A stretch of DNA of 33,066 nucleotides from a virus. Under the pieces are notes generated by a model. The model saw only the letters and a program-made list of their open reading frames with translations, was not told the DNA's origin and did not search any database. Numbering within the stretch: position 1 is the stretch's first letter; each line of letters starts with the position of its first letter. The translations under genes were made by a program, and so were the position numbers. The stretch is from positions 1 through 33,066 of the IMG/VR virus record IMGVR_UViG_3300021963_000410; one strand, 5' to 3'. This document shows, one piece after another, positions 1 through 33,066 of this stretch.

Positions 1-724
1 TGCTGTTCTTTACGGCACGGCATCGCGTAACGAGCAGTATGCTAGTGTGGTAAACAGCGACGGAACAATGGCTGTATTCCATTCCGCTCGTGCTGAGGGA
101 CTTGCAGGCTGGTCATTGTGGAGCATTAATGGTGCTAGTATTGATTCGGTATGTGCGATTAACAATGCATTATACGTTTCTGTATTGCGCGGTAGTTCGT
201 ATACCTTAGAGAAATTTGCGTCTGATGACTCTCTATCTCTAGATAGTTCCAGCGCATATACTGCTGGATCTCCGACTGCTACGTGGACAGTAGCCGCTCG
301 TTTTAATAACCAACAGGTTTTTGTATTTGGCGATGGTCAATATCTCGGCTCCTATACAGTTAATGGTTCTTCGACACTGACGTTGGACAATGAAGTATCG
401 CAAATTGTAATTGGCTATGACTATACAGTTGAAATTAAAACGCTGCCTGCAAATGTAACGATGCCAAATGGATCGATGATTGGTTTGCCTAAACGTATTA
501 ACCGCGTATTTCTTGGTCTTGATTCTACATTGGGCGTATCTGTGCAGGGGAATAGGTTGATATTGCGCGGTGTCACCGATGACTTCTCTCTTGGAATAGC
601 ACCGTTTACTGGTATCCAAGATTTTTATTTACTTGGTTATGCCAAGGAAGCACAGATCACTATTACGCAAGCTGAGCCATTACCAATGCGTGTGCTTGGT
701 ATGAATATGGAGGTAGCATTTTAA
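1..724 (+). CDS. tail tubular protein B-like, C-terminal part (continues from window end)
   Basis: This is the 3' part of the gene that begins at 31503. Bases 2 onward are in frame with it, because base 1 is the third base of a codon whose first two bases lie at 32946-32947 on the circle. Joined across the ends, the gene encodes about 722 residues. This part has no ATG of its own with a ribosome site; the ATG at 47 is internal. The residues are rich in Ser, Thr and Val with alternating hydrophobic patterns, as in beta-rich tail tube or nozzle proteins. The stop at 722-724 shares a base with the next start. A role at the distal end of the tail tube is inferred from position and family. Confidence 0.8.
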   Translation, partial: AVLYGTASRNEQYASVVNSDGTMAVFHSARAEGLAGWSLWSINGASIDSVCAINNALYVSVLRGSSYTLEKFASDDSLSLDSSSAYTAGSPTATWTVAARFNNQQVFVFGDGQYLGSYTVNGSSTLTLDNEVSQIVIGYDYTVEIKTLPANVTMPNGSMIGLPKRINRVFLGLDSTLGVSVQGNRLILRGVTDDFSLGIAPFTGIQDFYLLGYAKEAQITITQAEPLPMRVLGMNMEVAF

Positions 725-1206
725 TGTGTATTACTGCCGCTATTGCTGCTGCTGCCACTGTTGCTGGCACTGCAACGTCTATTGGAGCAACAAACGCTAA
801 TGCTCGTCAACAAAAACTAGCTCTGGATATGGAGCGAAAGCAAATGCAAGAGGAACGTGAGGTTGCTCGTGCGCAAGCCATAGAAGCTGAAACTGAACGA
901 GTGGCTGAGTATGAACGTACCCGCGCTGCAAATATTGCTGCCTTAGCCGCTACTGGAACGCGCAGTGAATCATTCATGCAAGGTATTGAAAAGGCAAATG
1001 AGAAAGCTTTGTCACTTGATCTTGCAAATATCCGAACTGGTTTTTTACAAACGGATATTGCTGCTCAACGTGGTATCCGTGTCAATCGTATGAATCGGCA
1101 GGCTGTTGGCATTGCTGCTGGATTGCAAAAAGCTGGCGCTATTGCTGGTGCTTTTGGTGATCTTGCAAAAATTGGTGGTGAATACAAAAAAACTAAAACG
1201 GGGTAA
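724..1206 (+). CDS. internal virion protein, T7 gp14-like (ejectosome)
   Basis: This is a 160-residue protein whose ATG overlaps the preceding stop (TAATG), so translation is probably coupled. It opens with an Ala-rich hydrophobic stretch (about residues 3-22). A long charged helical segment rich in Glu, Arg and Ala follows (about 27-75), then a Gly/Ala-rich end. In T7-like podoviruses a small protein of this form sits between tail tube B and the two large core proteins. There it is ejected into the outer membrane to help form the DNA channel. Assignment rests on gene order, length and helical composition, not on a conserved motif. Confidence 0.7.
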   Translation: MCITAAIAAAATVAGTATSIGATNANARQQKLALDMERKQMQEEREVARAQAIEAETERVAEYERTRAANIAALAATGTRSESFMQGIEKANEKALSLDLANIRTGFLQTDIAAQRGIRVNRMNRQAVGIAAGLQKAGAIAGAFGDLAKIGGEYKKTKTG

Positions 1207-1212
1207 GAATTA

Positions 1213-3705
1213 GTGGCTATCGAACCTTTCCGTCGTAAAGTAGGCATTCCTAGTGCGGCTCCGCTTGTACCTGTTCGCACTATTGCTATGCCTGATATTG
1301 GCGGGCAAATTGCTGCCGCGGGCCAAGCGATCTTTGCGGCAGGCGAACCTGAACGCCAACAAAAAGCTATCGAAGCTGGCGAAACTGCGGCTGCACAAGT
1401 GCAGATCCGTCAACCTGATGGCACGTTAATTACCCAAACGCCTGAGGCCAAAGGCGGGATTATTTATCAGCAAGCCTATGACAAGTTGGTGCGTGAAAAA
1501 TATCTGACGGAGTTTAACTTTGATCTCCAGCAAAAGCTTGACGCATTTTCTGCTGAAAACTTTAACGACCCAAAGAAGCTACAAGAAGTTGGACTCGCTC
1601 ATATTGAGGGTGCGCTTTCGACTGTGCCTATGGAATTTCGTGATCAAGCTACTGAAATTGCTTTTCGTGAAGGGCAGGAGCGATTCCGTACTGCGTTAAA
1701 CTCTTATACTAGTCGCCAGAATGCTAGTTTAATTCAAGGCACAATTAAGTCTATTCGGAACGATGTACAGCAATATTCAAAGCTTGCTACTGATCCAAAT
1801 GCTGATCCTGTAGAAAAAGCTAAAATCAATGATCGCATAATTGCTTTATCTGGAAGATTGCGTGAACTTGGTCAGTCTGATGTGGAAGTAGATTCAATTC
1901 TTGAAGACATCCAATTTGATATTGGAACTGCTGACGAGTACACGCTTTCCGTTCAAAATACTCCAGTCGTTATGGATTGGGCCGCAAAATCAATAAGCGT
2001 TGAAGATTTGAGTCTCACGCTCAATTGGCTTGATGGTGTAAATACCACAGGTACTTTAAGCGGTACTGTTACTGGTGGCGTTCAAAAAGTTGAAGCGACA
2101 CAGGATTATGTTCAGAAAAAACTTAAGGCTCTTTTCCCTAAAGTAATTATTACAAGTGGTGAACGTGCAGCGAATCATCCGCTTTCTATACAAAATCCAA
2201 AGTCTCCTCATAATGTTGTTAATGGTGGCCGTGCAATTGATGTTGCGCCTATTCCGGGCGTAACTTTTGATGAGTATGTAGCAACTCTTAAAAGAGCTGG
2301 CATTAATGTTGTGCAGGCGATTGATGAAACTACGCCTGAAGCCATGAAAAAATATGGCTCTACAGGGCCGCATTGGCATTTTTCTTTTGGGCCTACAACA
2401 AATGAACAAAGCGTAATTAAAGATGGCAAGGCTTCGGAACTAAACTTTTTTAGTTTAAATGAAATGTTTCCAAGCGCAAACGTGCGTTCTAGTTTGCGCG
2501 AGGCTATCCGTATGCGGATCTCTGAGATTAATCGTATAGAAGCGGAACGTGCTGCGGCAGAACGTGAGGCTCAAACACAAGCTAAATTAGACGCAGTAGT
2601 TGGAGCTATTATAAATAGCACAGATCAAGGCATTTATAATTACAGTCCTCAAGAAATAAACGTCTTGAACACTTCGTTTGAGCAAAGCGTAGAAAAATTT
2701 GGCGGCCTTAACTCCCAAGATGGACGGGCTGCTGGTATCGACTTTCTTTCTAAATATGCTTTTATGCCGGATACAATGAAGGGATGGTTTACTTCTAATC
2801 TTCGCAATCCAAATTCGTTTAAATCTGCTTTGGATTTTTTTAATTCGGTTAAAAATTTAACTACACAAAGTGGTTCGAACATGGGTGATGTGCTGGTTGA
2901 TTCCCTAACAGGGAAAGATCGCGCTATCTTTGATGCTGCTTTGAGTATGCAATCTGCTGGCACAACAGACGCTGTTATCGGAGCGCAGATTGATAATATT
3001 CTAAAAGGAAAAAGCTACACTTCTACTGAGGCGCAAACTCAGGTTAATGCCGCAATGGGCAAGGATGCTTATCGTAAATCTAAATTTACAGTCCTTAAAG
3101 AATTGTTTGGTGTTGAAGGCATTGCACCTAAAGACTTGAGCAATGCTTATGATCAAGCTTTTGCTGCTAACCTTAGCGCTCTTGGAAATAACGTAGAGGA
3201 AGCGGTTAAAGCTACGCGCACCCAACTTGGAGGTTTATCTGTAAAAAATCCTATTTTCTTAAGTGGGGTTGGCTACAAAAATCTTTATTCTAAAATTGGT
3301 GGATCGCCCAAAGCATTTAACACGATTCTTCATGCATACCTTAAAACATTAACAGTTAATGGTAAGCCTGTTCTACGAAAAATAGATCTCGGAAATGGAC
3401 GAACAGCTATTCCTGTTGTTGGTGGGCCAAAGACTACTGTTAAAATTTCTCCATTTGATGGAAACGTAAATGGAGTTGGTCGCTATCAAGTTTATATTTA
3501 TGATTCTGCAAAACCAAAAGTACTTTTACATCGACTTGTTGTTGATTTTAGCCGAGATCTAAACAATCAGATTAGCGATTATAAGCTTCTGCAAACCCAC
3601 AATGCTATGGCTGATGCTCAAGCGGCTGAGGAAGCAGCGAGGGAAAGACTAAAAACAGATGAAACTGTTGCTCGAGGACGTTCTCGCCCTACTTCTCCAT
3701 TCTAG
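1213..3705 (+). CDS. internal virion protein, gp15-like, with M15-type peptidase domain
   Basis: This 830-residue protein starts at a GTG seven bases after the gp14-like stop. Around residues 315-390 it carries a D-Ala-D-Ala carboxypeptidase-like (M15) zinc signature. SPH supplies H333, GRAID supplies D343, and HWH supplies H387 and H389. Such domains cleave peptide bridges in peptidoglycan. The flanking regions are mostly charged and helical, as expected for a core/ejection protein. The position, second of three proteins downstream of tail tube B, matches T7 gp15. In T7 the murein-degrading activity sits in gp16, so here it has moved to the middle protein. The enzyme probably opens the cell wall during genome entry. 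The zinc ligands are visible; the activity is inferred. Confidence 0.78.
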   Translation: MAIEPFRRKVGIPSAAPLVPVRTIAMPDIGGQIAAAGQAIFAAGEPERQQKAIEAGETAAAQVQIRQPDGTLITQTPEAKGGIIYQQAYDKLVREKYLTEFNFDLQQKLDAFSAENFNDPKKLQEVGLAHIEGALSTVPMEFRDQATEIAFREGQERFRTALNSYTSRQNASLIQGTIKSIRNDVQQYSKLATDPNADPVEKAKINDRIIALSGRLRELGQSDVEVDSILEDIQFDIGTADEYTLSVQNTPVVMDWAAKSISVEDLSLTLNWLDGVNTTGTLSGTVTGGVQKVEATQDYVQKKLKALFPKVIITSGERAANHPLSIQNPKSPHNVVNGGRAIDVAPIPGVTFDEYVATLKRAGINVVQAIDETTPEAMKKYGSTGPHWHFSFGPTTNEQSVIKDGKASELNFFSLNEMFPSANVRSSLREAIRMRISEINRIEAERAAAEREAQTQAKLDAVVGAIINSTDQGIYNYSPQEINVLNTSFEQSVEKFGGLNSQDGRAAGIDFLSKYAFMPDTMKGWFTSNLRNPNSFKSALDFFNSVKNLTTQSGSNMGDVLVDSLTGKDRAIFDAALSMQSAGTTDAVIGAQIDNILKGKSYTSTEAQTQVNAAMGKDAYRKSKFTVLKELFGVEGIAPKDLSNAYDQAFAANLSALGNNVEEAVKATRTQLGGLSVKNPIFLSGVGYKNLYSKIGGSPKAFNTILHAYLKTLTVNGKPVLRKIDLGNGRTAIPVVGGPKTTVKISPFDGNVNGVGRYQVYIYDSAKPKVLLHRLVVDFSRDLNNQISDYKLLQTHNAMADAQAAEEAARERLKTDETVARGRSRPTSPF

Positions 3706-3713
3706 GATTTTAA

Positions 3714-6700
3714 ATGCCTGAAGCAAAATCTTTTATCCCATCTAGATATACTACGCTGGTTTCTAATGTTGTTCAGGAACCTGAAAAGGAGCGTGGGTTC
3801 TTTGGAGACATAGCTGATAGTTATGCCTTGGGCATTTACGGACAAATTAAAGATCAATTTGATCGGTATGATAATTATACTGAGCGTGATCCCAACTTTG
3901 ATCCATTGGATAATATTCCTTTGGGCTATGCACAATATGCAGAAGATATGCGTTATGCTCGAAGCAAAGAAGAGTTAGACGCAATTATTCAAAACATTGA
4001 TGAGAATAACGAAATACGAAGAAGGCAAGAGGATTACTCGTTTGGGTATAATCTTTTAGTAGGTGCAATTACTGGGATTGTTGATCCAATTAACTTGATT
4101 AATCCAAGTATTAAAGGCGCAACATTTCTTGCTGGTGCGGCAAAGGGCGCACTTGTTTACGGCTCGTTAAATGCTGGGCAAGAAATTATTCGCAATGAAC
4201 TTGATCCCACATCTACTAATGTTGAGACTGCATTTAATATTGGCGCTGGCTATTTATTATCTGGATTAGTGACGGGTGCCGCTGCGTTTTTTTCAAAGAC
4301 AGATCTTGAAAAAACAAATTTAGATTTTGAATCTTATAGTCGCGTCAATGCAGCAGGCGAAGCTTATGATCGCACAATCAGTGCCGTAGATAATTTAGCT
4401 TCTGTAGAAAGCCTGCGGTTTGGTGAGCAAGATGTTAAAATTGTTTATGGCAATACTGGGAAGTATGATGCCACGGGCAATTACATTGCTGCTACATTTC
4501 GTTCTGCCGATGCTGCTCGTGAATTGGCTAAACGCGGTAATGTTCAACGCCCTGCTGATGATATACTAAACGATGTAATTCCTGAAGGCGATGTAGTTCG
4601 TGGCCCTGATATATTGCCAGATGACGAAGCAGCTACAGATTTAATTGAAACTGGCATAGGTTCTCAAAGAACAAAGTTCACACTTGAAACGCCAACTCAA
4701 GAAGCGCCAACTCAAAAAGCGCCAACAGGAAAGTTTACGCTTGAACCAGAAGGAACACTTGCAGCAAAAGCTATGCAGGATGAAGTTGTTTCTGATCAGG
4801 TATTTGAGGACATTATCTATATTGATGATGCTGCAATCCTTAACACATTTGACGATAAGCCATGGACTAAACCTCGCGTTCCCGGCGTGGAACCTTTGGC
4901 AGAAGATGCGTTTGAAAACCCTGCTGAGTGGTTAAACTTTGTAGTGCGTCATGAACTGCACCACAAAACAACTAAGCGTCTTCCAGATGAAACCAAGGCT
5001 GAGTACGAAACGCGGATTAATCGACTAGCTTACGAAGATATTAAAGCTGGCAAAACTCCTTTGTCTCCTACGGATAGTTTTCTTGAAAGGGTTATGCTTG
5101 CCCCTACCCCACAAGGCGAAGCTATGCGCTTGGCCCCACGCAATACCTATGTTCATAAGGCACTGCAAAACACGGCTGGCGATATGTCAACTACCATGCT
5201 TGGCAATCGTGTAGGTTTGCCAACTACTCCGGGCGGCTCTGTGTTCCAAAGAGCGCAACGCTGGTTGGTTTCTAACTATGTGCTAAAGGTAGCAACTGAC
5301 GCTGCTTACGTTAAATATGTTACGGGCAAAGCTGGCGGCAGTGCAACAGGCAATGCTGCTGAATCGTTTAAGATTGGTCTACCTTTTGTTGGCCGCGCAA
5401 AGCGCACTGGCAAACTATCGCGCTCAGAGTTTCAAGAATATATTGGTCGAGCAGCGCAAACTGACAGACGCTTTGAGATGCACGGCAAGCCCGTTACGGA
5501 TGCTGAACATGATACTATCATGGAGGCGGCAACTGAATTGCGTAAATTATTCCGGCAATTTGGCGATGAAGCCGAAAAGCTAGGTATGTTTGAAGTGCAA
5601 AAACGTATCAGCAGCGACATTGAAAGGCTGCGGAACAGTATTGCTCGTCGCACAGAAAAGCTTGATAAGTTTACCGGCGATTTGCGCACAAAGATCCAAG
5701 CTGAAATTGACGAATCTGAAAGCCAGCTAAATACGCTTGTTCGTCAACAAGAAGAGATGCAGGCAAATCCAATTATGCCTAGCCGTGAGAAGTATTACTT
5801 CCCACGCATCTATGATCTAAACAAGATCCGTGCAAAACGTGATGACTTTACCAGTATCATTGCCTCTCACTTTGGTGGCGATGAAGCTGCGCAGGGACGG
5901 GCAAAAGAATGGGTTGATAAATTACTAAATGGTGGTGGAGAAGATGACTTTGCACCTGCCGCTGGTGGCCCAATTAACACTTTGTCTCGTCAAATTACTT
6001 TGACCAACGAAGATCTAGCAGACTTTATTGTTTGGGATTCTGAGATTGTCATGGGCGTTTATTCACGCCGCATGGGAGCAAGCATTGAAATGGTCAAGGC
6101 ATATGGCTCTCGTATGCAAGAAGACTTGATAGATGATATGGTAATGCGCTTGCGCGATGATGGCGTAAAAGAAGATCGCATTACAAAAATTGTACGCCTG
6201 CAAGAAGATATGCGGGATCGCGTGCTTGGTCGTTTCCATGCAAAAGATCCAATGAGTTGGGACAATCGGGTAGCGCGTGGGATTAAAAATTTCGCAAACA
6301 TTACCCTCATGGGCAGGGGTATTTATTCGCAGGTAACTGATGTTGCCCGTGCTTTAGCCATTAATGGATATGCTCCTTTATTTAAAGCACTGCATACTGC
6401 AATGCGTGGTGAGGTTCGTGATCTAGCTACTGGGCGATATGCTAAGCAGGCAGGCGAAGCTTTGGAATTGGTCAATGCTCGCTGGATGGCAAGCTTAATT
6501 GAGAATGATAGTGCTTTAACTGTTACGCAACAGACCGCATTAGAGCGCGGTTTGGCCGCAGCGCAGTCACCATTTTTCCGTTATAATCTTATGAACCCAT
6601 TCACGGTAATCTGGAAAGATTTCACGGGTATCATGAGCAGCCACACTTTAATCGATGAATCTATTACTGTTGCTAATGCAATACGCTCTGGCAAAACGCT

Positions 6701-7559
6701 AGAAACGCTTAGCAAAAGCGAAAAGCGAATTGCTGATCGACTTGCAAGTTTTGGAATTGATGTGCGTAGCGCACAGTTAATTGCTGATATGCCGTTTGAA
6801 AAAACAGGTGGTGATCTTTACCTTGCGAATATTGAAAACTGGACTGGCCGTAGCGGTGCTAAAGCAAAGGAAGTTTTCCTTGGTGCATTGTCCGGTCAGA
6901 TACGTTCTGGTGTTGTAACTCCCGGCCCATTGCAACGTGCTAACATTATGGATGGCGTGTTTTATGTAAAGGGCAAGCGTGTCGAACAGCCATTGCTTAG
7001 CCTGCCGTTTCAATTACTTTCGTTTACTTTGTCTAGTTCAGCCAAGGTTACGCACTCAATGCTGTCTGGCAGAGATCGCAATCGAGCAGTAACTCTTGCA
7101 TCTTTGTATATTGCTGGGATGTTTGCCAGCTATTTAAAATCTGGCGACAATTGGGACAAAAAGACTTGGGAAGAATTTGCTCTTGAATCTTTTGAGAACA
7201 GTTCAATTGCCGGATACTTAACCGACGTTTACAAACGCACGGAAGACCTCACAGGCTTTGGCCCACGCGCCGCTATGGGTGCTTATGAATTTGGCGAAGA
7301 CACTATTTCAGATGAGGTTGGTGCGGTGGCCGGGCCGGGCGTTGGCGTTATTGCTGGCGCTATTGAAGCTTTTGTAAACCCAGATCTCGAAGATCAACGT
7401 CGTGCTGGTCTTGTACGCCGTGCTGTACCATTTAGCGGTATGTGGTTTTGGAGTGATACTATGCGTGAAATGTCAAACTGGGCTGCGGACGCAGGCTGGA
7501 TTGATGGCCCTGAACCTGATCTTTCTGATTTTGAAGGAGAAGGCGTGGAAGGTGCCTAA
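3714..7559 (+). CDS. large internal virion protein, gp16-like
   Basis: At 1281 residues this is the largest protein, and it is third in the ejection-protein series, as T7 gp16 is. Hydrophobic, glycine-rich segments near residues 120-200 and in the C-terminal third could insert into the inner membrane. A short Pro/Thr/Ala linker with a triplicated 5-residue unit lies near residues 325-340. An HELHH sequence (H413, E414, H417) fits the zinc-protease HExxH pattern, and E441 is a possible third ligand. No lytic transglycosylase signature was recognised, in keeping with a peptidase in the neighbouring protein. The likely role is the periplasm-to-cytoplasm section of the DNA ejection channel. Family assignment comes from size and order. 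Confidence 0.75.
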   Translation: MPEAKSFIPSRYTTLVSNVVQEPEKERGFFGDIADSYALGIYGQIKDQFDRYDNYTERDPNFDPLDNIPLGYAQYAEDMRYARSKEELDAIIQNIDENNEIRRRQEDYSFGYNLLVGAITGIVDPINLINPSIKGATFLAGAAKGALVYGSLNAGQEIIRNELDPTSTNVETAFNIGAGYLLSGLVTGAAAFFSKTDLEKTNLDFESYSRVNAAGEAYDRTISAVDNLASVESLRFGEQDVKIVYGNTGKYDATGNYIAATFRSADAARELAKRGNVQRPADDILNDVIPEGDVVRGPDILPDDEAATDLIETGIGSQRTKFTLETPTQEAPTQKAPTGKFTLEPEGTLAAKAMQDEVVSDQVFEDIIYIDDAAILNTFDDKPWTKPRVPGVEPLAEDAFENPAEWLNFVVRHELHHKTTKRLPDETKAEYETRINRLAYEDIKAGKTPLSPTDSFLERVMLAPTPQGEAMRLAPRNTYVHKALQNTAGDMSTTMLGNRVGLPTTPGGSVFQRAQRWLVSNYVLKVATDAAYVKYVTGKAGGSATGNAAESFKIGLPFVGRAKRTGKLSRSEFQEYIGRAAQTDRRFEMHGKPVTDAEHDTIMEAATELRKLFRQFGDEAEKLGMFEVQKRISSDIERLRNSIARRTEKLDKFTGDLRTKIQAEIDESESQLNTLVRQQEEMQANPIMPSREKYYFPRIYDLNKIRAKRDDFTSIIASHFGGDEAAQGRAKEWVDKLLNGGGEDDFAPAAGGPINTLSRQITLTNEDLADFIVWDSEIVMGVYSRRMGASIEMVKAYGSRMQEDLIDDMVMRLRDDGVKEDRITKIVRLQEDMRDRVLGRFHAKDPMSWDNRVARGIKNFANITLMGRGIYSQVTDVARALAINGYAPLFKALHTAMRGEVRDLATGRYAKQAGEALELVNARWMASLIENDSALTVTQQTALERGLAAAQSPFFRYNLMNPFTVIWKDFTGIMSSHTLIDESITVANAIRSGKTLETLSKSEKRIADRLASFGIDVRSAQLIADMPFEKTGGDLYLANIENWTGRSGAKAKEVFLGALSGQIRSGVVTPGPLQRANIMDGVFYVKGKRVEQPLLSLPFQLLSFTLSSSAKVTHSMLSGRDRNRAVTLASLYIAGMFASYLKSGDNWDKKTWEEFALESFENSSIAGYLTDVYKRTEDLTGFGPRAAMGAYEFGEDTISDEVGAVAGPGVGVIAGAIEAFVNPDLEDQRRAGLVRRAVPFSGMWFWSDTMREMSNWAADAGWIDGPEPDLSDFEGEGVEGA
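4691..4734 (+). repeat. three tandem 15-bp units in the gp16-like gene
   Basis: Three consecutive 15-base units begin GCCAAC at 4691, 4706 and 4721; the third has diverged. They encode a repeated PTQ(E/K)A linker. The linker is flanked on both sides by the same KFTLE pentapeptide, so the flanks are also duplicated. The copy number could vary by slippage without breaking the frame. Confidence 0.7.
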
Positions 7560-7563
7560 TAGA

Positions 7564-7574
7564 TTAGTCCATTG
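7564..7574 (+). promoter_or_regulatory. YAGTCCATTG motif, copy ahead of tail fibre gene
   Basis: TTAGTCCATTG lies five bases after the gp16-like stop and 45 bases before the tail fibre start. It is identical over 11 bases, plus AT after it, to the copy ahead of the capsid gene at 29592. Function is unknown; see the finding on this repeated motif. Confidence 0.5.
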
Positions 7575-7581
7575 ATGTTAG

Positions 7582-7597
7582 TGCAGTAAAAACTGCA
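7582..7597 (+). other. small hairpin in tail fibre leader
   Basis: TGCAGT, AAAA, ACTGCA form a perfect 6-bp stem with a 4-base loop just after the AGTCCATTG motif and 22 bases before the fibre start. No T tract follows, so it is not a standard terminator. A GTGCAGT sequence also follows the motif copy at 26309. Confidence 0.5.
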
Positions 7598-7618
7598 ATA
7601 GGATAGCGGAGATACCTG

Positions 7619-8668
7619 ATGCCGATTCTGATTAACGATAACACTGCACGAGTTCAATACGTTGCCACTAGTGGGCAGACTGTATTTATTGTGCCTTACG
7701 AGTTTTTCGAGGTTGGTGATCTCAAGGTTTATAATGGTAGCGCGTTGCTGACGTATAATAGCAGCCCTTCATCTGCATCGCAGTACTCCGTAACTGGTGC
7801 TGGCGTTACTGGTGGTGGCTCTATTACACTGGGTTCGCCGGGAGCGACAGCAGGCAATATTATTACTATTGTGCGTGATATTCCTATTAAGCGCATTACC
7901 GATTTTCCAAACGCTGGCCCATTTAACATTCAAGCTTTGAATGCTGAACTGGACAAACTTACTGCCGTGCAGCAAAATCTGGAAACAGATCTTGATAACC
8001 GCGTTATTCGTTTGAGTGACTCTGATACACCAAACACTTTGTCTGCAATTCCAAACAAAGCTGCTCGTCAAAATAAAATTTTAGGCTTTGATGCACAAGG
8101 CCAGCCTGTGGCTTATGATTCAGCATCTTTTGCTACCTTGGCTTCTTATGCTACAGCTTTTGCTGATACATTTATTGGCAATGGTAGCACCACTACCTTT
8201 ACATTAAGCGGCGATCCTGTTGTTATTGCGAACCTCGACGTTTCTATTAACGGCGTAACGCAGGTTCCGTTTACTAATTACACCCTATCAGGAACAACAT
8301 TGACAACTGCGGCTGCTGTGCCGAATGGTGCAGTGATGCTTGTTAAGTTTAAAGAGGGATTGCCAAACTATAGCGGCGATTCGCAGGATGTAAGATATAA
8401 TCCTAGTGTCTCTGGATCTGTTCAACGCAGTGTGAAAACCAAGCTGAAAGAAACTCTTTCCGTCAAAGACTTTGGCGCTGTTGGAGATGGTGTAACTGAT
8501 GACACCACTGCATTTCAAAACGCTTGGGCTGCATCAAATCCGCAAGCTGTATTTGTTCCTTCTGCGTCATACAAAATAACTGGTACTGTTACTGGAAAGT
8601 TTTATTCCTTTGGGGCTGTGACAATAGTTTCTGGAACCGTAACATCCATTACCAATTTAGTTCCATAA
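7619..8668 (+). CDS. tail fibre/adaptor protein, T7 gp17 N-terminal type
   Basis: This 349-residue protein has an N-terminal region (about 1-130) like the virion-anchoring domain of T7 gp17 fibres: a short beta-rich domain, an IPIKRITDFP-type segment and a helical trimerisation stretch ending in ETDLDNRVIR. A Ser/Thr-rich middle follows. The last roughly 70 residues start with VKDFGAVGDGVTDDT, the usual beginning of a pectate-lyase-like beta-helix. That beta-helix stops almost at once, so the catalytic part is missing or supplied by the next gene. A 59-base leader with the AGTCCATTG motif and a hairpin separates it from the previous gene. It probably anchors the spike at 8697 to the tail. Confidence 0.75.
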   Translation: MPILINDNTARVQYVATSGQTVFIVPYEFFEVGDLKVYNGSALLTYNSSPSSASQYSVTGAGVTGGGSITLGSPGATAGNIITIVRDIPIKRITDFPNAGPFNIQALNAELDKLTAVQQNLETDLDNRVIRLSDSDTPNTLSAIPNKAARQNKILGFDAQGQPVAYDSASFATLASYATAFADTFIGNGSTTTFTLSGDPVVIANLDVSINGVTQVPFTNYTLSGTTLTTAAAVPNGAVMLVKFKEGLPNYSGDSQDVRYNPSVSGSVQRSVKTKLKETLSVKDFGAVGDGVTDDTTAFQNAWAASNPQAVFVPSASYKITGTVTGKFYSFGAVTIVSGTVTSITNLVP

Positions 8669-8696
8669 TGCTAACATTCTAAAGTAGGATAATCCG

Positions 8697-9926
8697 ATGT
8701 CACTTACCAAAGTAACAAACACGATGATTGCGGCATCTCCTATCCGCCCTCAGGATTATGGAGCCGTTGGCGATGGCGTTGCTAACGATACAACTGCTAT
8801 GCAGGCTGCAATTAATGCGGCTATTGCACAGAAAACATATGTAGAATTAAACGGCGCTTTTAAATTTGGTGCTTTAACTATCAATGGCAAGTGCAGAATT
8901 ACAGGCACTAATGGGCGTACATCCATTACTGCCATTGCTGGCAACTACGATATGTTTACGATCAGTGGCAATGACGTCACGATTGAAAATCTTTACATCG
9001 ATGACACTGCGAAAACTGGTGGCTGGGACTTTACCCTTGCTTGCGGCACATCGACGATTGAGCGCATCCAGATATTAAACATCAATACGTTTTATAGCTT
9101 TGGTTTTGCGCGTGATACTGGAACCACTGGTGTTCACGTTACTACTCGCGTCACGGAATGCCAAGCTCGTGGTCACCGTGGTCATGGCATTTACTTTACG
9201 CGCCCGTTTGCGTTTATTTTCTTGACGCAAATCTCGATTGATTATGTTGGCATGGGATCAGCAGCCAACTTCACAGGTTTTTATTTCAATCCAGCAGGTA
9301 TCGGCGGCGGCGCTGGCGGTCTGGTTATGGACGATTGCGACGTTCTCGGCACGATGGGCGTCTTCACCAACGCCAACCAGCGCGGCTACGACATCCGCAA
9401 CACGGCAGCGGTTTGGATGAAACAGTGCCGCGCAGATACTGTATGCGAGATCGGCTTTGTCTTTGATACAATCACAGGTTTGCATCTTGTAGGCACTACT
9501 GCCGGACTATGCGGAAGCCACGGCTACTACTTGACCAGTGTTATCAACTCTAGCTTTGTTGGCATAGAAGGCTTTGGTCGCAACTATCTAACTAGCCCAC
9601 CCGCAGGCGCTGATGGTATCCGTTTCGTATCTGGCTGCGGCGATATTGTAATTACTGGCGGCTATATGCGCGACTTTACTGGCAACGGTTTTTACAAAGT
9701 TGCAGCGCAAGCTGGCCCAATTAATATTGGAACTATGCAATTGATTGCCAATACGCTGCGCGGTGCTGCATCGTCTGGCAACAGCCCAGTGTTGCTAACA
9801 GGTATTCAGTTTCGCGGTAATGTCGCTGGAAACTATAGCTTGGGTGGTAACTCTGACTATCTCCAAGCTTCGCAACTCGACGCAACCACGGTGGTCAATG
9901 TTGGCCCCGGCCCTATTACTGGATAA
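8697..9926 (+). CDS. tailspike with pectate-lyase-like beta-helix
   Basis: This is a 409-residue protein. The first 12 residues (MSLTKVTNTMIA) resemble the short adaptor seen at the start of many phage spikes. RPQDYGAVGDGVANDT follows, the hallmark of the Pectate_lyase_3 beta-helix family, and then a long run of short beta-strand repeats rich in Gly, Asn, Thr and Ile. Such trimeric spikes bind and often degrade surface polysaccharide. No catalytic residues can be named from sequence alone. The GC content is locally higher around 9290-9420 than in the structural genes. Its place just after the gp17-like anchor suggests that the two form one branched receptor-binding apparatus. Confidence 0.8.
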   Translation: MSLTKVTNTMIAASPIRPQDYGAVGDGVANDTTAMQAAINAAIAQKTYVELNGAFKFGALTINGKCRITGTNGRTSITAIAGNYDMFTISGNDVTIENLYIDDTAKTGGWDFTLACGTSTIERIQILNINTFYSFGFARDTGTTGVHVTTRVTECQARGHRGHGIYFTRPFAFIFLTQISIDYVGMGSAANFTGFYFNPAGIGGGAGGLVMDDCDVLGTMGVFTNANQRGYDIRNTAAVWMKQCRADTVCEIGFVFDTITGLHLVGTTAGLCGSHGYYLTSVINSSFVGIEGFGRNYLTSPPAGADGIRFVSGCGDIVITGGYMRDFTGNGFYKVAAQAGPINIGTMQLIANTLRGAASSGNSPVLLTGIQFRGNVAGNYSLGGNSDYLQASQLDATTVVNVGPGPITG

Positions 9927-9930
9927 TCAC

Positions 9931-10113
9931 ATGGGAACTATTGACGAAACTCAAGCGCAACTCAACACGCACGAGGAAGTTTGCGCATTTCGCTATGACA
10001 GTATTTGTGCTCGATTGAAGCGTCTTGAAAGCATCGGCATCGGCGCTTGCGGAACCATTATCTTATTGTTGATCGGCATATTACTGAACTTAGTTCAAAA
10101 GGGCGCTGCGTGA
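9931..10113 (+). CDS. small membrane protein, XhlA-like lysis accessory or holin
   Basis: This is a 60-residue protein with a charged helical N-terminus (about 1-35) and one strong membrane segment (about 36-56, with a run TIILLLIGILLNLV). An amphipathic coiled segment followed by one C-terminal membrane helix is the layout of the XhlA/hemolysin-like family, which is often found in phage lysis cassettes. It starts four bases after the spike stop. Its TGA overlaps the GTG start of the endolysin (GTGA), which ties it to lysis. It could also be a class III holin; a second holin candidate lies just downstream. Confidence 0.6.
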   Translation: MGTIDETQAQLNTHEEVCAFRYDSICARLKRLESIGIGACGTIILLLIGILLNLVQKGAA

Positions 10114-10598
10114 AATCTGTGCGCCCACCTTGGTTAAAGGTTGCCTATAGTTTTTTGGGCTTGCGCGAGGTTGTCGGGCCTAAGCACAATAAGATTATAC
10201 TAGGCTGGCTTGAAAAACTTAAGGCTTGGTGGCGCAATGATGAAACGCCTTGGTGCGGTGTGTTTGTAGCGCACTGTATGCAGGAGGCGGGTCTTCCTTT
10301 TCCTAAATATTATATGAGAGCAAAAGCTTGGGCTGATTATGGCTCATTGCTGCGCCGTGATAGACTTGCCTCTGGAGCGATATTAGTCTTTGATCGCGCT
10401 GGTGGTGGTCATGTTGGATTCTACGTTGGCGAAGATGCTGGACATTATTTTGTTCTTGGTGGAAACCAAGGCAACGCTGTTAGTGTGATGAAACTTGGCA
10501 AGTCTCGGCTTGTCGCATCGCGCTGGCCTTTTGGGGTGTCTGTAATTGGCAAGCCTGTATATATGGATGGCGGAATAGTTTCCGTTAATGAAGCATAA
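10110..10598 (+). CDS. endolysin, NlpC/P60-CHAP-like (TIGR02594 type)
   Basis: The start chosen is the GTG at 10110. It overlaps the preceding stop and follows an AAAAGGG ribosome site, giving 162 residues. An upstream ATG at 10047 would add 21 residues encoded inside the membrane-protein gene. WCGVFV (C49) and GGGHVGFY (H101) match the cysteine-histidine pair of NlpC/P60-CHAP peptidases or amidases that cut peptidoglycan. W48 and the AHCM segment agree with the TIGR02594 family. There is no signal peptide, so release to the periplasm would need a holin; candidates lie on both sides. The family is clear; the exact bond cleaved is not. Confidence 0.82.
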   Translation: MKSVRPPWLKVAYSFLGLREVVGPKHNKIILGWLEKLKAWWRNDETPWCGVFVAHCMQEAGLPFPKYYMRAKAWADYGSLLRRDRLASGAILVFDRAGGGHVGFYVGEDAGHYFVLGGNQGNAVSVMKLGKSRLVASRWPFGVSVIGKPVYMDGGIVSVNEA

Positions 10599-10608
10599 GG
10601 AAAGTAAT

Positions 10609-10785
10609 ATGAACCTTCTATCTTGGTTATTAAACCGTTTGAAAGAACCAAGCACCTATGCTGGCTTTGCTGGTTTGGCTTTGGCATTTGGTCTTTCTGA
10701 CGCTGAATGGGCTGCTATCTCAGCAGCCATAGCTGGTATAGCTGGCGTAGCCGCTGTATTCTTAGCAGAGAAGCCAGCCGAATAA
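10609..10785 (+). CDS. holin
   Basis: The start at 10609 is preferred over the ATG at 10588 because an AAGGAAAG ribosome site ends five bases before it; the product is 58 residues. The sequence has a short amphipathic N-terminus (WLLNRLKEPSTYAG) and a hydrophobic Ala/Gly-rich stretch from about residue 19 to 52 that could form two membrane helices separated by DAEW. The WLxxRLKEPSTYAG opening is typical of small phage holins found next to endolysins. It would make membrane holes that release the cytoplasmic endolysin. The TAA overlaps the next ATG. Confidence 0.75.
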   Translation: MNLLSWLLNRLKEPSTYAGFAGLALAFGLSDAEWAAISAAIAGIAGVAAVFLAEKPAE

Positions 10786-11003
10786 TGAAGTTCCTGACGT
10801 CCTTGCTGGCTTTAATCGAGAGGTTCTTTGCCTACCTCGATAAAGCGCGTTGGAAGCAGCAAGGGCGTCGGGAAACGATCAAGGAAATGAACGATGCCAT
10901 TAACAGGCAAATTGCACTTGGCGAAGCTGCCGTTGTTATTCCTGATCCTGAGCGCGACGAGCGGTTGCGTAACAGATTTGACCGAAGTCGCTCCAGCAAA
11001 TAG
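10785..11003 (+). CDS. inner-membrane spanin candidate (Rz-like)
   Basis: This 72-residue protein starts at an ATG overlapping the holin stop (TAATG). A hydrophobic/aromatic N-terminus (about 1-18) is followed by a basic, strongly helical region (RWKQQGRRETIKEMNDAINR). That is the expected form of an i-spanin with a membrane anchor and a periplasmic helix. The membrane segment is short and interrupted by Glu and Arg, so the call rests mainly on context. The next lipoprotein gene starts inside this one in another frame, the classic Rz/Rz1 arrangement. Confidence 0.55.
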   Translation: MKFLTSLLALIERFFAYLDKARWKQQGRRETIKEMNDAINRQIALGEAAVVIPDPERDERLRNRFDRSRSSK

Positions 11004-11133
11004 CTATTGCACCATTGCAAAACCCATCAGCTACGATGCAACGCAAGACACTCCTGAAACTGTGGCAGAAATAGAGCTACATAACAGCGTCTTTGTTTGC
11101 TTGTGCGAGGATGATTGTCCGAAAGGCAAGTAA
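10894..11133 (+). CDS. outer-membrane lipoprotein spanin candidate (Rz1-like)
   Basis: This 79-residue protein starts within the Rz-like gene in the +1 frame, with an AAGGA ribosome site 8 bases before the ATG. Residues 6-24 form a lipoprotein signal (KLHLAKLPLLFLILSATSG) with a lipid-acceptor cysteine at 25. Thr at position -3 is unusual, since Leu, Val or Ile is common there. The mature part has a SYCxIAxPI, DTPET and HNxxxxxLC pattern that recurs in small phage proteins next to lysis genes. It has four further cysteines, three clustered near the end. It would pair with the inner spanin to fuse inner and outer membranes at the last step of lysis. Confidence 0.65.
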   Translation: MPLTGKLHLAKLPLLFLILSATSGCVTDLTEVAPANSYCTIAKPISYDATQDTPETVAEIELHNSVFVCLCEDDCPKGK

Positions 11134-12312
11134 ATGCCGCCGACCATAACCATCGACGAAGAGTTATATAAATACTGCACCCCTCGGCAGAAGCAGGTTC
11201 TTGAAGCTATAGAACGCCTTGGCAGTGCTAGAGCCGCATCCGCTGAATTAGGAATGAACATAGGCGGTGCAAGCGAAACTTATATTGCCGTAAAACGTAA
11301 GGCTGCAAAGTTTGGTTATGCGCCAGAGCATGACTTCACTCGCCCTGTGCCTGATGGCTTTATCGCCAAGGGCGTAAGCACCTATTACAATGCTGAAGGC
11401 AAACCATCTGGGCAATGGGTAAAAGCATCACTCAGCCATGAAGCTCTTGTAGACGCTATGAGAGAGGCAATCGAAGGCTTCAAGGGTGATATAGACCAAG
11501 CAAGCCCTATCGTTGCCCCTGTGGCTTCTGACGAGCATCTATGCAATCTTTACACGTTCACCGATTACCACCTTGGAATGCTGGCATGGCACAAAGAAGG
11601 CGGCAACGATTGGAACATCTCTATTGCGGAGCGCACAATCATTGCCGCGCTGCAACAGATGATCGAGCAAAGTCCTAAAGCGCATACCGCAGTCATCAAT
11701 ATACAAGGCGACTTTCTGCATACGGATGGCAAGACGCCAGTGACGCCAGCATCAAAACACGTTCTAGACGCTGACAGCCGATTCCCTAAGATACGCAAGT
11801 CCGCGATCCGCGTCATTCGATCAATGGTAAATATGTCACTGCATCGGCATCAAGAAGTGCATCTAATTATAGCTGAAGGCAATCACGACGAAGAAGCAAG
11901 CGGCTGGCTGGCTGACTTGTTCTCGGTGCATTACGAAGAAGAACCTCGCGTCACTGTCAATGATAGCGTCCTGCCATTCTATGTCTTTGAATGGGGCAAT
12001 ACGATGCTGGGCATCCATCACGGGCATAAGGTAAAGAACGAGAGCCTACCGCTTTTGTTTGCCGCCCAGTTTCCACAAGAATGGGGTCGCACGACACGGC
12101 GCGAAATACACTGCGGCCACCGCCATCACCGCGATGAGAAAGAGTATAATGGTGTGACAGTTGTGCAACACCCCACGCTGGCGGCGCGTGATGCCTATGC
12201 TGCGCGTGGAGGTTGGATTGCGGATCGAGCCGCTTGGGCTATCACATACCATAAGAAATATGGAGCTGTTGGCCGCGTTATGATAACGACTGAGATGCTT
12301 GAAGCAGACTAG
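11134..12312 (+). CDS. calcineurin-like metallophosphoesterase with N-terminal HTH
   Basis: This is a 392-residue protein. Its metal-binding motifs are complete: DYH (D144, H146), GDFLH (D193), GNHDE (N250, H251), HHGH (H296, H298) and GHRHH (H329, H331). That defines a calcineurin-like phosphoesterase using two metal ions. Residues about 14-60 look like a helix-turn-helix (RQKQVLEAIERLGSARAASA), a known fusion in phage members of this family. The substrate is unknown; DNA ends, cyclic nucleotides or host RNA are possible. It starts directly after the spanin stop and is the last gene of the plus-strand block, facing the minus-strand early genes. Confidence 0.8.
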   Translation: MPPTITIDEELYKYCTPRQKQVLEAIERLGSARAASAELGMNIGGASETYIAVKRKAAKFGYAPEHDFTRPVPDGFIAKGVSTYYNAEGKPSGQWVKASLSHEALVDAMREAIEGFKGDIDQASPIVAPVASDEHLCNLYTFTDYHLGMLAWHKEGGNDWNISIAERTIIAALQQMIEQSPKAHTAVINIQGDFLHTDGKTPVTPASKHVLDADSRFPKIRKSAIRVIRSMVNMSLHRHQEVHLIIAEGNHDEEASGWLADLFSVHYEEEPRVTVNDSVLPFYVFEWGNTMLGIHHGHKVKNESLPLLFAAQFPQEWGRTTRREIHCGHRHHRDEKEYNGVTVVQHPTLAARDAYAARGGWIADRAAWAITYHKKYGAVGRVMITTEMLEAD

Positions 12313-12314
12313 AT

Positions 12315-12509
12315 TTACTCAACGAAGCGCAAACCAAATGTCCGCAAGGTATCTTGCCCGTTCTCAAAATCCTTTTTTTCATACAATGAACCACCACAAC
12401 ATTCGGGATCGCTACATGAATTGTCGCCCAAGTAGCCAAGCATATCAATGCAAGCATTATAAAGCGCATATAATTGATCAATATTAATATTCCGCCATTC
12501 ATCGGTCAT
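12315..12509 (-). CDS. small early protein, unknown
   Basis: This 64-residue acidic protein is the last gene of the minus-strand block; its stop lies two bases from the convergent phosphoesterase stop. It has five cysteines, with two in an ECCGGS cluster and others at about 15 and 32, which could bind a metal. Its ATG overlaps the upstream stop by four bases (ATGA), which supports a real gene. No family was recognised. Confidence 0.6.
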   Translation of the reverse strand: MTDEWRNINIDQLYALYNACIDMLGYLGDNSCSDPECCGGSLYEKKDFENGQDTLRTFGLRFVE

Positions 12510-12691
12510 TTGCTTTCCTTTAGTGCTGCGAGAACGATTGCAACGTCTCTACGCCATTGCTGACGGCTATCGCTATCAGGGTCTAAATCCCATACGCATC
12601 CATTGGATTCGCATAACGCACGTTCGATTGCATCGGTCTGGGGCGGAAGGGGTGGTGTCACCCCAAAAGCGGCTAACCATCCTTCAGTCAC
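12506..12691 (-). CDS. small early protein, unknown
   Basis: This 61-residue protein starts at a GTG overlapping the upstream stop (GTGA) and ends overlapping the next start (ATGA). It is Trp- and Asp-rich (WDLDPDSD) and ends in a predicted helix (RRDVAIVLAALKESK). The double overlap with its neighbours is the main evidence for it. No family was recognised. Confidence 0.6.
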   Translation of the reverse strand: MTEGWLAAFGVTPPLPPQTDAIERALCESNGCVWDLDPDSDSRQQWRRDVAIVLAALKESK

Positions 12692-12861
12692 AGCAATCTC
12701 TCAATCTCAATACCTCGCCGGATGCCCTGCTCTACGAGACGCATCCAAATGGTGTGATCGTAATCACCAATAAGATAACGCGTCCCGTCATCGTTGTCCT
12801 GCTTCTGTGCTTGCTCGGCACAGATTTCCCGTGCGGCCAGTGTGATTTGTTCGTCAGTCAT
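12688..12861 (-). CDS. small early protein, unknown (57 aa)
   Basis: This 57-residue frame runs from an ATG at 12861 to a TGA at 12688-12690. It begins MTDEQITLAAREICAEQ, continues YLIGDYDHTIWMRLVEQGI, and ends with a charged helix. It overlaps the genes on both sides, by a few bases at the start and by GTGA at the end, filling what would otherwise be a hole in a tightly packed run. No domain was recognised. Confidence 0.55.
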   Translation of the reverse strand: MTDEQITLAAREICAEQAQKQDNDDGTRYLIGDYDHTIWMRLVEQGIRRGIEIERLL

Positions 12862-13042
12862 CTGCTAACACCTCTGGGGCTGGCTGCAAACCTTCCATAA
12901 ATTTTGCCCAAACTGCTAATGCACCCACCATAAATGGGCCATCGTCTTGTTCACCACTTTTGATTTGTCGGATAAACTCTGGGTTGCCATGCGTTTTCTC
13001 CACATGATCAGCAACCACTCCTCTAAGTTCTGTCAATGTCAC
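12854..13042 (-). CDS. small early protein, unknown
   Basis: This is a 62-residue protein from a GTG at 13042 with a GGGAG ribosome site upstream. It is predicted to be mostly helical (TELRGVVADHVEK near the start, FMVGALAVWAKFMEGL near the middle) and has an acidic end. It overlaps the next gene by 8 bases. No family was recognised. Confidence 0.55.
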   Translation of the reverse strand: MTLTELRGVVADHVEKTHGNPEFIRQIKSGEQDDGPFMVGALAVWAKFMEGLQPAPEVLADD

Positions 13043-13060
13043 TTGCTTCTCCCATTAATA

Positions 13061-13192
13061 TTAAGTGCGCCTAGCCATTAAACGCCCAACCAAAATAACG
13101 TCTTTCCCCAGATCTTCTGGAGGATACCCTGCCTTCAACATGGCGACAATCGCTTCTAATGCTTCGGCTGCGGCTTCTGCATGGTCTGTCAT
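13061..13192 (-). CDS. very small early protein, unknown (43 aa)
   Basis: This is a 43-residue frame from an ATG at 13192 to a TAA at 13061. An Ala/Glu-rich helix (TDHAEAAAEALEAIVAMLKAG) is followed by a basic tail (GRLMARRT). It lies between two genes with no other reading frame to explain the gap, and its neighbours are spaced by 4 and 18 bases. It is short, so the call is tentative. Confidence 0.45.
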   Translation of the reverse strand: MTDHAEAAAEALEAIVAMLKAGYPPEDLGKDVILVGRLMARRT

Positions 13193-13196
13193 AATA

Positions 13197-13403
13197 TCAC
13201 TCCCAATGTTCATTTCTTTCTATGGCATCAGCCGCCATCTCCAAAGCTTCGGTCATCCAATATACGGCGACATAATCATATTCTGCACCTTTAGAATAAA
13301 TGCCTTTGCCAAATATCTTGTCTGAACTGCTGCGCAAAAATGTTAATATACGCTGCTGTTCTTCTAAACTATCTTGGCAAAACTCCGTATCTGGTATTGG
13401 CAT
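13197..13403 (-). CDS. small early protein, unknown
   Basis: This 68-residue acidic protein begins MPIPDTEFCQDSLEEQQRIL. A second helical half (WMTEALEMAADAIERNE) resembles other small phage proteins that may act by protein binding. Its start lies inside the 3' end of the next gene upstream, a 35-base overlap in another frame. No family was recognised. Confidence 0.55.
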   Translation of the reverse strand: MPIPDTEFCQDSLEEQQRILTFLRSSSDKIFGKGIYSKGAEYDYVAVYWMTEALEMAADAIERNEHWE

Positions 13404-13536
13404 CAGCTTCTTCCTTTTTGCTTTCTGCCCATGTCATACCATTGGCTCGACGTAGCGGCCATGCACTATCCGAACTGGTGCGGCGATTTGGATTTGGTCG
13501 ATGAGCCAAGATAAACTTAATGTCATGCTTGCTCAT
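13369..13536 (-). CDS. small basic early protein, unknown
   Basis: The start at 13536 is preferred over the ATG at 13551 because a GGAGA ribosome site lies about seven bases upstream of it. The 55-residue product begins MSKHDIKF and has an Arg/Asn/Pro-rich middle (RPNPNRR, WPLRRANGMTWAES) that could bind nucleic acid. It overlaps the upstream gene by four bases. No family was recognised. Confidence 0.5.
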   Translation of the reverse strand: MSKHDIKFILAHRPNPNRRTSSDSAWPLRRANGMTWAESKKEEADANTRYGVLPR

Positions 13537-13766
13537 GTTGTTCTCCAGCAACGAACCTCTTGGGTTTTGCGGTCAATCCGCACAGTAAAAGTGCCACCAT
13601 ATTTTCTGGAATATGCACCAGCGGCACTTCTCAGAAGTTTGGAATCTTCAATTTCAACCACAAAACTATCCCCTACTTCCATTTCTGGAAAAGGATATAT
13701 ACGTGGACGTCCTTTATTTGGGCTTTCCTTTGGCATTGGTACGTTTTTTTCTATTTCGAAAGTCAT
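13533..13766 (-). CDS. small early protein, unknown, beta-rich
   Basis: This is a 77-residue protein with a GGAG ribosome site 6 bases before its ATG. A proline-rich, basic N-terminal part (PKESPNKGRPRIYPFPEM) is followed by a strand-rich region (VGDSFVVEIED, GGTFTVRIDR) with a VxCWRTT end. Small proteins with an 'F-P-F-x-x-L/M-x-V-G-D-S-F' layout are common in phage early regions, but no function is known to me. The start lies just past a hairpin that ends the SSB transcript, so expression may be lower than for the upstream genes. Confidence 0.65.
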   Translation of the reverse strand: MTFEIEKNVPMPKESPNKGRPRIYPFPEMEVGDSFVVEIEDSKLLRSAAGAYSRKYGGTFTVRIDRKTQEVRCWRTT

Positions 13767-13784
13767 TGTATTCTCCAGTAAAAG

Positions 13785-13804
13785 GGCGGGGCAATAACCC
13801 CGCC
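13785..13804 (-). terminator. hairpin after SSB, possible attenuating terminator
   Basis: A perfect 7-bp GC stem (GGCGGGG / CCCCGCC) with a six-base loop lies just after the SSB stop. On the minus strand it is followed by CTTTTA. The T tract is short, so termination may be partial. That would lower expression of the tiny genes downstream relative to SSB. Confidence 0.5.
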
Positions 13805-13811
13805 TGCTAGA

Positions 13812-14225
13812 TTAAAAAGGAACTACGTCGTCGAGGTCATCCGAGTTATTAGTAGGATCATCAGCGACAAATGGAGATGATGCAGAAGGTTTACTATCGC
13901 CGCGCTCTCCCATTAAAATCATCTTGCCATCAAAGCGGCCAACAACAACTTCAATAGCTGTCTTTGCAGTGCCATCTTTGCCTTGATACTCGCGGACATT
14001 TAGTTCGCCCTCGATGTACACCTTGCTGCCACGGGTTAAATATTCCTGTGCAAGCTGGGCTTTCTTACTGTCAAAGACAGTGATGTCCCACCATTGCGTG
14101 AACTTTTCACCCTTTACCACCTTGTTGGTGGCAAGCGAAAAACGGGCAAAGATATCGCCATTATTTGTTTGACGGATCTCAGGGTCACGACCCACGTTAC
14201 CAATCAACAGTACCTTAGATAGCAT
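13812..14225 (-). CDS. ssb: single-stranded DNA-binding protein
   Basis: This 137-residue protein has an OB-fold SSB domain from the first residues (MLSKVLLIGNVGRDPE) to about residue 110. It includes WWDITVFDSKKAQLAQEYL and SKVYIEGELNVREYQ, both typical of bacterial and phage SSB. A disordered Ser/Asp-rich linker leads to an acidic tip, DDLDDVVPF, the peptide that recruits host repair and replication proteins. It overlaps the ERF gene by 11 bases. With ERF and the exonuclease it forms a recombination module: resect, coat, anneal. Confidence 0.93.
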   Translation of the reverse strand: MLSKVLLIGNVGRDPEIRQTNNGDIFARFSLATNKVVKGEKFTQWWDITVFDSKKAQLAQEYLTRGSKVYIEGELNVREYQGKDGTAKTAIEVVVGRFDGKMILMGERGDSKPSASSPFVADDPTNNSDDLDDVVPF

Positions 14226-14799
14226 TACTCAACTCCTTCTTCTTTCTTGCAAAAGCCTGTCGGCTTACATTGACTCGTGCCTGATCCACCTTGGATACGG
14301 CATCGATGATTGAACGATAATGGCCTAGCAAATTGTCTAGTCCCTCTACTGTTTGGGCAATCTCAATTTGATCTACAAAATCCTGCAATGCAGCAATGTT
14401 AGGATCATCGAACTTTACGTTTTGATCCATGTCTGGATCATCTCCAGTTTCAAGACCCAGCGTTTTAAGAAGCGCATATTTTACTGCATATGACATAGCT
14501 TTACCCGGCCCCTTATCTTGGTCATCAATCCCATAACCAAAAGTTTCGACATTAATAAAATCTACAGGCTCATCGATATTCACAAACCGAATAGTCATAG
14601 AACATTGTGTACGGTTACCTATCTGCTCATGCTGCACACGGATTGGGTAATACACTATGCCTGCTTCAAGTAACGCAGGTCGCACTTTTGCTGTCACAAC
14701 ATCGTGACTTACGATGCTGTAACGCATTCCCTGCTTCTTATCCTTTTGGATATAGGTTACTTTTTCCATGGCCTTTGCCAGTCGTTGATGTAAATTCAT
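14215..14799 (-). CDS. erf: ERF-family single-strand annealing protein
   Basis: This 194-residue protein shows the ERF core: an N-terminal helix (MNLHQRLAKAMEKV), strands through residue 85, then GYGIDDQDKGPGKAMSYAVK and a following helix (about 88-114) that characterise the family. ERF proteins form rings that anneal complementary single strands, allowing recombination and genome circularisation or concatemer formation. The acidic GDDPDMDQ segment after the core is usual. It is translated between the winged-helix gene and SSB with short overlaps on both sides. Confidence 0.88.
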   Translation of the reverse strand: MNLHQRLAKAMEKVTYIQKDKKQGMRYSIVSHDVVTAKVRPALLEAGIVYYPIRVQHEQIGNRTQCSMTIRFVNIDEPVDFINVETFGYGIDDQDKGPGKAMSYAVKYALLKTLGLETGDDPDMDQNVKFDDPNIAALQDFVDQIEIAQTVEGLDNLLGHYRSIIDAVSKVDQARVNVSRQAFARKKKELSNAI

Positions 14800-15098
14800 G
14801 CGTTAAACTCCCTGTGTTTCCATACGATAGCACCTCTGCCACTTGGCATTTTGCGGCGCTGTTCTGTTGGCACAATCATGCCACTCTTAGTTAATTCTGC
14901 GCGGCGACTGCGGTATGTTGAACCATGATTCTGGAATGCATTGCCCAGTTCATAGTCTGTAAACCCGCGCTCACCTTGATCCCAAGCATACGCAAGAACA
15001 TCTTCTTGGATTAATGTAAGGCTATCGATTATGCTCTTGGCAGCATATTTGCTGGTATCTGGATCGTGCAGGCGATGTAATTTTTTTGCATCAATCAT
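14796..15098 (-). CDS. winged-helix-like small protein
   Basis: This is a 100-residue protein with a strong ribosome site (AAGGAG) and ATGA overlaps at both ends. Residues about 30-90 look like a winged helix: a helix (LIQEDVLAYAWDQ), GFTDYELGNAF, a basic recognition helix (STYRSRRAELTKSG) and a beta-wing (MPSGRGAIVWK). It probably binds DNA. Its place between the exonuclease and ERF genes suggests a role in the recombination module or its control. It is similar in layout to host-type phage regulators, but no named family was recognised. Confidence 0.65.
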   Translation of the reverse strand: MIDAKKLHRLHDPDTSKYAAKSIIDSLTLIQEDVLAYAWDQGERGFTDYELGNAFQNHGSTYRSRRAELTKSGMIVPTEQRRKMPSGRGAIVWKHREFNA

Positions 15099-15880
15099 GT
15101 CTCCTTCTCCTTCCTTAAACTTAAACGACCACGGCGATCACGGCGGACGATGATGCCGCTGCCGAATGCTTCGGCGGCATCGTCCGGCACGAGAGCCTTA
15201 ATTTCCTTGGCTTTGTCTTCATTTATTTTGGCAGGCTCGATGGTATCAAGCCACTCTTGTGCCAACACAGGCCATGAATTGGTGGTGGACATATCAACTG
15301 AGCGCATATTATCGATCAGGATTGTCTTAGCCAACGCCTCCGCTTTTTCGGAGGCTGCGGCGTTGTCTTCTGGTGGGACTTTATTTTGTACGTGCCACCA
15401 AAAGGACTGCTCAGCAGTGATAAGCTCGGCAATGTAATCATCATCACGAGTGACAGTGCAATACTCAGGCTCATTGTTGCCAAAGATGCACGAGAAGTAG
15501 CACTTATCTACCTGAGCCACAGCCATGTAATGCTGAAGCTGCGCCATATAATAGCGAGCTTTCTCACGCAGGTTAGTAAATGATCCAGTGTGTTTGCATT
15601 CTAAGAAGGTTCCCTCACTAGAAATCCAGCCATCAAGATGACCATTCATGAACGTGTATACTGGATGCTCTCGGAATGTATCTTCTGTTACAGTAAGCCC
15701 AGACTTCATCTCAAAAAACTTCTTGTGCAGTGGCTCGGTCAAGATCCCAAGCTGCACCTTGAACACATTGCTCAAGTCTTCGGGCTGCGTAAGCCCAACC
15801 TTTTCATTGTATAATGATAGCCAGTCTCCACGCATAATGCGCGTAGCATCACTGCCACCAATTCCTCTGGTACGATCCAT
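15095..15880 (-). CDS. YqaJ-type recombination exonuclease
   Basis: The start at 15880 is chosen over the upstream ATG at 15955 because AAGGAGAAAG lies directly before it and the conserved domain begins there (RGIGGSDATRI). The 261-residue product shows lambda-exonuclease/YqaJ motifs: GIGGSD (6-11), TEPLH (E49), HLDGW (D83), ECKHT (E94, K96) and YMAQLQHYM (Q114, Q116). Together they form a PD-(D/E)XK active site. It resects one strand of DNA ends for the ERF annealing protein encoded two genes downstream. Overlaps couple it to the winged-helix gene. Confidence 0.9.
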   Translation of the reverse strand: MDRTRGIGGSDATRIMRGDWLSLYNEKVGLTQPEDLSNVFKVQLGILTEPLHKKFFEMKSGLTVTEDTFREHPVYTFMNGHLDGWISSEGTFLECKHTGSFTNLREKARYYMAQLQHYMAVAQVDKCYFSCIFGNNEPEYCTVTRDDDYIAELITAEQSFWWHVQNKVPPEDNAAASEKAEALAKTILIDNMRSVDMSTTNSWPVLAQEWLDTIEPAKINEDKAKEIKALVPDDAAEAFGSGIIVRRDRRGRLSLRKEKET

Positions 15881-15899
15881 GTCTTTCTCCTTTGTTGTG

Positions 15900-16403
15900 T
15901 TATTGTTTGTGTGATTTACGACGTTCTGCGGCGTCTGTAAATTCTTTTGTTGCATATTTTAAATGATTATAGAACACATCTATATCGGTACGCCCATCCT
16001 TGGCTGCTTCAATAAAGTCGGCAGGCAATGGAAGGCGCGGCCACTTGTGCGTTTTGACAAGACTCATGCAGGCGTATTGAAATTTATAATACGGCATATC
16101 CTGCAAGGCATAGAAGTATAACTTTAATCCATCTGCCATAGGCACAGAGCATTGCAGCATTTCAGCAAATGTACGCAAAGCATCTGCTATCTTCTCACGG
16201 GTGACAAGTGGTAACGCTTGCTGCGTAGAGGCGAGAGCAAGCGTTAGCTCTTGCGCACCCCCTTCAATTAGATCCAATGATATATTTCTGTCCTGTTCCA
16301 GTCCCCTGTATTCCGTCTGTGAAAACGCTAGATTGATCAAGCGCCTCACTGAGTCGTTGATGATTGTCTGAAGTTCGGCTGGTGTTCCGTCGTGTTTTGG
16401 CAT
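15900..16403 (-). CDS. probable helicase loader (lambda P / G39P-like)
   Basis: The open frame reaches back to 16520, but it lies largely inside the upstream gene there. The ATG at 16403 gives 167 residues, and 16508 is another possible start; none has a strong ribosome site. The C-terminal half has a layout seen in phage helicase loaders: a helical stretch ending YFYALQDMPYYKFQYACMSL, then KWPRLPLPADFIEAA and a basic tail. Its position directly after the HTH initiator mimics the lambda O-P pair. It would bring the host DnaB helicase to the phage origin. Function is inferred from order and pattern only. Confidence 0.55.
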   Translation of the reverse strand: MPKHDGTPAELQTIINDSVRRLINLAFSQTEYRGLEQDRNISLDLIEGGAQELTLALASTQQALPLVTREKIADALRTFAEMLQCSVPMADGLKLYFYALQDMPYYKFQYACMSLVKTHKWPRLPLPADFIEAAKDGRTDIDVFYNHLKYATKEFTDAAERRKSHKQ

Positions 16404-16968
16404 TGGCAAACTCGACAGATCTTCGTATCCAATTACGCCACGTTGCTCTCCAGTCTGCCTTTTGCTTTCCTTCGGCAATCCAGTAATCACGGAACCTATC
16501 TGTTTCATTATCGATCTCACTCTTCGTTAGGGCAGGAAACTTCATAAGCGCCCAGTTAATCTCCTCGTCACCGACATTCCAATCTGAAGGCAAAACGTGT
16601 TGACGCGCACCGCGTTTCAGAGTGGGTTGTATCATTGGTGTATCTATAAATGTATTGGAGGAACGTGGTTCAGGGGTGGGCGGAACCTCGTTCAGGGGTG
16701 GGGGGAACGTAGTTCCGGGGTCAAGTGTGAGGTGATACAAGTTTCCCTTGCCGGGTTTTTCTTGTGTATCGACAAGCCCAAGCTCTTCCAGATTGCGAAT
16801 TACTTTTCGCAAGCCACGCTCTGATAGTGATGTCTTGTTTGCAAGCTTGGCAATCGAAGGCCAACAGATACCCTCATCGTTTGACCAATCAGCCATAGCT
16901 ATAAGGACTAGCTTTTGGGTGGATGTCAATTGAACTTGCCAAGCCAAGTTCATTAGTCTAATGCTCAT
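16264..16968 (-). CDS. HTH replication initiator-like protein
   Basis: This is a 234-residue protein with a strong ribosome site (GGAGGAGAGG). Residues about 15-75 form an HTH_36-type winged helix (TSTQKLVLIAMADW, SIAKLANKTSLSERGLRKVI, GLVDTQEKPGKGNLYHL). A Pro/Thr linker follows (about 80-118). A C-terminal domain ends in KADWRATWRNWIRR, the conserved signature of phage replisome organisers (DnaT/O-like). It probably binds the phage origin. The last roughly 85 codons overlap the loader frame, and the final 45 residues look unconstrained. Confidence 0.72.
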   Translation of the reverse strand: MSIRLMNLAWQVQLTSTQKLVLIAMADWSNDEGICWPSIAKLANKTSLSERGLRKVIRNLEELGLVDTQEKPGKGNLYHLTLDPGTTFPPPLNEVPPTPEPRSSNTFIDTPMIQPTLKRGARQHVLPSDWNVGDEEINWALMKFPALTKSEIDNETDRFRDYWIAEGKQKADWRATWRNWIRRSVEFANAKTRRNTSRTSDNHQRLSEALDQSSVFTDGIQGTGTGQKYIIGSN

Positions 16969-17026
16969 CGTATCGCACCTCTCCTCCTTTTATTTAGGTG
17001 TGGTTACTCTCTCTCCTAGCCTTAGG

Positions 17027-17053
17027 CCCCGCTTCGTGCGGGGTCTTTTTTAT
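17027..17053 (+). terminator. intrinsic terminator on the strand opposite the early genes
   Basis: CCCCGC, TTCGT, GCGGGG form a 6-bp GC stem followed by TCTTTTTTAT on the plus strand, a textbook intrinsic terminator. All genes here are on the minus strand; on that strand the hairpin follows an A run and cannot terminate. It lies at the DUF1064 stop. Confidence 0.75.
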
Positions 17054-17547
17054 CCGATGATGCCTTCCCATTTGGCTACATCTTTGGCTGGTATCTCAAT
17101 GATTTTAATATCAAAGCAAGCTTCTACAAGTTTCTTTTTTATTTTATAAACGTCAGTTATCATGCCTTTAACATCTTCTACCACAGTCTTTATTGTGTGT
17201 CCACGATCATCGATGACGCAGTATTTAAAATCAGATCGATAAGTTGTGATCTTTTGATTCCTTACAACGCATTCATAAGGTGGCTGAAGGATCAGGTTTT
17301 CGATCTCACCTCGTTCTTGCATTGCTTTCAATTGCAGGTAACGTGTGCCTTCTGCTTTTGAATGGAAGAAGATTCCATCAATGCGCTCACCTGCTGCATT
17401 GTATTTACCCTTCCTCACTCCAACCTTTCCAGCACGGCCAGCAGTACCACGTTTTCGCAAAGTCTGGGGAGAAGCTGGGATCTCTGGTGTTACCGCAGAC
17501 TTGGCAGACTTTGATGATGGGTTCAGGGTTGGTTTTTTTCTTGGCAT
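17050..17547 (-). CDS. DUF1064 family nuclease
   Basis: This is a 165-residue protein. A basic, disordered N-terminus (about 1-45) leads to the DUF1064 pattern KYNAAGERIDGIFFHSKAEG, then LILQPPYE, TYRSDF and VVEDVKG. E66, D106, D125 and K127 match a PD-(D/E)XK nuclease core. Members of this family occur in phage replication regions and are thought to act as endonucleases, perhaps on branched DNA. That would suit a phage relying on recombination. Its ATG lies 25 bases inside the upstream regulator gene. Confidence 0.82.
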   Translation of the reverse strand: MPRKKPTLNPSSKSAKSAVTPEIPASPQTLRKRGTAGRAGKVGVRKGKYNAAGERIDGIFFHSKAEGTRYLQLKAMQERGEIENLILQPPYECVVRNQKITTYRSDFKYCVIDDRGHTIKTVVEDVKGMITDVYKIKKKLVEACFDIKIIEIPAKDVAKWEGIIG

Positions 17548-17852
17548 TTTGATACCTCTTGCGCAATGATACGTACTCCTAGTGCTTTAGCCCAGCACAT
17601 AAAGAAGAATGCTCCGGGCAAACGGGCTTTGCTTTCCCATTTAGCGACCATCGATTCTGAAACCCCAATCATCTGATCTAAATCTGATTGGCTGAGTGAA
17701 AGTTCTTTTCGCCTTGCGATTAAAGAATCGATCAGTTCATCATAAAAGACAAGCTCACTTGGGCTGGCTTTTAATGTGTGTATCCGTTTCAATGCAGCCT
17801 TTCCATCGGCACTGAGCCAATGGAAAGATAGCATTTCTTCTTTATCAGACAT
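17523..17852 (-). CDS. XRE-family HTH regulator
   Basis: This 109-residue protein has a helix-turn-helix of the Cro/CI (XRE) type at about residues 50-80: RRKELSLSQSDLDQMIGVSE, SMVAKWE, then RLPGAFF. The N-terminal 40 residues carry an unrelated helical part, and the C-terminus is short, without a dimerisation or cleavage domain of lambda CI type. No integrase is present, so it more likely controls the early-to-late switch than lysogeny. It overlaps DUF932 by 8 bases and DUF1064 by 25. Confidence 0.8.
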   Translation of the reverse strand: MSDKEEMLSFHWLSADGKAALKRIHTLKASPSELVFYDELIDSLIARRKELSLSQSDLDQMIGVSESMVAKWESKARLPGAFFFMCWAKALGVRIIAQEVSKCQEKNQP

Positions 17853-18924
17853 CTGAAAGTATACTACCAGCTATGCGTTCGACAGCAACACGGGCATCTT
17901 GATGCTTGAGGCCACGCGCATAAGCGGTAGCACCAGTAACAATATCCCAAGGGCTGCGCATAGGGCGTCCTTCATCTGCATTATGAGCAAGCTTAATAGC
18001 CTGTGCTTGGTTCTTCGTAAACCTTTTGATTAACACTGCGTCAACACGCTCTTCGTCTAGGTAAATAGACTTGGCATTAGCGACAGCATCTACAATAGAA
18101 TGGTTAGATGCAGTCTGTAATGACTCAAGTGCAGGCATTATCTCACTGGCCCACCGATGTGGAGCGTTGAGCGAGTGACGAATCGATACCTCTTTGTAGC
18201 CATGCGCTCCCCATACAATGCGGTTGCTGCATACATAATCAAACAAGAAGGTTCCGATCTTTAGTGTCGATGAACCGACCTCGCTATTCTGCACAAAGAA
18301 ACCACGCGCAAGCAAACCTGACTCTCCATTGCGGCGATCAGGAATCTCGACGCGGTTCTTTTCATCGGCAAGAAACACAAACATATCACGATCACCAGCA
18401 AACAAAGTGGTGTTATCTTTAGTTATCGTAACTTGTTTGCCGAACTCACCGGGAACAGTGAACTGTGCATCAGGGCCGCTGCCAAAGTTGCGAACCAGTG
18501 CGTCCACTACATCAGCATTCCAAATGCGACCATAAGTAGGGCCAGTTACTGCGGACAGTTGGTCTTCTCGTGATAGCCAGCCCACCTGCTCGACCTTGCG
18601 CTGTGCCATAGATTGATTGAGGCAATCGCTGACCAGATCGCTTGGCAATGTACGCATATAAGATGCAGGCGCACCAACAAGTTGGCATAGCTGACCAAAG
18701 GCCCAGTGACTAGGCGCAGTAACTCGATCATCATCCATCATGATAGCAATAGATCGAGGGTCATCTTCTACGGGTGCTATGGACAAATTGCGGTTAGCAA
18801 TTGTTCCCATCTGTGAGATGATACGTTGCCTGCGTGTGAATGCAGCCATATCATCGAGGGAAATAAATCGTTCATCATCAGGACGCTTAGCCCATTGTTG
18901 ATGCGCTTGTGTAAGTGTAGTCAT
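17845..18924 (-). CDS. DUF932 family protein
   Basis: This 359-residue protein has the features of the DUF932 phage/plasmid family: AFGQLCQLVGAPASYMRTLP, GPTYGRIWNADVVDAL, LFAGDRDMFVFLAD, ARGFFVQNSEVGSSTLKI, and CSNRIVWG followed by a histidine-bearing RHSLNAPHRW. The family is widespread on phages and plasmids and its biochemical role is not established; links to DNA replication or recombination have been suggested. It has a clear ribosome site (AGGAGAGAAC) and is the largest protein of the early block. It may act on replicating DNA or the host. Confidence 0.82.
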   Translation of the reverse strand: MTTLTQAHQQWAKRPDDERFISLDDMAAFTRRQRIISQMGTIANRNLSIAPVEDDPRSIAIMMDDDRVTAPSHWAFGQLCQLVGAPASYMRTLPSDLVSDCLNQSMAQRKVEQVGWLSREDQLSAVTGPTYGRIWNADVVDALVRNFGSGPDAQFTVPGEFGKQVTITKDNTTLFAGDRDMFVFLADEKNRVEIPDRRNGESGLLARGFFVQNSEVGSSTLKIGTFLFDYVCSNRIVWGAHGYKEVSIRHSLNAPHRWASEIMPALESLQTASNHSIVDAVANAKSIYLDEERVDAVLIKRFTKNQAQAIKLAHNADEGRPMRSPWDIVTGATAYARGLKHQDARVAVERIAGSILSDV

Positions 18925-18934
18925 TGTTCTCTCC

Positions 18935-19177
18935 TTAGTTAGGAATTATTATAGGTTTCCAATCACCTTCATCACCATCTCCAATCGAATAAATGTCTTC
19001 ACGATTGTAAGCGTTGATGTCAGGATCATTTAATCGCAATAGCATTAACATAGTTTCTACTGTTCCATTCCAATGAAAGTCACAGTCAAATGTTTCGCCG
19101 TTCAGTGCGCCAACGATTTCATAATCGCCATCACTGCGCGGCCATGCGAAGGTGATGTGGTTTGGATATTTACGCAC
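18935..19177 (-). CDS. small acidic early protein, unknown
   Basis: This is an 80-residue protein, strongly acidic in its second half (NDPDINAYNREDIYSIGDGD). A beta-like N-terminal part (HITFAWPRSDGDYEIVGALN) contains two tryptophans and a DCDFHWNG segment. Its ATG overlaps the upstream gene by 8 bases. It could be a DNA-mimic type inhibitor judging by charge alone, but there is no direct evidence. No family was recognised. Confidence 0.6.
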   Translation of the reverse strand: MRKYPNHITFAWPRSDGDYEIVGALNGETFDCDFHWNGTVETMLMLLRLNDPDINAYNREDIYSIGDGDEGDWKPIIIPN

Positions 19178-19373
19178 GGTCTTTTACCTCATGCTGTAGC
19201 AGATCAATGCTGAATACTATATTTTCTCGACGATAAATTGTTTCGTCATTCTCGCTATCGTAACAGATAGGTTGAACGAACTTAATTAATTCAAGCACTT
19301 GTTGCACCTTGTCGATAGGTACAAGGAAGCGTTGATAACTAATAGACATTACAACATAATCAGTCTTCTTCAT
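19170..19373 (-). CDS. small early protein, unknown
   Basis: The start at 19373 follows GGAGAAGAGAA, a better ribosome site than any near the ATG at 19424, which is also inside the neighbour. The 67-residue product (MKKTDYVVMSISYQRFLVPI) looks like a small alpha/beta fold. It has a helical middle (KVQQVLELIKFV) and a DSENDETIYRRENI strand/loop region. No family was recognised. Confidence 0.6.
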   Translation of the reverse strand: MKKTDYVVMSISYQRFLVPIDKVQQVLELIKFVQPICYDSENDETIYRRENIVFSIDLLQHEVKDRA

Positions 19374-19518
19374 TTCTCTTCTCCAATAAATCGTGGAAGC
19401 CAAGTCGCCTTGCTTCCTCTTCAAGTTGACGCACTCTATGTCGTGCGCGTTCTAATTGTTCAGGCAGTTGCCTGATTCGGTACATTAATTTTTTAATATC
19501 TTTTTCTTCTGCATTCAT
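19360..19518 (-). CDS. small coiled-coil protein (52 aa)
   Basis: This is a 52-residue frame from the ATG at 19518 with GGAG 6 bases upstream. Almost all of it is predicted helix with a heptad-like charge pattern (RIRQLPEQLERARHRV, RQLEEEARRLG), suggesting a short coiled coil. It shares one base with the upstream stop (TGATG) and overlaps the next start by 14 bases, which fits translational coupling. Function unknown. Confidence 0.6.
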   Translation of the reverse strand: MNAEEKDIKKLMYRIRQLPEQLERARHRVRQLEEEARRLGFHDLLEKRNEED

Positions 19519-19730
19519 CAGTGTCTCCTGATTGCATCTTGGAGGTAAAGGATTTCAGTACGCAGATCGTCGATCAAAAATGAGAGGTTGTTTTCTTTTG
19601 CAACGGCTAAACAATTAACCATCGTTTCAAGTTCCTCTGCTATCTCAGCAATTTTATAATCACGTTCTGCAAAGCGGTAAGCTTCTGGCTGCATATCAAA
19701 ATCATACAACACTGCCTTCATTTTACTCAT
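19518..19730 (-). CDS. small early protein, unknown
   Basis: This is a 70-residue helical protein, first in a new transcription unit: a terminator and a candidate promoter lie upstream. The ATG follows GGAGAAAGTAAG. The sequence (YKIAEIAEELETMVNCLAVA, FLIDDLRTEILYLQDAI) suggests two antiparallel helices. No family was recognised. Confidence 0.6.
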   Translation of the reverse strand: MSKMKAVLYDFDMQPEAYRFAERDYKIAEIAEELETMVNCLAVAKENNLSFLIDDLRTEILYLQDAIRRH

Positions 19731-19762
19731 CTTACTTTCTCCTAGTTAAACATATTTTTATT

Positions 19763-19793
19763 TTTATATGCTCTGTTAAACGCTGGTTGGCAA
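19763..19793 (-). promoter_or_regulatory. candidate sigma70 promoter for 19730 onward
   Basis: On the minus strand TTGCCA (19793-19788) is followed by an AT-rich block with CATATA at 17 bases spacing, or TATAAA at 19. It lies 53 bases after the terminator at 19847 and 33 bases before the first start codon of the next unit, where a promoter would be expected. Confidence 0.4.
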
Positions 19794-19846
19794 GCGATTT
19801 AGCTGCGGCCAGCGCACACCACTTCACCCTTTAGGGTAGGCGGAAG

Positions 19847-19871
19847 AAAAAAAAGGTGGGGCCGAAGCCCC
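19847..19871 (-). terminator. intrinsic terminator with UUCG loop
   Basis: On the minus strand GGGGC, TTCG, GCCCC is followed by ACC and eight T. It ends the first early unit (20515 to 19877), six bases after the stop of the 34-residue membrane gene. Confidence 0.85.
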
Positions 19872-19876
19872 CGGAG

Positions 19877-19981
19877 TTATACCTCCTTGTTATTCTCTAG
19901 ATTGCGGACAACAATCCAAAGCATAAATACGATGTTGATGAAAACGAATGCCTCAAAGGGCAGGATGTGCGATATATCCAT
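19877..19981 (-). CDS. 34-residue single-pass membrane peptide
   Basis: This short frame starts at the ATG at 19981, preceded by GGGAGAATCATC, and stops just before the terminator. Residues 6-25 (ILPFEAFVFINIVFMLWIVV) form one membrane helix, and the end is charged (RNLENNKEV). The clear ribosome site and the placement between a gene and a terminator argue that it is translated. As one of the first products made after infection it could act on a host membrane protein or block superinfection, but that is inference. Confidence 0.6.
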   Translation of the reverse strand: MDISHILPFEAFVFINIVFMLWIVVRNLENNKEV

Positions 19982-20005
19982 GATGATTCTCCCTAAGGAG
20001 GTGGC

Positions 20006-20515
20006 TTACGCCACCCCCTCCTCTGCTGCTGCTGATACGCCACCTTCGCGGATAGCTTCTACGTCAACGCCGAAGCGTTTGGCGGACTCAAGCGCGGCGC
20101 TTTGGAAGTCCTTACGAACTTGTGGTTTATAAGTTGGGCGAGTGAAACGCTCACCTGTGTGCTTGAGATGTCCTTCTTCAGCGACTTCCAACAGCGCATT
20201 GAGCGTAGTGACCTGCGTTTGCATACGGTCTGCCCAGTCAATAGCGCGGACTAGTTGTTGCTCACTGATTTCGTCACCACGGTGAGCACGAGCGGCAACG
20301 CGAACTCGTTCGCTTGCGAGGTCAAGCTGTTCTGTAGATGACTGCAAAGTCAAGGCGGCTGAGTAGCAGATGCCGTTGAAGAATCTCCGTTGAGCATATG
20401 CGAGTGCATTGACCTCGATCTGTTCACCAGTATCACGGTCTGTTTTTATCATTGGTTCAGTCATGAACTCAGCGATGGTATCGATTGCTTTTGTAAGTGC
20501 ATTAATAGTAGTCAT
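20006..20515 (-). CDS. first early protein, unknown (169 aa)
   Basis: The start at 20515 follows CTAGGAGAAG; the open frame continues to 20701 but that part is the structured leader. The protein is mainly helical. It has a possible beta-hairpin (IKTDRDTGEQIEVNALAYAQ), then several helices (LDLASERVRVAARAHRG, QLVRAIDWADRMQTQVTTLN), a basic stretch with TRPTYKPQVRKDF, and an Ala/Glu-rich tail. It is the promoter-proximal gene of the minus block, where phages usually encode host-takeover or DNA-protecting proteins. No family was recognised. Confidence 0.7.
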   Translation of the reverse strand: MTTINALTKAIDTIAEFMTEPMIKTDRDTGEQIEVNALAYAQRRFFNGICYSAALTLQSSTEQLDLASERVRVAARAHRGDEISEQQLVRAIDWADRMQTQVTTLNALLEVAEEGHLKHTGERFTRPTYKPQVRKDFQSAALESAKRFGVDVEAIREGGVSAAAEEGVA

Positions 20516-20591
20516 GTTACTTCTCCTAGTTGGTAACTTCGGGGCTATCCCGAAGGTGGCCCTAGCTGAAAGGGCGTTCGTGGTTCTGGCG

Positions 20592-20633
20592 CAAGGCCGC
20601 ACCGCAGGTGGGCCTGCGTAGCAGGTTGCCTTG
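20592..20633. ncRNA. possible three-way-junction RNA element
   Basis: CAAGGC (20592-20597) pairs with GCCTTG (20628-20633). Inside are two adjacent hairpins: CACC/GGTG (20600-20610) and CCTGC/GCAGG (20613-20625), joined by two-base linkers. All pairs are Watson-Crick, so the fold is possible on either strand. On the minus strand it would lie in the early mRNA leader. Confidence 0.35.
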
Positions 20634-20766
20634 TGACAGGTTCCGAACCCCTGTAGGCAGGGACAACTAGGGTAGACCAGAAGGGAGCAACGGAGACGCA
20701 ACCTGAGCAGTATGGCACTTACAAAAGCAATCGGTGCCGTCTCTTTTATCAGTCTTTATCAGTACT

Positions 20767-20772
20767 TATAAT
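20767..20772 (+). promoter_or_regulatory. candidate -10 element of the terS promoter
   Basis: TATAAT matches the sigma70 -10 box exactly. The position 17 bases upstream (TTTTAT) is a poor -35, so activation by a protein bound at the repeated ATCAGT units is possible. It lies 78 bases before the terS start. Confidence 0.35.
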
Positions 20773-20782
20773 CAGTCCATTG
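20772..20782 (+). promoter_or_regulatory. YAGTCCATTG motif, copy ahead of terS
   Basis: TCAGTCCATTG overlaps the last ATCAGT unit and starts at the final base of the TATAAT box. If that box is used, the transcript would begin inside the motif. Confidence 0.5.
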
Positions 20783-20850
20783 ACAGGTCGAAGAGGTCTG
20801 TCGTACCTCTCGCGCGCGGAATACTTAATGACAAACGGAGCTGCCTTTGC

Positions 20851-21249
20851 ATGGTTAATGTAGTGAAGCCAATCGAGTCTCCTAATGGTGCTCTCACTGA
20901 AATGCAGGATCGGTTTGTAGATGCTTATGTATCCAATGGCGGTCGCATAGAGAAGGCTGCTATCGAGGCAGGTTACAGTGAGACATCTGCTCGTACCTTA
21001 GGCAGTAGATTAGCTAAAGATCCCCGTATCTTACAGGAGATATATAGACGCACTGTAGAGCAGATTGCATTAGCTGCTCCGAAGGCTTTAGCAACAGTTG
21101 AGCGATTGGCCGTAACAGCACGTAGTGAGAAGGTACAACTTGAGGCAGCAGCAGATCTGTTGAATCGAGCAGGCATCAAGGCTCCAGATAAAGTCGATCA
21201 CAGGATTAACGGAGAGATCAGTGTTACTATCGATCTCGGTGGCAAGTGA
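20851..21249 (+). CDS. terS: small terminase subunit
   Basis: The ATG at 20851 gives 132 residues; the frame is open further upstream to 20734, but that part lies in the control region. GALTEMQDRFVDAYVSNGG, IEKAAIEAGYSETSARTLGS and RLAKDPRI match the DNA-binding helix-turn-helix of Terminase_2-type small subunits. An oligomerisation helix (APKALATVERLAV, EKVQLEAAADLLNRAG) and a short strand tail follow. The protein recognises the packaging site and loads the large subunit. The large subunit gene is unusually far away, 3.5 kb downstream, with five or six genes inserted between. Confidence 0.85.
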   Translation: MVNVVKPIESPNGALTEMQDRFVDAYVSNGGRIEKAAIEAGYSETSARTLGSRLAKDPRILQEIYRRTVEQIALAAPKALATVERLAVTARSEKVQLEAAADLLNRAGIKAPDKVDHRINGEISVTIDLGGK

Positions 21250-21270
21250 TAACTGATAGGAATCTGTACC

Positions 21271-21296
21271 CCCCATGTGTAGTGTAATGCATGGGG
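21271..21296 (+). other. hairpin in the terS-DUF5872 gap
   Basis: CCCCATG (21271-21277) and CATGGGG (21290-21296) form a 7-bp stem with a 12-base loop. A short A run, not T, follows, so on this strand it is not a typical terminator. It lies in the 123-base gap after terS. Confidence 0.5.
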
Positions 21297-21372
21297 TGGG
21301 GTCAAAAAATGGAAGAGGTGGTATTGCGAGTGAACCCCTATCTGTATTTTTCCCTTCAAACCCGCGAGGTGA

Positions 21373-21762
21373 ATGATGGCATACACAAAGCCCGGACTTA
21401 GGGATCGTATTAAGGCCGCTGTGATGCGTGGCTCTGAAGGTGGTAAGGCTGGTCAGTGGTCTGCGCGTAAGGCTCAGTTGGTGGCTCAGCGTTATGAGAA
21501 GGCTGGTGGTGGTTACTCTGGTGGCAAGACGAAGGAGCAGGAGTCGCTCTCTAAGTGGACAAAGCAGAAGTGGCGCACTAAGTCTGGTAAGAAGTCGTTA
21601 GTTACTGGTGAGCGTTACCTGCCGGAGAAGGCAATTAAAAAATTGTCCCCCTCCGAATATGCGCGGACTAGTGCGGCGAAGCGTGAAGGCATGGCGAAGG
21701 GCAAGCAGTTTGTTCGGCAGCCTAAGTCCATTGCCGAGAAGGTTAAGCAGTTTAGAAAGTAG
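21373..21762 (+). CDS. lysine-rich DUF5872-like protein
   Basis: This 129-residue very basic protein begins (M)MAYTKPGLRDRIKAAVM; the second ATG at 21376 is an equally likely start. The segments GGKAGQWSARKAQLVAQRYE, SLSKWTKQKWRTKSGKKSL and GERYLPEKAIKKLSPSEYA agree with a family (DUF5872) seen in large algal viruses and marine phages. Its function is not known to me. The charge suggests binding to DNA. It is the first of four small basic proteins in a row. The AGTCCATTG motif occurs near its 3' end (21723). Confidence 0.75.
   Translation: MMAYTKPGLRDRIKAAVMRGSEGGKAGQWSARKAQLVAQRYEKAGGGYSGGKTKEQESLSKWTKQKWRTKSGKKSLVTGERYLPEKAIKKLSPSEYARTSAAKREGMAKGKQFVRQPKSIAEKVKQFRK
21723..21733 (+). promoter_or_regulatory. 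YAGTCCATTG-like motif inside DUF5872 gene
   Basis: TAAGTCCATTG has the same nine-base core as the intergenic copies. It lies inside a coding frame (PKSIAE), 40 bases before the next start. It may be chance, as it is the only copy within a gene body away from a stop. Confidence 0.3.
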
Positions 21763-21772
21763 GAGTATTGAT

Positions 21773-21895
21773 ATGCCGATGGTTGGTGACAAGAAGTTTG
21801 GTTATGGTGCTAAGGGTATGGCTGCTGCTAAGAAGGCTGCTGTCAAGACTGGCAAGCCAATGAAGATGGCTAAGCCAAAGGCTAAAAAGAAATGA
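21773..21895 (+). CDS. 40-residue lysine-rich peptide
   Basis: The start follows AGGAGTATTGAT, a good ribosome site. The product (MPMVGDKKFGYGAKGMAAAK and a KTGKPMKMAKPKAKKK tail) has about one-third lysine and no acidic residue apart from D6. It resembles short basic peptides found beside DUF5872-type genes in other phages. A role in DNA condensation or packaging is plausible but unproven. It overlaps the next gene by four bases. Confidence 0.7.
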   Translation: MPMVGDKKFGYGAKGMAAAKKAAVKTGKPMKMAKPKAKKK

Positions 21896-22080
21896 AGAAG
21901 AAGAACTGGATCAAGGACGCAATCAAGAAGCCCGGTGCGCTACGCAAGACTGCTGGCGTGAAGAAGGGTGAAAAGATTCCTGCCAAAAAGCTGGAGGAGC
22001 TTGCGGAGAAGAAGGGTGTTACTGGGCAACGCGCTCGGTTAGCCAAAACTCTCAAGGCAATGGCGTCTAAGCGTGGCTAA
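21892..22080 (+). CDS. small basic protein of phage lysine-rich cluster
   Basis: This is a 62-residue basic protein starting at an ATGA overlap. It shows an amphipathic helix start (NWIKDAIKKPGALRKTAGVK), then KGEKIPAKKLEELAEKKGV and TGQRARLAKTLKAM. The 'KPGALxKxxGVKKGEKIPAKKLE' pattern is a recurring phage motif of unknown function. It is probably helical and DNA- or RNA-binding. Its stop overlaps the GTG of the following gene. Confidence 0.75.
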   Translation: MKKKNWIKDAIKKPGALRKTAGVKKGEKIPAKKLEELAEKKGVTGQRARLAKTLKAMASKRG

Positions 22081-22357
22081 GGATTATCGCCTCTCTAAAG
22101 CTGGTGTCGCTGGGTACAACAAACCCAAGCGCACACCTAGCCATCCCAAGAAGTCTCACATCGTTGTGGCTAAAGAAGGTAGTCTAATTAAGACGATCCG
22201 CTTTGGTGAGCAAGGTGCTAAGACTGCTGGCAAGCCCAAGGCTGGCGAAAGCGAGGCGATGAAAAAGAAACGAGCAAGCTTCAAGGCTCGTCATGCTAAG
22301 AACATCCGTAAGGGCAAACTGTCTGCCGCTTACTGGGCTGACAAGGTAAAATGGTAA
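22073..22357 (+). CDS. DUF6321-like basic protein
   Basis: This 94-residue protein starts at a GTG eight bases before the previous stop. DYRLSKAGVAGYNKPKRTPS, KKSHIVVAKEGSLIKTIRFG and ASFKARHAKNIRKGKLSAAY then WADKVKW form a pattern shared by a small phage/marine-virus family (DUF6321) without a known role. It ends immediately before the fibre start. All four cluster members are basic and translationally linked, so they likely work together. Confidence 0.75.
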   Translation: MAKDYRLSKAGVAGYNKPKRTPSHPKKSHIVVAKEGSLIKTIRFGEQGAKTAGKPKAGESEAMKKKRASFKARHAKNIRKGKLSAAYWADKVKW

Positions 22358-24604
22358 ATGGCCTATCCGATACGCCCGAAAAATCTAAAGAAGATCGGTG
22401 TCGATGATGACAACGTAGCCGCGCTACGCGATCTTCAGCGTAAGGTTACGGCGTTGACGGAAGGCCAGCCTAACCAAGCTGGTGTAGGCTCTTTGACTTG
22501 GAGCGATGCGCTCGGCACTTTCACTATTACAAAGCCCGGTGGAACTGTTGTTCCTGTAGGCACTGTAACTAGCGTTGCGGCCTCTGGCGGCACTACTGGT
22601 CTTACCTTTTCTGGTTCACCTATTATTGGATCTGGTACTCTCACACTTGGCGGGACACTTGATTTAGATAACGGCGGAACTGGCGCGACTACTGCTGCCG
22701 GAGCGCGAACCGCTCTTGGTTTGGGTACTGCTGCTACTACAGATGCCTCTGCATATGCTACCGCGGCTCAAGGCGCTAAAGCTGATACTGCTGTTCAAAC
22801 TATTTTATCTGCCGATGGTTCTGTAACTATAACTGGAACTACAGCTATAGACCTTTCCGTTGTCGTTGCTGGTTCAACATCTAATGTCCTGCTGCCTGTT
22901 CGCAACACCACGGGCGCAACGCTCACAAAAGGCACTGCGGTATATATCAGCGGCGCTACTGGTCAGCGTTCTACTGTTAGTAAGGCGATTGCAACAAGTG
23001 ACGCAACATCTGCGCAGACACTTGGTTTAGTTACCGCTAATATTTCTAATAACTCCAATGGCAATGTGACGCTTATTGGAACCATTATTGATATTGATAC
23101 ATCTGCCTACACGGATGGTCAGCAACTATATCTTAGCCCAACAACGGCTGGAACACTGACAGCAACTAAGCCATATGCACCTGACCACTTGGTTTACATG
23201 GCAGTTGTTGAATACGCGCATCCAGTGCATGGCAAGTTATTTGTCAAAGTCCAAAACGGTTATGAAATGGACGAACTGCATAATGTTGCGGCCCAATCCC
23301 CTGCTAATAACGATGGCCTGTTTTACAACACAACGACAAACTTATGGGAAAAGAAGTCGATTGTTACGGCGCTTGGTTACACACCTTACAACGCTACAAA
23401 CCCTGCTGGCTACACGACTAACACAGGAACAGTTACTAGTATTAACTTAACTGCTGGCACAGGCATCGCCGTTTCTGGTGGGCCAATTACGTCTTCTGGT
23501 TCTATTACTGTAACGAATACCGCGCCAGATCAGGTCGTATCTTTAGCTGGCGCTGGCACAACTGCCATTACTGGAACATATCCAAGTTTCACGATTACAT
23601 CGAATGACCAGTATGTCGGAACTGTAACAAGCGTTAGCGGCGCAGGCACTGTCAACGGCATCACGCTTACTGGATCAGTAACTAGTAGCGGCTCTTTGAC
23701 GCTGGGCGGAACTCTTAGCGGGATTGTTAATAGCCAACTGACAAACTCATCTATTACAATTAACGGCTCTGCAATTAGTCTTGGCGGTTCTGTTTCGGTT
23801 GGGACTGTTACAAGCGTTGGTGGCACTGGCTCGGTAAATGGAATCACGCTCACCGGCAATGTCACTTCAAGTGGCAGTCTAACGCTCGGCGGCACACTGT
23901 CGAACGTCAGCCTCACAACGCAAGTCACAGGCACACTTCCAGTTGGCAATGGCGGCACAGGCACAGCTACGGCGTTCACCACTGGCTCCATCGTCTTTGC
24001 TAACTCATCCGGCATTTACGCCCAAGACAATGCCAACTTCAACTGGAACAATACCAACAAGACGCTCGGTGTTGGTCGCACTGCATCATCTAACGTGCGC
24101 GTTTATTCCAAGGGCGGCACAACGGGTTCAGGCGCGTTCTCTTACTATGGTGAGAACAGCGCGGGGACTGGCTGCTTTGGTATCCGCGACGATGGCGCAT
24201 TTTATTCTGGTCAAGCATCTCTTTCGCCTTACAACCTGACCACTGCTGCTGCTGCAAACCTAGTCGTTGCTGCGGACTATTATCTGTATCGCTCAACTTC
24301 TTCGGCGCGTTACAAGAAGAACATTGTTGATTATGATCGCGGGTTGGATGCGATAATGTCGCTACGCCCTGTCTATTACGAAGGCAAAGGTGAGATCGAC
24401 GAAGGCAAGCGGTTTGCTGGTTTTGTCGCAGAAGAAGTTTACGACGCTGGGCTAACTGAGTTCGTTGTATTGGACGAAGAAGGAAAGCCTGATGCATTGC
24501 ACTATGGCAATATGAATGCGCTTTTAGTAAGTGCGCTACAGGAAGCTCTCTATCATATTACCATTTTAATTAAACGCGTAAACGAGTTAGAAAAAAAACA
24601 GTAA
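22358..24604 (+). CDS. tail fibre with C-terminal S74 self-cleaving chaperone
   Basis: This is a 748-residue protein. A short N-terminal helical part (LKKIGVDDDNVAALRDLQRK) may attach to the virion. Four modules starting GTVTSV follow at residues 68, 357, 421 and 482; each is Thr/Ser/Gly-rich beta structure. The C-terminal region from about 645 is a Peptidase_S74 intramolecular chaperone. It includes SSARYKKNI, with S648 and K653 at the spacing of the Ser-Lys catalytic pair, and later FAGFVAEEVYD and a coiled end. It trimerises the fibre and then cuts itself off. The gene sits in the packaging block, far from the other fibres. Confidence 0.85.
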   Translation: MAYPIRPKNLKKIGVDDDNVAALRDLQRKVTALTEGQPNQAGVGSLTWSDALGTFTITKPGGTVVPVGTVTSVAASGGTTGLTFSGSPIIGSGTLTLGGTLDLDNGGTGATTAAGARTALGLGTAATTDASAYATAAQGAKADTAVQTILSADGSVTITGTTAIDLSVVVAGSTSNVLLPVRNTTGATLTKGTAVYISGATGQRSTVSKAIATSDATSAQTLGLVTANISNNSNGNVTLIGTIIDIDTSAYTDGQQLYLSPTTAGTLTATKPYAPDHLVYMAVVEYAHPVHGKLFVKVQNGYEMDELHNVAAQSPANNDGLFYNTTTNLWEKKSIVTALGYTPYNATNPAGYTTNTGTVTSINLTAGTGIAVSGGPITSSGSITVTNTAPDQVVSLAGAGTTAITGTYPSFTITSNDQYVGTVTSVSGAGTVNGITLTGSVTSSGSLTLGGTLSGIVNSQLTNSSITINGSAISLGGSVSVGTVTSVGGTGSVNGITLTGNVTSSGSLTLGGTLSNVSLTTQVTGTLPVGNGGTGTATAFTTGSIVFANSSGIYAQDNANFNWNNTNKTLGVGRTASSNVRVYSKGGTTGSGAFSYYGENSAGTGCFGIRDDGAFYSGQASLSPYNLTTAAAANLVVAADYYLYRSTSSARYKKNIVDYDRGLDAIMSLRPVYYEGKGEIDEGKRFAGFVAEEVYDAGLTEFVVLDEEGKPDALHYGNMNALLVSALQEALYHITILIKRVNELEKKQ

Positions 24605-24612
24605 GGGACATT

Positions 24613-24804
24613 ATGAGCTTTGCTAATATGATTTCTATTGAGGATCGCCGCCGCCTCCGGCACATTGTTCGCAAGGTTCATTTGTCGCATTATCCTGCTG
24701 ACAAGCTTACCAATGTTGAATGCGATAAGCTAATCGATGCATGGGGGCCAGAAGTCGTGTCAGATATTATCCGCAAAACTATGAATGCTGGGCAGATCGC
24801 TTGA
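24613..24804 (+). CDS. small protein ahead of large terminase, unknown
   Basis: This is a 63-residue protein with an AAGGGACATT ribosome region. It is helical and basic (ISIEDRRRLRHIVRKVHLSH) with a helical end (DAWGPEVVSDIIRKTM). It overlaps the chosen start of the terminase by TTGA. No family was recognised. Similar short proteins often sit just before terL. Confidence 0.7.
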   Translation: MSFANMISIEDRRRLRHIVRKVHLSHYPADKLTNVECDKLIDAWGPEVVSDIIRKTMNAGQIA

Positions 24805-26312
24805 GTGGTTTAAAGTACAAGCCGGGCGGTGAAACGCTTCGGCAGTTCATGCTAGATGATCACTTCTTCCGTGGATTGCGTGGGCCTGTAGGTTCTGGCA
24901 AATCCGCTTGCTGCGCCATTGAAATGTTTCGTCGATCCTTAGCACAGGAACCAAACAGTGAAGGTATACGGAAAAGCCGTTGGGCCGTGGTACGTAACAC
25001 TAATCCGCAGCTCCGCACCACTACCATTAAAACATGGCTCGATTGGTTTCCAGAGCATATATGGGGGAAAATGCTTTGGCATCCACCGCCTTATACTCAC
25101 CACATCAAAAAGGGCGATCTGGATATGGAAGTTATTTTCTTGGCGCTTGATCGTCCAGAAGATGTAAAGAAACTTCTATCTCTTGAACTTACGGGCGTAT
25201 GGATAAACGAAGCAAGAGAAATCCCCAAGCAAATCGTTGACGCTTGCACAATGCGTGTCGGACGTTTCCCTTCCATGAAAGATGGTGGGCCTACATGGTA
25301 TGGCGTTATTGCGGATACAAACGCTCCAGATGAAGATCACTGGTGGCCTGTGATGGCAGGGGAAGCGCCTCTCCCAGATCACGTATCCCGTGAAGAAGCA
25401 ATGATGCTTATTAAGCCGGACACATGGCGATTTTTTACCCAGCCGGGCGGTATGGTAGCCAATATCGACAATGAAGGTAATGTGCAAAACTACCAAAAAA
25501 ATCCTTTGGCCGAAAATCTTTCGAACCTGACACCCAACTATTATCCAGATATTATCACTGGTAAGACTAAGAGTTGGATCGATGTCTATGTCATGAACAA
25601 ACTTGGCAGCCTTTCTGATGGCAAACCAGTTTACCCAATGTTTGACGAGTCCGTGCATATTGCTAAGGAGCCAATTCTTCCAACGCCCGGTATTCCAATT
25701 ATTGTCGGACTTGATTTTGGTCTAACCCCAGCGGCGGCTTTCTGTCAGATGGTGCGTGGGCGGTGGTTTGTGCTGCACGAATTGGTAGCGCAAGACATGG
25801 GGATAGTTAGATTCGCTGAGTTACTAAAGATTGAAATGGCCCAGAAGTTTCCGGGATCTCAGTTTATTGTGTATGGAGATCCGGCTGGTGACTATCGTGC
25901 GCAGACAGACGAACGAACACCATTCCAGATTTTACGGCAAGCTGGAATTACTGCTTACGTTGCACCAACAAATGATCCTGCACTGCGTATTGAAGCCGTA
26001 GCCACACCCCTCAATCGTATGGTTGATGCGCAGCCGGGCTTCTTAATTGATTCGCGTTGCAATAACTTAACCAAAGGTTTTCGTGGTGGCTATCACTATC
26101 GCAGACTACAGGTATCAGGTAATGCTCGGCATGAAGAAAAGCCGGAAAAGAATAACTTCTCTCACGTACATGATGCATTGCAATATGCTTTTTGTGGTGG
26201 CGGAGAAGGCCGTGCATTAACCACAGGTCGAACTGATACGCGTCCAGTAAATGGTCGCGCTATTTTTGATCTATTCAAAAAACCAAATAGATTGCGCCGC
26301 TCAACTTTTTAG
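24801..26312 (+). CDS. terL: large terminase subunit
   Basis: The start used is the TTG at 24801, overlapping the preceding stop. The conserved N-terminal segment LKYKPGGETLRQFML begins there, while the ATG at 24741 would add 20 residues from another gene. The product is 503 residues. It has a Walker A at residues 28-35 (GPVGSGKS), a Walker-B-like segment (LTGVWINEAREI) and an RNase H-type nuclease with D305 (GLDFG), D360 (YGDPAGD) and D458 (VHDALQY). It powers DNA entry into the prohead and cuts concatemers. Its TAG is part of the AGTCCATTG motif. Confidence 0.93.
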   Translation: MSGLKYKPGGETLRQFMLDDHFFRGLRGPVGSGKSACCAIEMFRRSLAQEPNSEGIRKSRWAVVRNTNPQLRTTTIKTWLDWFPEHIWGKMLWHPPPYTHHIKKGDLDMEVIFLALDRPEDVKKLLSLELTGVWINEAREIPKQIVDACTMRVGRFPSMKDGGPTWYGVIADTNAPDEDHWWPVMAGEAPLPDHVSREEAMMLIKPDTWRFFTQPGGMVANIDNEGNVQNYQKNPLAENLSNLTPNYYPDIITGKTKSWIDVYVMNKLGSLSDGKPVYPMFDESVHIAKEPILPTPGIPIIVGLDFGLTPAAAFCQMVRGRWFVLHELVAQDMGIVRFAELLKIEMAQKFPGSQFIVYGDPAGDYRAQTDERTPFQILRQAGITAYVAPTNDPALRIEAVATPLNRMVDAQPGFLIDSRCNNLTKGFRGGYHYRRLQVSGNARHEEKPEKNNFSHVHDALQYAFCGGGEGRALTTGRTDTRPVNGRAIFDLFKKPNRLRRSTF

Positions 26313-26319
26313 TCCATTG
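26309..26319 (+). promoter_or_regulatory. YAGTCCATTG motif, copy at end of terL
   Basis: TTAGTCCATTG includes the terL stop codon TAG (26310-26312). It is 50 bases before the next start; a GTGCAGT sequence follows, as in the copy at 7564. Confidence 0.5.
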
Positions 26320-26368
26320 CTTATCTAGGTGCAGTCGATTCATTGAGTTGACATGGGAGCTATATCTT

Positions 26369-26605
26369 ATGTGCTTTAAGAAACCAAAGATGCCTGCTGC
26401 ATCTACCGAAGAAATGCAGGCTGAGGCTGAATTAAAACAGCAGCGCGAAGCTATGCGAGCAGAATTGGCTACTGTAAAGGCCGAATCGAAAGATCGTCGT
26501 ATGCAAGAAGCGATTGCTAAATCTACTGGTCGGTTTGGTTTCCGCTCTTTACTTTCTGGTCGCAAAGGCGGACAGGGTTTTGTTTCTCGCAGTTTGATGG
26601 GATAA
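26369..26605 (+). CDS. small pre-portal virion-associated protein, unknown
   Basis: The start at 26369 follows GGGAG; the frame extends upstream to a TTG at 26348. The 78-residue product begins MCFKKPKMPAAS, an opening shared by many short proteins encoded just before phage portal genes. Charged helix follows (EEMQAEAELKQQREAMRAEL), then a Gly/Arg/Ser-rich tail (FGFRSLLSGRKGGQGF). The role is unknown; a structural or ejected protein is likely. Confidence 0.7.
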   Translation: MCFKKPKMPAASTEEMQAEAELKQQREAMRAELATVKAESKDRRMQEAIAKSTGRFGFRSLLSGRKGGQGFVSRSLMG

Positions 26606-26611
26606 TTATAG

Positions 26612-28189
26612 ATGCCTGTTGTACAACAGCCAGCGATTAGCATTTCTTCTAACGCTACAAGTGCGGAGCGAGTACTGGCTCGTTTTCAACGTGCCAAGGT
26701 TTTACGAGAGCCTTGGGTTTCAGAGTACGAAGAGTGCTATGAATACGCACTACCAAGCCGCGAAAGCTTTTATGCGCAAGCTGCTGGACAGTCTCGAACA
26801 GATAAAATTTTTGATGAGACTGCAATTGTGGGTGTGCAGGAGTTTGCATCACGCCTACAATCTGGTCTTATTCCTAATTATGCGCGGTGGGCTGAACTTA
26901 TTGCAGGCTCAGAGATCCCAGAAGAAGAGCGTTCAGAAGTTAATAAAGCTTTAGAGGACGTTACTGAATACGTTTTTGAGATCATTCAGAACAGTAACTT
27001 TGCGCAAGAAGCAAACGAATCACTAATTGATATTGCTCTTGGCACTGCTTGTATGCGTGTTGACGAGGGTGATGCGCTTAATCCTGTAATGTTTACGGCA
27101 GTACCACTGCCACAATTATATCTTGATACTGGGCCAGATGACAAGTTGGACTCGATATTCCGTGAGCGTTCTATCAAAGCTTCGAATATCAAAGTCGCTT
27201 ATCCCAATGCCAAGTTGCCAATGGAACTTGCGCGTGAACTTGCATCCGGCACAGATCGACACGTTACGATTGTAGAAAATGTGTATCGTGATTGGTCATC
27301 CACTGTAAACGAAGTCAATAAGTTTTGCGTTGTAATCCCCGAATACAATGAAATGTTGGTAGAAGAAACTTATCGTGGCACGGGTTCTAGCCCATATGTT
27401 GCGTTTCGTTGGTCTAAGTCGGCAGGCGAAGTATGGGGTCGTGGGCCGCTGCTTAATGCTATGCCTGCGGTAAAAACCACCAACCTCGTGGTGCAAATGA
27501 TTTTAGAAAATGCTCAGATGTCAATCTCTGGAATCTATACTGCTGAAGACGATGGAATTATAAACCCGTCAAACATTCGCTTGATTCCCGGGACAATTAT
27601 TCCCGTGGCTCCGGGCAGTTCTGGTATTCGTCCTGTCGGCTCTGCTGGTAGCTTTGACGTTGCTCAACTTGTGCTATCAGATATGCGGATGAACATTCGC
27701 AAAGCTTTGTACAACGAAATGCTTGGCAATCCGAATACTACGCCAATGTCTGCTACTGAAGTTGCGCAGCGCATGGCAGACTTGTCACGGCAAATTGGTT
27801 CTGCTTTCGGACGTTTGCAGGCAGAGTTTATCAATCCTATTTTGCGGCGTGTTCTTTATATTTTAAAGAAGCAGGGACGCATTGAGATCCCTACTATTAA
27901 TGGTCGTGAGGTTCAGGTGCGCTCGACTAGCCCATTGGCTCAAGCGCAGGCGTATGAAGACATTACTTCAATCAATCGTTTCCTCGAACTAATACAAGGA
28001 CGATTTGGCCCACAAATGGTAAACTTGTTTGTTAAGGGCGATGAGGCTACAAAGTACTTAGCTGCTAAATTTGGAGTGCCAGACAGCCTTGTCCGCAATG
28101 AAGCGGAACGGGCTGAGCTTGCACAAAACATATCACAGATGGGACAAGCGGGACAAAATGGAATCGACGCATCGGGTCTTGGGGGCTGA
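26612..28189 (+). CDS. portal (head-to-tail connector) protein
   Basis: This 525-residue protein has the length and pattern of podovirus head-tail connectors (T7 gp8 type): a helical N-terminus (VLARFQRAKVLREPWVSEYE), FDETAIVGVQEFASRLQSGL, a strand-rich middle with LPQLYLDTGP, AFRWSKSAGEVWGRGPLLNA, PTVK-like segments, and MSATEVAQRMADLSRQIGSA in the long C-terminal helix. A Gly/Gln-rich end follows. Twelve copies form the vertex for DNA packaging. The Bbp19-like gene overlaps its last codons. Confidence 0.88.
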   Translation: MPVVQQPAISISSNATSAERVLARFQRAKVLREPWVSEYEECYEYALPSRESFYAQAAGQSRTDKIFDETAIVGVQEFASRLQSGLIPNYARWAELIAGSEIPEEERSEVNKALEDVTEYVFEIIQNSNFAQEANESLIDIALGTACMRVDEGDALNPVMFTAVPLPQLYLDTGPDDKLDSIFRERSIKASNIKVAYPNAKLPMELARELASGTDRHVTIVENVYRDWSSTVNEVNKFCVVIPEYNEMLVEETYRGTGSSPYVAFRWSKSAGEVWGRGPLLNAMPAVKTTNLVVQMILENAQMSISGIYTAEDDGIINPSNIRLIPGTIIPVAPGSSGIRPVGSAGSFDVAQLVLSDMRMNIRKALYNEMLGNPNTTPMSATEVAQRMADLSRQIGSAFGRLQAEFINPILRRVLYILKKQGRIEIPTINGREVQVRSTSPLAQAQAYEDITSINRFLELIQGRFGPQMVNLFVKGDEATKYLAAKFGVPDSLVRNEAERAELAQNISQMGQAGQNGIDASGLGG

Positions 28190-28409
28190 CGGAATTAACC
28201 GAAGCTCTAAGGAAGACGAAGAACTTAATCAAATCATCTCAGCCTTGTTTCGATCACGGGCTGGTAAGCGGGTTTTAGATTACCTGCGATCCATAACTAT
28301 TGAGTATGTAGCAGGCCCAAACATTAGTGATGGTGAACTGCGGCACCGAGAAGGAATGCGCTACCTTGTCGGTATCATCGAGGAGCGCATGAGAATGGGA
28401 CAGAAGTGA
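28158..28409 (+). CDS. Bbp19-like protein
   Basis: This is an 83-residue protein whose start lies inside the 3' end of the portal gene in another frame. LFRSRAGKRVLDYLRSITIE followed by REGMRYLVGIIEERM agrees with the Bbp19 family, named from Bordetella phage BPP-1 and found between portal and scaffold genes. Its function is unknown; the location suggests head assembly. The stop overlaps the scaffold start region (GTGATG). Confidence 0.7.
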   Translation: MESTHRVLGADGINRSSKEDEELNQIISALFRSRAGKRVLDYLRSITIEYVAGPNISDGELRHREGMRYLVGIIEERMRMGQK

Positions 28410-29137
28410 TGGAAGAACAAACTGAAAATGCAGAAGCAACTGAATCTGTAGAAACCCCTGCAACTATTGAGCGCCCAGAATGGTTGCCCGAAAAGTTTTG
28501 GGTAGACGGAAACGCATCCTACGAAAACCTTGCCAAGTCTTATTCCGAGCTAGAAAAAATGCGCGGCAATATGAAAGAGGCCGTGGTTAAAGAGTTTGAA
28601 GCTGAACGGATTGGTGCGCGTCCAGAATCACCTACTGATTACAAACTGCCCGAAGCGGACTATCTTGATGGTGATCAACTTGCAGGCAGTCCCATTGTTG
28701 AATGGTGGCGCAACTTTGCTCATGAAAGCGGCTACAATCAAGAGCAGTTTGAAACTGCTATTAACAAGTATGCTGAAGTCGAAGTCGCTCGAATTCAGGA
28801 ATCTTATCAGCGTGAGATAGCTGCACTTGGTGAGAATGCCGATGCTCGTATTGAAGCTGTGACACTTTGGATGAACAATACTTTTAGCGAATCGCAACGT
28901 GAGGCATTGGCAGATGCCTGCGCTACAGCTTCTGGTGTTGAGGCTGTTGAGCAGATCATCAATATGCTTAAGGCTAGTGGGAATGTAGATCCTGCTGCCT
29001 TTGAAAAGCCACCAGAAGTTACTCGTGCAGATGTTGAAAGGATGATGCAGGATCGTCGCTATTGGCATCCTGCTGATCGTGACCCTGCTTTTGTTAAGCA
29101 GGTAGAGGACTTCTTTAAAAAATCTTTTAGCGCATGA
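28409..29137 (+). CDS. scaffolding protein
   Basis: The ATG at 28409 is used; a GTG at 28406 is also in frame. The 242-residue product is acidic. RPEWLPEKFWVDGNASYENL and AKSYSELEKMRG form the usual opening of podovirus scaffolds. A long helical middle follows, then a C-terminal basic/aromatic part (ADVERMMQDRRYWHPADRDP, VKQVEDFFKKSF) that would bind the capsid. It directs prohead assembly and is then lost. Its stop overlaps the acetyltransferase ATG. Confidence 0.88.
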   Translation: MEEQTENAEATESVETPATIERPEWLPEKFWVDGNASYENLAKSYSELEKMRGNMKEAVVKEFEAERIGARPESPTDYKLPEADYLDGDQLAGSPIVEWWRNFAHESGYNQEQFETAINKYAEVEVARIQESYQREIAALGENADARIEAVTLWMNNTFSESQREALADACATASGVEAVEQIINMLKASGNVDPAAFEKPPEVTRADVERMMQDRRYWHPADRDPAFVKQVEDFFKKSFSA

Positions 29138-29595
29138 TCCGCAAGCTAAAAGCTAGTGACATTGCCGAGGTTATGCAATTAGCCAAGGCAATGCACGAGG
29201 AGTCGCCTTTTTATAATTGCTATCCTTTTAGCGAAGAAAAAATAACCAGACTTTATGAAGTCTTTCTTCATGATCCAGATTGGCTTTGCGTAGTTGCAGA
29301 GTTTAACGAAAAGATCATTGGCTTCTTAGCAGTAACAATTGTTCCTACCTTTTTTGGGGATGCTCGTTTTGTTGAGGACATATCTTTTTACGTTGAGCCT
29401 AAATATCGCGGGACTAGTGCTGCACTTCGTTTAGTTCGATTTGTAGAAGAGTGGGCTATCATGAATGAGGTCGCAGCAATTAGGGTTGGTATTACTACTG
29501 GCACTAATCCTAAAGCTGCGGGTAGTTTCTTTGTTCGTCTTGGTTACGAAGAAAGTGGCAGACTATACACGAAATTAGTTGGGATGAGCAATTAG
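29134..29595 (+). CDS. GNAT-family N-acetyltransferase
   Basis: This is a 153-residue protein in ATGA overlap with the scaffold gene. It shows the GNAT fold: IRKLKASDIAEVMQLAKAMH at the start, LCVVAEFNEKIIGFLAVTIV, FVEDISFYVEPKYRG with the acetyl-CoA loop RGTSAALRLV, and NPKAAGSFFVRLGYEE near the end. It transfers an acetyl group from acetyl-CoA. Position between scaffold and capsid genes ties it to head assembly; it could modify the capsid, the scaffold or a host protein. Its stop lies in the AGTCCATTG motif. Confidence 0.85.
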   Translation: MIRKLKASDIAEVMQLAKAMHEESPFYNCYPFSEEKITRLYEVFLHDPDWLCVVAEFNEKIIGFLAVTIVPTFFGDARFVEDISFYVEPKYRGTSAALRLVRFVEEWAIMNEVAAIRVGITTGTNPKAAGSFFVRLGYEESGRLYTKLVGMSN

Positions 29596-29602
29596 TCCAT
29601 TG
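29592..29602 (+). promoter_or_regulatory. YAGTCCATTG motif, copy ahead of capsid gene
   Basis: TTAGTCCATTG includes the acetyltransferase stop (29593-29595). GTCCATTGA could pair with TCAA and TGGAC 15-30 bases further on. It begins the capsid leader. Confidence 0.5.
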
Positions 29603-29734
29603 ATGTATTGTTCATTTCAATTGATTTGGACAGTTAGGCCCGCAAAGTTACCATCGGCCCGTAAGGATAACCGAATGCAGGACAGGAGCGGATAACCGAC
29701 TGAAACTGTCGTCACTTAATGAAAGGTAGCTAAA
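29603..29734 (+). promoter_or_regulatory. repeat-rich 5' leader of the capsid gene
   Basis: The leader has a long-range inverted repeat, GACAGTT (29629-29635) with AACTGTC (29704-29710). Inside it are two direct repeats: GGCCCG at 29637 and 29656, and GGATAACCGA at 29665 and 29690. A GAAAGG ribosome site ends it. Such leaders can carry a promoter or protect mRNA. Confidence 0.5.
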
Positions 29735-30559
29735 ATGGCTCTCGATATTAACGACGCGTTTGTTAAGCAGTTTGAATCCGAAGTCCACATGGCTTACCAG
29801 CGGATGGGTTCAAAGTTGCGTAACACCACGCGTTTTAAAGGTAACGTGAAGGGTTCGTCCACCACGTTCCAAAAAGTTGGTACTGGCGTTGCTGGTACTA
29901 AATCGCGTCACGGCAACGTGCCTGTAATGTCAGTTGATCACACTGCTGTAGAATGCACCCTCGGTGATTACTACGCTGCTGATTACATTGATAAACTAGA
30001 CGAATTGAAGATTAACCATGACGAGCGTATGGTAATCACTCAATCGGCTGCTGCGGCTGTTGGCCGTAAGTCCGATGAATTGATTGTTGCTGCTCTTGAT
30101 GGCACGAGCAACACCATTACCGAAAGCGGTACAACTGGCCTAACTATTGGCAAGATTGAAACTGTGTTTGCGGCATTTGGTGACAATGATGTGCCAGAAG
30201 ATGGTGAGCGTTACTTCGTTGTTTCGCCTACTGCTTGGACTGATTTGCTGAACATTTCGGCGTTCGCTGATGCGGACTTCGTTGGTGCAGACGATCTTCC
30301 ATACAAGGGCGGCATGGTTGCTCGTCGTTGGCTTGGCTTTATGTGGATGACCTTCTCTGGTCTCGACAAGGCTTCCAACATTCGCAAGAACTTTGCGTAC
30401 CACCGTTCGGCTATTGGCCTTGCGTCGGGTGCAGAAGTTTCGACTGAACTGAACTACATTCCTGAGAAGGCAGCTCACCTTGCTACGTCGATGATGTCGC
30501 AGGGCGCGGTGTTGATCGATACTCGCGGCGTGTACGAAGTTCAGGCATATGAAGCGTAA
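29735..30559 (+). CDS. major capsid protein
   Basis: This 274-residue protein is of the podovirus capsid type seen in BPP-1-like phages: an N-terminal arm (MALDINDAFVKQFESEVHMA), RFKGNVKGSSTTFQKVG, DYYAADYIDKLDEL, DERMVITQSAAAAVGRKSDE, ERYFVVSPTAWTDLLNI and a C-terminal TSMMSQGAVLIDTRGVYEV. These match the HK97-fold capsids of this group in order. Its position after the scaffold and before tail genes agrees. It is preceded by the longest leader of the late block, fitting high expression. Confidence 0.9.
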   Translation: MALDINDAFVKQFESEVHMAYQRMGSKLRNTTRFKGNVKGSSTTFQKVGTGVAGTKSRHGNVPVMSVDHTAVECTLGDYYAADYIDKLDELKINHDERMVITQSAAAAVGRKSDELIVAALDGTSNTITESGTTGLTIGKIETVFAAFGDNDVPEDGERYFVVSPTAWTDLLNISAFADADFVGADDLPYKGGMVARRWLGFMWMTFSGLDKASNIRKNFAYHRSAIGLASGAEVSTELNYIPEKAAHLATSMMSQGAVLIDTRGVYEVQAYEA

Positions 30560-30571
30560 GGAGATTTAATC

Positions 30572-30832
30572 ATGGCACTTAATGCTTCAAATCTTTGGAA
30601 GGCAACTGGTGGTACCACGAGCCTTCACATCTATCGCTCGACAGATGCTATCGCTACTATTGTTGGTTCTGGTTACTTCAATGGAGTAACTAACAACCTC
30701 AAGCAGTGGGATGTTATCATCTGCGTTAGCGATACTGGTGGCACTCCTAAGGTGGATGTTGTGACTGTTACTTCGGCTACTGGTGCCGCGACTGTCACGA
30801 CTACCGCTGTAGAAGGTGTGACTACTTCGTAA
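30572..30832 (+). CDS. probable head decoration or minor head protein
   Basis: This 86-residue protein is twelve bases downstream of the capsid stop with a GGAG ribosome site. It is beta-rich (YRSTDAIATIVGSGYFNGVT, KVDVVTVTSATGAATVTTT). The 'NLWKATGG', 'DAIATIVGSGYF' and 'LKQWDVIICV' elements recur in small proteins encoded right after capsid genes of podoviruses. A decoration or fibre role is the usual guess; no function is established. Confidence 0.6.
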   Translation: MALNASNLWKATGGTTSLHIYRSTDAIATIVGSGYFNGVTNNLKQWDVIICVSDTGGTPKVDVVTVTSATGAATVTTTAVEGVTTS

Positions 30833-30840
30833 GCAATTGC

Positions 30841-30864
30841 GGGGAGAGATCTGTGGCTCTCCCC
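30841..30864 (+). terminator. strong hairpin after decoration gene (possible partial terminator)
   Basis: GGGGAGAG and CTCTCCCC form a perfect 8-bp stem with an 8-base loop; CAACTTT follows. The T tract is weak, so this may only reduce read-through from the highly expressed capsid genes into the tail genes. Confidence 0.5.
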
Positions 30865-30871
30865 CAACTTT

Positions 30872-30903
30872 GGACTGGGTGCGTAGTCCCACGCGCTCAG
30901 TCC
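30872..30903 (+). other. 13-bp hairpin before tail tube A
   Basis: GGACTGGGTGCGT and ACGCGCTCAGTCC pair over 13 positions (11 standard, 2 G-T) around loop AGTCCC. The right arm contains CAGTCC, the start of an AGTCCATTT copy of the repeated motif. It ends 18 bases before the tail tube A start. Confidence 0.65.
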
Positions 30904-30907
30904 ATTT
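30897..30907 (+). promoter_or_regulatory. YAGTCCATT motif, variant copy ahead of tail tube A
   Basis: TCAGTCCATTTG differs from the other copies by an extra T before the final G. It overlaps the right arm of the preceding hairpin. Confidence 0.4.
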
Positions 30908-30921
30908 GCTAGGAATTATAA

Positions 30922-31503
30922 ATGGCTGTAACCGATGTAGACATTTGCGCTCGTGCGCTAGTTATGATTGGCGCTCAGCCGATTACGTCTTTTTCTGACG
31001 GAACAACCGAAGCTATTGTAGCGAGCAATCTTTATGAAGATACAGTTCGTGATCTTCTTACCCGCCATCGCTGGCGTTTTGCTTCTGGTCAGGCTCAACT
31101 TTCTCGTCGAACTGATGCCCCGCTGGATAGCTGGGATGCTGCGTATCAACTTCCTGCTAACTTACTTGTGCTGCATGACCTTACAGTCAACGGCTACAAT
31201 GTAGTGTATGACCGCTATCAGAATCTTGCATACTGCAATGCGGATGCTGCTGATGTTGTGGTGGCAAACTATACGTTTCGAGCAGAAGAAGATCTCTGGC
31301 CTCCTTATTTTATTTCTCTGGTCGAAGTTTATCTTGCCAGTTTGTTTGCCTACGCCGTAGCAAATCAAATCCAAACTGCGGATTACTTAGATAAAAAGGC
31401 TTTGCGTCAATTGGCACTGGCTAGAAACATTGATAGCCAAGAGCAGACAACTCGCAAAATGGATCTATCTTTGTTCACTCGTGTGCGCAGGACGATTGGT
31501 TAA
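30922..31503 (+). CDS. tail tubular protein A (gp11-like)
   Basis: This is a 193-residue protein. VTDVDICARALVMIGAQPIT at the start, LYEDTVRDLLTRHRWRFA and AYQLPANLLVLHDLTVNGYN are the usual gp11-type elements. A helical end includes FISLVEVYLASLFAYAVANQ and ALARNIDSQEQ. It forms the ring that attaches the portal to the tail nozzle. The ribosome site is TAGGAA. Its stop overlaps the tail tube B start (TAATG). Confidence 0.88.
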   Translation: MAVTDVDICARALVMIGAQPITSFSDGTTEAIVASNLYEDTVRDLLTRHRWRFASGQAQLSRRTDAPLDSWDAAYQLPANLLVLHDLTVNGYNVVYDRYQNLAYCNADAADVVVANYTFRAEEDLWPPYFISLVEVYLASLFAYAVANQIQTADYLDKKALRQLALARNIDSQEQTTRKMDLSLFTRVRRTIG

Positions 31504-33066
31504 TGGTTGTAGCGCGTCAGATTCAAACAAACTTTTCTAGTGGAGAGCTTAATCCGTTAATGCGGTTTCGCTCAGATACTGGCGCGTACCAAAATGGAGC
31601 GGCTCGACTGCGCAACATAGCATTGCTCAATACGGGTGGTGTTACGCGTAGACCCGGCACGACTTATCTTGCTGCACTGCCTGCTCGTTCTCGTCTAGTG
31701 TCATTCGACTTCGATGATAATGAGCGGTATATCTTTGCGCTTAGCAATGCCAGACTAACTGTTTATGATGTAAATGGAGCGCTTGTTGCAACTGTAACGA
31801 GCGGAGCAACTTGGACAACTAGCCAGTTATTTGAACTGACCTACACGCAGGTTGGCGACACAATGATCTTGGCACACCAAAGTTTTCGGCCCAAAGTCAT
31901 TACACGCACAAGTGCATCTACCTTCACGATTACTGACTTTACGTTTGATCAATCCGTCAATGGCAGATTAACTTATCAACCATACTATAAGTTTGCCAAT
32001 GATGCTGTGACGCTATCATGCTCATCTACAACGGGTAGTGTCACGCTAACAGCTTCGTCTGCGTCATTTACTGCTAACTATGTAGGACTGCGTTTGCGTT
32101 GGCAGGATGTCGAGATTGCCATTACTGGCTATACTAATTCGACTACCTTGACAGGCACGGTTCAGGGAACATTAAAAGCAGAGTATGACATTGATCCGTT
32201 TCGTAGTGAGATTAGCTCGACTACGGTTGAAGTTACTCATGTACTGCATGGGTTTGCTACTGGCGCGACTATTGTTATTACGGGTGCAAATGCTGTTGGC
32301 GGTATACCTGCCACAGAATTAAATGCCTCACATACAATTACCGTTATTGATGATAACCGATACAGCATAGCAGTTACAACTGCTGCTACGGATAGCATTG
32401 ATGGCGGTGGGCCTGCGGTGTTCTATACGTCTAGCACTACGGCAACGCGCACATGGTATGAACCCGTATTCTCTACGCCAAATGGCTGGCCTGCTGCTGT
32501 TGCGTTTCATGATGGACGCCTATGGTTTGGTGGTACGACTGCCCAGCCAGATGGATTGTATGGCAGCATGATAAACCAATACTTTAACTTTGATGTTGGT
32601 GAAGGCTTGGACAATCAAGCTATTCAAGTTGCAATTGGTTCGGAAGATATTTCTAATATCCAGCACATTGTTTCTAACCGTGACTTACAGATCTTTACAG
32701 CTACCAGTGAGTTTGTAGCGCCTCGTGGCAATGGGCAGGTATTAACGCCTGCCAATACACGGGTGCTTCGCCAAACTCCTTATGGCTGCAACTTTGTAAC
32801 GCCGATTCCATTTGATGGCGGTACATTGTTTGTCCAGAACTCTGGCAAGGGTGTGCGTGAATTTATCTATGCAGATAGCGAAAATAGTTACGCCTCAACT
32901 GATCTAAGTCTGCTTGCCTCGCATCTTATTATCAATCCTCGTGATCTTGCTGTTCTTTACGGCACGGCATCGCGTAACGAACAGTATGCTAGTGTGGTAA
33001 ACAGCGACGGAACAATGGCTGTATTCCATTCCGCTCGTGCCGAGGGACTTGCAGGCTGGTCATTGT
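31503..33066 (+). CDS. tail tubular protein B-like, N-terminal part (continues at window start)
   Basis: Starting in TAATG overlap with tail tube A, this frame is open to the window end (521 codons). It continues at base 2, giving about 722 residues in all. NFSSGELNPLMRFRSDTGAY, NTGGVTRRPGTTYLAALP and LFELTYTQVGDTMILAHQSF are the typical opening of this podovirus tail protein family (T7 gp12 place). Residues about 239-302 (VEVTHVLHGFATGATIVITG) look like an inserted small beta domain of the FCCH/E1 type. WPAAVAFHDGRLWFGGTTAQ and FVAPRGNGQVLTPANTRVLR follow. It forms the tail nozzle, to which fibres attach. Confidence 0.85.
   Translation, partial: MVVARQIQTNFSSGELNPLMRFRSDTGAYQNGAARLRNIALLNTGGVTRRPGTTYLAALPARSRLVSFDFDDNERYIFALSNARLTVYDVNGALVATVTSGATWTTSQLFELTYTQVGDTMILAHQSFRPKVITRTSASTFTITDFTFDQSVNGRLTYQPYYKFANDAVTLSCSSTTGSVTLTASSASFTANYVGLRLRWQDVEIAITGYTNSTTLTGTVQGTLKAEYDIDPFRSEISSTTVEVTHVLHGFATGATIVITGANAVGGIPATELNASHTITVIDDNRYSIAVTTAATDSIDGGGPAVFYTSSTTATRTWYEPVFSTPNGWPAAVAFHDGRLWFGGTTAQPDGLYGSMINQYFNFDVGEGLDNQAIQVAIGSEDISNIQHIVSNRDLQIFTATSEFVAPRGNGQVLTPANTRVLRQTPYGCNFVTPIPFDGGTLFVQNSGKGVREFIYADSENSYASTDLSLLASHLIINPRDLAVLYGTASRNEQYASVVNSDGTMAVFHSARAEGLAGWSL
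32948..33066. repeat. 119-base overlap with window start
   Basis: This stretch equals bases 1-119 except at 32981 (A versus G at 34) and 33041 (C versus T at 94). Both differences are silent third-codon changes. It shows that the molecule is circular or circularly permuted, with a unit length of 32947. Confidence 0.9.

Follow-up and report, generated by a model that had tools for sequence, protein, structure and literature searches.

A 274-bp imperfect palindrome was found at positions 20471-20744 of the 33,066-nt stretch of viral DNA analysed here (the window; IMG/VR record IMGVR_UViG_3300021963_000410), between a divergent early gene and the terminase small subunit gene (terS). Its plus strand, which is the DNA template strand of the early gene, folds better than its minus strand. 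By analogy, the element looks most like the single-stranded DNA (ssDNA) switches of conjugating plasmids entering a new cell. Our preferred reading, held tentatively and a little short of even confidence, is a cis-acting plus-strand ssDNA hairpin, similar to Frpo/ssi, that may serve RNA synthesis of the early gene, DNA priming, or both. The original prediction had proposed a structured RNA, an origin or a packaging site for this region; a functional structured element was borne out by conservation and covariation, whereas leader RNA and packaging roles were weakened.

The window, a 33 kb virus record, covers the greater part of a podophage-like genome. Its plus strand carries terS (20851-21249; PHROG phrog_51, E 1.3e-16), terL and the genes for portal, capsid, tail and internal virion proteins, together with a tail-fibre-like gene with an S74 chaperone domain between terS and terL (22358-24604). 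The minus strand encodes SSB, Erf, a YqaJ nuclease, an O-like initiator (weak DnaT-domain match), a DUF1064 resolvase, an HTH regulator, a DUF932-like protein and the early protein. The DUF932-like protein (17845-18924) matched phrog_1362, with a Pfam score slightly under the cut-off; DUF932 is also present in the F leading region. The product of 11134-12312 matched phrog_704 (DNA repair exonuclease) and, weakly, Metallophos_2; an SbcD-type nuclease, if it is one, would be of interest beside a giant palindrome. The first early gene (20006-20515, minus strand) encodes a 169-aa protein of a divergent helical family with no Pfam or PHROG match. Its ATG at 20515 lies 92 nt from the palindrome centre, and its probable ribosome-binding site, AGGAG (20523-20527, minus strand), falls within the left arm. 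Among isolates, Pelagibacter phage EXVC031P Hodr is the nearest by TerL (63%); its layout is the same, and it has a hairpin of its own. The early proteins of 58 loci formed mainly two sequence clusters, of 18 and 10 members, alongside many singletons; a common C-terminal pattern, xYxxxTGxxYxP, suggests one divergent family.

All the inverted repeats predicted earlier were present at their positions. The side hairpin CTTCGGG-GCTAT-CCCGAAG (20537-20555, plus strand) is an alternative to the long pairing, CCCTAG and CTAGGG form a closing pair (20560 and 20667), and further alternative hairpins are found at 20636-20654 and 20649-20662. The tip (20592-20633, plus strand) is a Y-shaped three-way junction closed by CAAGGC/GCCTTG, which the DNA fold favours as ssDNA. 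Inside it are two plus-strand minihairpins, seen in both the sequence and the DNA fold: CACC-GCA-GGTG (20600-20610), with a C-GNA-G triloop, and CCTGC-GTA-GCAGG (20613-20625). The latter includes GCGTAGC (20616-20622, plus strand), an instance of the GCGNAGC motif that is enriched on the plus strand in relatives. This cluster exceeded chance, as the 151 nt around it folded with z-scores of −2.9 (plus) and −4.0 (minus) and none of 200 shuffles was as good. The 136-bp cluster is genuine, but its predicted extent was too small, for it is only the tip of the 274-bp palindrome. The statement that no reading frame explains the region held for most of it; the left arm, however, contains the ribosome-binding site, the ATG and about 15 codons of the early gene.

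The outer inverted repeat has 30-nt arms (20471-20500 and 20715-20744), of which 19 bp are perfect: CGATTGCTTTTGTAAGTGC (20482-20500), which also forms early-gene codons on the minus strand, pairs with GCACTTACAAAAGCAATCG (20715-20733). Aligned with its own reverse complement, 20471-20744 gave a 67% match over 288 columns (E 4e-13, each pair being counted twice). Folding of both strands against shuffled controls, the check suggested with the prediction, gave structures that surpassed the shuffles by a wide margin (z −7 to −8.6). Folded as RNA, the 281-nt region reached −138.3 kcal/mol on the plus strand and −115.6 kcal/mol on the minus strand (z −8.6 and −7.6); as DNA, the corresponding values were −71.7 kcal/mol and −61.2 kcal/mol (z −8.4 and −7.1). 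The rest of the window had no other such palindrome; the sole other one was weak (17791-17835, 45 bp, E 0.26). In the right arm, a possible 19-aa ORF (MALTKAIGAVSFISLYQYL; 20713-20772, plus strand) has ALTKAI in common with the start of the early protein, which may be a trace of inverted duplication.

Three TerL scans of viral contigs yielded 77 distinct loci (metagenome contigs and one isolate), each with at least 400 nt upstream of terS. With one setting throughout, a palindrome of at least 55 bits was detected in 41 of the 77 terS-upstream windows and in none of 321 other windows of the same loci; a chance palindrome was ruled out by this same-locus control. For loci of other phages, the figure was 13 of 423. 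The palindromes of these marine phages were 226-1362 bp long and lay upstream of terS. A separate 98-bp palindrome (85 bits) was observed upstream of terS at the record start of Burkholderia phage BcepC6B (L355, 1-98).

Between groups the palindrome sequences were unlike and the pairing was kept. Within groups the hairpin was the most conserved DNA nearby, exceeding neighbouring coding DNA. Pairs of relatives showed 95-98% identity in the hairpin where the flanks had 70-80%, for instance 98% vs 70-80% for L067/L281; for L061/L060 the values were 96-100% vs 50-75%. L050 and L060 had only the 95-nt tip in common (99%), with different arms. Compensatory Watson-Crick double changes numbered 43 vs 7.8 expected, about five times as many, counted over pairs some of which share members and are not fully independent. 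The prediction had named folding no better than shuffled sequence and no covariation in relatives as grounds for giving it up; the homologues show covariation and the folds surpass the shuffles.

The strand on which the structure acts was addressed in several ways. An mRNA strand preference drawn from separate plus and minus MFE folds was discarded as biased, and strand-neutral tests left only a weak plus-strand G.T excess. Arm mismatches read on the plus strand were G.T in 422 cases vs A.C in 236, with a G.T excess in 29 of 36 loci; the composition background was milder (333:268), and the G.T odds ratio was 1.44 (p 0.002). The strand-neutral substitution test gave 63:39 for G.T vs A.C (p 0.02), and with more distant pairs it gave 95:86, which is not significant. 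Because of the share due to composition and this null result, the G.T line is suggestive only.

GCGNAGC enrichment was the stronger strand signal. The motif occurred 33 times on the plus (terS) strand vs an expectation of 5.8 based on the remaining sequence of these loci (p 5e-15) and 8 times on the minus strand vs 4.5 expected, so it was enriched on the plus strand only. It ranked first of 60 permuted motifs, and most of its occurrences were within about 50 nt of the palindrome centre, where the centre is known. C-GNA-G triloops made up 9 of 109 triloop hairpins in the elements vs 8 of 962 elsewhere. The heptamer d(GCGNAGC) is unusually stable as DNA. Folded as ssDNA, the plus strand was the better one in 30 of 35 loci (p 4e-6).

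A tip motif, AACACGG-hairpin-GTGGTGCGGGC, was present on the plus strand in 5 of 72 phage loci (L037, L052, L068, L013 and Hodr; 36-70 bits). In the viral-contig scan it gave 53 matches; about 20 were linked to terS and had perfectly covarying hairpins, and the remainder were near chance expectation. Matches to the R1 model of the motif reached E values down to 2e-8, and Rfam has no family for it. Many Alphaproteobacteria also carry the motif, with a covarying inner hairpin in 25 of 81 matches examined, and in phages and Alphaproteobacteria the inner and outer stems both covary. The bacterial copies lie upstream of small divergent genes, with relaxase, NikA/MobC, ArdC, ParB_N and DUF2958 genes nearby; L398, L405, L390, L361, L362 and others have it beside relaxase, ArdC, ParB and DUF2958 genes. 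The bacterial elements are weaker palindromes, 1 of 23 reaching 45 bits. In the plasmid collection, one query returned two Sinorhizobium matches only and two other queries returned none. The same motif with a covarying hairpin was observed ahead of an HTH-type gene at 13950 of L344, a phage contig in which TerS had no match. The window tip was considered as a copy of this motif, which its best R1 match of 4.6 bits did not support; it has instead the two GNA minihairpins, adjacent in a Y in the DNA fold. As the window lacks the motif and only the 5 phage loci have it, the plasmid link comes through other members of the family.

A structured noncoding RNA or leader is a doubtful alternative, though it has several observations in its favour. 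It could be a plus-strand RNA, antisense to the early gene and running into terS, or a minus-strand mRNA leader that hides the ribosome-binding site. The RNA folds, the compensatory changes and the G.T excess in mismatches and substitutions agree with it, the early-gene ribosome-binding site and start codon lie within the stem, and the hairpin of the Pelagibacter phage isolate likewise pairs the early-gene ribosome-binding site. However, a G.T bias is expected for ssDNA too, the polarity favours the strand antisense to the early mRNA, and the RNA tetraloops GNRA and UNCG were not enriched in the elements, whereas the DNA-type GCGNAGC loop was. Known RNA families, tRNA and tmRNA were considered, and none matched the element; the lack of an Rfam match also speaks against an RNA. 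Since the stabler fold, the G.T wobbles, GCGNAGC and the AACACGG motif are all on the plus strand, a minus-strand leader RNA is not the best-supported molecule.

The position of the element relative to its neighbours bears on two further readings. Of 36 loci, 31 have a minus-strand ORF whose start lies 61-174 nt (median 108) from the centre of the palindrome, irrespective of palindrome length, and the gap to terS varies widely, from about −87 to 453 nt. This steady distance to the early-gene ATG links the element with that gene. A start of replication with no promoter function, either an origin or a lagging-strand (sso/ssi) start, appears unlikely. Single-stranded origins typically have GNA minihairpins and imperfect palindromes that are host-specific, and the phage encodes the O-like initiator, SSB and recombinases, which would suit such a role, but the tight geometry is to the early-gene start and not to the initiator gene. 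Also improbable is a packaging or concatemer-processing site next to terS, at which terminase would bind or cut the palindrome or hairpin ends would form. T7 concatemers have hairpin ends, and the palindrome is always upstream of terS in this group. What weakens this role is that the early-gene start, and not terS, lies at a steady distance from the centre; related tip motifs also adjoin relaxases with no terminase. A physical genome end at the palindrome was considered too, and contig ends showed no pile-up at the palindrome centre in the related loci, which are mostly metagenome contigs.

The longest arms were found in L084, L085 and L190, where palindromes of 1.2-1.4 kb upstream of terS pair the complete early gene with a non-coding inverted copy, about 78-86% complementary. 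In the twelve longest palindromes, pairing stayed at 79-84% along the arms and fell to its lowest value, 62%, at the tip; neutral outward decay of long arms was not seen. The long arms are most simply explained by a fresh inverted duplication at this locus, and the special structure sits at the tip. That the whole element was left behind by repeated inverted duplication and quasipalindrome template switching and does little or nothing is very improbable: the inverted, non-coding early-gene copies with no outward decay fit it, and template switching could mimic compensatory changes, but the palindromes are confined to one locus, are conserved above neighbouring coding DNA, and show strand-specific motif enrichment, fixed spacing and a conserved tip motif with covarying stems.

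In the preferred ssDNA-hairpin reading, the plus strand would become single-stranded or be extruded from supercoiled DNA and would then fold into a long, imperfect rod that ends in very stable GNA-loop minihairpins. This hairpin may be recognised as a double-strand-like landing site, from which RNA synthesis into the early gene could start, or at which DNA synthesis could be primed, or both, as with Frpo/ssi at plasmid leading-region genes. We know of no ssDNA stage for this phage, which counts against this reading. The broader proposal, in which an ssDNA hairpin promoter (or promoter/primer) serves the first early gene in an entire group of dsDNA tailed marine phages and has a tip motif related to undescribed ssDNA elements of the leading regions of alphaproteobacterial mobile elements, is possible and on balance not the likelier outcome. 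If it is true, early expression in such phages would be controlled by a stage in which the DNA is single-stranded or extruded as a cruciform, and ssDNA promoters or priming hairpins extend beyond conjugation and N4-like phages and are a standard feature of abundant marine phages, one of them isolated on Pelagibacter. The proposal would also provide an assayable cis-element for early expression, a handle on the start of infection, and a new structured motif to seek beside anti-defence genes in Alphaproteobacteria. Even with RNA as the acting form, this is a very large conserved hairpin with no Rfam match.

Our literature search found no paper on Frpo-like elements in phages or on this palindrome in pelagiphages, and comparison was made with four kinds of known or related element. 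The hairpins of alphaproteobacterial mobilizable elements share AACACGG-hairpin-GTGGTGCGGGC and covarying stems with some of the phages, have the motif on the template strand, and place the ATG of the divergent gene about 75-90 nt from it; they differ in their shorter and weaker palindromes and in the tip motif that the window lacks. The virion RNA polymerase promoters of phage N4 (review PMC4496689) are tiny hairpins read by a giant virion polymerase. Like them, the window has a GNA-loop minihairpin (GCGTAGC, 20616-20622) on the template strand upstream of early genes; unlike N4, its element is large, and no match to an N4-type giant virion polymerase was recognised among the window proteins scanned. 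The sso of ICEs and rolling-circle plasmids, such as that of ICEBs1 (PMC4595007), are likewise imperfect palindromic ssDNA elements with little sequence conservation; the phage element differs in being tied to an early-gene start, and no rolling-circle initiator was recognised in the window.

The closest comparison is with Frpo/ssi of F-type plasmids (PMC9849209, PMC11541004). The same pipeline applied to the F plasmid detected two palindromes, 317 and 239 bp long, immediately upstream of ssb and of an antirestriction gene, which by position are the known Frpo regions (PMC9849209). The phage differs in being a dsDNA tailed phage with no relaxase or oriT; none of the window proteins was found to be a relaxase, so there is no Frpo-type setting near oriT and relaxase. 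F lacks the R1 tip motif, and the phage palindromes are often longer and more complementary, with the ATG nearer the stem or within it. The stem of Frpo is reported to re-form −10 and −35 boxes (PMC9849209), whereas sigma70 −35/−10 boxes in the phage arm facing the early gene had a non-significant mean z of 0.09 vs shuffles (with the E. coli consensus, which may not be that of the host), and sigma70 promoters were not enriched around or in the arms. For this reason we propose that the element may work like Frpo/ssi, not that it is identical to it. Both are long imperfect palindromes directly upstream of an early-expressed gene, and both have SSB and DUF932 genes near, in the F leading region and in the early module of the window. 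In both Frpo elements the template strand had a lower energy as DNA than the coding strand, with GCGNAGC on the template strand only, in one of the two; the template strand likewise folds better in the window (−71.7 vs −61.2 kcal/mol) and in 30 of the 35 phage loci.
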